Below are positions 1 to 64,000 of a DNA stretch of 64,000 nt, piece after piece. A program made the translations under genes and the position numbers. The notes beneath the pieces are model-generated. The model was not told where the DNA came from. It ran no database searches and was given only the letters and a program-made list of their open reading frames with translations. Numbering within the stretch: position 1 is the stretch's first letter; every line of letters starts with the position of its first letter. The DNA lies in the NCBI GenBank assembly GCA_016187925.1, contig JACPIS010000021.1, positions 62,001-126,000 of the forward strand, given 5' to 3'. The DNA is from Opitutia bacterium (GTDB lineage Bacteria; Verrucomicrobiota; Verrucomicrobiia; Opitutales; Opitutaceae).

Positions 1-2110
1 CGGCGATGATCTTGGCGGCCTCCATGACCTGCTCCTGGTAGACCATGATGCCGTAGGTCTCGCGGCAGACGTCCTCGAGGAGCTTGTGCGGGTAGGTGAC
101 GGTGCTGGGCTCCTTCTTGCCGCGGATGTAGTCGGGGATCCAGTCCATCGGGCCCGGGCGGTAGAGCGCGATGAGGGCGACGATCTCGTCGATGGAGGAA
201 AGGCCGATCTGGCGGCAGAGGTTCTGCATGCCGCCGGATTCGAGCTGGAAGACGCCGGTGGTGCGGCCGGAGTTGAGCAGGGCGTAGGTCTTCGGGTCGT
301 CGAAGCCGACGGCCTCGAGGTCGAACTTCGGGTCGGCGGTGCGGCGGACGTTGTCGACGGCGTCGGCGATGACGGTGAGCGTCTTGAGGCCGAGGAAGTC
401 CATCTTCAGCAGGCCGAGCTTGCCGACGGCGTTCATGTCGAACTGCACCGTGACGTCGCCTTCCTGCAGGGTGAGCGGCACGAACTCGTCGAGCGGCCGG
501 TCGGTGATGATGATGCCGGCGGCGTGCTTGCCGGTGTTGCGGACCATGCCCTCGAGCACGAGCGCCTGGTCGACGATCTTCTTCGCGGCGGGGTTGGCGG
601 AGATCTCGTTGCGCAGCTCGGCGGATTTCTCGATGGCGGTCTGGAGCTCGATGTTGAGCTCGTCGGGGATCATCTTGGCCAGGCGGTCGGCCTCGGCGTA
701 GGGCAGGTCGTGCACGCGCGAGACGTCGCGGATGACCATCTTGGCGCCGAGCGTGCCGTAGGTGATGATGTTGGCGACGCACTGCTCGCCGTATTTCTGG
801 CGGACATAGGCGATGACCTCGCCGCGGCGGCGCATGCAGAAGTCGATGTCGAAGTCCGGCGGCGACACGCGCTCGGGGTTGAGGAAGCGCTCGAAGAGCA
901 GCTTGAAGCGCAGCGGGTCGAGGTTGGTGATGCCGAGCAGGTAGGCGACGATGCAGCCGGCGCCGGAGCCGCGGCCCGGGCCGACGGGGATGCCGTGCTC
1001 GCGCGCCCAGTGGATGAAATCCCAGACGACGAGGAAATAGTCGACGAAGCCGGTCTTGTTGATGATCGAGAGCTCGTAGTCGAGGCGTTCGACGAGAGTC
1101 TTCGCCAGCTCACGATCCTTCGCCTGGCCGGGCTGGGCGTAGTCGACGCCGTAGCGGTGTTGGAGGCCGGCGATGCAGAGCTCCTTGAGGTAGCCGGGGC
1201 GGTCGGTCTTCACCTCGGGCGGCAGCGGGTACTTCGGGTAGCGCTCGGAGCCCTTGGGGAAGGGGATGGCGAGGTCGCACATCTCGGCCACGAGCTGGGT
1301 GTTGGTGACCGACTCGGGCACCTCGGCGAAGATCTTTTCCATCTCGCCGCGCGACTTCAGGTAGAATTGCGAGCCGCTGAAGCGCATGCGGTCCGCGTCC
1401 GCGACCTTGGAGCCGGTCTGGATGCAGAGCAGCGTGTCGTGCGGGCTGGCGTCGGTGTGGTTGACGTAGTGAACGTCGTTCGAGCAGATGACCTTCAGGC
1501 CGAACTCCTCGCCGAGTTTCAGCAGGCCGGGGATGATCTTGCGCTGTTCCGGGATGCCGTGGTCCTGGATCTCGACGAAATAATTTTCGCGGCCGAAGAT
1601 CTCCACGAAACGTCCGCAGGCCTTCCGCGCGTCCTCGAAGCGGTCGTAGAGCAGGTGCTGCGGCACGAGCGAGGCGAGGCAGCCGGTGAAGCCGATGAGA
1701 CCCTTCGCGTGCTGCGCGAGCGTGTCGAGGTCGGTGCGCGGCTTGTAATAAAAGCCCTTGAGATGCGCGTCGGAGACGAGCTTGAGGAGGTTTTGGTAAC
1801 CGGTGAGGTCGCGCGCGAGAAGGCCGAGGTGGAAGATGCTCTTGCCCTCGTCCGACCGGCCGGCGCGCTCCAGCCGCGAGCCGGCGGCGAGGTAGAGCTC
1901 GCAGCCCACGAGCGGCTTGATGCCCTTCGATTTGGCCTGGTTGTAGAACTCGATCGCCCCGTAAAGATTGCCGTGGTCGGTGAGCGCGAGGGCCTTCATG
2001 CCCAGTTCCGTGGCCCGGTCCATCAACCGGTCGATGCGGCAGGCGCCGTCGAGCAGGCTGTAGTCGCTGTGGACATGGAGATGGACGAAATTCTGGTCGG
2101 GTGCCGCCAC
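1..2110 (-). CDS. dnaE: DNA polymerase III subunit alpha (partial, C-terminus outside window)
   Basis: Catalytic subunit of the replicative polymerase. The 703 codons present start at a GTG (2108-2110) and run off the left edge, about 60% of the usual 1150-1200 residues. The N-terminus carries the PHP-domain signature ([13 protein letters not shown], residues ~10-22). Further in are GPGRGSGAG and the polymerase active-site motif PDFDIDF near residue 415, then the GKHAAG and FLGLKTL blocks typical of DnaE. The GTG start is chosen because it lies just before the conserved PHP motif and no closer ATG exists in frame. The gene is divergent from rpsU. PolC is excluded because there is no N-terminal OB/exonuclease insertion. 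The finger and C-terminal OB regions are outside the window. Confidence 0.96.
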
Positions 2111-2315
2111 GGTTTTTGATGGGAATCCCCGCCGCTGCCGCCCGCAAGCGCGAAAGCGGAAAGTTATTAACGGCGCGGCTTTACGCAGCCCCGCGGGCCC
2201 GGCCGGAAAGGGTCGGCGCGCACCCGGAAATGCCCCCGGAAAAATTGCTGTTGACGGTGGGCCGCGCGGCTGGCTCTTTGTGAACTTTTCGACCGCCAAA
2301 CCAATCCACTTTCCT

Positions 2316-2513
2316 ATGTCTATCGAGATCAAGATGCGCAAAAACGAGCCGATCGATCGTGCGCTGCGCCGCATGAAGAAGAAGCTCGACCGTGAGAACA
2401 TCATCAAGGACGTGCGCGCCAAGCGCTACTACGAGAAGCCCTGCGAGAAGCGCCGCCGCAAGGACAAGGTCGCGGCTTTCACCGCGATGCTCCGCGCCCG
2501 CTACGCCAACTAA
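2316..2513 (+). CDS. rpsU: 30S ribosomal protein S21
   Basis: Small basic ribosomal protein of 65 residues, the normal length for bS21. It contains the family core: paired acidic/basic N-terminus ([20 protein letters not shown]) and the [13 protein letters not shown] block. The ATG at 2316 is preferred over an upstream in-frame start at 2280 because family members begin with this short segment. It stands alone between divergent dnaE and the next gene and is followed by a strong intrinsic terminator, so it is probably monocistronic. Confidence 0.96.
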
Positions 2514-2533
2514 AGCGTCTGCGTTCCCTTTCG

Positions 2534-2570
2534 ACCGGCGACGTGCCTAGTGCGCGTCGCCGGTTTTCTT
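2534..2570 (+). terminator. Rho-independent terminator of rpsU
   Basis: Ten-base inverted repeat (ACCGGCGACG at 2534-2543, CGTCGCCGGT at 2555-2564) with an 11-base loop, followed directly by a TTTTCTTTT run. It begins 20 bases after the rpsU stop codon. Confidence 0.9.
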
Positions 2571-2657
2571 TTGCCCGGATGCGAACCCGCTGCGGCGGAG
2601 GCGCCCGCCCCCCGGCTTGATTTGGCGTCGTTCTCCTGTCCTAGTGGCGAGTACCCC

Positions 2658-3611
2658 ATGAAGCCCATTCTCGCGCTCTCGACCTGCTGGTGCTCGGGCC
2701 GCCATCAGGACGGCTACGAGATGCTGCAGGAGATCGCCGGTCTCGGCTTCGAGTGGGTGGAGCTCAGCCACGGCATCCGGATCACGCTTGTGCCGGGCGT
2801 CATGCGCGCGGTGGAGGAGGGCGTCGTCAAGGTCGCCTCCTGCCACAACTTCTGCCCGCTGCCCACCGGCATCCAGCACGCCGCGCCCAATCTCTACATG
2901 CCCACCGCGACCGACCGCCGCGAGCGCGAGCAATGGCTCCGGCACAGCAAGCGCTCGGTCGATTTCGCCCACCAGGTTGGCGCCACGCGCCTCGTCATGC
3001 ACCTCGGCTGCGTGGAATTTTTCTGGTTCAACCCGGTCCGCAAGGTCGAGCGCTACCTCGAAGCGCGCCCCGGCGCGGACCTGTCCAACGATTCCGCCTA
3101 CCAGCAGATCCTCGCCCGCGCCTTGGAGAAAGTCCGCGCGCGCAAGACGGTCTACTGGGAAAACATGCGCGCCGGCCTCGCCGAGCTGCTGCCCTACGCC
3201 GCACAAAAGGGTGTGAAGCTGGGCCTGGAGAATCGCGAGAAATTCGAGGAGCTGCCGCTCGACGCGGACTTCGCGGAGTTTTTGCCGGGCTTCCCGCCCG
3301 ACGCCCCGGTCGGTTACTGGCACGATACCGGCCACGCGCACATCAAGGAGAGCATGGGCCTGCTCCAGCACCGCCAGCACCTCGCGCAGAACGCGCCGCG
3401 CGCCCTCGGCTTCCACCTGCATGACGTCAGTGCCGAAGGCCACGACCACCAGCCGGTGGGCTCGGGCAAGATCGATTTCAACATGGTCAGCGAATTCTGG
3501 CGCCCCGAGCACGAGCTCGTGCTCGAGTTCAGCCCGCGTCTGACCGTCGAGGACGTGCTCACGTCCAAGCAGCGCGTCGAGGCGCTGATCGCGCAGCGTT
3601 TCGGCGCCTGA
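2658..3611 (+). CDS. Sugar phosphate isomerase/epimerase-like TIM-barrel protein
   Basis: A 317-residue protein with the layout of the xylose isomerase-like / AP endonuclease 2 TIM-barrel superfamily: an early EIAGLGFEWVELSHG strand, a metal-ligand-like VMHLGCVEFF, GLENREKFEELP, the YWHDTGHAH histidine/aspartate motif and a terminal HLHDVSAEGHDHQPVGSGKID block. These glutamates, histidines and aspartates are the usual divalent-metal ligands, so an isomerase or epimerase acting on a sugar or cyclitol is likely. The substrate cannot be read from sequence. The ATG at 2658 follows a GGCGAG-like ribosome site and begins at the first conserved strand. It is not obviously in an operon. Confidence 0.75.
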   Translation: MKPILALSTCWCSGRHQDGYEMLQEIAGLGFEWVELSHGIRITLVPGVMRAVEEGVVKVASCHNFCPLPTGIQHAAPNLYMPTATDRREREQWLRHSKRSVDFAHQVGATRLVMHLGCVEFFWFNPVRKVERYLEARPGADLSNDSAYQQILARALEKVRARKTVYWENMRAGLAELLPYAAQKGVKLGLENREKFEELPLDADFAEFLPGFPPDAPVGYWHDTGHAHIKESMGLLQHRQHLAQNAPRALGFHLHDVSAEGHDHQPVGSGKIDFNMVSEFWRPEHELVLEFSPRLTVEDVLTSKQRVEALIAQRFGA

Positions 3612-3632
3612 CCGAGGCCGGGGTTGGCCAAC

Positions 3633-3656
3633 TGTAGCGGCGCTCTATGAGCGCCG
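3633..3656. repeat. Short palindrome (dispersed TGTAGCGGCGCTC type)
   Basis: Perfect 8-base arms CGGCGCTC (3638-3645) and GAGCGCCG (3649-3656) around a TAT loop, preceded by TGTAG. It lies 21 bases after the isomerase-like stop codon and lacks a T-run, so it looks more like a repeat unit than a canonical terminator. The TGTAG lead-in resembles the ends of other elements in this window. Confidence 0.55.
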
Positions 3657-3727
3657 TTGGGTTTCAGGCGCGGGCTTGCGCTTCCGGACGGAGCGGCTAG
3701 GCAAGACGGCACGGGCCGCCACCACCC

Positions 3728-4870
3728 ATGAAAACCCTCCGGCTGTATTATGCGACGAATCGCAACCACGTGGGCTCCGACCGTTGGAAGCCCTCCGCCT
3801 ACGGCACCAAGTTCAGCGACGATGGCCCGGAAAACCTCCGCTTCGGCCGGCTCGATGTCGACATCGACCCCGCGCTGCTGGCCAAACAGATGGCGGCCGA
3901 TTCCGGTTTCGGCCCGGGCCGGGGCAACGGCCTCGCCGAGGCGCTGGCCCCGCGCGTGCGCACGGCGCGCATCGCGCCTTTCCGCGAAGCGCTCGATGCC
4001 GCCAAGCCCGACACCGTGCAGGCGGCGGCGAAGCTCGGCTCGCAGGCCATGTTCGCCGAGTTGCAGGACGCCATGAAGGCCAGCAGCGACGTGCTCGTCT
4101 ACATCCACGGTTTCAACGTCAGCTGGGCCGACGCCGTCGCCTCGGCCCTCGCGCTGCAGGAAAGCCTGAACCAGCCCGACGAGAGCAAGCCTGCGCAAAG
4201 CGTGCTCGTCGTGCTCTTCACCTGGCCCTCGGACGGACAGGCGCTGCCCTACGTCTCCTACAAGTCCGACCGCACCGAGGCCCGCGCGTCCGGCGCCGCC
4301 GTCGGCCGCGCGCTGCTCAAGACGCGCGACTTCCTGCTCAAAGTGCGCACGCTCGACGCGCGCGGCCGCGACGTCGCCTGCGGCCAGGAGCTGCACCTGC
4401 TCTGCCACTCCATGGGCAACTACGTCATGCAGTGCGCGCTCGAACGCATGGCGGACTTCACGCCCGGTTCCACGTTCCCGCGCATGTTCGAGCACATCTT
4501 CCTCTGCGCGCCCGACGTCGACGACACCGTGCTCGAGCCCGGCCAGCCGCTCGGTTCATTGCACGAGCTGGCCCAGCAGGTCACCGTCTACTACAACCGC
4601 GGCGACGTCGCCATGTACGTGTCGGACTACACCAAGGGCAACCCTGAGCGCCTCGGCCACAACGGCGCCGCCCGGCCCGCGCTCCTGCACAACAAGGTGA
4701 ACCAGGTCGACTGTTCGCCCATCGTCACCGGCCTCGTCGAGCACAGCTATTACCAGGACGGCCGAGTGAACCAGGACATCCGCTTCAGCATCGCCAGCCA
4801 GCCGTTCGACTCCGTCCTCCGCTACCGCACCCGCCACCCCGATCTGCCCAACGTGTGGACGATGAAGTGA
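3728..4870 (+). CDS. Alpha/beta hydrolase of the DUF900 type
   Basis: A 380-residue protein matching the DUF900 esterase/lipase-like layout: an N-terminal LYYATNRN block, VLVYIHGFNVSW (oxyanion strand), FTWPSDG, and a nucleophile elbow LLCHSMGNYV with the serine at about residue 228. Later come a CAPDVDDTV strand and a histidine-containing C-terminus (LVEHSYY). There is no signal peptide, so it is probably cytoplasmic. The substrate is unknown. It converges on mutY with only 8 bases between the stop codons and no terminator hairpin in the gap. Confidence 0.8.
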   Translation: MKTLRLYYATNRNHVGSDRWKPSAYGTKFSDDGPENLRFGRLDVDIDPALLAKQMAADSGFGPGRGNGLAEALAPRVRTARIAPFREALDAAKPDTVQAAAKLGSQAMFAELQDAMKASSDVLVYIHGFNVSWADAVASALALQESLNQPDESKPAQSVLVVLFTWPSDGQALPYVSYKSDRTEARASGAAVGRALLKTRDFLLKVRTLDARGRDVACGQELHLLCHSMGNYVMQCALERMADFTPGSTFPRMFEHIFLCAPDVDDTVLEPGQPLGSLHELAQQVTVYYNRGDVAMYVSDYTKGNPERLGHNGAARPALLHNKVNQVDCSPIVTGLVEHSYYQDGRVNQDIRFSIASQPFDSVLRYRTRHPDLPNVWTMK

Positions 4871-4878
4871 GGGGAGAG

Positions 4879-5922
4879 TCAGCCCTTCGACTCCAGCAGT
4901 TCCCGAATCCACCGTCGGTGCGGGCCGGAGAGGGTGACGTGCTCCAGTTCGCTGAGCGGTACCCATTCGAGTGACGCGTCCTCGGCGATGCGGGCCTTGA
5001 GTGCGCGCGTAAGCTTCACGGCGTAGATCGTCTCCGTGATCGCGTAGCGCGTGATGGTGCGGCGCTTCGTGGCGAGCAGGGTTTTAGGGCTCGGCTTGGC
5101 GCCGAGGTCGGACAACTCCGGCAGCTCGTGCAGGCCGGCGAGGCGCCTGGCCTGGGCGTGGCCGCGGCGGAGCAGGAGCTTGCCGTCTTGCACGCACCAG
5201 GCGCGGGCGACGGATTTTTGTTCGATCTGCTTCGGCTGCAGGCACGGGAATTTTTCCGGCGTGCCGCCCTGCCGCGCGACGCAGAACGACGCGACCGGAC
5301 ACGCGGCGCAGTTGGGCTTCTGGCGCAGGCAGACGGTGGCGCCGAGTTCCATCATCGCCTGGTTGTGCGTGCCCGGATGCGAGCCTTGGATGAGCGCGCC
5401 GGCGAGCGGCGTGAAATGCTTCGCGGCCTCGGAGCCGTTGCGGAACGTTTTCCCTTCGCCGGTCAGGCGGGCGAGGATGCGCACGACATTGCCGTCGACG
5501 CACGCCGCGGGTTCGTCGAAGGCGATGCTCGTGATGGCGGCGGCGGTGTAGGGTCCGATGCCGGGCAGCTCGCGCCACTCGGCGGGCGTGCGCGGCGGGG
5601 CCGGGCGGGCGGCGACGACTTGCGCGAGCCGGTGGAGGTTGCGGGCGCGCGAGTAGTAGCCGAGGCCCTCCCAGAGTTTCATGACCTTCGTCTCGGGGGC
5701 GGCGGCGAGCGCGGCGAAGTCCGGCAACTCGCGCAGCCAGCGGTCGAAGTAGGGCAGTACCGTGACGACCTGCGTCTGCTGCAGCATGAACTCGCTGACG
5801 ACCGTCTTGTAGAGCGACGGCGCCTCGCGCCACGGCAGCCGGCGCTGCGCCGTGCGATACCAGCCGTGCAGGGCGGCCTGGAAGGCGGGGCGGCGGGAAA
5901 TAGGCTGGGGAAGATTGACCAC
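4879..5922 (-). CDS. mutY: A/G-specific adenine DNA glycosylase
   Basis: Base-excision repair enzyme that removes adenine mispaired with 8-oxoguanine. The 347 residues include the catalytic glutamate segment (VSEFMLQQTQV), the helix-hairpin-helix LPGIGPYTA followed by the catalytic aspartate in VDGNVVRIL, and four cysteines spaced C-x6-C-x2-C-x5-C for the 4Fe-4S cluster. A C-terminal NUDIX-like domain that recognises 8-oxoG follows. The start is a GTG at 5922. The long intergenic stretch upstream (to 6259) is full of hairpins and separates mutY from divergent rnhC. Confidence 0.95.
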   Translation of the reverse strand: MVNLPQPISRRPAFQAALHGWYRTAQRRLPWREAPSLYKTVVSEFMLQQTQVVTVLPYFDRWLRELPDFAALAAAPETKVMKLWEGLGYYSRARNLHRLAQVVAARPAPPRTPAEWRELPGIGPYTAAAITSIAFDEPAACVDGNVVRILARLTGEGKTFRNGSEAAKHFTPLAGALIQGSHPGTHNQAMMELGATVCLRQKPNCAACPVASFCVARQGGTPEKFPCLQPKQIEQKSVARAWCVQDGKLLLRRGHAQARRLAGLHELPELSDLGAKPSPKTLLATKRRTITRYAITETIYAVKLTRALKARIAEDASLEWVPLSELEHVTLSGPHRRWIRELLESKG

Positions 5923-6259
5923 GAGCAGACGTCAGCCTTCGCCAAAGGTAACGGCTGACAAGCCCCGAGACACAAAAATGAGCAGCAGGCTGGGAAACCG
6001 CTAATGGGATTCATCAAGGATGAATCCTTTGAAGTGCGTGGTGACTAATCGTCATCACGATTGACTTGGGGCCGGCTAATCGCCGGCGCTTTGAAGCCTG
6101 CGATTAGCCGGCCCGATATCTTGGGCGAAGGCGATAAGCCGGAGCGGCGACTTAAAGTTTCGTCTTTGGCGAAACGAATTAGTGGTTCCAAAGCCTGGGT
6201 TCTGGAGAAGCGGATACTTTTTGGTGTGTTTTTGCGCCTTTTTGTGGCCATCTACCGGC
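5923..6259. other. Divergent mutY/rnhC intergenic region with four hairpins
   Basis: 337 bases without a credible gene. It must hold the promoters of both mutY and rnhC. It contains four inverted repeats: GGATTCATC/GATGAATCC (6007-6027), GTGGTGAC/GTCATCAC with one G-U-type mismatch (6038-6058), a 15-base-arm palindrome (6069-6083 with 6100-6114), and GTTTCG/CGAAAC (6157-6175). No individual promoter could be assigned with confidence. Confidence 0.6.
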
Positions 6260-7267
6260 ATGGCCAAAAAGCCGGACCCAGACTCCGACGAACCCAAGAA
6301 GCTGACGACCTACACGATCAAGCTCGACGACGCGCAGATGCAGAAGCTGCAGGCGGCGTGCGCGGCGAAGTATTGGGAGGAGGTCGAGGTGCCGTATGCG
6401 CGGTTCGCGTTCAAGGGCCCGAAGGTCAACGTCACCGCCTACACGAGCGGCAAGGTCGTCGTCGCCGGCAAGGAGACGGAGGATTTCGTGCAGAACGTCA
6501 TCGAGGCCGCCGTCACCGGCGAGGCCAAGCTCGGCTACGACGAGGTGCACCACCCGGAGTGGTTCGAGCCGCACGCGGGGCTCGACGAGAGCGGCAAGGG
6601 CGACCTCTTCGGCCCGGTGGTGACGGCGACCGTCGTGGCGGACAAGCCTGCGATCGACGCCTGGCTCACGGCCGGCGTGCGCGACAGCAAGACGATCGTC
6701 GACGCGCAGATCCTCAAGCTCGACGAGCTCATCCGCGCGACGCCCGGCGCCGTGGCCGAGACGTGCTATTGCGGCATGGCGAAATACAACGAGCTCATGC
6801 TCAAGCCGCGCGCCAACCTCAACCGCCTGCTCGCGTGGCAGCACGCCATCGCGCTGGAAAAGGCGCTGCAGAAAAAGTGGGTGCCGCGCGGCCTGCTCGA
6901 CCAGTTCACCAAGGAGCCGCTCGTGCAGCAGGAGCTCGTGCGCCGCGGCGTGGCGAAGTTCCGGCTCGACATGCGCACGAAGGCGGAGTCCGACCCGGTG
7001 GTCGCCGCGGCGTCCATCGTCGCGCGCGCCGAATACGTGCGCCTCATGCACGAGCTCTCGCGCGAGTTCGGCGACAAGCTGCAGAAGGGCGCCGGCGCGT
7101 CGGCCAAGGCGCAGGCGGCGCACCTCGTGGAAAAATTCGGCGCCCGCGCGCTCGGCCGTTTCGCCAAGCTGCATTTCCGCACGGCCTACGAGGTCGTCGC
7201 CGCGGCGGGCAAGCTCGACGAGCTGCCGCTGCCCGTCCCGCGCGAGAAGACCGAGTGGAAGCACTGA
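6260..7267 (+). CDS. rnhC: Ribonuclease HIII
   Basis: Cleaves RNA in RNA-DNA hybrids. 335 residues, with an N-terminal TBP-like substrate-binding domain (TTYTIKLDDAQMQKLQ through the KGPKVNVTAYTSGKVVVAG block) that separates RNase HIII from HII. The type 2 catalytic domain follows: GLDESGKGDLFGP near residue 107, DSKTI, and the late ESDPVVAAASIVARA motif. The ATG at 6260 gives the usual N-terminus; upstream in-frame starts would add a spurious hydrophobic leader. rnhB lies about 0.8 kb downstream. Confidence 0.94.
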   Translation: MAKKPDPDSDEPKKLTTYTIKLDDAQMQKLQAACAAKYWEEVEVPYARFAFKGPKVNVTAYTSGKVVVAGKETEDFVQNVIEAAVTGEAKLGYDEVHHPEWFEPHAGLDESGKGDLFGPVVTATVVADKPAIDAWLTAGVRDSKTIVDAQILKLDELIRATPGAVAETCYCGMAKYNELMLKPRANLNRLLAWQHAIALEKALQKKWVPRGLLDQFTKEPLVQQELVRRGVAKFRLDMRTKAESDPVVAAASIVARAEYVRLMHELSREFGDKLQKGAGASAKAQAAHLVEKFGARALGRFAKLHFRTAYEVVAAAGKLDELPLPVPREKTEWKH

Positions 7268-7286
7268 GCGCGCGGGATGCTTCGCT

Positions 7287-7394
7287 GGAGGGCGGGGTCG
7301 CCGACCTTCGCCAAGGCTTCGGAGCGCAGGTCTGACCTCGCCGGCGTGTGTGGATGATGCGAGTTCTCGGCGGGTCGGCGACCCCGCCCTACAC
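7287..7394. repeat. Dispersed palindromic element (GGCGGGGTCGCCGACC type)
   Basis: Outer inverted repeats GGCGGGGTCGCCGACC (7291-7306) and GGTCGGCGACCCCGCC (7374-7389) bracket about 67 bases. The right end continues into CCTACAC. The same arm occurs at 61391-61412. It fills the space between convergent rnhC and the 7470-7949 gene. Confidence 0.75.
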
Positions 7395-7469
7395 CCGGCG
7401 GCATCGGCCGCGCGGCATTCCGCGCGGTGTTTCGTATTCGAGGGCAGGCGGCCGGCCGAGGCCGCACAC

Positions 7470-7949
7470 TCAGCGGCGGTCCCGCTTCGCGGCCGCGAGC
7501 TGCCGGATGTAGCGGGTGAACTCCTCGTCTTCGCCCTCGAGCAGCGAGGGCAGGGTCTCGCGGAACTCCGCGCGGCACACCCACTCGCGCATGTAGTCTT
7601 CCCACGACTGCCACATGCGGCGGGTGTGCTTGTCCATATGCTCCTCGTAGACGAGCAGGTAGGCGCGCTCGAAGAGCGAGACGAGGATGCCGAAGATCGC
7701 CAGCCGGCGCTCCTGCTGCTCTTCGGTCAGCTGCTGCGGGCTGACTTCGCGGCGGAGCAGGTGCAGGTCGGCGTTGTCGAGCACCAGCTTGAGGAACTCG
7801 CGGTATTCGTCCGACAGCCGCTGGAAGATTTCCTCCTCCTCGTTGCGCCGCTCCTTCCGCTGTTCGAGCATGTAGGTCACGATCGCGAGCGGCAGGCCCA
7901 CGACCGTGACGACATAGCTGAGCAGTTCCATCTGTTCGAGCAGCCTCAT
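7470..7949 (-). CDS. Small membrane-anchored protein of unknown function
   Basis: 159 residues. One membrane segment near the N-terminus (about residues 9-27, LLSYVVTVVGLPLAIVTYML) is followed by a charged, helical cytoplasmic-type domain rich in E, R and Q (QRKERRNEEEEIFQRL, later RAYLLVYEEHMD and WEDYMREWVCR). I do not recognise a family with catalytic motifs. The layout is that of small membrane-tethered helical proteins. It is transcribed towards the convergent rnhC, with the palindromic element between them. Confidence 0.7.
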   Translation of the reverse strand: MRLLEQMELLSYVVTVVGLPLAIVTYMLEQRKERRNEEEEIFQRLSDEYREFLKLVLDNADLHLLRREVSPQQLTEEQQERRLAIFGILVSLFERAYLLVYEEHMDKHTRRMWQSWEDYMREWVCRAEFRETLPSLLEGEDEEFTRYIRQLAAAKRDRR

Positions 7950-8085
7950 GGCAAGCCCAACCTAATCCCGGTTTGCCCAAAAGACTAGCGGCGGGTCGCG
8001 CCTGTTCCCCGGAAGGGCGCCGGCCGGAGGCGTTTCCTTGCGGCTGCGCTTGCGTGGCGGCGGGGGCGGCCCCTACAAAACCGGC

Positions 8086-8850
8086 ATGCCCGTGAAACGC
8101 CGCCAACTCCGCGGATTCGACCTCAAGCAGATCTACGGCCTCGAAGGCCTGATCGGCGTGGACGAGGCCGGGCGCGGCGCGCTGGCCGGGCCGGTGGTGG
8201 CGGCGGCGGTGCTGGTGTCGCCGGTTTTCCTGGAGGGCCGCTGGGCGGTGTCCAAATCCGGCCGGGTGAACGATTCCAAGCAGCTCGCGGCCGCCGAGCG
8301 CGAGGAGCTCTGGCACGAGTTCGAGGGACTGGTCGCGCAGGGCCAGATCCACGCCAACTACGGCGTGTCGACCGTGGCCGAGATCGAGGCGTTCAACATC
8401 CTCGGCGCGACGAAGCTCGCCATGCGCCGCGCGCTCGAGGGCATTTATCCACCGACGGCGTTCGAGCGGAAGGAGGAGCCGGACCTTTTTGCCAGCGAGC
8501 GGGAGCGGGTGGCGTTCCAGCCGACCGTGTCGTGCAAGATCCTCATCGACGGTCTGCCGCTCCGGCATTTCCCGTATCCGCACCAGGGCGTGGTCAGCGG
8601 CGACGCGCGTTCGCTCTGCGTGGCGATGGCGTCGATCATCGCCAAGGTCACGCGCGACCGGATGATGGACGAGCTCGACAAGGTGCATCCCGGCTACGGC
8701 TTCGCCCAGCACAAGGGCTACGGCACCGAGGAGCACCGCGACGCCGTGCTGAAGATCGGCCGCAGCACCGCGCACCGCGACAGCTTTCTCCGCAAGCTCT
8801 TCGCCCAGCCGCGCGACCTCGAGGGGCAGATGACGTTCTTCGGCGAGTAA
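8086..8850 (+). CDS. rnhB: Ribonuclease HII
   Basis: Cleaves 5' of ribonucleotides embedded in DNA. 254 residues with the signature IGVDEAGRGALAGPVVAAAV near residues 20-39, NDSKQL, an ILIDGLPL strand carrying the third acidic residue, and a terminal HPGYGFAQHKGYGT block typical of RNase HII. It lacks the N-terminal TBP-like domain of RNase HIII. The ATG at 8086 matches the family start; an upstream in-frame codon at 8038 would translate a low-complexity glycine run. Confidence 0.95.
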   Translation: MPVKRRQLRGFDLKQIYGLEGLIGVDEAGRGALAGPVVAAAVLVSPVFLEGRWAVSKSGRVNDSKQLAAAEREELWHEFEGLVAQGQIHANYGVSTVAEIEAFNILGATKLAMRRALEGIYPPTAFERKEEPDLFASERERVAFQPTVSCKILIDGLPLRHFPYPHQGVVSGDARSLCVAMASIIAKVTRDRMMDELDKVHPGYGFAQHKGYGTEEHRDAVLKIGRSTAHRDSFLRKLFAQPRDLEGQMTFFGE

Positions 8851-8916
8851 GGCGCGCGCGGGTGAAATTTCAGGCTGTAGCGCCGTGCGTCTTGTGCTTT
8901 AGCCTGTTTCCTTCCG

Positions 8917-10101
8917 ATGAACCTCCGCCGTTCCCTCGTTTTCGCTTTCGCTCCGTTGCTGCTGGCCGCCGCCGCCCGCGCCGAGTCCACCGTGGAAGAG
9001 CGGCTGAAGGCGCTGGAACAGCAGGTGCAGAAGCTCTCGCAGGAGAACACCGAGCTGAAGAAGGAGCTCGGCTGGAAGGAAGGCGCGACCCCGCCCGTCG
9101 TCCCGCGGCCGGGCGGCAAGGAGACCAAGCTCATCGTCGGCGGCTTCCTGCAGGGTCACGCGGAATTCGGCCGCGCGCCCGATCCGCGCTGGTCGGGGGT
9201 GAAGGACCGGTTCTTCTTCCGCCGCGCGCGCATCTATCTTGCCGGCACGATTGCCACGGATTTCGACTTCAAGGCCGAGCTCGACCTGCAGGGCAACACG
9301 CTCAGCGCCGGCACCGGCCAGCTCGCGCGCGCGAACGAGATCTACCTCGGCTGGCACCGTTACGCGTTCGCCAACCTGCGCTTCGGCCAGATCAAGCCCG
9401 CCTACGGCGCCGAGCAGCTGGCGAGCGACCTGTACATCCCGGTGATCGAGCGTTACCTCGCGAGCGACCGGCTCGCCGACGGCCGCCAGCTGGGCGTGAG
9501 CGTCGGCGGACAGCTCTTGGATAAAAAAGTCAGCTACCTTGCCGTCGTCGGCAATGGCAACGGCGCGAACGTCAGCGGCAACGACAACAGCAAGTTCCAG
9601 CGCTCCGCCCGCGTCGCCTTCACGCCACTCGCGACCCCGGACGACAAACTGGTGTTCGGCGTCAACGGCCTGTGGGCCGACGACACCGGGCTGGCCAAGA
9701 GCAACCTCGGCCTCACCGGCAACCTGTTCACCGGCACGCGCACCCAATGGGGCGCCGATGCCGAGTGGACGCACGGTCCGCTCGGGCTGAGCGCCGAGTG
9801 GCTGGGCGCGACCTTCAAGCCGGTGAACGCCGTGCCGGCCGCGTCGTTCGACGCCGAGGGCTGGCACGCGACGGCGACGTATTTCGTGGTGCCGCGCACG
9901 TTGCAGGCGGTCGTGCGCCGCGAGGCGTTCGATCCGAACACGGCGCTCGGCGGCGACACGATCCGCACCTGGACGTTCGGCCTGAACTATCTCATCAAGG
10001 GCGACGACCTGAAGCTCATGGTCGACTGGCTCGACGGCCGCGTGCCGGGCGCCACGAACGACGGCGGCCGGCTGTTGACGCGCCTGCAGGTCGTGTTCTG
10101 A
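8917..10101 (+). CDS. Phosphate-selective porin O/P family outer-membrane protein
   Basis: 394 residues with a signal peptide (about residues 1-22, ending AAAARA) and a short coiled coil (VEERLKALEQQVQKLSQENTELKKEL). A beta-barrel domain follows with the family's ordered blocks: GGFLQGHAEF, RRARIYLAGTIATDFDFKAELDLQ, LRFGQIKPAYG, and a last strand ending in F (LLTRLQVVF), as expected for BAM recognition. The family forms anion-preferring trimers in the outer membrane; substrate specificity is not visible here. A histidine kinase gene starts 24 bases downstream, so the two may be co-transcribed. Confidence 0.85.
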   Translation: MNLRRSLVFAFAPLLLAAAARAESTVEERLKALEQQVQKLSQENTELKKELGWKEGATPPVVPRPGGKETKLIVGGFLQGHAEFGRAPDPRWSGVKDRFFFRRARIYLAGTIATDFDFKAELDLQGNTLSAGTGQLARANEIYLGWHRYAFANLRFGQIKPAYGAEQLASDLYIPVIERYLASDRLADGRQLGVSVGGQLLDKKVSYLAVVGNGNGANVSGNDNSKFQRSARVAFTPLATPDDKLVFGVNGLWADDTGLAKSNLGLTGNLFTGTRTQWGADAEWTHGPLGLSAEWLGATFKPVNAVPAASFDAEGWHATATYFVVPRTLQAVVRREAFDPNTALGGDTIRTWTFGLNYLIKGDDLKLMVDWLDGRVPGATNDGGRLLTRLQVVF

Positions 10102-10124
10102 GTAATCGCGCCGCGGCGCCCCCG

Positions 10125-11285
10125 ATGTCCGTCACCAAACACAGCACCCTCGACAAGGTTCTCGGCCGGCTGGACCAGCTGGACCACGCGAACCTGCAGG
10201 CGCTCGTCCAGCGGCTCGCGCGCGAGCACACACTGCTCGAGTCGGTGTTCAACACGCTGCAGGAAGGCGTGCTCGTCATCGATGCCGACGGCGTCATCGG
10301 CTATGCCAACGAGGCGGCGGCGCGGCTCATCGGCCTGAAGGATTCCGCGGTGGGCGCGACGCTCTGGCGGCTCGTGCCCGGCCTGCGCGCCTCGCTCGCC
10401 GGCGCCGACGGCACCGCCGCGGGCCCGGTCGTCACGCGCGAGTTCGAGCTGGCCTACCCGCAGCCCCGCGTCGTGCGGCTCTACATGGTGCCGTTCCACG
10501 ACGACGATACGCCGCGCCACGCCGTCATCCTCTCCGACATCACCCGCGAGAAGAAATCCACGGCCGAGCTGATCGAGAATGAAAAAATCTCCTCCATCCT
10601 GCTGCTCGCGGCCGGGGTGGCGCACGAGCTGGGCAACCCGCTCAACTCGCTCACCATCCACCTGCAACTCATCGAGCGGCGGCTGAAGAAGCTCCAGGGC
10701 TCGAAGGACGCCCGGGCGCTGGAGGATTCGATCCGCATCTGCCAGGACGAGGTCGCGCGGCTCGACGGCATCATCCGGAATTTCCTCGAGGCCATCCGCC
10801 CGCGGCCGCCCGATCTGGCGGAGACGAACATCGTGGAGGTCGTCGAGGACGTGTTGCGCTTTCAGGCGAAGGAACTGGAAAACCGCGGCCTGCAGGTCAG
10901 TGGCGAGCTGCCCGCGAGCATGCCGGTGATCATGGCCGACCGCAACCAGCTCAAGCAGGTCTTCTTCAATCTCCTCAAGAACGCCATGGAGGCCATGCCC
11001 TCGGGCGGAAAGCTGACCCTGAAGGTCCGCGCGGACGACGACTCGGTCTACGTCGCCATCGCGGACACGGGCAGCGGCATCCGGGCGGAGGACCTGGCGA
11101 AATTGTTTTCCCCGTATCACACGACGAAGGTCGGCGGCCACGGGCTCGGCCTCACCATCGTGCAGCGCATCATGCGCGAGCACGGCGGGCACGTCGGCAT
11201 CGAGAGCAAGGAAGGCATCGGCACGGTCGTGACGCTGCAGTTCCCGCAGAAGCACCGCCGCGTGCGGATGCTGCAGAACAGTTAG
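10125..11285 (+). CDS. PAS-domain sensor histidine kinase (NtrB/AtoS-like)
   Basis: 386 residues. A PAS domain (about 35-150, VLVIDADGVIGYANEAAARLIG) is followed by a HisKA domain with the phospho-acceptor histidine in AAGVAHELGNPLNSL. The HATPase domain has the N box (NQLKQVFFNLLKNAMEAM), G1 (DTGSGI) and G2 (GGHGLGLTI). There are no transmembrane helices, so the signal is probably cytoplasmic. No response regulator is adjacent. A sigma-54 activator of the class usually paired with such kinases lies 4.4 kb downstream (15660), past a block of opposite-strand genes. Confidence 0.92.
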   Translation: MSVTKHSTLDKVLGRLDQLDHANLQALVQRLAREHTLLESVFNTLQEGVLVIDADGVIGYANEAAARLIGLKDSAVGATLWRLVPGLRASLAGADGTAAGPVVTREFELAYPQPRVVRLYMVPFHDDDTPRHAVILSDITREKKSTAELIENEKISSILLLAAGVAHELGNPLNSLTIHLQLIERRLKKLQGSKDARALEDSIRICQDEVARLDGIIRNFLEAIRPRPPDLAETNIVEVVEDVLRFQAKELENRGLQVSGELPASMPVIMADRNQLKQVFFNLLKNAMEAMPSGGKLTLKVRADDDSVYVAIADTGSGIRAEDLAKLFSPYHTTKVGGHGLGLTIVQRIMREHGGHVGIESKEGIGTVVTLQFPQKHRRVRMLQNS

Positions 11286-11323
11286 CCGGGCGTCCTGCCG
11301 CCGGGGCGGGCGTTCCTGCTCCG

Positions 11324-11596
11324 TCAGCCGCAGCGCACTTCATGCGGGGGAACGGCGTGGTGCTCCTTGGCGTAGAGACAGTCGGCGTGGAACTGCAGCA
11401 ATCCCTCCATCACTTCGGGCGCCAAGGAATTGACCCAGACGATCCGGGCCTTGAGGGAGAGCTTGCGGATGTTGCAAAGCGGGCAGTCGGGCGGGTTGTC
11501 CTGGGAGAAGGGGCAGGCGACGGTGAGGGCCCGCACCCGGGCAATCAGTTGCTCGCGCTGGGCTGGGGCGGGGAGAAGTTGTTCGGTCGAATTCAT
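11324..11596 (-). CDS. Small cysteine-rich protein of unknown function
   Basis: 90 residues from an ATG at 11596. It holds a compact cysteine cluster, ACPFSQDNPPDCPLCNIRK, spaced C-x8-C-x2-C, plus separate cysteines near the C-terminus (ADCLYAK, EVRCG). The CPLC pair could bind zinc or be redox active, but I know no family match. A longer start at 11671 is possible but adds an unstructured segment. It converges on the histidine kinase gene. Confidence 0.55.
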   Translation of the reverse strand: MNSTEQLLPAPAQREQLIARVRALTVACPFSQDNPPDCPLCNIRKLSLKARIVWVNSLAPEVMEGLLQFHADCLYAKEHHAVPPHEVRCG

Positions 11597-11759
11597 ACAA
11601 TAGCCTCCACTGCGGTTCGCCCGTGATGAACCGGCAAGTATGCAACCTACGCTTTGCCGGTCGCGGGACAACGATCCAATTTGGAATCGCTCGCGACAAG
11701 TGCTTCGGGCGGAGAGTCGAGCCCGGGGATTTCGCGGGGAGCGTCAAATCTCCTCCGGA

Positions 11760-12728
11760 TCAGCGCTCGGGTTCGGGGCGGTGCGGGCGTTTGTCTTCGT
11801 CCTCCCGCTCCTTTTTCTCCGCTTTGGGTGGCGGGGGTGAAGGACTCGAGGGCGCAGACGGAGAGACCCGGGTGGACGGCTCCGGCCGGTGGTGCCCGGG
11901 CTCCGGCTTGTGTTCGCGCGGATGCTCGCGCGGACCCGCGGGCGAGGTGCGCGGCTGGTGCGCAGGCGGCTGGGCGGGAGGCGTCGACTTGGGCGGCGTA
12001 GCCGTCGGAGGCCGGTGATGGGGACGGTTTGCCGGCGGGACCGGAGCCTGATCGGTCGGTGGCTGGGCGGGCGGCGGATTCCAGCGGCCGTGGTCCGACG
12101 GCGCGCCCGGTGGCCGGGGGTGATGTTCGCGATCGCCGGTGCGCGGAGCATGCGGCCAGTGGCGGTCGTGGTCGTAGCGCGGATAGCGGGGCGGAGGCGC
12201 GCCCGGCGCGCGGGGATGCGGCCGGTAATCCGGCGGGCGCGGCGGCAGGTGCCGCGGACCGATTTCGCCGAAATACAAAAAGCCGAAGATGAAATACGGG
12301 TCCGCCGGATAATAGATGTCCGTGAACTCCAGGTCGGGCGGCGGACTCGCGTCCGCGGTCGCGTTGAAGACCGAAAGCGTGAAGCCGCCCGCGCCGACGA
12401 TGGCGCGGATGACGCGCTGCGCCTGCGCCGGGTCGCTGATCAGCTCGCTTTCACTCGCGATGTAGCCGCGCTCGATGAGGTAGCTGACGACCTGGCCGCG
12501 CCAGGCGAGATACTGCGCCTCGGTGCATTCGCCCTGGATGACGATGACGAGCGCCGTGGCCGGCCGGTCGGCCGGGAGGGAACCATAGGCCCCGCCCGAA
12601 GAATAGATGGAGCGCGTCTCATCGTAGTGGTAGCAGCCGGTCACGCCCAGCAACGCTGCGCCGAAGAACAGCGGGGCGATGAGCCGCAGGAAGTAGGGAG
12701 AGGCGGACACGACGGCGGGAACCACCAT
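11760..12728 (-). CDS. Lipoprotein with long proline/histidine-rich tail
   Basis: 322 residues. An N-terminal hydrophobic signal ends in a lipobox-like GVTGC (cysteine near residue 32), so it is probably a lipoprotein. A compact domain of about 120 residues follows (ALVIVIQGECTEAQYLAWRGQVVSYLIERGY through FGFLYFGEIG). The rest, about residues 165-322, is low-complexity proline, histidine and arginine, ending KRPHRPEPER. The tail resembles extended wall- or metal-binding linkers. Function is unknown. No family is recognised in the N-terminal domain. Confidence 0.65.
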   Translation of the reverse strand: MVVPAVVSASPYFLRLIAPLFFGAALLGVTGCYHYDETRSIYSSGGAYGSLPADRPATALVIVIQGECTEAQYLAWRGQVVSYLIERGYIASESELISDPAQAQRVIRAIVGAGGFTLSVFNATADASPPPDLEFTDIYYPADPYFIFGFLYFGEIGPRHLPPRPPDYRPHPRAPGAPPPRYPRYDHDRHWPHAPRTGDREHHPRPPGAPSDHGRWNPPPAQPPTDQAPVPPANRPHHRPPTATPPKSTPPAQPPAHQPRTSPAGPREHPREHKPEPGHHRPEPSTRVSPSAPSSPSPPPPKAEKKEREDEDKRPHRPEPER

Positions 12729-12782
12729 ACGACCATCGCCCGCTGCCGCAAGTTCCGGGAAGCTTGCCGGCCGGGCCGGGCT

Positions 12783-13151
12783 TCAGCCGGCACGCGTGCC
12801 GTTGGGCAGCGGTTTCTCCGGCACGGCGAGGCAGGGCGTGAGCCCGTCGGCGTAACCGAGGTCGAACAGCATGCCCTCGGAGACTTCGCCGGCCATCGGG
12901 CGCGGCGGCAGGTTGACGACGAACAACGCCTGGCGGCCGGCGATCTCCTGCGGGTTGGCGCGCTCCTGCCGGATGCCGGCGAGGATGCGGCGCGTGTGAT
13001 CGCCGAAGTTCACGGTGAGCCGCATGAGTTTCTGGGAGGACGGCACCTCCTTCACGTGCTCGATGGTGCCGAGCCGGATGTCGACGGCGGCAAAATGGTC
13101 GAAGGGAATCTGCGGCTTCAGCGGGGCGGGGGTCATGGCGGGAAGGGTCAT
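12783..13151 (-). CDS. Stand-alone tRNA-binding domain protein (MetRS C-terminal/EMAP-II type)
   Basis: 122 residues consisting almost entirely of an OB-fold tRNA-binding domain: FDHFAAVDIRLGTIEHVKEVPSSQKLMRLTVNFGD, ILAGIRQ, LFVVNLPPRPMAGEVSEGMLFDLG. This is the pattern of the C-terminal domain of methionyl-tRNA synthetase and of CsaA; the PPRPMAGEVSEGML block is closer to MetRS. It may bind tRNA in trans or act as a chaperone like CsaA. Its ATG overlaps the stop codon of the upstream EamA-like gene by 4 bases (ATGA), so the two are translationally coupled. Confidence 0.8.
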   Translation of the reverse strand: MTLPAMTPAPLKPQIPFDHFAAVDIRLGTIEHVKEVPSSQKLMRLTVNFGDHTRRILAGIRQERANPQEIAGRQALFVVNLPPRPMAGEVSEGMLFDLGYADGLTPCLAVPEKPLPNGTRAG

Positions 13152-13561
13152 TTTTTCATGAGCAGGAACAGGCCGGCGAGGCTCAGCCCCACGCCCGAGA
13201 TTTTTCCCAGATCGATCTGCTGCCGGAAGAGGAGCAGGGCGATGGGCAGCAGCGCGAGCGTCGAGCAGACGTTCACGGCCAGCGCCGCGTAGCCGACGTT
13301 CCAGCCCGCGCGGTAGGCGAGCAGGAAGCCGACCTCGATGCCGACCACGCTCAGCGCCAGCCAGAGGACGTTCGGGCGCAACGCCGAGAGCGAGCGCGAA
13401 CCTTCAGACCAGAGGAACAAGCCCGCCACGCAGACGGCGAACGCCGCGAGGTAGGCGACGGCGAGCGGCAGGAAGGGGTTCACCCCGCCCGGTTGCGTCT
13501 TGATGGCGAGGTGATAGCTGGCGCTGCTGAAAATGGCGATGGCGATGGCGGCGTAATACAT
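13148..13561 (-). CDS. Half-size EamA/DMT-type membrane protein
   Basis: 137 residues with four or five hydrophobic segments and a final YAALAVNVCSTLALLPIALLLFRQ...KISGVGLSLAGLFLLMKK block, the typical end of a drug/metabolite transporter EamA repeat. Full EamA transporters have two such repeats, so this protein would have to work as a dimer, like small multidrug resistance proteins. It overlaps the tRNA-binding gene by 4 bases. No substrate can be inferred. Confidence 0.7.
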   Translation of the reverse strand: MYYAAIAIAIFSSASYHLAIKTQPGGVNPFLPLAVAYLAAFAVCVAGLFLWSEGSRSLSALRPNVLWLALSVVGIEVGFLLAYRAGWNVGYAALAVNVCSTLALLPIALLLFRQQIDLGKISGVGLSLAGLFLLMKK

Positions 13562-13691
13562 GCCGCGACAGTGGCCCGGGCCGTCCCAAGCTCAAGCACC
13601 GCCCTGTGACGCGGCGGACACACCCGGCGCTTTTCCGCGGCGGTGCAGTGGGGGGAAGCCGGAAGCGATTTCCTCGCACGGCGCCGTGACA

Positions 13692-13783
13692 GGTAGGGCG
13701 AGTCGTCCCGGCGAGCCGCGACCTTTGGCAGGCGCGGGCTCCTGGGTCCGGCGGAGCGGCTCACCCGGAGGGTTTGCCCTACC
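13692..13783. repeat. Intergenic element with GGTAGGGC/GCCCTACC ends
   Basis: Terminal inverted repeats GGTAGGGC (13692-13699) and GCCCTACC (13776-13783) enclose about 76 GC-rich bases. The ends match those of the element at 58574-58627 and resemble those at 61387-61463. It lies between the EamA-like gene and the MmcQ/YjbR gene, both on the minus strand. No coding sequence is seen in 13562-13821. Confidence 0.6.
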
Positions 13784-13821
13784 CGGGCAGGCCAGGCGTC
13801 CGCGAAACTACTTGATCCGCG

Positions 13822-14163
13822 TCAGCCGTTCTCAGCCTCGCTCTGCGCCACCAGTTTCTTCGGCGCGACGTGGCGCCACGCGGCGTCGAGCAGCTCCCGC
13901 ATCTGCGCGGCGGCGACGTGCCCGAGATGGACGTTGGTCCAGCCCTGCTTCGACCAGGCGTTCAGCGAGAACGCTTGCGGGTCGGATCGTACCAAGTCGG
14001 CCTGGTCGGCGAGGGCGAGCTTCACCACGGCGAGGTTTTGGCCGGGCGGAAGCGTGGCAAAGATTTTTCCGTGCACCCGGAAATCCGGCGTGCCGTGGTG
14101 CGCGAGTTCCTCGGTCCCGGGCAGGGCCAGCGCGAGCTGGCGGACGCGCGCCGGGCTGATCAC
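13822..14163 (-). CDS. MmcQ/YjbR family protein
   Basis: 113 residues. Recognisable blocks are ARVRQLALALPGTEELAHHGTPDFRVHGKIFATL, VKLALADQADLV and WSKQGWTNVHLGHV, which fit the CyaY-like YjbR fold often annotated as DNA-binding. The start is a GTG at 14163 overlapping the TGA of the upstream gene (GTGA), so translation is probably coupled. Its biological role is not established in the family. Confidence 0.8.
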   Translation of the reverse strand: MISPARVRQLALALPGTEELAHHGTPDFRVHGKIFATLPPGQNLAVVKLALADQADLVRSDPQAFSLNAWSKQGWTNVHLGHVAAAQMRELLDAAWRHVAPKKLVAQSEAENG

Positions 14164-14501
14164 GGTGTGCGGCCGCCGTCGGTGATGAGGAGGATGCGCT
14201 CGGCGCTGATGGCGACGAGGTCGCCGCCGGAGAGATTGATGAGCAGCACGCCGCCCGAGGCGCGGACGGAGCGGATGCCTTTCAGCGCGACGGTCTTTTC
14301 CTCGCTGCGATAGTAGATGACGACGCGCGACTCGGACATCTGCGAGGCGGCGAAGGCGTAGCCTTTGGCGAGATCGGCGACGGGGCTGGCGATATGCACC
14401 TCCGGCAAGGCGGCTGGCACTTGGGGTGTCGGTTGTGCGGTCTGCGCCTGGGCGGCGGCCAGCAGGGCGGCGGAGAGAACAAGCAAGCGGAGGAGTTTCA
14501 T
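14160..14501 (-). CDS. Small secreted protein of unknown function
   Basis: 113 residues with a clear signal peptide (MKLLRLLVLSAALLAAAQA). A short mature domain follows that alternates beta-like stretches (RVVIYYRSEEKTVALKGIRSVRASGGVLLINLSGGDLVAISAERILLI), compatible with a small beta-sandwich or barrel. No family is recognised. It is the first gene of a two-gene unit with MmcQ/YjbR, overlapping it by 4 bases. Confidence 0.65.
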   Translation of the reverse strand: MKLLRLLVLSAALLAAAQAQTAQPTPQVPAALPEVHIASPVADLAKGYAFAASQMSESRVVIYYRSEEKTVALKGIRSVRASGGVLLINLSGGDLVAISAERILLITDGGRTP

Positions 14502-14617
14502 GGTTTGTCGTTGAGTTTGGAGTTTCGGCCCGTGGAAGGAAAACAGGCAATGAGATAGGGAATGCCGGCCAATGCATCAAGCATCAGACAGGTTCAGTAA
14601 CCTGCGTTTGGCGCGCT

Positions 14618-15010
14618 TCAACTGCGGAACGGGATGAGCGCGTGCAACCGTGGTTCACGCAGGTAAAGACCGGCCCAAAGAGCGACTCCGAGCCCCACTT
14701 GGAAGACCACCGCTTCTTGTCCGATGCGCACATGGGCTGCTGCTGCGCCGCCAAGATATCCGGTCAGAAGGATCGCGCCCAGCACCGAGGTGCGCGGGAT
14801 GAGGTAGATGATGGTGCAGGCGAGTTCGATGATCCCCAGGGCCGGCACGTGGTGCATCGCCCAGCCGAGTTCGGCGAAATGTTCGGGGATGCCGGGAGGG
14901 TGCGCCAATTTTATGCCGGCGCTAAATAACATCATCAGGCACGAGAGGCTGCTCAGGGTGTAACCCGCCCATCGGGCTTTTTTTGAAACGAGGGAGGAGG
15001 TCGCGCTCAT
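14618..15010 (-). CDS. DoxX-like small membrane protein
   Basis: 130 residues with four hydrophobic helices. FSAGIKLAHPPGIPEHFAELGW, ALGIIELACTIIYLIPRTSVLGAILLTGYLGGAAAAHVRIG matches the DoxX-like family, where the GYLGGAAAAHVR motif is characteristic. Members are inner-membrane proteins of poorly defined redox or stress-related role. Its ATG overlaps the stop codon of the upstream DUF1801 gene by 4 bases (15007-15010). Confidence 0.85.
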   Translation of the reverse strand: MSATSSLVSKKARWAGYTLSSLSCLMMLFSAGIKLAHPPGIPEHFAELGWAMHHVPALGIIELACTIIYLIPRTSVLGAILLTGYLGGAAAAHVRIGQEAVVFQVGLGVALWAGLYLREPRLHALIPFRS

Positions 15011-15459
15011 GAAGCCGAGGCCTGGGCGCGCTTCGGGCCGGCTTTGGCGCGATTCGTCTTGGCCCGTGTGGGTCGCGGTTTCGCAGGTGCTTTCGCTGCG
15101 ATCCGGGCTTTCACGATTTTTCGCACCAGCGCAGCCGGCAACGGCGTGTCGGCCGGGAAGCGAATGGTGCCCTTGCTGGTATCGTAGCCGGTCAGGTCGG
15201 CTTCGAGGGATTGCACGGTTGTGCCCGGGTAAAAAGCGCAGTGATTGGCCCCTGCGCCGAAGGCTAACAGGAATTTGCCGTTCAAGCGGAAAGCGGGCAG
15301 CCCGTAGCTGATGCACTCTTCGAGATTCGGGGCGGCCGCCCGGATGTCCTTCCTGAGCTTAGCGAGGGCCGATCTCTTGTCGGCACTGAGAGTAGCCAGA
15401 AACTGGTCGATCTCAGTCGACTTCAGCGCAGAACCACTGGGAGTGGGCTTCTTTGCCAT
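15007..15459 (-). CDS. DUF1801 domain protein
   Basis: 150 residues. The DUF1801 blocks are visible: IDQFLATLSADKRSALAKLRKDIRAAAPNLEECISYGLPAFRLNGKFL, CAFYPG and KGTIRFPADTPLPAALVRKIVKAR. The C-terminal 30 residues are a lysine/alanine/arginine-rich tail (KAPAKPRPTRAKTNRAK) that may contact nucleic acid. Family members include YdhG and iron-chaperone-like proteins. It is coupled to the DoxX-like gene. Confidence 0.85.
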   Translation of the reverse strand: MAKKPTPSGSALKSTEIDQFLATLSADKRSALAKLRKDIRAAAPNLEECISYGLPAFRLNGKFLLAFGAGANHCAFYPGTTVQSLEADLTGYDTSKGTIRFPADTPLPAALVRKIVKARIAAKAPAKPRPTRAKTNRAKAGPKRAQASAS

Positions 15460-15659
15460 GGTGTGGGGATTTGATGCGGTTGGTGTTCCGTTGCGTCAAC
15501 CACTCAACGGTTGAGCCAGTGCGCTCCGGACATGCGCTCGGGCTTTCCTAGGGGAAGTGCACTTTGCCGCACGGGCGGCACGAGCGTGTCCGCGGCCGTG
15601 TGTGCCACCTCGTCTCATTTCCCGTTGACCGGCGGGGAGCACGCCGGTGAGATGGCGGC

Positions 15660-17030
<1,371 letters not shown>

Positions 17031-17046
17031 GCCGCGCCGCGTCCGC

Positions 17047-18816
17047 ATGAAGTCGTCGCAGGAATTCATTCACTGGATGGAGCAGGGCACCGGTGCGCGC
17101 TGGCTGCGCCGCGCGGCCGTGACGCTGGGTGCACTGCTGCTGACGCTGACGTTTTCCTGGAAACAGTTTCACGGGCTGCCGACCGAGTGGACGATGCAGC
17201 AGGCCGATCTCGCGCGGCAGGTGGCGCGCGGGCAGGGCTTCACGACGCTGGTCAATTACCCGCAGACCTACGCGGTGCTGAAGGCGCAAGGCGTGCCGTT
17301 CGACGAAAAAAGGCCCTACCCGGAGCTGCACCATGCGCCGCTTTATCCGCTGCTGATGGCGGCGGTGTTCAAGCTGCTGCCGGACGCGGCCTGGCAGCAC
17401 ACGCCCGAGCCGCCCGGCGGCTGGGCGCCGGACTATGCCGTGCTGGCGCTGAATCTCGTGCTGTTCTGGCTGGCGATCGCGCTGGTCTGGCGGCTGGCGA
17501 AGCGGCTGTTCGACGAGCGGGCGGCGTGGGTCGCCGTGGTGGGCACGGCGGTCTCGGTCACGCTCTGGCAGCAGACCGTCGTGGTCAGCGGCCTGCCCGT
17601 GCTCATGGCGCTCGTGCTGGCGGTGTTTGACGTCATCGCGGGGCTGGAGGAAACCGAGCCGGAGCGTCCCGCGCTGACGCGTTCGCTCCTGCTGCGCGTG
17701 GCCGCGCTGGGTGCGCTCGGGGCGTTGATGTTTTTGACCGAATACTCCGCCGGGCTGACGCTGCTGTTGCTCGCGGGCTACCTCGGCTGGCGTATCGCCG
17801 GCGCGGCGCGCTGGCCGGCGCTGGGTGTGTTTGTGGGAGTCGCGGTGTTGCTCGTGGCGCCGTGGCTGGCGCGCAACACCGTCGTCGTGGGCCATCCGCT
17901 CGGGCTGGCGTGGCAGCATCTGGCGCTCAAGGACGGCGACACCACGGCGTTGCCCTCGGCGCAGCGGAACACGGCGAGTGTCGAAGCGCCCGGGCTCGAC
18001 GTGAAGAAACTCGGCAACAAGGGACTGACCGGCATGGAGCTCAACCTGCGCGAGCGGATCTGGTCGGGCGGTGGGTTGCTGCTGACGGCGTTTTTCGTGG
18101 CGGGGCTGGTGTATCAGTTCCGCCACGCACCGGCGAACCGTGCCCGGTGGTGCTTCGGCGCGCTGGCGCTGGTCTTGCTGGCCGGGCAGGCGTTTTTCGG
18201 CTCGGGCGAGAGCCCGCGGCTGCCGGCCTATTATCTTGCGCCGCTGATCATCGTGTTCGGTGCGGGCTTTTTCCTCGTGCTGGTGGACAGCCAGCCGCAG
18301 TTGACCCAGCACTGGCGCTGGGTGGCGGCGGGCCTGCTGGCGCTGCAGGCGCTGCCGCTCGTGCGCGACTGCATGGAGCCGCGCAAAATCCATTTCTATT
18401 ACCCGCCCTATTTCCCGAATCTCTTCATGGAGCTGCGCAAGGACGCCGGGACGCGCTTCCTGCCCGGCACCGGGGTGGCGACCGACGTGCCGGCGGGCAC
18501 GGCGTGGTATGGGCAGATGCGCGTGTGGTCGAAACCGGACAAGCTGCGGGATTTCTACGCGATCACGGTGGAGCAGAACATCGGGGCACTCCTGCTGACG
18601 CCGGTGACGCTCGACCAGCCGTTTTTCACCCAGTTGGCCGCGCGTCGGGAGGACACCATCCAGCTGACCGACACGGGCGGGTGGGGCGGGGTCTACACCG
18701 GCCTCGTGACGCGCCGGATGCCGGCCGGTTTTCCTCTGAATATGACCCCGCAGCGCCTGACGGAAAACATGGTGCTGTTGGTCAATCCCACCGCACTCGG
18801 CCGACGGGGAAATTGA
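17047..18816 (+). CDS. Multispanning GT-C fold glycosyltransferase-like membrane protein
   Basis: 589 residues with roughly ten hydrophobic segments and an early extracytoplasmic loop (TEWTMQQADLARQVARGQGF, then HHAPLYPLLMAAVFKLL). This loop followed by APLYP is typical of GT39/ArnT-type polyprenol-phosphate-sugar-dependent transferases. The C-terminal ~170 residues form a soluble domain (RDCMEPRKIHFYYPPYFPN onwards). The acidic catalytic residue of GT39 is not clear, so substrate and activity are inferred. It precedes the outer-membrane barrel and tyrosine kinase genes on the same strand, which suggests a role in surface polysaccharide assembly. Confidence 0.65.
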   Translation: MKSSQEFIHWMEQGTGARWLRRAAVTLGALLLTLTFSWKQFHGLPTEWTMQQADLARQVARGQGFTTLVNYPQTYAVLKAQGVPFDEKRPYPELHHAPLYPLLMAAVFKLLPDAAWQHTPEPPGGWAPDYAVLALNLVLFWLAIALVWRLAKRLFDERAAWVAVVGTAVSVTLWQQTVVVSGLPVLMALVLAVFDVIAGLEETEPERPALTRSLLLRVAALGALGALMFLTEYSAGLTLLLLAGYLGWRIAGAARWPALGVFVGVAVLLVAPWLARNTVVVGHPLGLAWQHLALKDGDTTALPSAQRNTASVEAPGLDVKKLGNKGLTGMELNLRERIWSGGGLLLTAFFVAGLVYQFRHAPANRARWCFGALALVLLAGQAFFGSGESPRLPAYYLAPLIIVFGAGFFLVLVDSQPQLTQHWRWVAAGLLALQALPLVRDCMEPRKIHFYYPPYFPNLFMELRKDAGTRFLPGTGVATDVPAGTAWYGQMRVWSKPDKLRDFYAITVEQNIGALLLTPVTLDQPFFTQLAARREDTIQLTDTGGWGGVYTGLVTRRMPAGFPLNMTPQRLTENMVLLVNPTALGRRGN

Positions 18817-18874
18817 TTTGCAAGTGCCTGACTGTTCCGCCTATGTCGGGGACGACAAACGCCCTGTCGTCACC

Positions 18875-20050
18875 ATGAAAAAGCTCATCCTTTCGGTACT
18901 TACGCTGGCCACGTTGACCACCGCCGCGATGGCTGTTTACGCCCCCATTCCCGAGCAGGAACAGGGCAAAGCCCTGAGTTTCCGCCTCGGCGCCTCGGTC
19001 TCGCACGACAGCAACATCTTCGGCGCCGCGACCAACGAGATCGACAGCATGGTCTACAACGTCAGTCCGTCCATCGTCTTCAACAGCTCGGTGAGCGACC
19101 AGACCTTCGTTTCCGCCAGTTACGAGCTGAGCCTCGACCACATGGTCGACCGGCCCGGCAGCAAGGATCTCACCAGCCACAGCTTGAGCGGCCGGGTGGC
19201 GCACTCCTTCAACCAGTCGACCAACATCGACCTGAGCGACAGCTACCTGATCTCGAAAAATCCCCAGTCGCTGCTCGCGGGCGTGCCGCTGAACACCGAC
19301 CAGTCGTTCAAACGCAACGAATTCGACGCCCGCTTCACCACCTCCGCCGGACAGAAGACGGGTGTGACCGTCAAGTACCGCAATGTCGTGTCCAGCTACG
19401 ACAATGACGCCCTGGCCACCAGCCTCGACCGCATGGAGCAGCTGGCCGGCGTGGAGCTTTCCTACGCGCTGCTGCCCGAGACCAAGCTCGTCGGCGAATA
19501 CCGCTACCAGAACATCAACTACGACCAGAACGGCGGCAACAAGGACAAGCAGTCCCATTTCCTCCTCGGCGGCGTCGACTACACCGCCAAGGAAAACCTC
19601 ACCCTCACGGGCCGGGCCGGCTTCGAGAGCCGCAGCCGCGACGCCGAGCGCGACACCACGGTGCCCTACCTCGAGCTCCGCTCGCGTTACGCGTATGCCG
19701 ACGGTTCGTTCCTCGCGGCCGGTTATGCCTACACCTTGGAGGAGCCGTCCGATGTCGTCCGCTTCACCGACACCAAGGTCAATCGTTTCTTCGTGAACGT
19801 GCAGCACCGCCTGACCGGCGCCTTCACCGCTTCCGGCTCGCTCACCTACGAACCCTCGCAGCTGCAGGGCCGCCGCGGCTTCGCCGACATCGACGAGACC
19901 ACCACGCGCTTCGGCCTCGGTCTCAGCTGGGTGCCCGGCAAGAATTGGACGGTCACGGGCACCTACGACGTCGACAACGTGAGTTCCGACGATCCGAACC
20001 GCGATCAGCAACGCAACCGCATCGGCGTCTCGGCCCGCGTGCTCTTCTAA
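18875..20050 (+). CDS. Outer-membrane beta-barrel protein of polysaccharide locus (BBP2-like)
   Basis: 391 residues. A signal peptide (MKKLILSVLTLATLTTAAMA) is followed by repeated amphipathic strands with alternating polar and aromatic residues and a terminal phenylalanine (IGVSARVLF). The opening SFRLGASVSHDSNIF strand is common in putative barrel porins of exopolysaccharide and exosortase loci. It may form the outer-membrane exit for the polymer made by its neighbours. The ATG at 18875 is preferred over 18818 because the signal peptide begins there. The tyrosine kinase gene starts 20 bases downstream. Confidence 0.75.
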   Translation: MKKLILSVLTLATLTTAAMAVYAPIPEQEQGKALSFRLGASVSHDSNIFGAATNEIDSMVYNVSPSIVFNSSVSDQTFVSASYELSLDHMVDRPGSKDLTSHSLSGRVAHSFNQSTNIDLSDSYLISKNPQSLLAGVPLNTDQSFKRNEFDARFTTSAGQKTGVTVKYRNVVSSYDNDALATSLDRMEQLAGVELSYALLPETKLVGEYRYQNINYDQNGGNKDKQSHFLLGGVDYTAKENLTLTGRAGFESRSRDAERDTTVPYLELRSRYAYADGSFLAAGYAYTLEEPSDVVRFTDTKVNRFFVNVQHRLTGAFTASGSLTYEPSQLQGRRGFADIDETTTRFGLGLSWVPGKNWTVTGTYDVDNVSSDDPNRDQQRNRIGVSARVLF

Positions 20051-20070
20051 TCCGGCCCCGCGCCGCGTCC

Positions 20071-22239
20071 ATGGCCTCCCCTCACTCCTCCCCCCAGGAG
20101 AGCGCTACGCTCGGTGATTTTGTCGGCCTGCTGCGCCTCCGCCAGTCGCTCGTCCTGCTCGTGCTCGGCCTCGTGGTGCTCACCACCGCCGGCGTCACCG
20201 CCCTGCTGCCCAAGTGGTATCTCGCCACCGCGAAGATCCGCGTCGAGAAACCCGAGAGCGAGGTGAAGCTCTTCCAGAACCAGAGCAGCGCCTACTACGA
20301 TCCGTATTTCATCCAGGACCAGTTCGAGATCATCCAGTCGGAGAAGATTCTCTACCGCGTCATCGAGAACCTCGGCCTGAACCAGACCCTCGGCAAGCAG
20401 CTCAGCGGCGGCCAGGCGCTGCCCTCGGCGCTCACCTACCGTTACATGATCGACAAGATGCTCCGCGTCGAGTCGCGCCGCTCCACGTCCCTCATCGAGA
20501 TCAACGTCTTCTCCCGCGACCCGAAGCTCGCCGCCGACATGGCCAACGACATCGCGCGCGTCTACTCCGACGACCGCATCAACGTCGCCACCTCCGACCA
20601 GCGCGAGGGCCTCGCCAAGCTCCGCGGCGAACTCGACAAGCAGGAGCTCGTCGTCGTCGCCCAGCGCGATAAGGTCGAGAAACTCCGCAAGGACCTCGAC
20701 ATCTCCGGCGTCGACCTCAACCAGCGCTACTCCGACATGGAGATCGAGACGCTGCGCCAGATGCAGAACTCCCTCATCGCGCTCCGCGTCGACGCCATCG
20801 GCCGCAAGACCCGCTGGGAGCGCTTCCGCGTCATCCCCGTCGTCGAGCGCCGCAACCTCGTCAACTCCGAGCTCATCTCCGACGCCAACATCCAGAACCT
20901 CCTCCAGGCCTTCCTCGTCGCCGACCAGAACGTCACCCGACTCAAGGGCCGCCTCGGCTCGGCGCACCCCGACCTCATCTCCGCCATCGAGGCCCGCGAG
21001 AAGATCCAGGAACAGCTCGATTCCCAGCTCCACGGCTACGAGACCTCGCTCGAGATGGCCTACAAGGAGGCCGACGCTCGCGTCACCGAGCTCGAGCGCC
21101 AGCTCGGCCAGGCCAAGGTCGACCAGATCCTCTCCGCGCGCGACCGCATGCGCCCCTTCGAGGAGGCCGCCTCCAAGCTCGACGACGAGCAGCGCCTGCT
21201 CACCACGCTCAAGCTCACGCTCCGCCAGCGCGAGATCGATTTCCAGGTGCCGAAGAAAACCATCGAGATCCTCAACACCGCCGAGCCCGCCCGCTTCGCC
21301 AGCAAGCCGAACTGGACGCTGAACATGCTCTTCGCGTTCGTCTTTGGCGGCATCCTCGGCGTCGGCGCCGCGGTGCTCGTGGAGTATTTCGACACGTCCT
21401 TCCGCAACGTCACCGACGTGGAGACCAAGCTCAACCTGCCCGTGCTCGGCGTCATCCCGCACGTGCGCGACCCGGCGGCGATCCACGAGCCCGGCTCACC
21501 CGAGGGCGAACCCTTCCGCGTGCTGCAGACCAACCTCAACCTCGCGCTCCGCGCCGGGCAGCCCACGTCGCTCGTCATCTATTCGGCCGGGCCGGGCGAG
21601 GGCAAGTCCACCACGCTCCGCCAGCTCGCGCTCACCATGGCCCTCGCCGGCGAGAAGGTGCTCCTCATCGATTCCGACGTCCGCCGGCCCACGCAGCACA
21701 AGCTCGCCGGCCTGCCGCGCGACCCCGGCCTCACCGACGTGCTGCTCAACAAGCTCGCCTGGACCGACGCCATCAAGCGCGACGCCTCCGGCGCGCTCGA
21801 CTTCCTGCCCGCCGGCGGCTCGCCCGGCGTCACGCTCTCGCTCCTCTACATCAACAAACTCCGCGCGCTGCTCGCCGAGTTCAAGGGCCGCTACGACAAG
21901 GTGCTCTTCGACTCGCCCCCGATCATCGGCGTCAGCGACGCCTCCGTGCTCGCCAGCATCGCCGACGGCACTGTGCTCCTCATCCAGCACCGCCGCAACC
22001 CCGCCAGCATGGTGCAGCGCGCCAAGCAGATCATCGACAGCCTCAAGGCCCCCGTCATCGGCGTCATCCTCAACCAGGTGCCCACCGGCACCGGCGAGGA
22101 CTACGGCTACTACACGAACAATTACTCGTACTACACGCACGAGAACGCCACCGGCGGCCACGAACCCGGAGACAAAAAAACCTCCGGCCAGCGCGCCACC
22201 GAGCGCCTCGACCTGAAGGAAAAACGCGACCGGGGCTGA
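20071..22239 (+). CDS. Polysaccharide co-polymerase fused to BY-type tyrosine kinase (Wzc-like)
   Basis: 722 residues. Two membrane helices (about residues 24-45 and 450-470) flank a long periplasmic coiled-coil domain (Wzz/GNVR type). The cytoplasmic BY-kinase domain has Walker A (AGPGEGKSTT), Walker A' (VLLIDSDVRRP) and Walker B (VLFDSPPIIG). The tail carries the tyrosine cluster expected for autophosphorylation (EDYGYYTNNYSYYTHEN). Such proteins regulate chain length and export of capsular or exopolysaccharide. No separate Wza-type exporter is seen here; the upstream barrel may fill that role. Confidence 0.93.
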   Translation: MASPHSSPQESATLGDFVGLLRLRQSLVLLVLGLVVLTTAGVTALLPKWYLATAKIRVEKPESEVKLFQNQSSAYYDPYFIQDQFEIIQSEKILYRVIENLGLNQTLGKQLSGGQALPSALTYRYMIDKMLRVESRRSTSLIEINVFSRDPKLAADMANDIARVYSDDRINVATSDQREGLAKLRGELDKQELVVVAQRDKVEKLRKDLDISGVDLNQRYSDMEIETLRQMQNSLIALRVDAIGRKTRWERFRVIPVVERRNLVNSELISDANIQNLLQAFLVADQNVTRLKGRLGSAHPDLISAIEAREKIQEQLDSQLHGYETSLEMAYKEADARVTELERQLGQAKVDQILSARDRMRPFEEAASKLDDEQRLLTTLKLTLRQREIDFQVPKKTIEILNTAEPARFASKPNWTLNMLFAFVFGGILGVGAAVLVEYFDTSFRNVTDVETKLNLPVLGVIPHVRDPAAIHEPGSPEGEPFRVLQTNLNLALRAGQPTSLVIYSAGPGEGKSTTLRQLALTMALAGEKVLLIDSDVRRPTQHKLAGLPRDPGLTDVLLNKLAWTDAIKRDASGALDFLPAGGSPGVTLSLLYINKLRALLAEFKGRYDKVLFDSPPIIGVSDASVLASIADGTVLLIQHRRNPASMVQRAKQIIDSLKAPVIGVILNQVPTGTGEDYGYYTNNYSYYTHENATGGHEPGDKKTSGQRATERLDLKEKRDRG

Positions 22240-22312
22240 GGCGCGCGGCCCATCATTCTGTTAGGAACCAAGAGGTCTTCGGCTCAGCCTGACACCTTGG
22301 TAGCGAATGGGA

Positions 22313-23167
22313 TTATTGTAGGAACAGGTCGCGCACCGAGACGAATGGGCTACCGGTTTCTGCGGCTCTTCTCACTTTCGCATCCATGACATCACCGAAG
22401 TGCCGCCGCAGGCGCAGCATCTCGGAGAGATCAAAGCCGTCCATGCACACCATTCGCTTGCCACGTCCGAAAGCCTCCAGGCCGTCAGGAGTGAAGCCGC
22501 TGTTGCTCACAAAAAGCCCGCGGGACCAGTTGGCCTTCTGCCCCAGTTTGCCTTCAAAGGTGTGCAAATCGACTGCGCCCGTAGGAGCATTCTGCCATTT
22601 GGCTTCCAAGAGGTAGGTTTCGTTGTGCAGAACAAAGCTGCCGTCAATTTGCTCCCCGGTGAGCCGAAATGAGGTTCGAGCCGAAAGATGATAGGCATCG
22701 AACAGTTCGCGCAGGAACCGTTCAAACTCGTATCCCCGTTGCTGTGCATTCGCTGCCGACACTTCGAGTAGGCGAGAAATGAGCTTTTGCGACACGGCGG
22801 AATCGAGCAAATTGAGATTTTCCTTCTGCTGCGGCACAGTCACGCTACCGCCGAACCTCGCAAGGATTTCCCGCATCAACGTTCGCGAGGAATCGGGTAT
22901 CGGTCCGCTGGCATAGAGACTCCAACCCTCGAGCAGGCCGGAGAGCAACGCACGGAGCTGGGCGTCGGTAGCTTTTTGCCAAAACGCCCGCATACGATTG
23001 GCCTTCGACCCTGAACCACAATTGAACTGCGGATCGAAGATCTCTACGCCGACAACCTCGTGAAAGAATTCATCGAACGTGCGGTTTGAAAATTCGAGCA
23101 CGTAGCCGCTGCTCATCCCGAGCTCTCGTTCGAGCTTTTGCTTTTCAAGGTGCGTGAGGCCGCTCAT
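22313..23167 (-). CDS. Defence-like nuclease: AbiJ-type N-terminal domain plus Mrr-like endonuclease
   Basis: 284 residues. The N-terminal ~95 residues (LEKQKLERELGMSSGYVLEFSNRTF, later GSGSKANRMRAFW) match a domain I associate with abortive-infection proteins of the AbiJ N-terminal group. The C-terminal half is a PD-(D/E)xK-type nuclease: GYEFERFLRELFDAY, the acidic residue in EQIDGSF, and the LEAKW catalytic motif near residue 190, then GLFVSNSGFT as in Mrr/McrBC-type proteins. No methyltransferase or partner gene adjoins it. GC content is visibly lower than in the neighbours, suggesting transfer. It interrupts the spacing between the polysaccharide genes and valS. Confidence 0.7.
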   Translation of the reverse strand: MSGLTHLEKQKLERELGMSSGYVLEFSNRTFDEFFHEVVGVEIFDPQFNCGSGSKANRMRAFWQKATDAQLRALLSGLLEGWSLYASGPIPDSSRTLMREILARFGGSVTVPQQKENLNLLDSAVSQKLISRLLEVSAANAQQRGYEFERFLRELFDAYHLSARTSFRLTGEQIDGSFVLHNETYLLEAKWQNAPTGAVDLHTFEGKLGQKANWSRGLFVSNSGFTPDGLEAFGRGKRMVCMDGFDLSEMLRLRRHFGDVMDAKVRRAAETGSPFVSVRDLFLQ

Positions 23168-23805
23168 TTTCTCCGTGCTTTGGTCACGAGGTGGTGCTCA
23201 GTGGAATCACGTCGCTGAAATGACGGGAAATTGTTCCGAGCTTTGCGCTTCCGGTGCGAAACCCGAAACAAAGCTTCCGACAAGATTGTTCGGGCGTTGC
23301 AGGCTTTGCGGTAGACTGCCCGTGGGCGTAGTGTAGCAAAAATCGGCACCGGACGTCAGTGAAAGGCGTCGCGTGGCCTCGTCCTGGTTGATCGGCTTGT
23401 GCTTGTTGAAGTCGGACTCGAAGGGGAACATTGGAGTCTTCTTTTGCTTGAAATAATCGTTGGGATGTTCCGCAGGCAACATCCGACTCACCAGACGGCA
23501 ATAGTGAACCCTCGACACAGGGTCCCAACGGACGAGGGTCTACGGCTTGACTCCTGACTGAGAAACGCGACCGCCTTCGCGCCTTTGCGTGAACTTTCCA
23601 ACACCCGGATATCGGGCTGAATCACGGGTTTCACGGAGCGCGGCATTTATCCAGCCGGGTTCATCCGGGCAATCCGTGGTCAAGAACCCCGCCGGAGCCG
23701 GGTTTGGCCCCTCTGGGCGAGGACGGCAAGGCAGCCTGCGATGCTGGAACCGTGCTTGTCAGGGGCGGGGGAGGGGCTTTCACTGGCCGGCTCCCAATTT
23801 CCATC
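23168..23805. other. Lower-GC intergenic region without a confident gene
   Basis: 638 bases upstream of valS. Several short overlapping reading frames exist on the minus strand; the longest, 23207-23518, encodes 103 residues (includes MFPFESDFNKHKPINQDEATR) with no recognised domain. The composition matches the adjacent nuclease gene, so 23168-23530 is probably part of the same acquired segment or a decayed gene. From about 23590 the GC content rises again and the valS leader begins. Confidence 0.4.
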
Positions 23806-26586
<2,781 letters not shown>

Positions 26587-26638
26587 GCGAACGCCGCGCT
26601 GCGTCGTGCAGTGAGTGCGGTGCCGCGATCCGAATAGG

Positions 26639-26765
26639 TGGGAGGGGCTTTATGCCCCGACTGCCCTGGAGCCGCGGTGCCCCCGCCGCGGCCGCGGTCT
26701 CCTGTCGCGCCGAGGGCGGCGCATCCCCTCCTGATGTCTCGTCGGGGCATAAAGCCTCTCCCACA
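26639..26765. repeat. Intergenic element with 23-base inverted repeats (GGGGCTTTATGCCCCGAC type)
   Basis: Left arm 26639-26661 and right arm 26741-26763 match at all but one position (TGGGAGGGGCTTTATGCCCC... versus the reverse complement with GAGGC). They enclose 79 GC-rich bases that are themselves rich in small palindromes. It occupies most of the 344-base gap between valS and the cytochrome P460 gene, which otherwise holds only the P460 leader. Confidence 0.8.
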
Positions 26766-26930
26766 TTTTCGCGGACGCTCATCCGGGATTGGTTCGCATG
26801 GGCTGGAGCAGCCTATCGCAGCGGTGCATGGGGACCGCCTCACAGCGTGGCCTGGCATCTTGGCGGCACTGTGGGCGGTGTTGGTCGCCGGACTTTTGAC
26901 AGGGCGCAGGGAATTACGCGAAGTCAGCGC

Positions 26931-27431
26931 ATGCAAAAACGAATTCTGATCGGCTTGATCGCGCTCGGGTTGGCGGTGTTTGCGTGGGCGGAGGGCGCCG
27001 CGAAGACTTCGCTCGTGCCGTATCCCGAGGGGTTTCGCGCATGGCGCCACGTGGGCAGCGTCATGAATCAGCCCAACGAGAAAAACAAGGCGACCGCGCC
27101 GCACGGCATGATCCACCACATCTACGCCAACGAGAAGGCGCTGGAGGGGCTCCGCACCGGCACCTATCCCGAGGGCGCGGTATTCGTCGCCGAGTGGTTC
27201 GTGCTGAAGCAGAAATACGCCGGCGGCTTCGACGAGGGAGCGCACAACCGCACCGACGTGATGGTGAAGGATGCGCGCTTCGCCGCCACGGGTGGCTGGG
27301 GCTTCGACCAGTTCGCGCAGGACAGCAAGACGGTGCGCAACATCGGGCCGGCCGCCGCGCCGAAAGCGTGCTTCCAGTGCCACACGAAGGTGGAGGCGCA
27401 CAGCTACGTGTTTAGCGCGTTGCGTCCGTAA
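26931..27431 (+). CDS. Cytochrome P460 family protein
   Basis: 166 residues with a signal peptide (MQKRILIGLIALGLAVFAWA) and a C-terminal haem-binding motif CFQCH. The middle, FRAWRHVGSVMN, MIHHIYANEKAL, GTYPEGAVFVAEWF and GGWGFDQFAQDSK, is characteristic of the P460 fold. These are periplasmic c-type haem proteins; some oxidise hydroxylamine. The lysine cross-link residue of true P460 cannot be confirmed, so it may be a cytochrome c'-beta-like member. The gene stands alone, with the next gene on the same strand 22 bases downstream. Confidence 0.88.
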   Translation: MQKRILIGLIALGLAVFAWAEGAAKTSLVPYPEGFRAWRHVGSVMNQPNEKNKATAPHGMIHHIYANEKALEGLRTGTYPEGAVFVAEWFVLKQKYAGGFDEGAHNRTDVMVKDARFAATGGWGFDQFAQDSKTVRNIGPAAAPKACFQCHTKVEAHSYVFSALRP

Positions 27432-27453
27432 GGCTCCTGGCTAGCAGTGGAGC

Positions 27454-28518
27454 ATGAAGCGACTCCACGTTCTGTTCGCACTGCTGCTGGCCCCGTTTGC
27501 TTTCGCGGCGGATTATCCCGCGCCGGTCGAGGGCGACTTTGTCCTCAGGGATTTCAAGTTCCGCTCGGGCGAAAGCCTGTCCGAGCTGCGCATCCACTAC
27601 CGCACGGTCGGCACGCCGCGGCGTGATGCCGCCGGCGTCGTGCGCAATGCCGTGCTCATCACCCACGGCACCACGGGCAGCGGCGCGCAGTTCATCCGGC
27701 CGGAGTTTGCCGGCGAGCTGTTCGGACCCCGCCAGCCGCTGGACGCGGCGAAGTATTTCATCGTGCTGCCCGACGGCATCGGCCACGGCAAATCGGGCAA
27801 GCCCAGCGACGGCTTGCATGCGCGGTTCCCGCATTACGGCTATCGCGACATGATCGAGGCGCAGCGCCGGCTGCTGGTCGACGGCCTCGGCGTCGGACAC
27901 CTGCGGCTGGTCATGGGTACATCGATGGGCGGCATGCACACCTGGCTGTGGGGGCAGGTTTATCCCGACATGATGGACGCGTTGCTGCCGCTGGCCTCGC
28001 TGCCGGTGCAGATCGCCGGCCGCAACCGCGCCTGGCGCCGGCTCGCGATCGACGCCATCCGCCACGACCCCGAGTGGCAGGGCGGGGAATACAAGGTGCA
28101 GCCGCAGTCGTTGCGCACGGGTGCGGAGATGTTGTTTTTGATGAGCAGCAACCCCGTCCTTCGGCAGGCCGCGCTGCCGACGCTGGCGCAGACCGACGCG
28201 GCGCTCGATGCGTTCGTGGCGAACTATTTCAAGACCGGCGACGCCAACGACTACCTTTACGCCCTGGAGGCCTCGGCGGACTACGACCCGAATCCGGGCT
28301 TGGAGAAAATCACCGCGCCGCTGCTGGCCATCAACACGGCCGACGATCTCATCAATCCGCCCGAGCTCGGCATCCTCGAGCGCGAGATCAAGCGTGTGGC
28401 GCGCGGCCGGGCGATCGTCATCCCGCTCAGCGCCAAGACCGCCGGCCACGGCAGCCACACCCTGGCGGCCCTGTGGAAGGACGAGTTGGTGAAGCTACTC
28501 GCCGAGTCGGAGCGCTGA
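27454..28518 (+). CDS. Secreted MetX-like alpha/beta hydrolase
   Basis: 354 residues. A signal peptide ([18 protein letters not shown]) precedes an alpha/beta fold close to homoserine O-acetyltransferase: [34 protein letters not shown], the nucleophile elbow [10 protein letters not shown], then an aspartate strand ([15 protein letters not shown]) and a final histidine (TAGHGSHT). True MetX is cytoplasmic and lacks a signal peptide, so this exported version more likely acts as an esterase or acyltransferase on another substrate. It follows cytochrome P460 by 22 bases. Confidence 0.82.
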
Positions 28519-28573
28519 TCGCACCTCGGCGCTTGCCTGCGAGAGCGACTTCCCTCTACTTACTCGGTTTTAC

Positions 28574-29590
28574 ATGAAGAAAGCTCTGATCACCGGCATC
28601 ACCGGACAGGATGGTTCCTATTTGGCCGAACTGCTGCTCGCCAAGGGATATGAAGTGCACGGCGTCATCCGGCGCGCCTCGACGTTCAACACGAGCCGGA
28701 TCGATCACCTTTACTGCGACCCGCACGTCAACGGCGTAAAACTTTTTCTCCACTACGGCGACCTCGCCGATGCCGTGCAGATGGTGAAGCTCCTCTACGA
28801 GCTCCAGCCCGACGAAATCTACAATCTCGGCGCGCAGTCGCACGTGCGCGTGTCGTTCGATATTCCGGAGTACACCGGCGATGTCGACGGACTCGGTGCC
28901 GTGCGCATTCTCGAAGCCATCCGCGAGGCCGGGCTGGTGAAGAAAACCCGCTTCTACCAGGCGTCCTCCTCGGAGATGTTCGGCAAGGTGCAGGAGGTGC
29001 CCCAGACGGAGAAGACGCCGTTCTGGCCGCGCTCGCCCTATGGTTGCGCCAAGATGTACGCGTATTGGCTGACGGTGAACTACCGCGAGAGCTACAATCT
29101 GCACGCGTCGAACGGCATTCTCTTCAACCACGAGAGCCCGCGCCGCGGCGAGACGTTCGTCACCCGCAAGATCACCCGCGCCGCCACGCGCATCAAGCTC
29201 GGACTCCAGGATGCGCTCTACATGGGCAACCTCGACGCCCAGCGCGACTGGGGTTACGCCAAGGAATACGTGGAGATGATGTGGGTGATGCTCCAGCAGG
29301 GCAAACCCGACGACTACGTCGTGGCCACCAACGAGACGCACACCGTGCGGGAGTTTATTCAGGAGACGTTCGGACTGCTCGGGCTCGACTGGCAGAAATA
29401 CGTCAAGCACGACGCCCGCTACGAGCGCCCCGCCGAGGTCGACTTGCTGATCGGCGATCCCGCCAAGGCCAAGAAGCAGCTCGGCTGGGAGCCCAAGGTG
29501 AAGTTCAAGGAACTCGTGAAGATCATGGTCGATGCCGATCTGGATCTGGCCAAGCGCGAGGCCCAGATCGCGAAGCTGCCCAAACCCTGA
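28574..29590 (+). CDS. gmd: GDP-mannose 4,6-dehydratase
   Basis: 338 residues. First step of GDP-L-fucose synthesis. The NAD(P)-binding motif is [16 protein letters not shown] at the N-terminus. [14 protein letters not shown], the active-site SSSEMFG and [10 protein letters not shown] (YxxxK), and [17 protein letters not shown] are all conserved GMD blocks. The product is the substrate of the next gene, fcl, which begins 19 bases downstream. Together they supply fucose for surface glycans. Confidence 0.97.
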
Positions 29591-29609
29591 GCCCGGTCGG
29601 TTTCGGCGC

Positions 29610-30548
29610 ATGAAACTCTTCATCGCAGGTCACAACGGCATGGTCGGCGCCGCACTGGTGCGGCGTTTCTCGCGCGAGCCCGGCGTCAGCCTCCTGCTGC
29701 GCTCCCGCCGCGAAGGACTCGACCTGACCAATCAGGCTGCGGTCGAAGCGTTCTACGCCGCCGAGAAGCCCGAGGTGGCCATCATCGCGGCCGCCCGGGT
29801 CGGCGGCATCCACGCCAACAGCACCTACCCGGCGGAGTTTCTCTTCGACAACCTCGCCATCGCGGCCAACTGCATCCACGGCGCGTACCAGGCGGGCGTG
29901 AAGCGCGTCCTTTTCCTCGGCAGCACCTGCATTTATCCGAAGCACGCCCCGCAGCCGATGCCGGAAGACTGCCTGCTGACCGGGTCGCTCGAGCCGACCA
30001 ACGAGGCCTACGCCATCGCCAAGATCACCGGCCTCAAGCTCGCGCAGTTCTACCGGCGGCAATACGGCGTGCTCTACCATTCGGCGATGCCGACCAACCT
30101 CTACGGTCCGGCCGACAACTACCACCTGCAGAATTCCCACGTGCTGCCCGCGCTCATCCGGAAGTTTCACGAGGCGAAGGAAGCGGGCCGCCCCGAAGTC
30201 GTGGCCTGGGGCACGGGGACGCCGAAGCGCGAGTTCCTGCATGTCGACGATCTGGCCGACGCCTGCGCCTTCCTGCTCCGGCAGGAGAATCCGCCCGATT
30301 GGCTCAACGTCGGCACCGGCACGGATGTCACCATCCGGGAGCTGACGGAAATCGTCGCGTCGGTCGTGGGTTTTCAAGGCCGCATCACGTGGGACAGCTC
30401 CAAGCCCGATGGGACTCCGCGCAAGCTCGTGGATGTTTCGAAGCTGACGGCGTTGGGCTGGAAGGCCCGCATCGGTGTGCGCGAGGGCATCGAGCTGACG
30501 TATCGGAGTTACCTGGCCGAGAAAGCCGCCGGCACGTTGCGAACCTGA
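29610..30548 (+). CDS. fcl: GDP-L-fucose synthase
   Basis: 312 residues. Epimerase/reductase converting GDP-4-keto-6-deoxymannose to GDP-L-fucose. It has [13 protein letters not shown] (nucleotide binding), [17 protein letters not shown], the catalytic [18 protein letters not shown] and YAIAKITG (YxxxK), and [24 protein letters not shown]. The ATG at 29610 opens the first beta strand. It forms a two-gene unit with gmd. Confidence 0.97.
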
Positions 30549-30712
30549 GCCGGAATCCGGCAATGGCGGGTGGCGCGCGTCCGACCGCCTGAGTGCGCCG
30601 CAATGTTCCAGTCTCTGCGCGGAAGCGCCGATTCCCGCATTGTTCCGGCTGGGCGCACGGCGCGTTTCCGGCCTCAAGGCCGGACCCGACTGTGACGATG
30701 TCAGGCAGATAC

Positions 30713-33349
30713 ATGTCTGCCGATGTCACCGCTGCAGAAGCGTCCACCCGTGCCCCGACTTTGCCTCCCCGGGCGAAGCCTGCGCGCGTAACCGCCGGCG
30801 AAGTCTGGCGGGGTGACTACGAGGTGGTCACGCCCTTCGGCGCTCCGGCGGGCCGCTGGTTCCGGGCGGTTCGCCTCCGCGACAGCCGGGAGGTCTGGCT
30901 CCGGGTCAGCAGTGCGGCCACAGCGGCGGAGCGCGACCGCGTCTGGCAAAAACTTGTCCAGTTGAAATCGCCCCGCCTGCAGCGGCCGCTCGAGGCGCAC
31001 GATGGCATCGAGCGCGTCGAGGTGTGGGAGGCCCCCGACGGCATCCCGTTGCGCGCCGCCCGGCAAAGCCGTGGAGCCCCCGGCCGGGGAGAAATCACCG
31101 CGCTCGTGCGGCAGCTCGTTCCGGCGCTCGAAGCCCTGCATGTCGCCGGCTTGGGACACTTTGGTTTGAACCTGGAAAATCTCTTCGTGCGGGATGGCGA
31201 TTCCGGCGTGGAGTTCATCCTGGGCGGATTCGACTCGACCGAACTGCTCGAGCAGGAGGGGCTCGTGCCGATCACGGTCGATCCGTTTTTCGCTCCGCCC
31301 GAAGCGGCCGGTTTGTTCAAGCACACGCCCGGGGCCGCGCTGGCGTCCTGGGACTGGTGGTCGCTGGGCCGCATCCTGCAGGAATACTTCCTCGGCTTCC
31401 ACGTCATCGCCCTGCTTTCCGCGGCCGATCGGGCCCGGCTGCCCCGCGACCTGCCCGCGCAGGCCGAGGCGCTGCTGTTCGAGCGCGACACCGGCACGCT
31501 GCGCCCCGGCGGCGTGGAATTGATGGACGGGCTCGATGCCGCGACGGCTCTCCTGCTCCGCGGCTTGCTCACGGGAGCGCGGGATGCGCGCTGGAGCGCC
31601 GCCGAGGTGCAGGCGTGGCTGGCCGGCGAAACGCCCGAGGAACGCTACAACCTGCCGCGCACCGAGCGGCTCTTCCGCTGGCGGGGCAAGGGCTACACCG
31701 TGGCGGAGGCGGCCCAGCTCTTTCGCGGACCGGAGCATTGGCGCGAGGCGGCCGCCCAGATCTTCGAGGACAGCAGGGAGGATACGCTGGCGTTTTTCCT
31801 GCGGGAAACCCGGGCGCACAAGCAAGCGCACGAGCGCGTGCAGACGCTGGTGCAGCTGGCCCAGAGTCCCACCCTGCGGGTGTTTCCCGAAGCGCTCCTG
31901 CGCGACGTGATCGCCGCGCTGGCGCTGCAGGCGTTGAGCGGGGGTGATTTTCTCTGGCGCGGCCTGCCGCTCAGCGCGGTGCGGTTGCGCGCCCAACTCG
32001 GCCGGGCGGACCAGGCCGGACAGACCCGCGCGGAGCTGGGCGCCCTGGCTGCGCCACCGGTGCTGCCGCTGATGCACGCGCAGGATCCGGCGGCCGGCCA
32101 GTTGTTGGAAACGCTCGTCAAGACGGCCATGGAAGCGGAAGGGATCATGGCCCGAAGCGCTCCGGGCAAAGCGGGCGCGAAGCACGATCCGGCCGAGCTG
32201 TGGCTGCTGGCGCTCGAGCCGGAGAACGTCCTGGCGAAGGCGCACGACAAGCTGCGCGAAGGCTACGCCTGCAGCACCGTGCCGGCGCTGGAGAAGATTT
32301 TCACCGCGGCGCAACCGACGCGCGGCATGCTCGTCGTGCTGGCGTGGGCCGGACGCGAGCCGGGCCGCCACGGTTTTCTCACGCATGCCGAGATGAAACG
32401 CCGCCGGCTGGCGCAACTGGCGGAGCGCGGGCGGTGGCTGGCGCAGTTGATTTTCTGGCTGCGCCTGGAGCGCGTGCTGCGGGCCGGACCGCTGCTTTTC
32501 GGCCGGCGCTGGTTGCTCGCGGCTGGCTGGCTGGCCTTGGTGCTGACGCTGGCGGTGCACGAGCCCGGGTTGGGCGGAGTGGCGCTGGGCCTGCTGCCGG
32601 TGGGCGCGCTGGCTTTGCTGCGCCTCGGTGCCGGCTGGTGGCAGGCGCGGGTCGTGCGCAAATGGGCGCCCGGGGCGGACGCCTGGACCTGGCGCGCCGG
32701 CCGGGAGCGCTGCCGGACCGAAGCCGCGAGTTTCGCCGGGCAACACGGCTTGCCGGACACACTCGGTGCGGCAACGAAGCTTTTCGGCGAGCTCGGCGGC
32801 GAGATGAAGGCGCTCGCGCGTCCTGAGCCGGTCGATCCTTTGCCGCGTCCCCCGCGCCACGCCGTCGGCTGGCTGGCCGTGGGGCTGAGCTGGGTCCTGG
32901 CCGCGGGCTTGGTTGCGGGCAGCGCCTGGCGCGCGGCCCGGCACCCGCCCTCGTGGGTGGCGCATCAGGCGGCCTGGCGGGCCTTGCTGCCGGCGCGGCC
33001 GGCACCGGAAACTCCACCGGCCGGGGACGTGAAGATTTCATGGCCTTACCGCGAGCCGCTGGAAACACCCTTCGAGATCACCGTGCAGGGCGCGTTCACG
33101 CCGACGGGAGCGCAGCTGGCGGCGGCGATCGCCCGCGGCCGGGGGTTTGTGCAAGGCTACAAGCCGGAGACCATCACCAGTTACATCGCCATCTACGTTC
33201 CTTTGGAGGGCGACAAGGGCGGGCTGCTGCTCTTCGACGGCAAGCGCGGGGTGATGATGGGCCGCAACGGCGTGCTGATCAACTTCGTGCCCCTCACAAA
33301 AACGTGGATGCAGATCGGGGACCAGCGGGCGCTTTTCATAGAAAAGTAG
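30713..33349 (+). CDS. Pseudokinase-domain membrane protein 1
   Basis: 878 residues (an ATG at 30698 is an alternative start). Residues ~35-230 have the outline of a Ser/Thr kinase: YEVVTPFGAPAG glycine loop region, APPEAA (194-199) and DWWSLGR (214-220). The catalytic residues are gone: the beta-3 lysine position is arginine (VWLRV, R64), HRD is HFG (HFGLNLENL, 149-157), and DFG is GGFDS (171-175). A helical middle follows, then three predicted membrane helices at ~600-615, 621-640 and 718-737, and a soluble C-terminal domain of ~110 residues. It is paralogous to the protein at 33798, with a TM2 protein gene between. No known family name applies; a scaffold or sensor role is inferred. Confidence 0.75.
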   Translation: MSADVTAAEASTRAPTLPPRAKPARVTAGEVWRGDYEVVTPFGAPAGRWFRAVRLRDSREVWLRVSSAATAAERDRVWQKLVQLKSPRLQRPLEAHDGIERVEVWEAPDGIPLRAARQSRGAPGRGEITALVRQLVPALEALHVAGLGHFGLNLENLFVRDGDSGVEFILGGFDSTELLEQEGLVPITVDPFFAPPEAAGLFKHTPGAALASWDWWSLGRILQEYFLGFHVIALLSAADRARLPRDLPAQAEALLFERDTGTLRPGGVELMDGLDAATALLLRGLLTGARDARWSAAEVQAWLAGETPEERYNLPRTERLFRWRGKGYTVAEAAQLFRGPEHWREAAAQIFEDSREDTLAFFLRETRAHKQAHERVQTLVQLAQSPTLRVFPEALLRDVIAALALQALSGGDFLWRGLPLSAVRLRAQLGRADQAGQTRAELGALAAPPVLPLMHAQDPAAGQLLETLVKTAMEAEGIMARSAPGKAGAKHDPAELWLLALEPENVLAKAHDKLREGYACSTVPALEKIFTAAQPTRGMLVVLAWAGREPGRHGFLTHAEMKRRRLAQLAERGRWLAQLIFWLRLERVLRAGPLLFGRRWLLAAGWLALVLTLAVHEPGLGGVALGLLPVGALALLRLGAGWWQARVVRKWAPGADAWTWRAGRERCRTEAASFAGQHGLPDTLGAATKLFGELGGEMKALARPEPVDPLPRPPRHAVGWLAVGLSWVLAAGLVAGSAWRAARHPPSWVAHQAAWRALLPARPAPETPPAGDVKISWPYREPLETPFEITVQGAFTPTGAQLAAAIARGRGFVQGYKPETITSYIAIYVPLEGDKGGLLLFDGKRGVMMGRNGVLINFVPLTKTWMQIGDQRALFIEK

Positions 33350-33426
33350 CCGCCGGTCGCCCGGAGGTTTGGTTGGACAAGCGGGGGTGCTTCGGACAGA
33401 AATCCCCGCACACACCCACTACCTCT

Positions 33427-33690
33427 ATGAGTGACCCCAAACCCGCTGGTGCAGACAAGAAAATCGCTGCTGGCATCCTGGGCATCCTGCTCGGTGCGCT
33501 CGGCATCCACAAGTTCATCCTCGGTTACACCAAGGAAGGCGTGATCATGCTGCTGGTGACCGTGCTGACGCTCGGTTTCGGCGGTTTCATCATGGGCATC
33601 ATCGGCCTGATCGAGGGCATTCTTTACCTGACGAAGGGCGACGACGAGTTCGTCGCGACCTACGTGACGGGCAAGCGCGGCTGGTTCTGA
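33427..33690 (+). CDS. TM2-domain membrane protein
   Basis: 87 residues. Two hydrophobic helices with the TM2 motif GALGIHKFILGYTKEGVIMLL, then GFIMGIIGLIEGILYLTKGDDEF. TM2 proteins are small and of unclear function; in bacteria the domain is often attached to, or encoded beside, kinase-like and signalling proteins. Here it lies between two paralogous pseudokinase genes (77 bases after the first, 107 before the second), which suggests a membrane complex. The ATG at 33427 is the obvious start; longer frames upstream overlap the first pseudokinase. Confidence 0.88.
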   Translation: MSDPKPAGADKKIAAGILGILLGALGIHKFILGYTKEGVIMLLVTVLTLGFGGFIMGIIGLIEGILYLTKGDDEFVATYVTGKRGWF

Positions 33691-33694
33691 GTCT

Positions 33695-33726
33695 GGGCGA
33701 CGCGACCCCGGCATGGGGTGTCGCCC
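33695..33726 (+). other. GC-rich hairpin after the TM2 gene
   Basis: GGGCGAC...ACCCC (33695-33709) pairs with GGGGTGTCGCCC (33715-33726), leaving a GCG bulge and a GGCAT loop. It starts 5 bases after the stop codon and has no T-run, so it may be an mRNA 3' stabiliser or attenuator rather than a classical terminator. Confidence 0.5.
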
Positions 33727-33765
33727 GGAGCGAAAGCGGCTAAAGTCCGCGGCCCAGAGCGACGA

Positions 33766-33788
33766 AATAGGGTGAGGCTCACCTTATT
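33766..33788 (+). promoter_or_regulatory. Leader hairpin just upstream of pseudokinase 2
   Basis: AATAGGGTGA (33766-33775) pairs with TCACCTTATT (33779-33788), including one G-U pair, around a GGC loop. It ends 9 bases before the ATG and covers the purine-rich stretch that would serve as ribosome binding site, so it could restrain translation initiation. Confidence 0.45.
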
Positions 33789-33797
33789 CCGCGCGCC

Positions 33798-36629
33798 ATG
33801 TCCGAACTCAATTCCGGGTCCGGGGAACTGGACGTTCCTCCCTCTGCCGATGCTGCTGCGTCGGGCGCCACCCCCTGCCCGGAGACGACGGGCGGATGCC
33901 CGTTGGCCGCCGGATTGCGTTGGCGCAGTTACCAGATCGAGGGCCCGTTGGAGCCCGGACCGGCCAATGCCTTCACGGCGATGAACGTCGGGCTCATGGA
34001 GCGCGTGCTGATCCGCGCGGTCCCCGTCACCGACGCGACGGAATGGCGGCGCGGAGCGTGGGAGCGGCTTGCCCACCAATTGCCGGCCGACGCGCGCGTG
34101 CTGCCGTGCTTGGAAGCCTTTGAAGAGGACGGCTGGCGCTACGAGGTTTCGCAGGTGCCGCCCACGGCGACCTTGCGCGAATGGTTCGCGTGCCACAAGG
34201 CGGACTACAACGCCGTCAAATCGCTGCTGAGCCTCATCGCCAAGACCCTCGGTGCGCTGCACGCGCAGGGCGTGGTGCACCTCAATCTCCGGACCGACAC
34301 CATCCACATCGACGACTCGGGCGACCACGTGCAGCTCGTCTTCGGCGGCTTGGAGGCGGCCACGCTCTACACGCAGTCCGATCTGGGCGTGCTGCAACCG
34401 GACTTCTTCTACGCTCCGCCCGAGGCCGCGGAAAAAAGCCTGCTGCGGCCGGGCACGGCCTTGTGCGCCTGGGACTGGTGGTCGGTCGGACGGATCTTGC
34501 AGGAGTTCGTGCTCGGGCGGCACGTGATGAGCGTGCTCTTCGGCGCCGATATCACGCAGCCGACGCCCGAATTGCGTACGCGGGCCGAGGCCCTGCTGCG
34601 GGAGCGCGAGCCGCCCGGCCTGCGGGCCGGAGCGGTCGAGGCGATGGGGCCGATCGACAAGGACCTCAAGGTCCTCCTGCGCGGCCTGCTCTCGGGTGCG
34701 CCGGAGGCACGCTGGGGTGGCGATGCGGTCAAGCGGTGGTCGGCCGGCGAAAAGGTGTCCAATCACTACGACCTCGCGCGCAACGCGCGCTTCTTTGCGT
34801 GGAAGGGCCGGGCGCTTTCGCTGCCGGAGGCCGCGGAGTTTTTTTCCACCGAAGAGAACTGGGCGGAGGGCGAGGAGAATCTCTTCGATCCGGGCAATGC
34901 CGAGACGCTCGCGCACTTCCTCTCGACCGTCCCGGCGCACCACGCCGACTGGCAAAAGCTCCAGCAGCTCTACGTGGCGGCCGAGTCGCCGGAGTGGGGC
35001 GGGGTGCCGCCGGTGGCCAGCCGCACGGTCATCGCGGCTGCGGCCTGGCTGACCCTGGGCCGTCAGCCGGGTTCGCTCATTTTGCGCGGACGGTCGATCG
35101 ATGCCGCGGGCCTCGCCGGTTTGCTGAGCAATCCCGAGGATTTCTACCATTGCGCGCTGGTGCTGGCGCTGATGTCGGCGCCGTTTCTCCGGTTGATCGA
35201 GAAACTCGATCCGGCGGCGACCGGCTTGCTGCGCCAGCTGGGGCAGACGAGCCACGAGGCGCTGCGCGCGGCGGAAACGCACGGGTGGCTGGCGCCCGGC
35301 GATATCGGAGCGCAGGCGCGGCTGCTGCAGCTTTCCCTCGAGCCCGCCGAAGCGATGCGGGCGCGGGTGGAGCGCATCCGGAGCAAGTTCGCCAGTTGCC
35401 GCGACGCCGAGCTGGCCCGTTTGCTCACGGAGAAACAGCCGGCGCACTGGGCGGAGGTCGTGCTGGCCTTCACGAGCGAGCAGCCCGACCGCTTCGGCTA
35501 CATCACCACGGAGGAGTATGCCCGCCAGCGGCTCGCCGAGCTGGAGGATCACGGGCGACGCCTGCGCGCGGCGGTGTTTTGGCTGGGAGCCCGCCGGGCA
35601 CTGCGGGTGGGCACGCCGATCACGGGATCGTGGCGGATCTTCCTCGGCTTCTGGCTGGCCGTCGTGGCGGTGGGAGGGCTGGTGGTCCGTGATCCCGGCA
35701 CTACTCTCTGGCTCGCGCTCGGCTTGCTGGCGTTGCGCGGGCTCGTGAGCTGGCGGGTGGGAAGGGTCGCCAGACGGATCGACCGCAGCGCGATGCCTTG
35801 GGGCTGGCGCGACAATCCCGAGCGCGGCGTCACCGAGGCGCGGCGTTCGTGGCCGGAGGCGTCCGCGGCGGACTTGCCCCGGCTCAAGCGCCAGCTCGCC
35901 GGGACGCTCTCCGCCATGCAGGCGCTCCGGCCGGAGGCACCGCTTTCGGCGACCTGCCATGCCCCGGAGCTGACGGAGGTCTGGCTCGGCCACGCGGCGG
36001 CGGCGCTCGTGTGTTTCGTCGGCTTCTTCCAGCTGGCCATGAGTTATTACCATCCGGATGCCACGCCGCTGCTCGTGCGCGGTCTCGGCAAGGCGGAGCG
36101 CATCGCCGGGCTGGCGCCGGCGCAACCATCCGTCGTCGCCCCGGCCGCACGCACGCCGGGGAAATCCGTGCCGCTTTTGCCGGACCTGCCGGGCCTGCCT
36201 CCCGGTCTCGCGGAGAAAATCGCATCGGGCGAATACGAACTCGTGAAGGACGGTTTTGGCCGGACGGTGCGCGGACCGCTGACCAAATGGGATTTGGCGC
36301 CGCCCGCGGTGGTCGCCTCGCTGCCGGTGGAGTCGCGGGCCCCGGCCACGCCGGCGCAACGGGCCTTTGCCCTCGTCAGCGGCGAACTGCTCCTCCAGCC
36401 CTACGCCCACAACGCCGTCAACGCCCTGCTCATCATCCGCGTGCCCACCAAGGATGGCTACGGGCTCATGATGTACAGCGCCCGCGACCGCAAGTTGCTC
36501 GACGGCGACACGCTTTACCTGCGCAACCCCGTGGCGGACCGCACCTGGTACCGGTTCGATCAGCGCAACGTCGTCTACCTCGGCGTGCCGGCCGAGCTGG
36601 AAAACGAAAATTCCCTTGCGCTGAAGTGA
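33798..36629 (+). CDS. Pseudokinase-domain membrane protein 2
   Basis: 943 residues, paralogue of the protein at 30713 with the same order of parts. The kinase-like domain (~45-240) keeps APPEAAE (206-212) and DWWSVGR (226-232) but has arginine for the beta-3 lysine (VLIRAV, 70-75), HLNLRTDTI in place of HRDxKxxN (161-169), and GGLEAA in place of DFG (183-188). Predicted membrane helices are at ~613-630, 635-651 and 729-749. A proline-rich linker leads to a C-terminal domain with similar strands (ALLIIRVPTKDGYGLMMYSARDRK). A matching TEEYARQRLAELEDHGRRLR segment precedes the helices in both. Catalysis is very unlikely. Confidence 0.78.
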   Translation: MSELNSGSGELDVPPSADAAASGATPCPETTGGCPLAAGLRWRSYQIEGPLEPGPANAFTAMNVGLMERVLIRAVPVTDATEWRRGAWERLAHQLPADARVLPCLEAFEEDGWRYEVSQVPPTATLREWFACHKADYNAVKSLLSLIAKTLGALHAQGVVHLNLRTDTIHIDDSGDHVQLVFGGLEAATLYTQSDLGVLQPDFFYAPPEAAEKSLLRPGTALCAWDWWSVGRILQEFVLGRHVMSVLFGADITQPTPELRTRAEALLREREPPGLRAGAVEAMGPIDKDLKVLLRGLLSGAPEARWGGDAVKRWSAGEKVSNHYDLARNARFFAWKGRALSLPEAAEFFSTEENWAEGEENLFDPGNAETLAHFLSTVPAHHADWQKLQQLYVAAESPEWGGVPPVASRTVIAAAAWLTLGRQPGSLILRGRSIDAAGLAGLLSNPEDFYHCALVLALMSAPFLRLIEKLDPAATGLLRQLGQTSHEALRAAETHGWLAPGDIGAQARLLQLSLEPAEAMRARVERIRSKFASCRDAELARLLTEKQPAHWAEVVLAFTSEQPDRFGYITTEEYARQRLAELEDHGRRLRAAVFWLGARRALRVGTPITGSWRIFLGFWLAVVAVGGLVVRDPGTTLWLALGLLALRGLVSWRVGRVARRIDRSAMPWGWRDNPERGVTEARRSWPEASAADLPRLKRQLAGTLSAMQALRPEAPLSATCHAPELTEVWLGHAAAALVCFVGFFQLAMSYYHPDATPLLVRGLGKAERIAGLAPAQPSVVAPAARTPGKSVPLLPDLPGLPPGLAEKIASGEYELVKDGFGRTVRGPLTKWDLAPPAVVASLPVESRAPATPAQRAFALVSGELLLQPYAHNAVNALLIIRVPTKDGYGLMMYSARDRKLLDGDTLYLRNPVADRTWYRFDQRNVVYLGVPAELENENSLALK

Positions 36630-36653
36630 GGTCTTTGCGGCGATGGTCCCGCA

Positions 36654-37797
36654 ATGATCGCACCCGAAACCTTTTCTCACCTCGAGAACATCAAGAAGCG
36701 CGCCGGCTACTTGTGGAGGTTTCTTTGACGTCGAGCAAAAACAACGCGAGATAGAGGCGATGGAGGCGGAGATGGGCGCTCCGACCTTCTGGGACAACAA
36801 CGAGCGCGCCCAGAAGCACATCGCCAAGCTCAACGGCCTGAAACGCGCCATCGGGGGCGTCGTGGCCTTCAACAAGAAGCTCGATGATGCCGCCGTCATG
36901 GTCGAGCTCATCGAGTCCGCCGAGCCCGCCGAGCAGGAGGCCTACGCCAAGGAGCTCGATGCGCAGGTCACCCAGATGGTCGAGGAGCTCGACAAGCTCG
37001 AGATCTCGTCCTTCCTCACCGGCCAGTTCGACAAGAACAACGCCATCCTCTCCATCCAGGCGGGCGCGGGCGGCACCGAGTCGAACGACTGGGCCGACAT
37101 CCTTTTCCGCATGTACTCGCGCTGGGCCGAGCGCCGCGGCTACGAGCTCGAGGTGCAGGACGTCCAGCCCGGCGACCAGGCGGGCATTTCCAAGGCGACC
37201 ATCCTCATCAAGGGCGAGAACGCCTACGGCTACGTCAAGGCCGAGCGCGGTGTCCACCGCCTCGTCCGCATCAGTCCCTTCGACGCCAACAAGCGCCGCC
37301 ACACCTCGTTCTGCGCGGTCGACGTGATCGCCGAGATCAACGAGGACATCGACATCGAGATCCCCGACAGCGAGATCCGCGTCGATGTCTACCGCTCCTC
37401 CGGCAAGGGCGGCCAGGGCGTCAACACCACGGACTCCGCCGTGCGCCTCACGCACATCCCGACCGGCATGGTGGTCGTCTGCCAGAACGAGCGCTCGCAG
37501 ATCAAGAACCGCGCCAGCGCGATGAACGTCCTCAAGGCCCGCCTCTACGAGAAGAAGCTCGACGAGCAGCGCAACGAGATGGAAAAATTCTACGGCGACA
37601 AGGGCGAGATCGGCTTCGGCAGCCAGATCCGCAGCTACGTGCTCCAGCCTTACCAGATGGTGAAGGACCTCCGCACCGGCGTCAGCACCAGCGACACGCA
37701 GGGCGTGCTCGACGGCGACCTCGACCGCTTCATCTCCGCCTGGCTCCGCGCGGGCTGCCCGCGCCACCGCAACAAGGACATACAGATGGACGACTGA
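36654..37797 (+). CDS. prfB: Peptide chain release factor 2 (programmed +1 frameshift)
   Basis: RF2, about 380 residues after frameshifting. The first 24 codons run from ATG 36654 to CTT 36723-36725, followed by an in-frame TGA (36726-36728). Reading resumes one base later at GAC (36727). The site is preceded by an internal Shine-Dalgarno-like GGAGG (36715-36719) and reads CTT TGA C, the classical autoregulatory arrangement. Downstream are the SPF stop-recognition tripeptide ([15 protein letters not shown]) and the GGQ loop ([12 protein letters not shown]). Low RF2 favours slippage and so more RF2. Annotation from the internal ATG at 36760 would lose the N-terminus. Confidence 0.96.
36715..36729 (+). 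promoter_or_regulatory. RF2 programmed +1 frameshift site
   Basis: GGAGG at 36715-36719, then TTT CTT TGA C. The slippery CTT occupies the P site when TGA reaches the A site; skipping one T brings GAC into frame. The sequence matches the conserved prfB recoding signal. Confidence 0.92.
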
Positions 37798-37798
37798 C

Positions 37799-37882
37799 GG
37801 AGGACAGATGACGCAAAGCAGCGGACAGTTTGTGCTTTGGGCGATTCGGGCTTCTGTCCGCAGTTCTCCGTCCTCTGTCCTC
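37799..37882. repeat. Imperfect inverted repeat with CTCTGTCCTC units
   Basis: GAGGACAGA (37800-37808) is complementary to TCTGTCCTC (37874-37882). The right side repeats related units (TCTGTCCGCAGTTCTCCGTCCTCTGTCCTCTG). It fills the 96-base gap between prfB and the ATP-grasp-like gene and is low in complexity compared with its surroundings. Confidence 0.55.
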
Positions 37883-37893
37883 TGATTTCCGCC

Positions 37894-39315
37894 ATGCCCA
37901 ATCTGTCCTACGACCAGCTCAAAGCCGCCCTCGGCGCCCAGTCCCTGTTCGAGGACAAGACCTGGCAGCTCTCGCCGCGCGCCTGGCCGCTGACGCCCGA
38001 GCAGAAGGCGCAGCTCGAGCAGATCGGCACGGCCTGCCTGGAATTTCATCAGGCGCTCGAGACGCTTTATCTCCGCTCCGTGGCGGGGAAAAACCTCCTG
38101 CGCAACAAGCCGCTGCTCGCCCCGTGGGTCGCCGATTATCTCGACCGCGGCAAGCCCGCCGAGCTGGTCGCCCACGCGCGCCACGCGCAGAACCGCGGCG
38201 CGTTCCCCACTGTGTTGCGGCCCGACCTGCTGCTCACCGAGGAAGGTTTCGCCCTCACCGAACTCGACTCCGTGCCCGGCGGCATCGGCCTGACGGCGTT
38301 CCTCAACCGGCTCTACGGCGGCGACAAGGACCCGGCGGTGCTCGGCCACGGCGACGCGATGATCGAGAATTTCCACCTGTCGCTCGCCGGCCTGCGCCCC
38401 GCGGCGCGCAATCCCCTGATCGCGATCCTGGTGAGCGACGAGGCCGGCACCTACCGGCCGGAGATGCTGTGGCTCGCCGAGCAGCTGCAACGGCTCGGTC
38501 GGCGCGTCTATTGCCTGCGCCTCGACGATGTTTTCCCGCTGGGCGGCGAGCTGTTCTTCGACATCGAGGGCACGCCCGAGAAGATCGACATCATCTACCG
38601 CTTCTTCGAGCTGTTCGATTGGGCCAACATCAAGGTGGCGCCGCACATCATGGAGGCGTGGGAAGCCGGGCATGTCGCCATCGCGCCGCCGATGCGCCAT
38701 TTCCAGGAGGAGAAGCTCACGCTCGCGCTGTTCCACCACCACCTGTTGCAGGAGTTCTGGCAGGAGAACCTGCCGCGCCGCAGCCACGAGCTGTTGCGCA
38801 AGCTCATCCCGCAATCGTGGGTCATGGACCCGGCGCCGCTGCCGCCCGGCGCGGTGCTCGACGGCCCGCGCGCCGGCGGGCGGGCGTTGAACGACTGGCG
38901 CGACCTCGCGGGCGCGTCGCAGAAGGAGCGCGACCTCATCATCAAGATTTCCGGCTTCCACGAGACGGCCTGGGGCGCGCGCAGCGTCGTGCTCGGCAGC
39001 GATTGCTCGCGCGAGGAGTGGCAGGCCGGCGTGGAGCAGGCGCTCAAGCTGGCTTCGGCCAACCTGCACGTGCTGCAGGAATACCGGAAGCCCAAGCGCG
39101 TCGCGCACAATCTCTACGAGCCGCGGGAAGACGGCGTGCCGGGCGAGTCCGTGCCGAAGCACGGCCGGCTCCGGTTGTGTCCGTATTTCTTCGTCGTGGG
39201 CGGGCAGGCGCGCCTGTCGGGAGCGCTCGCGACGTTCTGTCCGCCGGATAAAAAAATCATCCACGGCATGCAGGATGCGGCCTTGCTCCCCAGTAGGGTT
39301 TCCTCCTTAAGTTGA
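37894..39315 (+). CDS. Conserved protein, possibly of an ATP-grasp-like fold
   Basis: 473 residues, with no signal peptide or membrane segments. TVLRPDLLLTEEGFALTELDSVPGGIGLT resembles the metal/nucleotide-binding strand pair of circularly permuted ATP-grasp enzymes; FFDIEGTPEKIDIIYRFFELFDW, IKISGFHETAWGARSVVLG and HVLQEYRKPKRV follow. A glutamate-amine ligase-type activity would fit this but is only a guess. The stop codon is 4 bases before the GTG of the large Sel1/LysM gene, implying co-translation. The ATG at 37894 is preferred over 37837. Confidence 0.45.
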   Translation: MPNLSYDQLKAALGAQSLFEDKTWQLSPRAWPLTPEQKAQLEQIGTACLEFHQALETLYLRSVAGKNLLRNKPLLAPWVADYLDRGKPAELVAHARHAQNRGAFPTVLRPDLLLTEEGFALTELDSVPGGIGLTAFLNRLYGGDKDPAVLGHGDAMIENFHLSLAGLRPAARNPLIAILVSDEAGTYRPEMLWLAEQLQRLGRRVYCLRLDDVFPLGGELFFDIEGTPEKIDIIYRFFELFDWANIKVAPHIMEAWEAGHVAIAPPMRHFQEEKLTLALFHHHLLQEFWQENLPRRSHELLRKLIPQSWVMDPAPLPPGAVLDGPRAGGRALNDWRDLAGASQKERDLIIKISGFHETAWGARSVVLGSDCSREEWQAGVEQALKLASANLHVLQEYRKPKRVAHNLYEPREDGVPGESVPKHGRLRLCPYFFVVGGQARLSGALATFCPPDKKIIHGMQDAALLPSRVSSLS

Positions 39316-39318
39316 CGC

Positions 39319-42300
39319 GTGCGTAAGCCCGCCGTCTCCCACCGCGAAATCCCCCGACCCCTGGCGCCCAAGGCGCTGTTGCAGCTGCTCGCGCTCGGAT
39401 TGATCGGTCTCTCGGCCCCGCGGGCTTTCGCCCAGCCGGCCGCGCCCATCGATGTCGCCGCGGTCCGCCAGCGCGCGGACAAGGGCGACCCCGACGCGCT
39501 GAACACCCTCGGCAATCTCGCGACGGCCGGGCAGGGCGGGTTCCCGCAGGACTATGCCGAGGCGCTGAAATGGTACCGGGCCGCGGCGGAGAAAGGCTAC
39601 GCCCCGGCGCAGTTCAATCTCGGCCTGGCTTACGAACTCGGGCGCGGCGTGCCGACCGATGCGAAGCAGGCTTTCCGTTATTACCTGATGGCGGCGGAGC
39701 AGGGCTTCGGTCCCGCGCAGTTCAACGTCGGCAACATGTACGCCGCGGGCCAGACCGTGGCGCAGGATTTTTTCGAGGCCAACGTCTGGTACAAGCAGGC
39801 CGCCGACAAGGGTATCGTCGAGGCGCAGTTCAACCTCGGTCTGGTCTACGAGGCCGGCCGCGGCATCAAGAAGGACGAGACCCAGGCGGCCATCTGGTAC
39901 AAGGTCGCCGCCGACCGCGGCTTCGCGCGCGCGCAGTACAACCTCGGCTTGCTTTACGAGGACGGCCGCGGCGTGCCGCAAAACGATGCGGCGGCGGTCG
40001 CGCTCTACCAGAAGGCGGCGGAGCAGGGCTTCAGCCCCGCGCAAAACAATCTTGGCCTGATGTATTTCGCCGGCCGCGGCGGATTGAAGGCCGATCCATC
40101 ACTCGCCCACGCGTGGCTGAGCCTCGCCGTCGAGGGCGGCGCCACCCCGCAGGGTCGTGATGCCGTGGCGAAGTCGCTGGATACCGCACAGCTCGCGCAG
40201 GCCGGGCAGCGTCTGGCCGAACTGCGTCAAAATCTGGGCCACGCCGTCGCTCCCGCGGCGGCGCAGGCTTCGGCCGCCCCGGTCGTGCCCGCGGTTTCCG
40301 GCTCGGACAACACCGCCGCGCTCACCGCGCAGGTGCGCCAGCTCACCGAGGCATTGCAGCGCGCGCAGGAGGCCAACAACCGCTTCGTCGAGATCAACCA
40401 GCAGCTTGCCCTCGAGAAAACCCAGTCCGAGGACCATGCCGCGCGCGACGCCGCCGAGAAGAGCCAGCTCATCACCCGGCAGCGCGAGCAGCTGGAGGCG
40501 GCGACGAAGCGCGCCGAGCAGCTGGCACTTCAGCTCGGCGAAACCGTTGCCGCCCGGCAGAAGATCGAGACCGAGAAAGCCGATCTCGAACGCTGGTCCA
40601 AATCCCTCGAGCAGTCACTCAACGACAGCAATGCCAAGCAGGCCGGCGGAAGCGATGAGTTGGGGAAGCTCCGCCAGCAACTCGTGGACGTGCGCCAGAA
40701 ATTGCAGGAAGCGTCGGCCAAGGACGCGCGCATTGCCGAGCTGACCGAGAACATCTCCCGCCTGCAGGACGATCTGGCGAAGTCCCGCCAGACCACCTCC
40801 AGCACCACCGCCGAGAAGTCCGTCGCGCCGGACGTGCGGGCCTTGCAGGATGAAATCGCGCGTCTGCGGCGCACCGCTGCCGAGGCCGGCAGTCTCCGCG
40901 CCATGAACGACCGGTTGGAGAAGGAGAACAAGCGTCTCGCCGCCGGCTCGCCCGATAAGGAGGAGCTGGCCGGTCTCCGGAACCAGGCCGCTGATCTGCA
41001 GGCCCAGCTGACCGCCGCGCAAGCCGCCGCCACCAGCGCGCAGAGCGAGGGGGAGAAGCTCCGCGGCCAGCTCGCCGCCGCCGGACAGACGGGCGGCGAC
41101 AAGGACCAACAGCTGGCGCAGCTCCAGCGCGACCTCGACACGGCGCAACAGCAGGTGCGGCAGTTGTCCGAGCAGAATGCCAAGCTCGCCGCGGCCACGC
41201 CGCGCGACGACGCAGCCTTGGTGGCCGCGCGCAAGCAGGCCGGCGATTTGCAGGCCCAGCTGGCGACCGCCGAGGCTGATCGAGCCAGCATCCGCGAGGA
41301 TGCCCTCAAGATCCGGCAGGAGTTGGCGGACGCGCACGCCCAGCTCGCGGCCCAGCAGGCGGACAATCGGCAGCTGCAGGCGCAGTTGAAGTCCGCCGGT
41401 GAAAACAATTCGACTTCCGGGGCGGCCACTGCGGAGCTGCAGACGAAACTCAAGGCGGCCGAGGCCGCCGTTGCGCAGTCCGAGGGACGCCTTGCCGAGC
41501 TGCAAAAGCAATTGGGCGACATCCGGGCCGCGCAGACCACGGCGCGCGAGGAGGCCGGCCGGACCCTGGCGGACCTGCTCAGCGTCCGGCAGTCGCTCAA
41601 GGACAAACAGACCGAGGCCCGCCAACTGGCCGACGCGAACGCCCGCCTCAAGAGTGATCTCGCCACGGCCCAGCAAGCCGGCAAGGGCAGCACGAGCGCC
41701 CAGAAGGAGTTGGCGGCGCTGCGGACCCAGGTGGAGGAATTGATCGCGGAGAACCATCGCCTCACCGATGCGGCGGGCAAAAGCGGCGCGGGGACGGCCG
41801 ATCTGCGCCGGCAGCTCGCCGAGGCCAACCAAGCTTTGGAAAAGAGCGGGGCCAGCGTGGCGGAGTTGACCGGGACGAATGAACGCTTGGAAAAAGAACT
41901 GGCCGCGGCCAGGCAACAGGCCGAGCAGGCCGCCGCGCCGAGCGAGGAGCTGTTGCGCTTGCGGCGCACGGCGGACGAAATCACCGCGCTGCGGAGCGAG
42001 AACCAGCGGCTCAAGGCCGCCACCGCCGACACGAGCGCGCTCGACGCCGCGAAGGCGCAGGTCGCCGACCTGCAGAAGCAGCTCGACGAAGCGCGCGTCG
42101 TGACGGTTCGCACCCGGCCCGGGGCCGAGGAGGAGGCGCTGAAGAAACAGCTGGCCGACGCCAACGCGGCCGTGGAAAAACTGAACGCGCAGGTGGCCGA
42201 TCTCACCGGGACGAACGACCGGCTGACCAAGGATCTCGACAACGCGAAGAAGACCGCCGAGGCCGCGCTCGCCGCCCAGTCGCAGGCCGTCGCCGCCAAT

Positions 42301-43632
42301 CAAAACGATGCCTTCAAGACCGAGATCAACACGCTGCAGGCCCGCATCAAGGAGCTCGAGGCGTCGGGCGAGGAGGAGCGCAATGCCACCGCGAAGGAGA
42401 TAGGCAATCTGGCCGGCCAGCTCACGCGGGCGCGGGAAACGAACAAATCGCTCACCGAAGCCAATCGCGCGCTACTTTCCGCCAAGCAGGCCGACGACGC
42501 CCCCAACCGCGCCGAGTTCGAGCAGGCGCAAGCCAAAGTGCGCGACCTCATCGCCGCGGGTGAGGAGATGCGTCGCCAGGTGCAGCAGCTCTCCGATGCC
42601 AACGAAAAGGCGTCGACCGAGCGCGATGCCCTGAAGCAGCAGCTGGCCGACGCGCAAAAGGAGGCCGATTCGCACGGCACCTCCGTTGCGGAACTGACCG
42701 GCACCAACCAGAAACTCGAGCAGGAGCGCAGCAATCTCAAGCAGCAGGTCGACACGTTGACCGCACAGCTGGCGGCAGCGCAAAAGAGTACGAGCGCCGC
42801 GTCGGGCAAGCTCGCCGAGGAAAAGACGGCGTTGCAGGAGCGGCTCGAGGCCGTGGGCGGCCAGCTCATCAAGGCGCAGGCCGACGTGGATTCGCTCCAG
42901 AAGGAACTCGCCGACACGCAGGCCAAGGCCCTGGCGGAGAAGCAGACGGCCGACAAGGCGCAGGCTGATCTCGCCGCCTTGCAGACCCGCGCCGCCGAGG
43001 CCGAGAAGGCCGCCGTGTCGCACAACACTTCCGTGACCGAGCTGACCGAGGCCAACACCAAGCTGGAGGCCCAGGTCGCCGACCTGCGAAAGCAGCTGGA
43101 GGCACAGCGCACCGAGGCGGCGCGGCTGGGCCAGGTGGCGCGCAGCGCGGATCTTTCCCGCGGCGAGGCCGAGCGCAACGCGACGGCGAACGTCAACGCC
43201 ATGGCCGGCCAGTTGGTCGAGGTCCGGCGCGACTTGGAGAATCTCCGTGCGGCCAACGCCCGGTTGATCGAGGCCAACACCGCCCTCGAACGCGAACGCG
43301 CCACGACGATGGTGCAGCTGCGCGAGGAGAACCGCTCGCTGACGGCGCGGCTCACCCAGGCCCAGGGCACGCTTGACCAGATCGCCGCGGCGGCCCGGCT
43401 CGGCACGCCTGCCGCACAGATCGCGTCGGGCGGCGCGGTGCCGACCGTGCGCACGAGCCCGGCCGTCGCCGAGGCGCGCTTTCACACGGTGGTGGAGGGC
43501 GATTCGCTCTCGCGTATCAGCCTCCGTTACTACGGCACGGCGAACCGCTGGCAGGAAATCTACAACGCCAATCGCGATCTGCTGCAGGGCTCCAGCGCCC
43601 TGCGCGTCGGCATGCAGCTGCGGATTCCCTAA
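39319..43632 (+). CDS. Giant Sel1-repeat / coiled-coil / LysM envelope protein
   Basis: 1437 residues from a GTG start, with a signal peptide ending AFAQ (about residue 35). Residues ~55-290 are Sel1-type TPR repeats (units like ADKGIVEAQFNLGLVYEAGRGI). Roughly 310-1370 is one very long heptad-rich coiled coil, rich in A, Q, E and K, with recurring ELTGTN and AELRRQLAEA units. The last ~50 residues are a LysM domain (FHTVVEGDSLSRISLRYYGTANRWQEIYNAN). It is probably periplasmic, anchored to peptidoglycan by LysM, with Sel1 as a protein-binding module. The coiled coil could span well over 100 nm, more than the periplasm, so it must fold back, multimerise or lie along the wall. Confidence 0.85.
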   Translation: MRKPAVSHREIPRPLAPKALLQLLALGLIGLSAPRAFAQPAAPIDVAAVRQRADKGDPDALNTLGNLATAGQGGFPQDYAEALKWYRAAAEKGYAPAQFNLGLAYELGRGVPTDAKQAFRYYLMAAEQGFGPAQFNVGNMYAAGQTVAQDFFEANVWYKQAADKGIVEAQFNLGLVYEAGRGIKKDETQAAIWYKVAADRGFARAQYNLGLLYEDGRGVPQNDAAAVALYQKAAEQGFSPAQNNLGLMYFAGRGGLKADPSLAHAWLSLAVEGGATPQGRDAVAKSLDTAQLAQAGQRLAELRQNLGHAVAPAAAQASAAPVVPAVSGSDNTAALTAQVRQLTEALQRAQEANNRFVEINQQLALEKTQSEDHAARDAAEKSQLITRQREQLEAATKRAEQLALQLGETVAARQKIETEKADLERWSKSLEQSLNDSNAKQAGGSDELGKLRQQLVDVRQKLQEASAKDARIAELTENISRLQDDLAKSRQTTSSTTAEKSVAPDVRALQDEIARLRRTAAEAGSLRAMNDRLEKENKRLAAGSPDKEELAGLRNQAADLQAQLTAAQAAATSAQSEGEKLRGQLAAAGQTGGDKDQQLAQLQRDLDTAQQQVRQLSEQNAKLAAATPRDDAALVAARKQAGDLQAQLATAEADRASIREDALKIRQELADAHAQLAAQQADNRQLQAQLKSAGENNSTSGAATAELQTKLKAAEAAVAQSEGRLAELQKQLGDIRAAQTTAREEAGRTLADLLSVRQSLKDKQTEARQLADANARLKSDLATAQQAGKGSTSAQKELAALRTQVEELIAENHRLTDAAGKSGAGTADLRRQLAEANQALEKSGASVAELTGTNERLEKELAAARQQAEQAAAPSEELLRLRRTADEITALRSENQRLKAATADTSALDAAKAQVADLQKQLDEARVVTVRTRPGAEEEALKKQLADANAAVEKLNAQVADLTGTNDRLTKDLDNAKKTAEAALAAQSQAVAANQNDAFKTEINTLQARIKELEASGEEERNATAKEIGNLAGQLTRARETNKSLTEANRALLSAKQADDAPNRAEFEQAQAKVRDLIAAGEEMRRQVQQLSDANEKASTERDALKQQLADAQKEADSHGTSVAELTGTNQKLEQERSNLKQQVDTLTAQLAAAQKSTSAASGKLAEEKTALQERLEAVGGQLIKAQADVDSLQKELADTQAKALAEKQTADKAQADLAALQTRAAEAEKAAVSHNTSVTELTEANTKLEAQVADLRKQLEAQRTEAARLGQVARSADLSRGEAERNATANVNAMAGQLVEVRRDLENLRAANARLIEANTALERERATTMVQLREENRSLTARLTQAQGTLDQIAAAARLGTPAAQIASGGAVPTVRTSPAVAEARFHTVVEGDSLSRISLRYYGTANRWQEIYNANRDLLQGSSALRVGMQLRIP

Positions 43633-43639
43633 AAGACGA

Positions 43640-43664
43640 AACCCGCACTTTGCGGGCGCGGGTT
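43640..43664 (+). terminator. Hairpin terminator of the Sel1/LysM gene
   Basis: AACCCGC (43640-43646) pairs with GCGGGTT (43658-43664), and an alternative inner stem CCCGCA/TGCGGG exists. It begins 8 bases after the stop codon. The T-run is weak (TTGTCTCT). Confidence 0.6.
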
Positions 43665-43718
43665 GTCTCTATGGTCAGGTTGAAATCAGGTGGCCGGAAG
43701 CGGCGCCCCCGTTCGGCC

Positions 43719-43952
43719 TCAGGCCACGGCGGTCTTGGAGCCCTGGCCGAGCAACTGTTGGAAAAACGAGTCGCGGCGGGCGCGGGCGGTATCGACGTCC
43801 TTCGTACCGAGGGAGCGGCGGATGCGCTCCTTGGTGAAGGGAGTCGGATAGACGGTGTAGTGGAGGAACCACGTTCCGTTGTTGTTCCAGAGGTGGTGGT
43901 TCGGGTTCTCCGGGTTGAGGCGGAGGGCGGGGAGGGTGATGACGTTGGACAT
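43719..43952 (-). CDS. Mini-protein resembling an integrase N-terminal (arm-binding) domain
   Basis: 77 residues. NGTWFLHYTVYPTPFTKERIRRSLGTKDVDTARARRDSFFQQLL resembles the N-terminal arm-type DNA-binding domain of tyrosine recombinases (beta sheet, then SLGTKD and a helix), but no core-binding or catalytic domain follows. It may be a free-standing DNA-binding relic or a small regulator. It is bordered by a Sel1/LysM terminator on one side and AT-richer non-coding DNA on the other. Confidence 0.6.
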   Translation of the reverse strand: MSNVITLPALRLNPENPNHHLWNNNGTWFLHYTVYPTPFTKERIRRSLGTKDVDTARARRDSFFQQLLGQGSKTAVA

Positions 43953-44351
43953 GATGCGTGAGCGGTTGATGGTTAGTTAATCGTTCGCGCATCAGGCTTT
44001 TTCCGGAAAACGAAAAGCCGCCTGAGGGCATCAGGCGGCTTTTTCGCTTTTTTGGAGGAGTTTTTTGTTCGAGGGTTTGATCCCTCGCACATCCGGGTGA
44101 CTTGCGTCACTCGAAACCACCGTGATCACTCCTAGACCCGGTTGGCAGAACCGCCTGTTGCCAGACGATCCTTTCCTGATGCAGTGCGGAAGTTGATAAA
44201 TCCCGTCGCCCAGCGCCAGATAATTTTTTCTGATACTGAGCAGTGCACCGGGCGACACGGAGGCAAAAATCTGTCATATCGTGGCTTACCAATGCACGGT
44301 TTTAGGAAAAATTTTCGATTTTAACCCAAATTCCAGATGCCCACTCAGCAC
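43953..44351. other. AT-richer non-coding stretch between pabBC and the integrase-like mini-gene
   Basis: 399 bases with no credible gene. It holds a strong bidirectional terminator (44013-44044), a CGAGGG/CCCTCG hairpin near 44070-44087 that looks like a tRNA T-arm without an acceptor stem, and a TTTTAGGAAAAATTTTCGATTTTAA tract near 44300. The composition differs from the neighbours and may mark an old insertion. Confidence 0.5.
44013..44044. terminator. Strong bidirectional intrinsic terminator
   Basis: AAAAGCCGCCTGA (44013-44025) and TCAGGCGGCTTTT (44031-44043) form a perfect 13-base stem around GGGCA, with T-runs on both strands. On the minus strand it could end transcripts from pabBC. 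Confidence 0.9.
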
Positions 44352-46571
44352 TCAAGGATGCAAACTGACGTTTTCGGCGTCCCGGTAGCCGGCCATGAAC
44401 GCCCGGGTGACGGGATTACGCTGGAGATTGAGAGCGCGTCCGTCGAGATGGGCGACCGGCATGACGCCGAGCAGGCTGTTGGTGAGAAAAACTTCATCGG
44501 CGTCCCGCAGCATTTGCTCGGAAATCGCGACCTCTTCGACCGGCGGTGCACCGGTGGCGAGCATCCGGGCACGCACGATGCCCGGCAGGATGCCGCTGTC
44601 GAGCGGCGGCGTGCAGACGCGTCCGGCCCGGACAACGAAGAGATTGCTCACGGTCCCTTCCAGCGCTTCGCCTGACGGGCTGATGAAGAGGGCCTCATCG
44701 CAGCCGGCGCCGCGCGCGTCACTGCGGGCTTTTTGGCAGGCCGCGCGGTCGAGCGCCTTGAGGCCGGCGAGAGGCGGCGCGTAGGCCGCTCCGCGCACAG
44801 TCAGCACGTTGAAGCCGCGCTCGTAGTCCGCCGCGGTGTAGCGGCTTTCGCCGGTGAGGATGAGCTCGCTGGCGCCGCCGGTGTAGGCGAAGACGACGAT
44901 CTTGAGCACGCCGTCGGCCGCGGGGTTGGCGGCGATCACGGCCGCGCAACGTGCGCGCAACTCCGCCGGCGCGGGGGCGTGTACCAGGCCGAGCGCGCGT
45001 ATCCCGTGGGCGAGGCGTGCGCAATGCTCGGCGAAAAACACCGGCTGTCCGCGCACGAGCTTGATGGTTTCAAAAACGCCGCGTCCGTCCGGAGGACCGT
45101 CGCCGAGCGGCGCGACGCGAGGATCGTCTTCGGCGAGCAGCCGGCCGTTGAGCATGACTTGGCGTCGGGCGGGCGAGGGCGAGGTGATCTCACCGAGCAG
45201 GGCGGCGCGCATGGCGCGGCCTTTGTCGAGTGTCTCCTGGTATTCCGCCTCGGGATCCGAATCGGCCACAATGCCGCCGCCGACGTGATAGTAAGCGCGG
45301 CCGCCGGTACAGAAGAGCGTGCGGATGGCGATGTTGAGTTCGGCGCTGCCGTCGAAACCGAGATAGCCGAAGGAGCCGGTGTAGAAGTGGCGGCGGTGCG
45401 GTTCGAGTTCGGCGATGATCTGCATGGCGCGGATCTTCGGCGCCCCAGTGATGGAGCCGCCGGGAAAGGCGGCGCGCAGGCAGTCGAAGACATCCGCGCC
45501 CGCGCACAGCCGGCCCGACACATCGGCGACGAGGTGAAACACGGTCGGATGCTCCTCGAGGTGATGCAGGTTGTCCACGCGGACGGAGCCGAACTCGCAG
45601 ACGCGGCCGAGATCGTTGCGCTCGAGGTCGACGATCATGAGCAGCTCGGCGCGGTCCTTCTCGCTGGCGAGCAACTCGGCGCGCAGGCGCGCGTCTTCGG
45701 CGGCGGTGCGGCCGCGCGGGCGGGTGCCCTTGATCGGCCGGGTGATCACGTGTCCGTCGCGCAGGCGCAGGAAGCGCTCGGGCGAGCTGCCGACGACCTG
45801 CCAGCGCCCGAAGTCGAAGTAACAGGAAAACGCCGCCGGGCTGCGCTCGCGCAGCCGGAGATAGAGCTCGGGCGCGGGGGCGGGCTGGGGCGTCGCGAAA
45901 CGCTGGGTCAAGTTCACCTGATAGACGTCGCCGGCGCCGATGTAGTCCTGGATGCGCGTGACGGCGCGCAGGTAGTCGGCCTTGGGAAACTCCGCCTGGG
46001 GCTCGGCTGGCGTGCTGGTTTCAGTTGTGACCGGGGCTGGCGCCGCCAGCGCTTCCCGTAAGGCCTGATCGAGTCGCGCAAGGATCGATTCGGCGTCGTC
46101 GGCGTTCACCGGATTGGCGGCGATCCAGGTTTTGCCGGAGTCGTGATCGAAAGCCAAGAAGCCATCGTAGAAACCGAAGCGCAGATCGGGCAGGCCGAGA
46201 TCGTCGGGACCGGTGTGCGCCGTGCGCCGCTCGAAACGTGTGCCGAATTCATACGCGAATCCGCCCACGGCTCCGCCGACAAAAGGCACCGGAGTCTTGG
46301 CCGTATCCGCGGGGCGGTAGCGGTGCAGCAGTTCGCGCAACACCTCGAGCGGGTCGCCGTGCCGCATCTCGCTCGTGCCATCGGCAGCCGTCAGCGTGAT
46401 ATTCGCGCCGGTCGCTTCGAGAGTGAGAAATGGCTCGAATCCGAGAAACGCCCAGCGACCGAGGCCGTCGCCCGTCCGCGCACTATCGAGAAAGAAGCAG
46501 CCACGCCGCCGCGCCAGCCGGGAGAAAATCTCCACCGGGGACAGGCGGCTGCTGGTTTCGCGGAGAAGCAT
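44352..46571 (-). CDS. pabBC: Aminodeoxychorismate synthase component I / aminodeoxychorismate lyase fusion
   Basis: 739 residues. The N-terminal ~460 residues are PabB (chorismate-binding): the family's PIKGTRPRG motif, with the lysine that attacks chorismate, IVDLERNDLGRVCEFGSV, GGSITGAPKIRAMQII and YYHVGGGIVADSDPEAEY. The C-terminal ~265 residues are PabC, a PLP fold IV enzyme: GVFETIKLVRG, the Schiff-base lysine region ACQKARSDARGAG, and LFISPSGEALEGTVSNLFV. Together they turn chorismate into 4-aminobenzoate for folate. The glutaminase PabA is not in the window. PabBC fusions are known in other bacteria. Confidence 0.95.
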   Translation of the reverse strand: MLLRETSSRLSPVEIFSRLARRRGCFFLDSARTGDGLGRWAFLGFEPFLTLEATGANITLTAADGTSEMRHGDPLEVLRELLHRYRPADTAKTPVPFVGGAVGGFAYEFGTRFERRTAHTGPDDLGLPDLRFGFYDGFLAFDHDSGKTWIAANPVNADDAESILARLDQALREALAAPAPVTTETSTPAEPQAEFPKADYLRAVTRIQDYIGAGDVYQVNLTQRFATPQPAPAPELYLRLRERSPAAFSCYFDFGRWQVVGSSPERFLRLRDGHVITRPIKGTRPRGRTAAEDARLRAELLASEKDRAELLMIVDLERNDLGRVCEFGSVRVDNLHHLEEHPTVFHLVADVSGRLCAGADVFDCLRAAFPGGSITGAPKIRAMQIIAELEPHRRHFYTGSFGYLGFDGSAELNIAIRTLFCTGGRAYYHVGGGIVADSDPEAEYQETLDKGRAMRAALLGEITSPSPARRQVMLNGRLLAEDDPRVAPLGDGPPDGRGVFETIKLVRGQPVFFAEHCARLAHGIRALGLVHAPAPAELRARCAAVIAANPAADGVLKIVVFAYTGGASELILTGESRYTAADYERGFNVLTVRGAAYAPPLAGLKALDRAACQKARSDARGAGCDEALFISPSGEALEGTVSNLFVVRAGRVCTPPLDSGILPGIVRARMLATGAPPVEEVAISEQMLRDADEVFLTNSLLGVMPVAHLDGRALNLQRNPVTRAFMAGYRDAENVSLHP

Positions 46572-46692
46572 GGGAGGAAACGCGTCCCCATTTGGCGCGA
46601 GTCGCCGCGCCCGGGCAAAGAATTTCGCTCAGGCATCGGGCCATAACCCGCCGGTCGTGCCGGCGCTGGTTCCCGCAAGCGACTGGGGAAAA

Positions 46693-47427
46693 TCACTCGA
46701 TTTTCCGCCACACGATATCTTCGTTGTTTCTCCGGACGATGCAGGCATCCACCTTGCCGTGGTCGTCCCGCCGGAACAGGACGCGGCCTTCCACGCCTTT
46801 GCGGAAAAAGAGATCGGGGGCCTCGAGGATGAGCGCGACGGGGGCGGCATTGCCCCGTTGCAGCTGGAGCTGCCCGTTGACGACGCTCACTTTCAAGGGG
46901 ACGCCGGGAGCGAGTTCGTAGTTGCCGGTGTAGTCGGGATATTTTGCCGGATCGGCGCGACCGGCGGGCGGATCCTCGTAGTAGCGCAGGACCTGGCCCG
47001 CGGCGATCTGCCAGACACCGTTGCGCAAGCGCCAGGTGTCGGTGGCGTGATACCGGGCGGTCAGAACCTGTCCATAGACCAGCTCGGTCTCGTCCAGTTC
47101 GTAGCTGAGGATGGCCACATCTTGGGCGATCCGGCTCTTGGCTCGGACGACTTTGATCACACCGGAGAAACCCGTCGGGAGGGGAGTGACATCCGCGACG
47201 AGCGCAGCCTTGTCCATGTCGCGCCCCTTCTCGTCGAAGTACAGGCAGTCCTCCGCGATATATTTCCGCCAGGGCTCCTTGTTTCCCGCGGCGACGGCAT
47301 CGAACAATTCCTGGGCGCGGCGGATCAATTCTTTCTCGGTAATGCTTTCCTGTGCCGGGAGTGAAGCGGTGATCGTAAGCGTGCCGATCCCGAGCAGCAG
47401 CGCAGAGAAAAGTGACTTTGCTTTCAT
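46693..47427 (-). CDS. Secreted SnoaL/DUF4440-like protein
   Basis: 244 residues. A signal peptide (MKAKSLFSALLLGIGTLTITASLPA) precedes an NTF2/SnoaL-like domain: KELIRRAQELFDAVAAGNKEPWRKYIAEDCLYFDEKGRDMDKAALVADV and a matching TDTWRLRNGVWQIAAGQ strand. A C-terminal beta-rich region like DUF3471 follows (YTGNYELAPGVPLKVSVVNGQLQLQ, RVLFRRDDHGKVDACIVRR). Such combinations occur in secreted proteins of unknown role. The ATG at 47427 places the signal peptide at the N-terminus; a start at 47544 would precede it with an implausible leader. Confidence 0.75.
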   Translation of the reverse strand: MKAKSLFSALLLGIGTLTITASLPAQESITEKELIRRAQELFDAVAAGNKEPWRKYIAEDCLYFDEKGRDMDKAALVADVTPLPTGFSGVIKVVRAKSRIAQDVAILSYELDETELVYGQVLTARYHATDTWRLRNGVWQIAAGQVLRYYEDPPAGRADPAKYPDYTGNYELAPGVPLKVSVVNGQLQLQRGNAAPVALILEAPDLFFRKGVEGRVLFRRDDHGKVDACIVRRNNEDIVWRKIE

Positions 47428-47533
47428 GCGCGCACACTTGCCTCCACCGTGACCCGCTTCAACGGCAGCGCGACCAAACGGCTGGCAGCCGGGTCGAAAA
47501 GCGCCGGGTAACTGATGCTGTTGGCAAAGAAAA

Positions 47534-47557
47534 AAGCCCGGCATGACGGCCGGGCTT
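47534..47557 (-). terminator. Rho-independent terminator downstream of the toxin-antitoxin pair
   Basis: AAGCCCGGC (47534-47542) and GCCGGGCTT (47549-47557) form a 9-base stem; on the minus strand it is followed by a T-run (TTTTTTCTTTG). It lies 64 bases after the toxin stop codon. Confidence 0.88.
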
Positions 47558-47620
47558 GAGATGAACCGTTGGGAGGTTGCTCAGGCCAGCTTGGGGCCGA
47601 GAATTTCGCTCAGGCCGTTT

Positions 47621-47941
47621 TCAGCGGCTCGCCGCGCGCAATTTCAGCAAGGCGCGGACCACCCGGGGATCGCTCCGCATGTCCAAGACAGCGACGATGG
47701 TGGTGACCTCTGGTTCGATCGCAAAGTAGACGCCGAAGTAGGTGCGGCGAATGATAGCCCGGCGGAAGAAACGGTGCTTTTTTGGGAATTGCTCGGGATT
47801 CCACTCAATCCAAGCCACGGCTTCCTTGAAGCGGCTGAGAAACTGGTCGGCTCCATTGGTCAGCCAAGAGTCGTAAAAATCCCGGGCGTAGCTCAGGTCA
47901 TGCTCGACCCACTCCAGGAACTCCACCGGCTGGCTTTTCAC
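47621..47941 (-). CDS. ParE/RelE-family toxin
   Basis: 106 residues with the RelE/ParE fold signature: VEFLEWVEHDLSYARDFYDSW, RFKEAVAWIEWNPEQFPK, FRRAIIRRTYFGVYFAIEPEVTTIVAVLDMRSDPR. Family members block gyrase (ParE) or cleave mRNA at the ribosome (RelE); the target here is not decided by the sequence. The start is a GTG overlapping the antitoxin stop codon by 4 bases (GTGA), the usual coupled arrangement. Confidence 0.9.
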   Translation of the reverse strand: MKSQPVEFLEWVEHDLSYARDFYDSWLTNGADQFLSRFKEAVAWIEWNPEQFPKKHRFFRRAIIRRTYFGVYFAIEPEVTTIVAVLDMRSDPRVVRALLKLRAASR

Positions 47942-48150
47942 GACCGGGCAAGGCGGCGCTCGAGTTCGGCGAGAGTGATTCGTTTTACTTTGCCCGCCTT
48001 GTAAGCGGTCCAGCGCTCATTGAGGATTTTCTTGTGGACCGGGTTGACCGGCAGGCTGTCGTCCACGCCGGAGAACCAGAGCTCCTCCGCCAGCTTCATC
48101 CGCTGGCGTTTGGGCAACTTGGTCAGCTCGGGAAAGTTGGCGAGGGTCAT
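47938..48150 (-). CDS. Antitoxin (addiction module component family)
   Basis: 70 residues. The pattern LTKLPKRQRMKLAEELWFSGVD, then NERWTAYKAGKVKRITLAELERRL, is that of the small addiction-module component antitoxins (TIGR02574-like) that precede ParE/RelE toxins. It should neutralise the toxin and may repress the operon. The toxin gene overlaps its end by 4 bases. Confidence 0.85.
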   Translation of the reverse strand: MTLANFPELTKLPKRQRMKLAEELWFSGVDDSLPVNPVHKKILNERWTAYKAGKVKRITLAELERRLARS

Positions 48151-48259
48151 GGCTGCAAAATACCCCGCCCATACAGGCGGTCAATCTCGGGTTGGCGTGC
48201 GATGCCGGGCGAGCATCGAGCTGAATATCACTATCCGCAGCCCGACCCTATTTCGGAGC

Positions 48260-48952
48260 CTAGGAGCGACTGGGGAAGTAGGTTTCACATACAGCAGTGA
48301 TTTCCTTATGAGCTTCGCCAAGAACATCCACTATGAAATGTTGTTGGAGCGATGAGTCATCAGGTTCGTGCCCTAACACGAGGCAACCAACAGCGTGAGC
48401 TAACAGGCCGATGCGTTCGAATTCTTGGTTCTGAATATCGCGAGCTGAGCATGCTCTACTAAAGTGCTCGAGAATCGTCAGCATGCTTGTGCAACGAAAC
48501 TCTGTGACGTGGGCAGTTAGCAATTCTAGACTTATTGCTACGTTGCGGATGTCTGAAAACAAACCGACTTTTAGTTTCCCGGTGCTACGTAGCATTTCGA
48601 GTTCTTTTGTCGCGACGACGTAATCGCCAACTCGCACAGAGTTATATCCCCGAGAGGTCATCCAAGCGTCAAAGCTGGCATTGCACATAAAGCGTATCGA
48701 TGAGGCTGGCGGTGGGCGATTTGCGAGCGCGTCAACGCACAATACAAATGAGACAAATGGCACCGTCCATCTGAGCCTCTTTAGTTCGGTTTCACTAAAT
48801 GGCAGGATAATATTATTGGCTGCGCAGAGGCGTATTCCTCTTTCCAGCACATCCGGACCGCCCATGAACAGTCGGGTGAATGGCATGTGGCAATATGGAT
48901 AGAGGGGAAGGGGAAGAGGGTCGAGCTCACCTTGAACCCTGCTGTTCTGCAT
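48260..48952 (-). CDS. Protein of unknown function (lower-GC gene)
   Basis: 230 residues from an ATG at 48952 (a TTG at 48958 is an alternative). It is cytoplasmic-looking, with no recognised motifs; hydrophobic helices alternate with charged segments (SFVLCVDALANRP, IRNVAISLELLTAHVTEF, RIGLLAHAVGCLVLGHEPDDS). GC content and codon choice differ clearly from the surrounding genes. It is the second gene of a pair with the one at 48996, 43 bases apart, and lies upstream of the toxin-antitoxin genes on the same strand. The association suggests an acquired unit, perhaps defence-related, but no function is supported. Confidence 0.6.
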   Translation of the reverse strand: MQNSRVQGELDPLPLPLYPYCHMPFTRLFMGGPDVLERGIRLCAANNIILPFSETELKRLRWTVPFVSFVLCVDALANRPPPASSIRFMCNASFDAWMTSRGYNSVRVGDYVVATKELEMLRSTGKLKVGLFSDIRNVAISLELLTAHVTEFRCTSMLTILEHFSRACSARDIQNQEFERIGLLAHAVGCLVLGHEPDDSSLQQHFIVDVLGEAHKEITAVCETYFPSRS

Positions 48953-48995
48953 GCTCAAGGTGAGTTGTGAGGCTCGATCCCATCCGGGTCCGATT

Positions 48996-49634
48996 TCAGG
49001 CTTTTTTTAGATAACCTTCCAAAGTTGCGAAAACCTGAGGCATTAGGGCACTGGTTATACGGTCAATCAGGGCAATGGAGTACTCAGATTTTGTCGTAGT
49101 TCCGAGAATCCACAAGTGTGCGCAGTCAACGAGTCCGTAGCCGAGCTTTTGAGCAGGCACGGGACCGCTCAATATCCCAATAGGAGCGGATGCCAGTGCA
49201 GCTCCGAATTCGGCTGCGCGCATTTCCTGAACAAGCAGTAGTGCCTCGTCGACTTCCGATGGAGTGCTTCGAAGAGATTCTAGTTCCGCTAACGTCTGCT
49301 TAGAGTGAATCTTTGAAAAGTGCTGGTGTTCAACTGGAGTCCGGAGGATATCAGCAATCCGTATTTGTGGATTATCGGGGATGATTGCCATGGTGCGCAG
49401 GCCTTCTGCGAGTTCGTTTCTAAATTGCGGGGTCGCAGTAGTTGGATAGATAAGCACGACGGCGGCAGCCGCAGCGTTCTCTGCGAGAGAGAACAAACCT
49501 ATGAATTCACGCACGTAGTCTAGGGAGGCGCGTCTACTGCTTGAAGGAAGCGTCTGAAGAATTGAATCTTCCCACAATCTCATGCCAAGGTGCAGGCCTA
49601 TTTGCCTTCCGAGTTGTTTGATCTCGGAAGGCAT
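48996..49634 (-). CDS. Protein of unknown function (lower-GC gene next to sucD)
   Basis: 212 residues from an ATG at 49634 (TTG at 49637 is possible). It has no signal peptide, though one alanine-rich hydrophobic stretch (SLAENAAAAAVVLIYP) is present. No family is recognised. Its start lies just 29 bases beyond the sucD stop on the same strand, so it could be read through from sucCD. The lower GC content matches the next gene, indicating a shared foreign origin. Confidence 0.6.
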   Translation of the reverse strand: MPSEIKQLGRQIGLHLGMRLWEDSILQTLPSSSRRASLDYVREFIGLFSLAENAAAAAVVLIYPTTATPQFRNELAEGLRTMAIIPDNPQIRIADILRTPVEHQHFSKIHSKQTLAELESLRSTPSEVDEALLLVQEMRAAEFGAALASAPIGILSGPVPAQKLGYGLVDCAHLWILGTTTKSEYSIALIDRITSALMPQVFATLEGYLKKA

Positions 49635-49663
49635 CAAGGGACTCCATCAACCTGCTTTCGGAC

Positions 49664-50587
49664 TTACGCCAGCTTGGCGCCGAGGCGCTGGGCGGCGCGG
49701 ATGAGGGCGTCAGCCATGTCGGAGGGCGTGGCGGCGGTCTCGATGCCGCACTCCTTGAAGACGGCGATCTTGGCGGCGGCGGTGTCCTCGGCTCCGCCGA
49801 CGACGGCGCCGGCGTGGCCCATACGGCGGCCGGCGGGGGCGGTGGCGCCCGCGATGAAGCCCGCGACGGGCTTCTTGCAGTTGGCCTTCACCCAGCGCGC
49901 GGCCTCGACCTCGGCGTTGCCGCCGATCTCGCCGATCATGATGATGCCCCAGGTCTCGGGGTCGTCGTTGAACATCTTGATGACATCGAGGTGCGACGTG
50001 CCGTTGACGGGGTCGCCGCCGATACCGACGCAGGTGGTCTGGCCGATGCCTTTCGAGGTGAGCTGGAAGACAGCCTCGTAGGTGAGGGTGCCGGAGCGGG
50101 AGACGACGCCGACGTGGCCCTTCTTGTGAATGTAGCCGGGAGCGATGCCGATGCGGCAGCCGCCGTTCGAGTCCTTGCCGGTGCCGGGCGTGACGATGCC
50201 GGGGCAGTTGGGCCCGATGAGGCGGGTCTTCTTGCCCTGCATGGCGCGCTTCACCTGGATCATGTCGCGCACCGGGATGCCCTCGGTGATGGCGACGCAG
50301 AGGTCGAGGTTGTTCTCGACGCACTCGAGGATGGCGTCGGCCGCGAAGGGCGGCGGGACGAACACGGCCGAGGCGGTGGCGCCGGTGGCGGCGACGGCGT
50401 CGGCGACGGTGTTGAAGATCGGAACCTTGTGGGCGCCGTGCTCGAAGAACTGGCCGCCCTTGCCGGGCGTGACGCCGGCGACGATCGCCGTGCCGTAATC
50501 GAGGGAGAGCTTGGTGTGGCGGCCGCCGAACTCGCCGGTGATGCCCTGGACGAGGACCTTGGTCTTTTCGTTGACGATGATAGCCAT
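49664..50587 (-). CDS. sucD: Succinyl-CoA synthetase subunit alpha
   Basis: 307 residues. TCA cycle enzyme interconverting succinyl-CoA and succinate with nucleotide synthesis. [23 protein letters not shown] binds Co[12 protein letters not shown] is the conserved loop, and the phospho-histidine lies in [14 protein letters not shown] near residue 253. It follows sucC on the same strand after 100 bases that contain an inverted-repeat element. Confidence 0.97.
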
Positions 50588-50606
50588 GGGAAGAGGAGGA
50601 AATTCT

Positions 50607-50676
50607 CCGCGGATTACGCTGATGATCGCGGATGGAGATTGATGGATTTTATCTGTGTCGTCCGCGTTATCCGCGG
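50607..50676. repeat. Inverted-repeat element between sucC and sucD
   Basis: CCGCGGATTACGC (50607-50619) is matched by GCGTTATCCGCGG (50664-50676) with one mismatch; further GCGGATGG/ATCTGTGTCGTCCGC segments continue the symmetry. A fragment of the same motif (CCGCGGATGACGCGGA) is seen at about 61509. Confidence 0.7.
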
Positions 50677-50687
50677 CGGTTTGGGTA

Positions 50688-51869
50688 TCAGGCGACGAGC
50701 TTGACGATTTTCTGGGCGGCGTCGGCCATGGTGTCGGCGGACTCGATCTTGAGGCCGGACTCGGCGAGGGTCTGCTTGCCGGCGATGACGTTGTTGCCCT
50801 CGAGGCGGACGACGAGGGGGATCTTGAGGCCGAGCTCGCGGGCCGCGGCGACGACGCCGGTGGCGATCGTGTTGCAGTCCATGATGCCGCCAAAAATGTT
50901 CACCATGATGCCCTTCACGTTCGGGTCGGTGAGGATGATCTTGAAGGCCGCCTGGACCTGGTCCTTCGAGGCGCCGCCGCCGACGTCGAGGAAGTTGGCC
51001 GGGCTGCCGCCGAAGTGCTTGATGATATCCATCGTGCTCATGGCGAGGCCGGCGCCGTTGACGAGGCAGGCGATGTTGCCGTCGAGCGCGATGTAGGAGA
51101 GGTTGTACTTCGAGGCCTCGATTTCCTTCGAGTCCTCCTCGTTGAGGTCGCGAAGGTCGGTGATGTCCTTGTGGCGGAAGAGCGCGTTGTCGTCGAACGA
51201 GACCTTGGCGTCGAGCGCGAGCACCTGGCCGTCGGGCGTGGTGATGAGCGGGTTGACCTCGACCATGGAGGCGTCGGTCTCCCACCACATGCGGTAGAGG
51301 CTGGTGATGAGCTTGACGGCGTTCTTGAAGAAATCGCCGGTGAGGCCGAGCTGGAAGGCCAGCTGGCGCGCCTGGTAGCCCTGGAGGCCGACGGCGGGGT
51401 CGATGAAGATCTTGAAAATCTTCTCGGGCGTCTCGTGGGCGACCTTCTCGATCTCGACGCCGCCCTCGGTGGAGGCGACGATGACCGGTTTCGACGAGGC
51501 GCGGTCGAGGAGGATGGCGAGGTAATACTCCTTGGTGATGTCGGCGGCCTTGGTGAAGTAGATGGTCTGGACCTTGCGGCCGGCGGCGCCGGTCTGCGCG
51601 GTCACGAGCGTGTTGCCATACATCTTGTTGGCGAACTCGAGCGCCTCGGCCTTGGTCTTGGCGAACTTGACGCCGCCCTTGAAGCCGTCGGTGAACGTGC
51701 CCTTGCCGCGGCCGCCGGCGTGAATCTGGGATTTCACGATGAACGGTCCGTGGTCCAGCGCGGAGAGCGCGGACTCGAACTCGGCGGGCGAGCGCGCCGG
51801 CACGCCCTTGGGCACGGCGACGCCATATTTCTCGAACAAGGCCTTGGCCTGATACTCGTGAATATTCAT
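50688..51869 (-). CDS. sucC: Succinyl-CoA synthetase subunit beta (ADP-forming)
   Basis: 393 residues. The ATP-grasp subunit of succinyl-CoA synthetase. [22 protein letters not shown] is the canonical start, then [20 protein letters not shown] (nucleotide binding), [13 protein letters not shown] (metal ligand region), [39 protein letters not shown], and [14 protein letters not shown]. It is the first gene of the sucCD unit. Confidence 0.97.
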
Positions 51870-52019
51870 GGGAAAGAGGGCCTCCTTTTAGCCAGAAACC
51901 GGCGCGGAAAGACACGAAAAAATGGCCCGACCGACCAAATAAGCCGGAGACGCGCGCAGTATGAGCCGGCATTAGGCGCCGCCCTCTCCAAGATTGCCTT
52001 CGCCCGGGGGCTGCGCAGC

Positions 52020-52523
52020 ATGCGCCCCATGCAATCGCACGAGGTGCTCAAGGAGGTGCTGAAGAAAACCAGCGCAAAACAGATCGCCGCGGACATGGGC
52101 CTGTCCCTCTCGCTCATCTACAAGTGGGCCGAGCCGCCCGACGTAGGCGCGGGCAGCGGCGCCAACAATCCGCTCGACCGCATCGAGCAGCTCCTGCGCA
52201 TCACCAGCGACACCCGCATCGCCCAATGGGTGTGCGAGCGCGCCGGCGGCTTCTTCATCACCAACCCGAAGAACAAGCCGCACGACTACAATCTCATCCC
52301 GTCGACCAATAACATCGTGCAGGAATTCGCCGACATGCTCGGCGTCATCGCCGTCGCCGCGGCCGACAATCAGATCACGAAGGAGGAGGCCAAGGCCATC
52401 CGCCGCCGCTGGGAGGACCTCAAGTCCGTCACCGAGGGCTTCGTGCGCCACTGCGAAGAGGGGAATTTCGCCGCGCTCAAGCAGGACGCCGCCGCCCGCG
52501 AGCAGCGTCCGGCGGCTGGTTGA
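52020..52523 (+). CDS. Phage CII/CP76-like helix-turn-helix regulator
   Basis: 167 residues (ATG at 52029 is an alternative start). HEVLKEVLKKTSAKQIAADMGLSLSLIYKWAEPP forms a helix-turn-helix, and LDRIEQLLRITSDTRIAQWVCERAGGFFITNP matches the Phage_CP76/CII group of regulators. No other phage genes adjoin it. It may be a domesticated repressor or activator. It is divergent from sucC, with 150 bases between. Confidence 0.75.
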   Translation: MRPMQSHEVLKEVLKKTSAKQIAADMGLSLSLIYKWAEPPDVGAGSGANNPLDRIEQLLRITSDTRIAQWVCERAGGFFITNPKNKPHDYNLIPSTNNIVQEFADMLGVIAVAAADNQITKEEAKAIRRRWEDLKSVTEGFVRHCEEGNFAALKQDAAAREQRPAAG

Positions 52524-52695
52524 GCTGTTGCGCGGCGGGGCGTTCTTGCAGCGAAGGCAGCCCATGGCGCGCCGGCGCTGTGTTGGAGGGCTCGCGTCCC
52601 CGCGAGCCGCAGTCCACCGCGGCGAGGGTGCCGCGGCTCCCGCAAGCCGGGGCATGAAGCCCTCACGCATTCCTGATCCCACACAGCGGGGCCCG

Positions 52696-52748
52696 TGGAG
52701 GGCCCGCCTCCCGGCGGGCCGCGCGGCCCACGGGGACGTGGGCCCTCC
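52696..52748. repeat. Dispersed palindromic element (TGGAGGGCCC type)
   Basis: TGGAGGGCCC (52696-52705) and GGGCCCTCC (52740-52748) form the ends; the left arm continues CGCCTCCCGGCGGGCCG as an internal hairpin. The left-end arm is closely matched at 60497 (TGGAGGGCCCGTCTCC). Confidence 0.75.
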
Positions 52749-52837
52749 GGGCAGGGGCGCGCCTTGTGCGCGCCCGGGCGTGGTCGAGCTACGCCCGGGC
52801 ACAGATTGAGTTTGGCGGCGAGACGCCAAAAACAAAA

Positions 52838-52861
52838 AGGCGGACCGCAAAAGGTCCGCCT
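52838..52861 (-). terminator. Rho-independent terminator of the DUF885 gene
   Basis: AGGCGGACC (52838-52846) and GGTCCGCCT (52853-52861) form a 9-base stem around GCAAAA; on the minus strand a T-run (TTTTTGTTTTT) follows. It lies 26 bases after the stop codon. Confidence 0.9.
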
Positions 52862-52886
52862 CGAAGTTTGCCGTGGGCGTTCGTCC

Positions 52887-54695
52887 TTACTTGGCCAGCT
52901 GCGCGGGGATGAATTGCTCGCGCACGGTCTTGGCGAGCAGGTCGGGCGGCAGCAGGCCCTCGCCGATGATGAAATCGTTGAAGGCCTGGCGGTCGAACTT
53001 CGGTCCGAGCGCGACTTCGGTGGCGGTGCGCAGCTCCATCAGCCGCGTGTAGCCGTAGAAGTAGGCCGTGGCCTGGCCGGGCGCGCGGAACGTGTAGCGG
53101 TCGACTTCCTGGCGCGTCATCGCCTCGGAGAGGCCGACCTCCTGCGTGAGGATGTCGTGCGCGCGCTCGCGCGAGATGAGCCCGAGGTTGAGCATCGGGT
53201 CGAGGAAGGCGCGGGCGGCGCGCTGGAGGCGGGCCTGCAGCGCGAAGAGCTGGCCGTCGAGCGGCTCGTAGGGCTTGGCCTCAGCCTCGGCGTAGAGGGC
53301 CCAGCCCTCGACGTTGACGCTGTTGAAGGCAAACAGGCTGCGCGCGAGCGACACGCCGCGCTCCACCATGGCGGAGAACTGCAGCTCGTGGCCCGGGCGG
53401 CCCTCGTGGGCGGTGAGCGTCCACGCGGCGGCGCGGTGGGTGAAGTCGTCGTAGTTCTGCGTGGCGCCGCCGGCGGACGGCGGGTTGCCGGTCGTCAGCA
53501 CGAACTGGCCGCGCTCGCCCTTGTTGTTGATGAGCGGCGGCGGCTGCATGTGCGGGGCGGGCTGGGCGGCGTTCTCGGCTTCGGAACCGAGGCGCATGAT
53601 CATGGCGCGCTCGGGCAGGGTGACGATGTGCTCGCGGCGGATGATGTCTTCGATCTGGTCGATGACGCCGTGGTAATACGACTCGACCTGCTCCTTCGGG
53701 AGCTGGTCCTTCTTGAGTTCGCGGATGACGGCGCGGTAGTCGGAGTCGGCGAAGTTGTGTTCCTTGGCGATGAGCGGGGCGAGCGTCTTCATCTCGTTGC
53801 GGATCTCGGCGAAGGCGAGCTGGGCCTTGCCCATGAGTTCCTGCGGCGCGATGTCGAGGCCGACCTGCTTCAGGTTGTCGGCGTAGAGCTCGGCGGGCAG
53901 CCGGTAGTCGTCACGGCAGCGGGGGAGCACCGTGGCCTTCACCCAGGCGCCGTAGTCGTTGAGCTGCTTCTCGAACGCGTCGAGCGCGGCCGGTGCGCCG
54001 TCGAGCTTGTCGATGCCGTATTTCGCGTAGAGGCCGCGGATGCCAGCGGTGTAGCGCGCGGTGTTGGCGAGGCTCTGCTCGACCTGCCCCTTGAACGGCC
54101 CGAGGTGCTTCAGGTCGGCGGCGGCCTCGTTGAAACGCGCCTTGGCGAGCTCGATGATGGGCGTGGTGCCGGGCTCGAGGCCGGTGTAGCGGCGCAGGCG
54201 GGCGAGGGCGGCGGGCCGGCGCGCGGCATCGACCTGGTCCTGCAGCAGGGAGAACTCGCCGAAGAAGATCAGCTGGCCGACGTCGCTGTAAGGCGCGAGC
54301 AGGCGCTCGTTGAGCAGGTTGCTCTCGATGTTGTCGCTGGCGGCCTTGATGAGGATCGCGAGGTCCTGCCGCACGAGCGGATCGGTCTCGACGGCGAGGC
54401 GCTTGGCCAGCTCGTCGCGGGCGGCCACGGTGGCGGCGCGGGTGCGCTCGTTCACTCCGGGGCCGAAGTCGGCGATCTTGTCGTCGTAGCCCGGGATGCC
54501 GGTGGAAGCGGCGAATTCCGGGGAGAACCGGGCGAGGACATCGAGCAGCACCTGGGCGTGCGCGTTGCTCTTGGCGATCCAGGCGGGGGTATCGGCGGCA
54601 CTGGCGCCGAGGGCGGCGCCAAGGAAAACGGCGCCCCAAAGGAGGCGCCGGGAGGTTCGCAGCAGTTGTGTCGTGCGGGGCGTGGGGGTTTGCAT
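52887..54695 (-). CDS. DUF885 family secreted protein (putative metallopeptidase)
   Basis: 602 residues with a signal peptide (hydrophobic stretch ~18-34, ending GASAA). The DUF885 layout is clear: SPEFAASTGIPGYDD near the N-terminus, the zinc-type motif TAHEGRPGHELQF (HExxxH), NSVNVEGWALYAEA, and LDPMLNLGLISRERAHDILTQEVGLS followed by PGQATAYFYGYTRLMELR. Members are predicted metallopeptidases of the periplasm or surface. It is followed by its own terminator and begins 26 bases after the end of rph on the same strand. Confidence 0.88.
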   Translation of the reverse strand: MQTPTPRTTQLLRTSRRLLWGAVFLGAALGASAADTPAWIAKSNAHAQVLLDVLARFSPEFAASTGIPGYDDKIADFGPGVNERTRAATVAARDELAKRLAVETDPLVRQDLAILIKAASDNIESNLLNERLLAPYSDVGQLIFFGEFSLLQDQVDAARRPAALARLRRYTGLEPGTTPIIELAKARFNEAAADLKHLGPFKGQVEQSLANTARYTAGIRGLYAKYGIDKLDGAPAALDAFEKQLNDYGAWVKATVLPRCRDDYRLPAELYADNLKQVGLDIAPQELMGKAQLAFAEIRNEMKTLAPLIAKEHNFADSDYRAVIRELKKDQLPKEQVESYYHGVIDQIEDIIRREHIVTLPERAMIMRLGSEAENAAQPAPHMQPPPLINNKGERGQFVLTTGNPPSAGGATQNYDDFTHRAAAWTLTAHEGRPGHELQFSAMVERGVSLARSLFAFNSVNVEGWALYAEAEAKPYEPLDGQLFALQARLQRAARAFLDPMLNLGLISRERAHDILTQEVGLSEAMTRQEVDRYTFRAPGQATAYFYGYTRLMELRTATEVALGPKFDRQAFNDFIIGEGLLPPDLLAKTVREQFIPAQLAK

Positions 54696-54720
54696 GGAGA
54701 AAGCGGGATGGGCTGGCGGC

Positions 54721-55464
54721 TCAGGTCTTGAGCAGCTGCTGGGCGAGGAAGGCGGACTGCTGCGCGGCGAGCTCCTGCAGGCCCTTGCGGCCGAGCGTGA
54801 GCAGACCGTCGAGCTGCTCTTGCGAGAAGGTCGATTCCTCGCCGGTGCCCTGCACTTCGACGAACTGGCCGCGGCCGGTCATGACGACGTTGAAGTCGAC
54901 CTCGGCGTCCTTGTCCTCGACGTAGTTCAGGTCGAGCAGCTGCTCGTTGTTGAACAGGCCGACGCTGACGGCGGCGACGGAGTCGTTGAGCGGGTTCTCG
55001 GCGATTTTCTTCGCGTCGATCAGCTTTTGGACGGCGAGCCGGGCGGCGAGGTAGGCGCCGGTGATCGAGGCCGTGCGCGTGCCGCCGTCGGCCTGAAGCA
55101 CGTCGCAATCGATCCACAGCGTGTTCTCGCCCAGCTTCTGGAGGTCGATGATGGCGCGCAACGAGCGGCCGATGAGGCGCTGGATTTCGACGGTGCGGCC
55201 GTCGAGCTTGCCCTTGGAGATGTCGCGCGCCTTCCGGTCGAGCGTGCTGTACGGCAGCATCGAATACTCCGCGGTGAGCCAGCCGCCGGGCACGCCCTGC
55301 TGGCGCATCCACGAGGGGACCTTGGGCTCGATGGTGGCGGCGCAGATGACGCGCGTGTGGCCGAAGCCGATGAGCACCGAGCCGGTGGCGTAGGGCGCGA
55401 TGTTGGCCTCGATGGTGATGGGGCGGAGTTGGTCGGTCTTGCGACCGTCGATACGGGCAGGCAT
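54721..55464 (-). CDS. rph: Ribonuclease PH
   Basis: 247 residues. Phosphorolytic 3'-5' exoribonuclease trimming tRNA 3' ends. Conserved blocks are MPARIDGRKTDQLRPITIE, GSVLIGFGHTRVICAATIE, GWLTAEYSMLP, EIQRLIGRSLRAIIDLQKLGENTLWIDCDVLQADGGTRTASITGAYLA and the C-terminal VDFNVVMTGRGQFVEVQGTGEE. It lies between a DUF885 gene and an M28 peptidase gene on the same strand with small gaps. Confidence 0.97.
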   Translation of the reverse strand: MPARIDGRKTDQLRPITIEANIAPYATGSVLIGFGHTRVICAATIEPKVPSWMRQQGVPGGWLTAEYSMLPYSTLDRKARDISKGKLDGRTVEIQRLIGRSLRAIIDLQKLGENTLWIDCDVLQADGGTRTASITGAYLAARLAVQKLIDAKKIAENPLNDSVAAVSVGLFNNEQLLDLNYVEDKDAEVDFNVVMTGRGQFVEVQGTGEESTFSQEQLDGLLTLGRKGLQELAAQQSAFLAQQLLKT

Positions 55465-55471
55465 GGGAAAA

Positions 55472-57148
55472 TCAGTTTTTGCCGGCGGCCTTCAGCGAGG
55501 CGTCGCGGGCGGGCTTGAACTCGCTGGTGGGTTTCCACTCGGGCCAGGTGTCGCCGTTGGCGAGATCCCAGCCGAGGATGAAATGCAGTTGCGCGTCCTG
55601 CGCGCCGCCCTCGAAGGTCCAGTCGGGTTGGATCTCGTCCGTGACCTTGTGGTAGCGGTTGGCGATGTACTCGTCGCCCTTCTTGATGCCCCAGCCCTCG
55701 GGCTGGCCGAGATAATCGACGCCGTGGATGCCGTGGAGCGCGGGCACGCCGACCTTGGCGAATTCGAACTGGTCGGAGCGGTAATAGCTGCCGTGCTCGG
55801 GCTTGGCATCGGGCGTGAGCACGCGGCCCTGCTTGGCGAGCTCGGTGCGGAAGAGGTCGACGAGCGTGGAGTCGTCGGCGCCGACGAGGCGGCTGTCGCG
55901 GACGGGGCCGTAGGGGTTGAGTCCGTCCTGGTTGAGATTCGCGAGGGTCCGGTGGAGCGGATAAAGCGGATTGTTCGCGTAGTAATGGGAGCCGAGCAGG
56001 CCCTTCTCCTCGAGCGACGGGAAGAAGAAGAGGATGGAGCGCTTCGGCTTCACGGGCGACTGCGCAAAAGCGCGGGCGATCTCGAGCATGGCGGCCGTGC
56101 CGGAAGCATTGTCGGAGGCGCCGTTGAAAATCTGGTCGCCGGTCATCTTGGGGTCGCGGCCGATGTGGTCCCAGTGCGCGGAGTAGATGATGTACTCGTC
56201 CTTCAGCTTCGGGTCGGAGCCGGGCACGAGGGCGACGACGTTGCGCGAGGAGGAATTGCGCAGCGCGGTCTTGATGGTGAAACCGGCCTTGGCGTCGAGG
56301 CTGACGGGCCGGAAGTCGCGTGACATGGCGGATTTTTTCAGCGCCCAGAAATCCTTGCCGGCGGCGGCGAAGATCTCGATGGCCTTGTCGAGCGTGACCC
56401 AGCCTTGCACGGGCACGAGGCCGGCGTTGCCGTCGAGCGCGGCGATGTCGAAGGTCTCGCGGGCGTTCGAGTTGATGACGACGGCGTAGGGATACGCGGC
56501 GGGGCCGGTCTCGTGCACGATGATGCAGGCGGCGGCGCCCTTCTTGGCGGCGATCTCGTACTTGTAGGTCCAGCGGCCGTAGTAGGTCATGGCCTTGCCG
56601 CCGAAAATCTTCTCGTCGAGCTTGGCCGGGTCCTGCGGGTCGGGGATCGGCGGGTCGTTGATCAGCATGACCACTGTCTTGCCGCGCACGTCGACGCCCT
56701 TGTAGTCGTCCCAGCCGAACTCCGGTGCGACGATGCCGTAGCCGACGAAGACCACCTCGGTGTCCTTGAGGCTGAGACTGGCCTTCATCTGATGGGTGTA
56801 GGCGACGTAATCATTCGGGAAATTCATCGCGATGCTCTTCTCGCGCACGACCCACGAGGTCTCGGGCGACGGCGTGAAGCCGACGATCGGCACGTTTTGC
56901 ACGAAGGTGCCGTCGGGATTGCCGGGCTGCAGGCCGGCCTTTTTCAACTGGTCGACGAGGTAGGCGACCGTCTTGTCCTCGCCGGGAGTGGCGGGGCCGC
57001 GGCCCTCGAATTCATCCGCCGAGAGCACGCGGACGTGCTGCAGGATGGCGGCGGCGTTGATCGACTTGAGCGCGGTTTCGGGAGCCTCGGCATGGGCCAG
57101 CGACGTGAGGCCCAGCGCGCAGAGGGGGAACAGGCGGAGCAACTTCAT
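55472..57148 (-). CDS. M28 family metallopeptidase with PA domain
   Basis: 558 residues. A signal peptide (MKLLRLFPLCALGLTSLAHA) leads into a PA-type protease-associated region (about 130-280). The M28 catalytic domain follows, with YSAHWDHIG (zinc ligand histidine and aspartate), NGASDNASGTAAMLEIARAF and FPSLEEKGLLGSHYY (acidic catalytic pair). This predicts a zinc aminopeptidase in the periplasm. The ATG at 57148 is preferred over 57175 because it opens the signal peptide. rph starts 8 bases beyond its stop codon. Confidence 0.93.
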   Translation of the reverse strand: MKLLRLFPLCALGLTSLAHAEAPETALKSINAAAILQHVRVLSADEFEGRGPATPGEDKTVAYLVDQLKKAGLQPGNPDGTFVQNVPIVGFTPSPETSWVVREKSIAMNFPNDYVAYTHQMKASLSLKDTEVVFVGYGIVAPEFGWDDYKGVDVRGKTVVMLINDPPIPDPQDPAKLDEKIFGGKAMTYYGRWTYKYEIAAKKGAAACIIVHETGPAAYPYAVVINSNARETFDIAALDGNAGLVPVQGWVTLDKAIEIFAAAGKDFWALKKSAMSRDFRPVSLDAKAGFTIKTALRNSSSRNVVALVPGSDPKLKDEYIIYSAHWDHIGRDPKMTGDQIFNGASDNASGTAAMLEIARAFAQSPVKPKRSILFFFPSLEEKGLLGSHYYANNPLYPLHRTLANLNQDGLNPYGPVRDSRLVGADDSTLVDLFRTELAKQGRVLTPDAKPEHGSYYRSDQFEFAKVGVPALHGIHGVDYLGQPEGWGIKKGDEYIANRYHKVTDEIQPDWTFEGGAQDAQLHFILGWDLANGDTWPEWKPTSEFKPARDASLKAAGKN

Positions 57149-57210
57149 CCCGCCATGAAATGTCGGGGCCGGCAAATCTCCAGTTCTTTCGGGTCCCGGA
57201 AGCGGGAATT

Positions 57211-58269
57211 TCAGGATGAACCGTCCTCGATCTCTTCGTCCACTTCGTCGTCCGGCGCATTCGTCTCGGGGAACGGTGATTTCGTCGAGGTGAGCCGGTG
57301 CGCGGTGGGCTTCGGCGCGGCCTGCTGCTCCTGCATGTGGGCGATGAGCCGGTCGTTGAAATCCTTGGCGGGGTCGTGCCCCATTTTCTTCAGAGCCTGC
57401 ACCATGGCGGCCACCTCGATCAGGCGCGCGATGTCGCGGCCGGGGCGGACGTAGAATTCGATGTGCGGCACCTTGATGCCGAGGATCTCATAGAAATTCT
57501 CCTCGAGGCCCGTGCGTTCCTCGACGACGTCGGCCGTCCACTCGCGGAGCGAGACGACGAGATCGATGCGCTTCTCGAGCCGGATGCTTTTCACGCCGAA
57601 CATTTCGGCGATGTTGATGATGCCGATGCCGCGGCACTCCATCCAACCGCGGTTCAGCGCGCGGGAGCTGGCGGTGAGTTCGCGCTCGTCGACCAGCCGG
57701 ATGCAGGTCAGGTCGTCGGCCACGAGCGAGTGGCCGCGCTCGATGAGGGCGAGGGCGCACTCGGATTTGCCGATGCCGGAATCGCCGCGGATCATCACGC
57801 CGATGCCCTTGATGTCGAGGGTGGTGGCGTGCTCGGTGCCGGACGGGGCGAACTCGTTGTCGACGCACAGCGTGGCCGCGTTCACGAAGTTCATCGTGAT
57901 CATCGGCGTGCGGAAGATGGGGAGCTTCATCTCCTCCGACACCGCGAGCATCGGGTGCGTGGCGTTGTAGTTGCGCGTCAGCACGAGGCAGGGGATGCCG
58001 CGCTTGACCATCTCGGCGAAGATCTCGATCTGCTGCCGCTGCGGGAGCGTCTTGAGGAACGTCATCTCCGCGGCGCCGAGCACCTGAATGCGTTTGTTCG
58101 CGAAATACTTGAAGAACCCCGTGAGCGCGAGCGACGGGCGGTTGATCGAGCCCTCCTTGATCAGACGGTGCAGGCCGCCCTCGCCGTGGACCAGCTCGAG
58201 TTGCAGCTTGGCGCCGTAGGTCTCGTGAAAATGCGCGACGGTGATGCCGCTGATGGCTTTGGTGGGCAT
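57211..58269 (-). CDS. hprK: HPr kinase/phosphorylase
   Basis: 352 residues. Phosphorylates and dephosphorylates HPr at serine, linking carbon supply to regulation. The N-terminal domain (AHFHETYGAKLQLELV, INRPSLALTGFFKYF) and the P-loop IRGDSGIGKSECALALIERGHSLVADD are conserved, as is ECRGIGIINIAEMFG near residue 235. A low-complexity acidic tail (PDDEVDEEIEDGSS) is unusual. HprK in Gram-negatives is typically found with a partial PTS; no ptsH is in this window. Confidence 0.95.
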   Translation of the reverse strand: MPTKAISGITVAHFHETYGAKLQLELVHGEGGLHRLIKEGSINRPSLALTGFFKYFANKRIQVLGAAEMTFLKTLPQRQQIEIFAEMVKRGIPCLVLTRNYNATHPMLAVSEEMKLPIFRTPMITMNFVNAATLCVDNEFAPSGTEHATTLDIKGIGVMIRGDSGIGKSECALALIERGHSLVADDLTCIRLVDERELTASSRALNRGWMECRGIGIINIAEMFGVKSIRLEKRIDLVVSLREWTADVVEERTGLEENFYEILGIKVPHIEFYVRPGRDIARLIEVAAMVQALKKMGHDPAKDFNDRLIAHMQEQQAAPKPTAHRLTSTKSPFPETNAPDDEVDEEIEDGSS

Positions 58270-58300
58270 GGGGTGCGGGAAAGCGGTGACTCCGGGGCTA

Positions 58301-58445
58301 GGGCGTGTCTTCAAACCTGGTTTGTCATCCTGAGCGAAGCGAAGGATCCACGGCATCGAAGGTCATATCGCGAGCGAAAGTATGGATTCTTCCCTTCGTT
58401 CAGAATGACAGGCTGGGTTGATTGGTGGGGTTTGAAGACGCCCCT
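58301..58445. repeat. Composite inverted-repeat element with GTCATCCTGAGCGAAGCGAAGGATCC arm
   Basis: Outer arms GGGCGTGTCTTCAAACC (58301-58317) and GGTTTGAAGACGCCC-like 58429-58445 bracket an inner pair, GTCATCCTGAGCGAAGCGAAGGATCC (58324-58349) and GATTCTTCCCTTCGTTCAGAATGAC (58384-58408). The inner motif is a kind known as a widespread repeat in several bacterial phyla. The upstream end of hprK lies about 30 bases away. Confidence 0.75.
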
Positions 58446-58538
58446 AGGCTATAGGCAGGACGCATCGCGGCGGAAGCTTAAAGCTCCGGCGGGATGACCA
58501 TTCCAAATCCGCCTTGTCATCGCGAGCTCGACTTAGAC

Positions 58539-58655
58539 CCTATCCGAATAACACCTGTTTTGGCCTGCGCCTGGGTAGGGCGGGGCGGCCCGCCCCGCCG
58601 CGGCGCACCGGGCCGGTGCGCCCTACCGCGCAAAACCGGCCGATATTCGGATAGG
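58539..58655. repeat. Nested palindromic element with GTAGGGCG core
   Basis: Outer arms CCTATCCGAATA (58539-58550) and TATTCGGATAGG (58644-58655) are perfect. Inside them GGTAGGGCG (58574-58582) pairs with CGCCCTACC (58619-58627), and the centre CGGGGCGGCCCGCCCCG is itself a palindrome. With the preceding element it fills most of 58270-58757, which contains no gene. Confidence 0.8.
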
Positions 58656-58757
58656 CTCTGGCCGAGCGTGGCGATCCAGTGGGATTGCTTCGTCGTTCCG
58701 CTCCGCCGCACTCCCCGCAATGGCAGATTTTGCGGCAGGGGCTTCCCGCCACCCGGC

Positions 58758-59501
58758 TCACATGTTGAAATCCCGGCCGAGGTAGAGCTCGCGGGCCTGC
58801 GGGTCGTTGATGAGGAAGTCGCCCGAGCCCTCGGTCATGACCTTGCCGCGGTGGATGATGTAGCCGCGGTCGACGATGCGTAGCGTCTCGCGGACGTTGT
58901 GGTCCGTGATGAGCACGCCGATGCCGCGCTTTTTCAGCGCGAGGATGATCTTCTGCACCTCGGTCACTGAGATCGGGTCGACGCCGGCGAACGGCTCGTC
59001 CATCAGCAAAAACTGCGGGCGCGTCACCAGCGCGCGGGCGATTTCCAGGCGGCGGCGCTCGCCGCCCGAGAGCGTGTAAGCATACTGCCCGGCGAGGTGC
59101 GCGATGCTCAGCTCGTCGAGGTGGTGCTTCACCAGCGCCATGCGGTCGCGGGGCGACACGCCGCGCAGCGTCTCGACGATGGCGAGGATGTTGTCCGAGA
59201 CGGTGAGCTTGCGGAAGATCGACGCCTCCTGCGGCAGGTAGCCGACGCCGAGGCGCGCGCGGCGGTGCATGCGGAGGTGGGTGGCGTCCTGGCCGTTGAT
59301 GAACACCCGGCCGGAGGTCGCGGGCACGAGGCCGACGACCATGTAGAACGTCGTGGTCTTGCCCGCGCCGTTCGGGCCGAGCAGGCCGACGACTTCGCCG
59401 GCGGCCACGCGGATGTTCACGCCGTTGACGACGGTGCGCTGCCCGTAATTCTTCACGAGCCCCTCGGTGCGGATTTCGATCGCGGTCGGCGCGGCGTCCA
59501 T
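58758..59501 (-). CDS. lptB: LPS export ABC transporter ATP-binding protein
   Basis: 247 residues. ATPase of the LptBFGC inner-membrane complex that extracts LPS. Walker A GPNGAGKTT, Q-loop LPQEASIF, signature LSGGERRRLEIARAL, Walker B FLLMDEPFAGVDP and H-switch ITDHNV are all intact; the MDEPFAGVDPISV and GYIIHRGKVM blocks are typical of LptB. The start ATG is 2 bases after the lptA stop codon. The permease genes lptF and lptG are not here. Confidence 0.96.
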   Translation of the reverse strand: MDAAPTAIEIRTEGLVKNYGQRTVVNGVNIRVAAGEVVGLLGPNGAGKTTTFYMVVGLVPATSGRVFINGQDATHLRMHRRARLGVGYLPQEASIFRKLTVSDNILAIVETLRGVSPRDRMALVKHHLDELSIAHLAGQYAYTLSGGERRRLEIARALVTRPQFLLMDEPFAGVDPISVTEVQKIILALKKRGIGVLITDHNVRETLRIVDRGYIIHRGKVMTEGSGDFLINDPQARELYLGRDFNM

Positions 59502-59503
59502 GC

Positions 59504-60058
59504 TCAGGGTTTTTTCTCCGGTGCGGGCGCCTCGGGAGCCTTCTTGTCCTTGTCGAAGCCGAGATCCTTGACCGGCGGGAGCGCGATGGTGGTGCCGCCC
59601 TCGATGACGGCGCGGCGTTCGCCGCGGTAGAGCACCATCTTCGGACCGGTGACGGTGGCGCCGTTGGCCAGGTCCTTCACCACCGGGTGGTCGGTGAGGA
59701 TGATCTTGTCGTCGTCGGGCAGCACCTCGGCGCGGCCGCAGGCGGCCTCGCGGTCGGACTGGACGATGTGGACGTTGCCGGTGGCGACGAGCGACTTGAA
59801 CGCGCCGAGCTTGCCGATGGTGGCGGTCGGGTCGCCCTTGCGGGTGGTGACGACCTCCAGCAGGTCGCAGGTGAGCTTCAGGTTCGTGCCGGTGACGACC
59901 ACCTTGTTGGTGAAGACGAACGTCGTGAGCGTGTCCGTGCTGTGCATATCGAGCTTCTCACTCTCGATGACGGTGGGCTGCGGCTCGGCGGTCTGGGCGC
60001 GGAGCGCGACGGCGGCCAGCAGGCTGGCGGCGATGAACAGGAGACGGGACGGCTTCAT
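59504..60058 (-). CDS. lptA: LptA/OstA-like periplasmic LPS transport protein
   Basis: 184 residues with a signal peptide (MKPSRLLFIAASLLAAVALRA). The OstA-like repeat pattern is visible: VIESEKLDMHSTDTLTTFVFTNKVVVTGTNLKLTCDLLEVV, then VATGNVHIVQSDREAACGRAEVLPDDDKIILTDHPVVKD, typical of the beta-jellyroll bridge across the periplasm. A lysine/proline tail (DKKAPEAPAPEKKP) ends the protein. It sits directly before lptB and overlaps the preceding lptC-like gene by 4 bases. Confidence 0.9.
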   Translation of the reverse strand: MKPSRLLFIAASLLAAVALRAQTAEPQPTVIESEKLDMHSTDTLTTFVFTNKVVVTGTNLKLTCDLLEVVTTRKGDPTATIGKLGAFKSLVATGNVHIVQSDREAACGRAEVLPDDDKIILTDHPVVKDLANGATVTGPKMVLYRGERRAVIEGGTTIALPPVKDLGFDKDKKAPEAPAPEKKP

Positions 60059-60585
60059 TTCAGGAAATCCTTCAGCTCGGCGCGGAAAACTACGCGGACG
60101 TTTTTGGCGATGGAAACCCTTTTTTCCCGGTGCTCGTAGCGCCACTGCGCGCCGCTGGCCTCGAAGTGGTCGTCGATCACGCGGATCACGTCGTCGCCGG
60201 TCGCGATCTGCGGCTCGGGGAGCACCTTGGCCGCGGGGCTGAGCAGCATGGTCTCGATGCGGTCGGTTTCGTCGCCGCTGAAGATCGTCAGCGTGAGCTG
60301 TTTCACGTCGATCTCCTTCGGCGTGGCGAAGCGGGCCTCGGAACCGCGGATGAGCCACGAGCGGTGGCCGTCGGGCGTGAACGTGGGCAGGCGGAAATTG
60401 ATGATCGGCGCGCTGCCCGAGATGCTCGTCGAGCTCTGCGCCGAGGCCGGCACCGCGCCAGCCGCGGCCAGCATCAGCAACGCCGCTTGCCAGACATGGA
60501 GGGCCCGTCTCCTGACGGGCCGTAAACGCCCGAACCATGTCTTACAGGAGGTAACCAAGGAGACGGAGGGCAGGCGGGAAATCAT
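60055..60585 (-). CDS. LptC-like LPS export protein
   Basis: 176 residues from the ATG at 60585. A hydrophobic signal/anchor (~33-49, AALLMLAAAGAVPASA) precedes a small beta-jellyroll-type domain (SAPIINFRLPTFTPDGHRSWLIRGSEARF, KQLTLTIFSGDE, VIDDHFEASGAQWRYEHREKRVSIAKNVRVVF). The position before lptA and the LPS_assembly-like repeats suggest LptC or a related accessory. The first ~30 codons lie within a dispersed palindrome (60497-60703). A later start at the ATG of 60474 would leave only a short signal. Confidence 0.72.
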   Translation of the reverse strand: MISRLPSVSLVTSCKTWFGRLRPVRRRALHVWQAALLMLAAAGAVPASAQSSTSISGSAPIINFRLPTFTPDGHRSWLIRGSEARFATPKEIDVKQLTLTIFSGDETDRIETMLLSPAAKVLPEPQIATGDDVIRVIDDHFEASGAQWRYEHREKRVSIAKNVRVVFRAELKDFLK

Positions 60586-60703
60586 GACTCTGTTCCCTCC
60601 GTTGTCTCCCGGGCAAAAATCTGGGCGAAAACGGGACACGGCCCAGCGGCCCCGCGACAAGCTCGGGGTCCTGAGCCTGCCGAATGGAGAGCTGGGCCCT
60701 CCA
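60497..60703. repeat. Dispersed element overlapping the lptC start
   Basis: TGGAGGGCCC (60497-60506) and GGGCCCTCCA (60694-60703) are perfect ends of a 207-base element. The left arm continues CGTCTCCTGACGGGCCG as an internal hairpin, like the copy at 52696. It spans the gap between kdsC and lptC and the first codons of lptC. Confidence 0.75.
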
Positions 60704-60724
60704 AGGAACTGTCTGCTGTAATCC

Positions 60725-61267
60725 TCACGACGCCGCCTTCCGACCCCGGGCGCCGAGGATTTGTTCGCACACTTCCCGCACGGCGCCGTGGCCGGCGGCA
60801 CGGCCGGGCACGAAATCCGCCGCCTGCAACGCCGCGGGCCTGGCCGCCGCGGGCGCCACGCCGATGCCGGCCCACGCGATGGCGGGCGCATCGATGTCGT
60901 CGTCGCCCATGTAGCAGACCTGCGCCGGGCCCAGGCGCAGCGCGGCGGCGATTTCCTGCAGCGCCGTGAGCTTGTCGGTGCGGCCCTGGATGAGATGTTT
61001 GACGTGCAGCTCCTTGGACCGGACGGTGGTGGCGCCGGACGCGCGGCCCGAGATCCAGGCGACGGGGATGCCGGCCGTGTGCATACGCTTCAGGCCCATG
61101 CCGTCGAGAATCGAGAAGACCTTGGACTCGGTGCCGTCCGAGTGCACGTGCACGGTGCCGTCGGTCAGCACGCCGTCGACGTCCATGGCGAAGAGCTGGA
61201 TGGCGGCCCAGTCCGCCGGGCGGAGCTTTGACTTCGGACGACGGGAGGAAGGCTTGGATTTGGCCAC
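60725..61267 (-). CDS. kdsC: 3-deoxy-D-manno-octulosonate 8-phosphate phosphatase
   Basis: 180 residues from a GTG start. HAD phosphatase making KDO for LPS. Motif I LFAMDVDGVLTDGTV, motif II-region WISGRAS, GRTDKLTALQEI and motif IV CYMGDDDIDAPAI are those of KdsC. It heads the set kdsC-lptC-lptA-lptB on the minus strand, a common grouping for LPS synthesis and export. A repeat element separates it from lptC. Confidence 0.92.
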   Translation of the reverse strand: MAKSKPSSRRPKSKLRPADWAAIQLFAMDVDGVLTDGTVHVHSDGTESKVFSILDGMGLKRMHTAGIPVAWISGRASGATTVRSKELHVKHLIQGRTDKLTALQEIAAALRLGPAQVCYMGDDDIDAPAIAWAGIGVAPAAARPAALQAADFVPGRAAGHGAVREVCEQILGARGRKAAS

Positions 61268-61386
61268 GGCGCAGGCAGCTTGGGTGGCGAATCCAGCCGC
61301 GCCAATCCGAAATCAGCGAATTCTTCCGGCAGACGGGCATCTCTCAGTCCCTGGCGATTCGAGCGCCCGCTCGATGATTTGCCTTT

Positions 61387-61463
61387 TGTAGGGCGGGGTC
61401 GCCGACCCCGCCGCTGCGCAAGGGATACCGAGTGCATGGCGGGGTCAGCGACCCCGCCCTACA
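61387..61463. repeat. Dispersed palindromic element (GGCGGGGTCGCCGACCCCGCC type)
   Basis: TGTAGGGCGGGGTCGCCGACCCCGCC (61387-61412) and GGCGGGGTCAGCGACCCCGCCCTACA (61438-61463) are long inverted repeats, and each arm is itself a hairpin. The left arm is shared with 7291-7306. It lies in the 399-base gap 61268-61666, which otherwise has no gene apart from a short CCGCGGATGACGCGGA motif near 61509. Confidence 0.85.
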
Positions 61464-61666
61464 TCATCACAGGTGTCTTCGGCCCGGCGGGCGGCGGAGT
61501 TTTTTGACCGCGGATGACGCGGAGTCACGCGGAGGGATAACCACAAACGACAAAGCCCGACCCACTTGACCGGCTGTGGTTGGGTTTATTCCATCCGGAG
61601 CCTCACTCAGTCGCTCCAGTTTCAGGGAGGCAGGTCATCATGACTCATCTCGCCACAGAAAATCGC

Positions 61667-62167
61667 TCAGCCGCGCTTGTCTAGTTTCAAGGTTTCTTCA
61701 ACGGGGAAGCCATGCTGAATCAGCCACTGATTTATAGCTAGTTGAGAAATAGGAAGCAAAGGGTGCCAATACTGTCCGTGTGCATAGTGCAATCTCCCCA
61801 CCAGTTCACCCTTTCTGTAGAAGGCCAAATTAAAAAGCCCATAGCAGCCATGCGCTAACTTTGGCATCCGTGAGTCGAACATAAGAAGTTCAAAGAATAC
61901 GTCTGAATCAGTGATGGATTTATTCGCATATATGAGACTCTCCAGCACCCGCTTCTCGCCATATTCAAAAGAACCGTCCTTATTCATCTTTTTTGGATAA
62001 GACACCCACTTTTCTGCCAGGGTCATCCGTATTTCATCAAAGCCCCGCAACTTCTCCTCCCAGCTCTTGAATTCTTGAGCAGTGTAATACGCAGGTTTTG
62101 TCTCACCTTCTTGTGCGAAGACGGATACGTACAAGAGGAGGCAGATCAGATTTACGAGAAGACGCAT
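61667..62167 (-). CDS. Secreted protein of unknown function (lower-GC gene)
   Basis: 166 residues. A signal peptide (MRLLVNLICLLLYVSVFAQ) precedes a mature domain with WEEKLRGFDEIRMTLAEKWVSYPKK, an aromatic HGCYGLFNLAFYRKGELVGRLHYAHGQYW centre and INQWLIQHGFPVEETL. No family is recognised. Its GC content is well below that of the neighbours, suggesting a transferred gene. It begins 23 bases after the E1 fusion stop on the same strand. Confidence 0.65.
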   Translation of the reverse strand: MRLLVNLICLLLYVSVFAQEGETKPAYYTAQEFKSWEEKLRGFDEIRMTLAEKWVSYPKKMNKDGSFEYGEKRVLESLIYANKSITDSDVFFELLMFDSRMPKLAHGCYGLFNLAFYRKGELVGRLHYAHGQYWHPLLPISQLAINQWLIQHGFPVEETLKLDKRG

Positions 62168-62189
62168 CCTATTGGTCCTCGCTCTCGCC

Positions 62190-64000
62190 TCACCCCATCC
62201 ACGCCGTGATGGCGTCGACGATCGTGTCCTTGCTCGGGCGATAGACGGCCTCCAACTCGGGGGCGAAGGGCACGGGGATGTCGAGTGACGCGATGCGCAG
62301 CGGGGCGGCCTTGAGCGAGCTGAACAGTTCTTCGGTGAGGCGCGCGACGAGTTCGGCGCCGAAGCCGTGCGTGCGGCGGCCTTCGTGCACGACGACGAGG
62401 CGGCCGGTGCGGGCGACGGAGGCCTTGATGGCGTCGAGCCGGAGTGGCGAGAGCGCGCGCAGGTCGAACAGGTCGAAGCTGGTTTCGTATTCCTCCTCGA
62501 AGTAGGCGCACGCCTCGGTGCAGTGCAGCACCATCTCGCCGTAGGTGACGATCGTGGCGAAGTCGCCGCTGCGGATCTTTTTCGGCTGCCAGACCGCGCG
62601 GTAGTCCGGGTCGAACCGCACCGGGTGTTTGCCGCGGCGGTAGAGGCCCTTGTGCTCGAAAAGGATCACGGGATTGTCGTCCTCGTAGGCGGCGAGCAGC
62701 GCGTTGAAGGCGTCCTGCGGGTTCGACGGGTAGAGCGCCTTGAGGCCGGGGAACGAGAGGAACGCCGCCTCCATTTCCTGCGAGTGGAACGAGCCGAAGG
62801 TCAGGCCGCCGCCGCAGGGGAAGCGGAACACGAGCGGCACCTTCTGCCCGGCGCGGAAGTGGTAGGTGGCGGCGTTGAGCACGATCTGCGTCGTGGCGTC
62901 GGTGGCGAAATCGGCAAACTGGAACTCCTCGATCGGACGGTTGCCGCCCGTGGCCAGGCCGATGGCGTAGCCGGTGGCGGCGGATTCGCAGAGCGGTGTG
63001 CTGAACACGCGCGGGCGGCCGAAATCCTTGAGCAGCCCGTCGGTGACCTTGAACGCGCCGCCGTAGGTGCCGATGTCCTGCCCGAGCACGAGCGACTCCG
63101 GGCGCTCCGCGAGGATCTTGCGCAAGCCGCGGTTGATGGCCTGCGCCATGGTCAGCGGCTCTGCCGCGGATGAGGCGAGAGGCGAGGGGCGAGAGCTGGA
63201 AGCTGAGAGTGGAGTGCTGGGATTTGCGGACTGAGCGCTGAGGGCTGGCTGCTGACTGCTGACCGCTGACTGCTCACTATCCAGGCTCGGGATCCACGGC
63301 AGCGGGGCGGTGTCGGGCGCGAAGAGATCGGCTTCCATGCCCTCGGGCGAGACGGGCGGGAGCGCCAGGGCGGACTTGATGCTGGCCTCGACGAACTCGC
63401 GCACGGTGGCGTCGATGGCGTCGAGCTGCGCGCCGAGGCCGGCGGCGACGAGCTGCGCGCGCCACGGTGGCAGCGGGTCCTCGGCGAGGATGGCCTCGGC
63501 CTCGCCGGGCTTCATGTAGTCGCACGTGTCGTAGGCGGCGTGCCCGCGCAGGCGGAAGGTCTGGGCCTCGATCAGGATCGGGCGCGACTCCGTGCGGGCG
63601 CGCTCGATGGCGGCGCCGAGCACGCGCAGGACGTTCTCCGGATCGTGGCAATCCATCGACAACCCCTCGATGCCGTAGCCCTTGGCGCGCTCCCAGAGGT
63701 TGGGCGAGACGAACTGTTCGCTGACTGGGGTCGAGTAGGCGTATTGGTTGTTCTCGATGACGAAGATCACCGGCGCGCCGATCAGCGCGGCGAGGTTGAG
63801 CGACTCGTGGACGTCGCCCGTCGAGCTGGAGCCGTCGCCGAAAAACGCGAAGCCCACGGCCGGCTTGCCCGCGCGGCGCTGCGCGTCGACCGCGCCCACG
63901 ACGTTCGAGAGCATGATGCCGAGGTGCGAGATCATCGGCAGGCTGCGGTTGGCCGGATCGCCGTGGTGGATGTTGCCCTCGCGGGCCTTGGTCGGGCTGC
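62190..64000 (-). CDS. 2-oxoacid dehydrogenase E1, fused alpha and beta subunits (partial)
   Basis: The N-terminus lies beyond the right edge; about 602 codons are present. E1 alpha is seen from REGNIHHGDPANRSLPMISHLG through the thiamine diphosphate motif GDGSSSTGDVHESLN to residues such as HAAYDTCDYMKPGEAEAI. A linker of about 40 residues rich in S, A, P and Q (DNA ~63172-63281) follows. E1 beta starts LTMAQAINRGLRKILAERPE and ends with APELEAVYRPSKDTIV. It decarboxylates a 2-oxoacid, probably branched-chain or pyruvate, for a lipoyl E2 not in the window. Fused alpha-beta E1s occur in several phyla. Confidence 0.93.
   Translation of the reverse strand, partial: SPTKAREGNIHHGDPANRSLPMISHLGIMLSNVVGAVDAQRRAGKPAVGFAFFGDGSSSTGDVHESLNLAALIGAPVIFVIENNQYAYSTPVSEQFVSPNLWERAKGYGIEGLSMDCHDPENVLRVLGAAIERARTESRPILIEAQTFRLRGHAAYDTCDYMKPGEAEAILAEDPLPPWRAQLVAAGLGAQLDAIDATVREFVEASIKSALALPPVSPEGMEADLFAPDTAPLPWIPSLDSEQSAVSSQQPALSAQSANPSTPLSASSSRPSPLASSAAEPLTMAQAINRGLRKILAERPESLVLGQDIGTYGGAFKVTDGLLKDFGRPRVFSTPLCESAATGYAIGLATGGNRPIEEFQFADFATDATTQIVLNAATYHFRAGQKVPLVFRFPCGGGLTFGSFHSQEMEAAFLSFPGLKALYPSNPQDAFNALLAAYEDDNPVILFEHKGLYRRGKHPVRFDPDYRAVWQPKKIRSGDFATIVTYGEMVLHCTEACAYFEEEYETSFDLFDLRALSPLRLDAIKASVARTGRLVVVHEGRRTHGFGAELVARLTEELFSSLKAAPLRIASLDIPVPFAPELEAVYRPSKDTIVDAITAWMG
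63172..63281 (-). repeat. Low-complexity GAG/CTGAG tract in the E1 alpha-beta linker
   Basis: On the coding strand the tract reads CAGTCAGC, CAGCCCTCAGCGCTCAGTC and CTCTCAGCTTCCAGCTCTC-type units, giving the S/A/Q/P-rich linker of the E1 fusion. The valS tract at 25366-25404 has the same CAGCCCTCAGC unit. Confidence 0.65.

Follow-up and report, generated by a model that had tools for sequence, protein, structure and literature searches.

Two large genes lie on either side of a small TM2-domain gene in a genome of the Opitutaceae, and the question that they raise is whether the three encode a single membrane signalling system or whether the large genes should be understood by themselves. An earlier note on this locus favoured the former, proposing that the two large proteins, here KA and KB, form a transmembrane heterodimer along with TM2 that serves for sensing or scaffolding without phosphotransfer. 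The window (the whole stretch of 64,000 nucleotides that was analysed) comes from a soil-or-water type Verrucomicrobiota bacterium, and its relevant features are as follows.

29532-30548, + strand: fcl, GDP-fucose synthase-like (Epimerase PF01370), a name that we assume for this ORF; upstream neighbour in many family loci
30713-33349, + strand: KA, membrane pseudokinase of clade A, 878 aa from ATG
30794-31633, + strand: KA putative pseudokinase domain, residues ~28-307, bounds by alignment to KB
32504-32917, + strand: KA predicted membrane segments, hairpin ~598-638, then 717-735, by hydropathy and alignment to KB
33427-33690, + strand: TM2-domain protein, 87 aa (PF05154 match), judged a bystander
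33798-36629, + strand: KB, membrane pseudokinase of clade B, 943 aa
33909-34751, + strand: KB pseudokinase domain, residues 38-318, from Pkinase, VIA and Foldseek matches
34752-35609, + strand: KB predicted helical module, residues 319-604 (AlphaFold pLDDT mostly 87-97)
35631-35780, + strand: KB predicted membrane hairpin, helices 612-630 and 633-661 (AlphaFold, hydropathy)
35973-36047, + strand: KB predicted third membrane helix, 726-750 (AlphaFold, hydropathy)
36201-36605, + strand: KB C-terminal domain, residues 802-936, predicted periplasmic (AlphaFold pLDDT mostly 74-95)
36654-37797, + strand: prfB (release factor 2), downstream neighbour of KB

The open reading frames and their coordinates agree with the earlier description of two large paralogous genes around a TM2 gene. 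The intergenic gaps measure 77 and 107 bases, and KA and KB are 30% identical in a whole-length alignment (E=3e-85). The KA frame is also open from a GTG at 30593, which would give a product of 918 aa, and the TM2 gene product matches PF05154 with 44.6 bits (Pfam cut-off 27.9). The listed open frame of prfB starts at 36760, with an apparent leader ATG at 36654 and a CTTTGA site near 36724, presumably a frameshift pattern.

The N-terminal domain of KB is predicted to adopt the bilobal protein-kinase fold. The AlphaFold model of residues 38-318 gives a VIA Z of 23.1 to 4yom_B (3.0 A, 245 residues) and of 22.2 to bacterial PknA and PknB structures, and Foldseek returns matches at E 5.7e-10, with the pseudokinase TRIB2 at rank 19. 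Pkinase (PF00069) scores 33.3 bits with KB, above the cut-off of 31.7, and 27.5 bits with KA, under it; KA probably shares the fold by virtue of its full-length identity to KB. The motif changes reported earlier are as claimed: KA has VWLR at beta-3, HFGLNLEN at the HRD place and GGFD at the DFG place, followed by FAPPEAA and WDWWSLGR, and KB has VLIR, HLNLRTDT, GGLE, YAPPEAA and WDWWSVGR at the corresponding positions. With the VAIK Lys, the HRD Asp and the DFG Asp all gone, KA and KB can be classed from their motifs as triple-degraded pseudokinases.

These losses extend throughout the family. We collected 78 family sequences, of which 44 remained after duplicate removal and 41 were used; we excluded L053, which lacks the kinase part, L088, a kinase-like protein linked to WD40, and L130, a kinase from Acidobacteria whose motifs are intact, and the main tree omits five sequences (L046, L052, L053, L129 and L130). 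In the alignment, where ten ordinary kinases serving as a yardstick all have HRD or HCD, DFG and the Lys, neither the HRD Asp nor the DFG Asp is kept in any of the 41 non-redundant members, such that none would be expected to act as a Ser/Thr kinase, for which both are needed. The beta-3 Lys is kept in one of 40 members (L086), Arg takes its place in 19 of 40 and 12 different residues are found there overall; the catalytic loop retains its final Asn in three of 41 (KA, L119 and L125). Conservation of at least 95% among 38 sequences is seen in PPE, WDWW-GR and the R-W at 305-306, and columns at least 90% conserved number 30 in the kinase C-lobe versus four in the N-lobe.

Beyond the kinase domain, the AlphaFold model of KB contains both the helical middle and the small C-terminal domain that had been anticipated. 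Pfam and PDB sequence searches with the helical module were empty or weak and yielded no named family, and the post-kinase part, searched as one piece against the PDB, gave no Foldseek match at E<=0.001 and a best VIA Z of 6.0, on long helices. Since the pTM is only 0.58 in both AlphaFold predictions, the inter-domain arrangement of KB is uncertain. Of the three membrane helices proposed at matching positions in the two proteins, all three are predicted in KB by AlphaFold; in KA, hydropathy (threshold 1.6) identifies only two segments, 620-638 and 717-735, and the first helix is placed by alignment with KB. At this threshold KB itself has three segments, one of which (449-467) falls within a helix of the soluble module, and among 37 full-length members (threshold 1.3) the number of segments after residue 450 is three in 23, four in 10, two in three and five in one. 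By the positive-inside rule for membrane proteins, the Arg-rich stretch that follows the second membrane helix in the KB sequence is consistent with a topology in which the C-terminal domain would lie in the periplasm. A profile of this domain aligns with the terminal part of one small protein, the product of a 210-aa ORF in G325, another member of the class, at E 2.9e-4, and at E 3.5e-6 among 6007 ORFs; the product starts with what we take to be a lipobox-like Cys motif, so that this match, to one protein only, would fit a periplasmic location. A search with this lipoprotein among 57 relatives matched mainly its glycine-rich middle and not the shared end, and therefore adds nothing.

The distribution of these genes speaks against a three-gene system. 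We surveyed 252 genomes of the same taxonomic family and counted 39 as carriers with a row at E<=1e-30; 111 have a match at E<=0.001, the weaker ones being left out because, among the matches listed, they cover the kinase domain only. TM2 is present in 23 genomes and co-occurs with the pseudokinase in two, no more often than by chance (one-sided Fisher p=0.90), and in G032 the two genes are ~1.95 Mb apart. TM2 adjoins a family gene only at the window locus: the stretches retrieved around the 39 other non-redundant family loci, of varying length, all lack it, and none of the 22 other TM2 loci has a family gene within ~1.5 kb. The order of the three genes is thus not conserved elsewhere, and the proposed cassette, which the earlier note had itself staked on such conservation, is not supported; we reject it on synteny and co-occurrence, and the small TM2 gene looks like a bystander. 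The broader statement that TM2 domains often accompany bacterial kinase-like proteins fares no better, as a pattern test found no ORF with both HRD and DFG within ~1.5 kb of any of the 22 other TM2 loci, nor in the 17 kb around that of G032, and we do not regard TM2 as a general kinase companion.

One family gene per genome is the usual form. Two are present in at least six of the 39 carriers, these copy numbers being lower bounds since at most three candidates were scored per genome, and both clades are shown in three: the window genome, G001 and G006, in the latter two of which the clade A and clade B genes are far apart. Obligate KA-KB heterodimers are therefore unlikely, and a single-copy family protein may form homodimers. 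A second tandem pair, in G026, is inferred from a 33-base contig-end overlap and has no TM2 gene between its members; together with the window pair it leaves room for paired action in some species. One full-length match lies outside the taxonomic family, in G319, from another family of the same class; the contig scan used the single peptide pattern WDWW[ST][LV]GR and finds only members with that motif. Either fcl or prfB, or both, are nearby in 20 of the 39 other family loci, and the occurrence of both clade A and clade B genes in the fcl/prfB slot makes an ancestral A-B tandem there possible. In 11 stretches around prfB from genomes without a family gene (or, in G116, with one elsewhere), the slot holds no family gene and is occupied by unrelated genes such as those for an enolase-family enzyme, a histidine kinase, a carboxylase part and tatC. 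Because the content of this slot varies, we do not take location as an indication of function, and a functional tie to fcl or prfB was rejected.

As far as the sources searched go, the proteins form an undescribed family, as the earlier note suggested, and the KA/KB family fits none of the bacterial pseudokinase families in the review used here (PMC12599244). Several of these share features with it, according to the same review (PMC12599244): EssB/YukC of type VII secretion is likewise a cytoplasmic pseudokinase, triple-dead and membrane-linked, with a scaffolding rather than a catalytic role; MviN/ActPs3 is a membrane protein in which none of the three motifs is intact, with a dimer and docking role; ActPs2 has Arg at the beta-3 Lys, no HRD Asp and a membrane segment after the kinase, with 32- and ~250-residue insertions in ~90% of its members; and the GLW pseudokinases have a C-terminal membrane segment. 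EssB/YukC differs in being monotopic, with one membrane pass, and in its presence in Firmicutes, whereas in the KA/KB family the helical module is 285 residues long and the predicted membrane helices number three; neither KA nor KB matches the YukC family in Pfam at E<=1, and no Pfam family besides Pkinase covered the KA/KB region. In MviN/ActPs3 a large transporter-like membrane part precedes the pseudokinase. That family is actinobacterial and is read by an FHA protein, whereas KA and KB carry the pseudokinase at their N-terminal end and a search of the genome gave no FHA domain. ActPs2 is also actinobacterial, and its ~250-residue activation-loop insertion is missing from KA and KB, in which ~25 residues separate the DFG place from APPEA. 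The GLW pseudokinases are proteobacterial, with GLW at HRD and a poly-Leu beta-3, whereas the KA/KB family has HLN, HLG or HLR and R or C at these places, and GLW is found at the HRD place in none of 41 members. PknA, PknB and StkP have in common with KA and KB the fold and a layout in which a membrane anchor joins a cytoplasmic kinase to an outside domain; KA and KB differ by their lost catalytic residues, and neither PASTA nor any other named outside domain was found in them. Weak matches of KB to the defence kinases MkoA (E 1.3e-8) and MAD6 (NCBIfam, E 6e-6) end at the kinase domain, and a defence system reading was rejected since there are only such kinase-domain matches.

What, then, do these proteins do? 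The adjacency of KA, TM2 and KB on one strand and the tandem genes of G026 favour joint action of the two pseudokinases with TM2, but the isolation of the TM2 gene from other family loci, its chance-level co-occurrence, its absence from the G026 pair and the rarity of genomes with both clades leave this very unlikely. Somewhat better placed, though still unlikely, is the proposal that they are allosteric regulators of active Hanks-type kinases, as in some eukaryotic pairs: the genome has just two other Pkinase matches, of 145.8 and 141.0 bits and with motifs intact (C44 with HRDLKPSN and DFG, and C19 with HRDVNPKN and DFG), and so small a kinome makes specific pairing testable. An arrangement like that of MviN, in which the pseudokinase is the substrate of an active kinase and its phosphate is recognised by an FHA protein, has its parallel in a triple-dead pseudokinase within a membrane protein (PMC12599244), but we consider it highly improbable, as FHA (PF00498) was not found in the genome at E<=0.001 in a search whose control was positive in six of 14 genomes; this absence weighs less in that another phospho-reader is conceivable.

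The kinase fold could also catalyse a different reaction, shifts such as AMPylation (SelO) and glutamylation (SidJ) being known (PMC12599244). The Arg found at the beta-3 Lys place in nearly half of the members would be compatible with this, and since, according to the same source, such an Arg does not preclude nucleotide binding in some pseudokinases, an ATP-dependent role remains conceivable. A repurposed enzyme is nonetheless improbable, as the metal-binding Asp is missing at both the HRD and DFG places in every member and no family-wide replacement residue is seen at the catalytic motifs, given the variety at beta-3 and the scarcity of the loop Asn. That the catalytic residues vary freely might suggest former kinases decaying without function, but this is largely refuted and hardly credible: the frames are full length, structural columns are strongly conserved, and dN/dS over residues 38-943 is 0.106-0.348 in eight pairs, with purifying selection in the kinase C-lobe no weaker than elsewhere, from which we conclude that the family genes are maintained.

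We therefore think it rather probable that KA and KB belong to a small family of pseudokinases, conserved but restricted to this lineage, which are anchored in the membrane and act singly, as a non-phosphorylating scaffold or receptor and not in a TM2 cassette, and that they are old paralogues which stand side by side here by chance, the TM2 gene having presumably entered between them as a passenger. Each would consist of a kinase fold without phosphotransfer residues, followed by the helical module, hairpin, third helix and C-terminal domain, as calculated for KB. The kinase and helical parts would lie in the cytoplasm, where a partner could dock on the C-lobe, the most conserved part of the pseudokinase, and such docking may be altered, without phosphate transfer, when the C-terminal domain receives a signal or binds a ligand. 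More tentatively, the family may represent a new class of one-protein transmembrane receptor, in which a periplasmic domain shared with a small lipoprotein senses the envelope and drives the cytoplasmic pseudokinase-helical platform, phosphate never having been transferred in the lineage.

Bacterial pseudokinases are mostly unexplored and have been described chiefly from actinobacteria, proteobacteria, cyanobacteria and firmicutes, according to the review used here (PMC12599244). The present analysis corrects a more striking three-gene claim and describes a Verrucomicrobiota family in which both catalytic Asp are gone in all 41 members compared while the structural core and a new helical module are kept, a clean case of a kinase fold retained for a role other than phosphotransfer. 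The host genome, with its two other kinase matches and no FHA found, offers a simple setting for a partner search, and if the receptor proposal is true, information would cross the membrane through a kinase fold without any phosphorylation.

KA and KB, the two paralogous membrane pseudokinases of the window, lie on one strand around a small TM2-domain gene (TM2), with a GDP-fucose synthase-like gene (fcl) upstream and the release factor 2 gene (prfB) downstream.

30713-33349, + strand: KA, ORF of 878 aa
33427-33690, + strand: TM2, ORF of 87 aa, PF05154
33798-36629, + strand: KB, ORF of 943 aa
36654-36760: apparent start region of prfB, with ATG at 36654 and CTTTGA near 36724
KB residues 319-604: helical module, confidently predicted by AlphaFold
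KB residues 802-936: C-terminal domain, AlphaFold prediction

KA and KB align over their full length with 30% identity (E=3e-85) and TM2 is a clear Pfam match to PF05154 (44.6 bits), confirming two large paralogous genes around a TM2 gene. The Pfam Pkinase model scores 33.3 bits in KB, over its cut-off of 31.7, and 27.5 bits in KA, under it. The kinase-shaped domain proposed in the earlier note is upheld for KB by an AlphaFold model built with 21 sequences (mean pLDDT 82.9, pTM 0.58), in which residues 38-318 match SAD kinase (VIA Z 23.1, 3.0 Å over 245 residues) and the bacterial PknA and PknB (VIA Z 22.2), and give a Foldseek E of 5.7e-10, TRIB2, a pseudokinase, ranking 19th in that search. 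A family profile matched kinases among PDB sequences at E 1.7e-12, and KA presumably shares the fold, judging from its identity to KB.

The loss of catalytic motifs described for KA and KB is borne out across the family, of which 78 sequences were collected and the 44 left after duplicate removal were aligned beside ten ordinary kinases as a yardstick. Neither the HRD Asp nor the DFG Asp is kept in any of the 41 members with a kinase part, the latter being absent under both settings when the DFG column is shifted one residue either way; the catalytic loop retains its last Asn in 3/41, and the beta-3 Lys is kept in 1/40, with Arg instead in 19/40. The sole member with the Lys (L086, VIIK) has lost HRD and DFG. 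No intact kinase with the same post-kinase part was found among the matches to profile A4 in 387 genomes of the phylum and 372 of the order, all full-length matches being included in the motif table. A further kinase-like protein (L088, 1-2607, - strand), which shows HQDISPRN and NFS motifs and ends in WD40, may be either an intermediate or a pseudokinase in its own right.

Beyond the kinase part of the KB model, the helical module leads into a membrane hairpin, and a linker of 60 residues separates this from a third membrane helix; a second linker, predicted with low confidence, connects that helix to the C-terminal domain. For this post-kinase part, none of 21 members has a Pfam match under E 0.01, and there is no match at E<=1 in PDB sequences and none at E<=0.001 in Foldseek, where the helical module was searched together with the rest; the best VIA Z (6.0, the module folded with the rest) falls on long helices and is unconvincing. 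In another member of the class (G325), an ORF product of 210 aa has an end that matches a profile of the C-terminal domain at E 2.9e-4, or 3.5e-6 among 6007 ORFs. That protein (L175, 1498-2130, - strand) has a glycine-rich middle and a lipobox-like start, which resembles a lipoprotein signal. This match, to one protein, is a lead; it would fit a periplasmic C-terminal domain, as would an Arg-rich stretch behind the second membrane helix of KB.

In a tree of 39 sequences KA falls in group A (16 members, support 0.993) and KB in group B (21 members, 0.936; 19 of them with 0.996), both groups being old. The nearest relatives of KB (L109 and L110, 48-50% identity) stand alone between fcl and prfB, and those of KA (L049, L050, L122 and L125, 43-51%) stand alone at other sites. 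The stretch includes fcl as well as prfB at 15 of the 39 other family loci and one of the two at 5 more, counts that are lower bounds since the flanks examined vary from 1.5 to 10 kb; tatC is also present in 7 of these loci. Both groups use the slot. Unrelated genes fill it in genomes lacking a family gene, and we read no function from this position. A scan of 84,980 species for WDWW[ST][LV]GR, which detects only members with that motif, returned 22 loci, 20 of them titled Verrucomicrobia, Opitutia, Opitutaceae, Opitutus or Didemnitutus and one (L119) 'bacterium' only; an Acidobacteria kinase (L130) was rejected, its catalytic motifs being intact. One full-length match lies in another taxonomic family of the class (G319).

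Several features of the neighborhood may be recorded here. The apparent prfB start is 24 bases past the KB stop, and the gene apparently needs a +1 frameshift at CTTTGA, the known pattern by which RF2 regulates itself. Downstream, a 492-aa protein (37837-39315) without a Pfam match at E<=1 has relatives ~70-82% identical that adjoin prfB in many loci. Next comes a 1437-aa protein (39319-43632) that combines Sel1 repeats with a long middle resembling a coiled coil and carries a LysM at its C-terminal end; its relatives at the same locus range from ~1000 to >2100 aa.

The earlier note saw KA and KB as heterodimer partners forming a cassette with TM2, and neither proposal stands as a general arrangement. 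Two family genes occur in at least 6 of 39 carrier genomes (G000, the window's genome, and G001, G006, G016, G026 and G182), with both groups in three (G000, G001 and G006); G005 has a single gene divided across two contigs. A second tandem pair, fcl-PK1-PK2, with ~50 bases between the genes and no TM2, is probable in G026, where contig ends overlap by 33 bases; both copies are in group A (weak support, 0.78). Pairing therefore occurs, but is neither general nor always of A with B. TM2 was found beside none of the 39 other non-redundant family loci in the stretches examined, and no family gene lies within ~1.5 kb of the 22 other TM2 loci. The 20 genomes first checked held one relative (G032, 75% identity), ~1.95 Mb from its pseudokinase. 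Across 252 Opitutaceae genomes, TM2 is present in 23 (60-100% identity, one a fragment), the pseudokinase in 39 (E<=1e-30), and both in two, against 3.6 expected by chance (one-sided p=0.90). We thus reject TM2 as a cassette member, and it is best read as a passenger. Its patchy presence (33427-33690 and L132-L152), yet 60-90% identity across distant genera, hints at transfer between genera.

Other explanations concern the pseudokinases themselves. Decay would account for the lost motifs, but dN/dS, computed pairwise for residues 38-943, ranges from 0.106 to 0.348 (8 pairs; rough values, with dS >1 in two), and the family is maintained. Conservation at >=90% peaks in the C-lobe (14/58 columns from the APPEA motif to helix F), compared with 4/81 columns in the N-lobe and 6/286 in the helical module. 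A repurposed enzyme is a further rival. KA and KB might instead regulate the two active kinases of the same genome (C19 and C44), both of which carry HRD and DFG. A phospho-scaffold could be read by an FHA protein, but no FHA domain was found in the window's genome.

Bacterial pseudokinase families described include ActPs1, ActPs2, ActPs3, GLW, CP1, DYD, DLHK and EssB (PMC12599244), in a text that nowhere contains Verrucomicrob, Opitut or Planctomycet. By title, none of the papers found on pseudokinases and Verrucomicrob is on such a family; a paper of 2012 that treats a selenoprotein kinase-like domain comes closest. No report of a pseudokinase in Opitutaceae was found, and the family is undescribed in the sense of absent from the literature searched, which covered few subscription journals and not the atlas of bacterial kinases on which that review builds. 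The best-supported reading is that each member works singly, as a scaffold or receptor in the membrane. We infer a topology with a domain outside, three membrane helices, and the helical module and dead kinase inside, where the dead kinase would serve as a docking platform in signalling.
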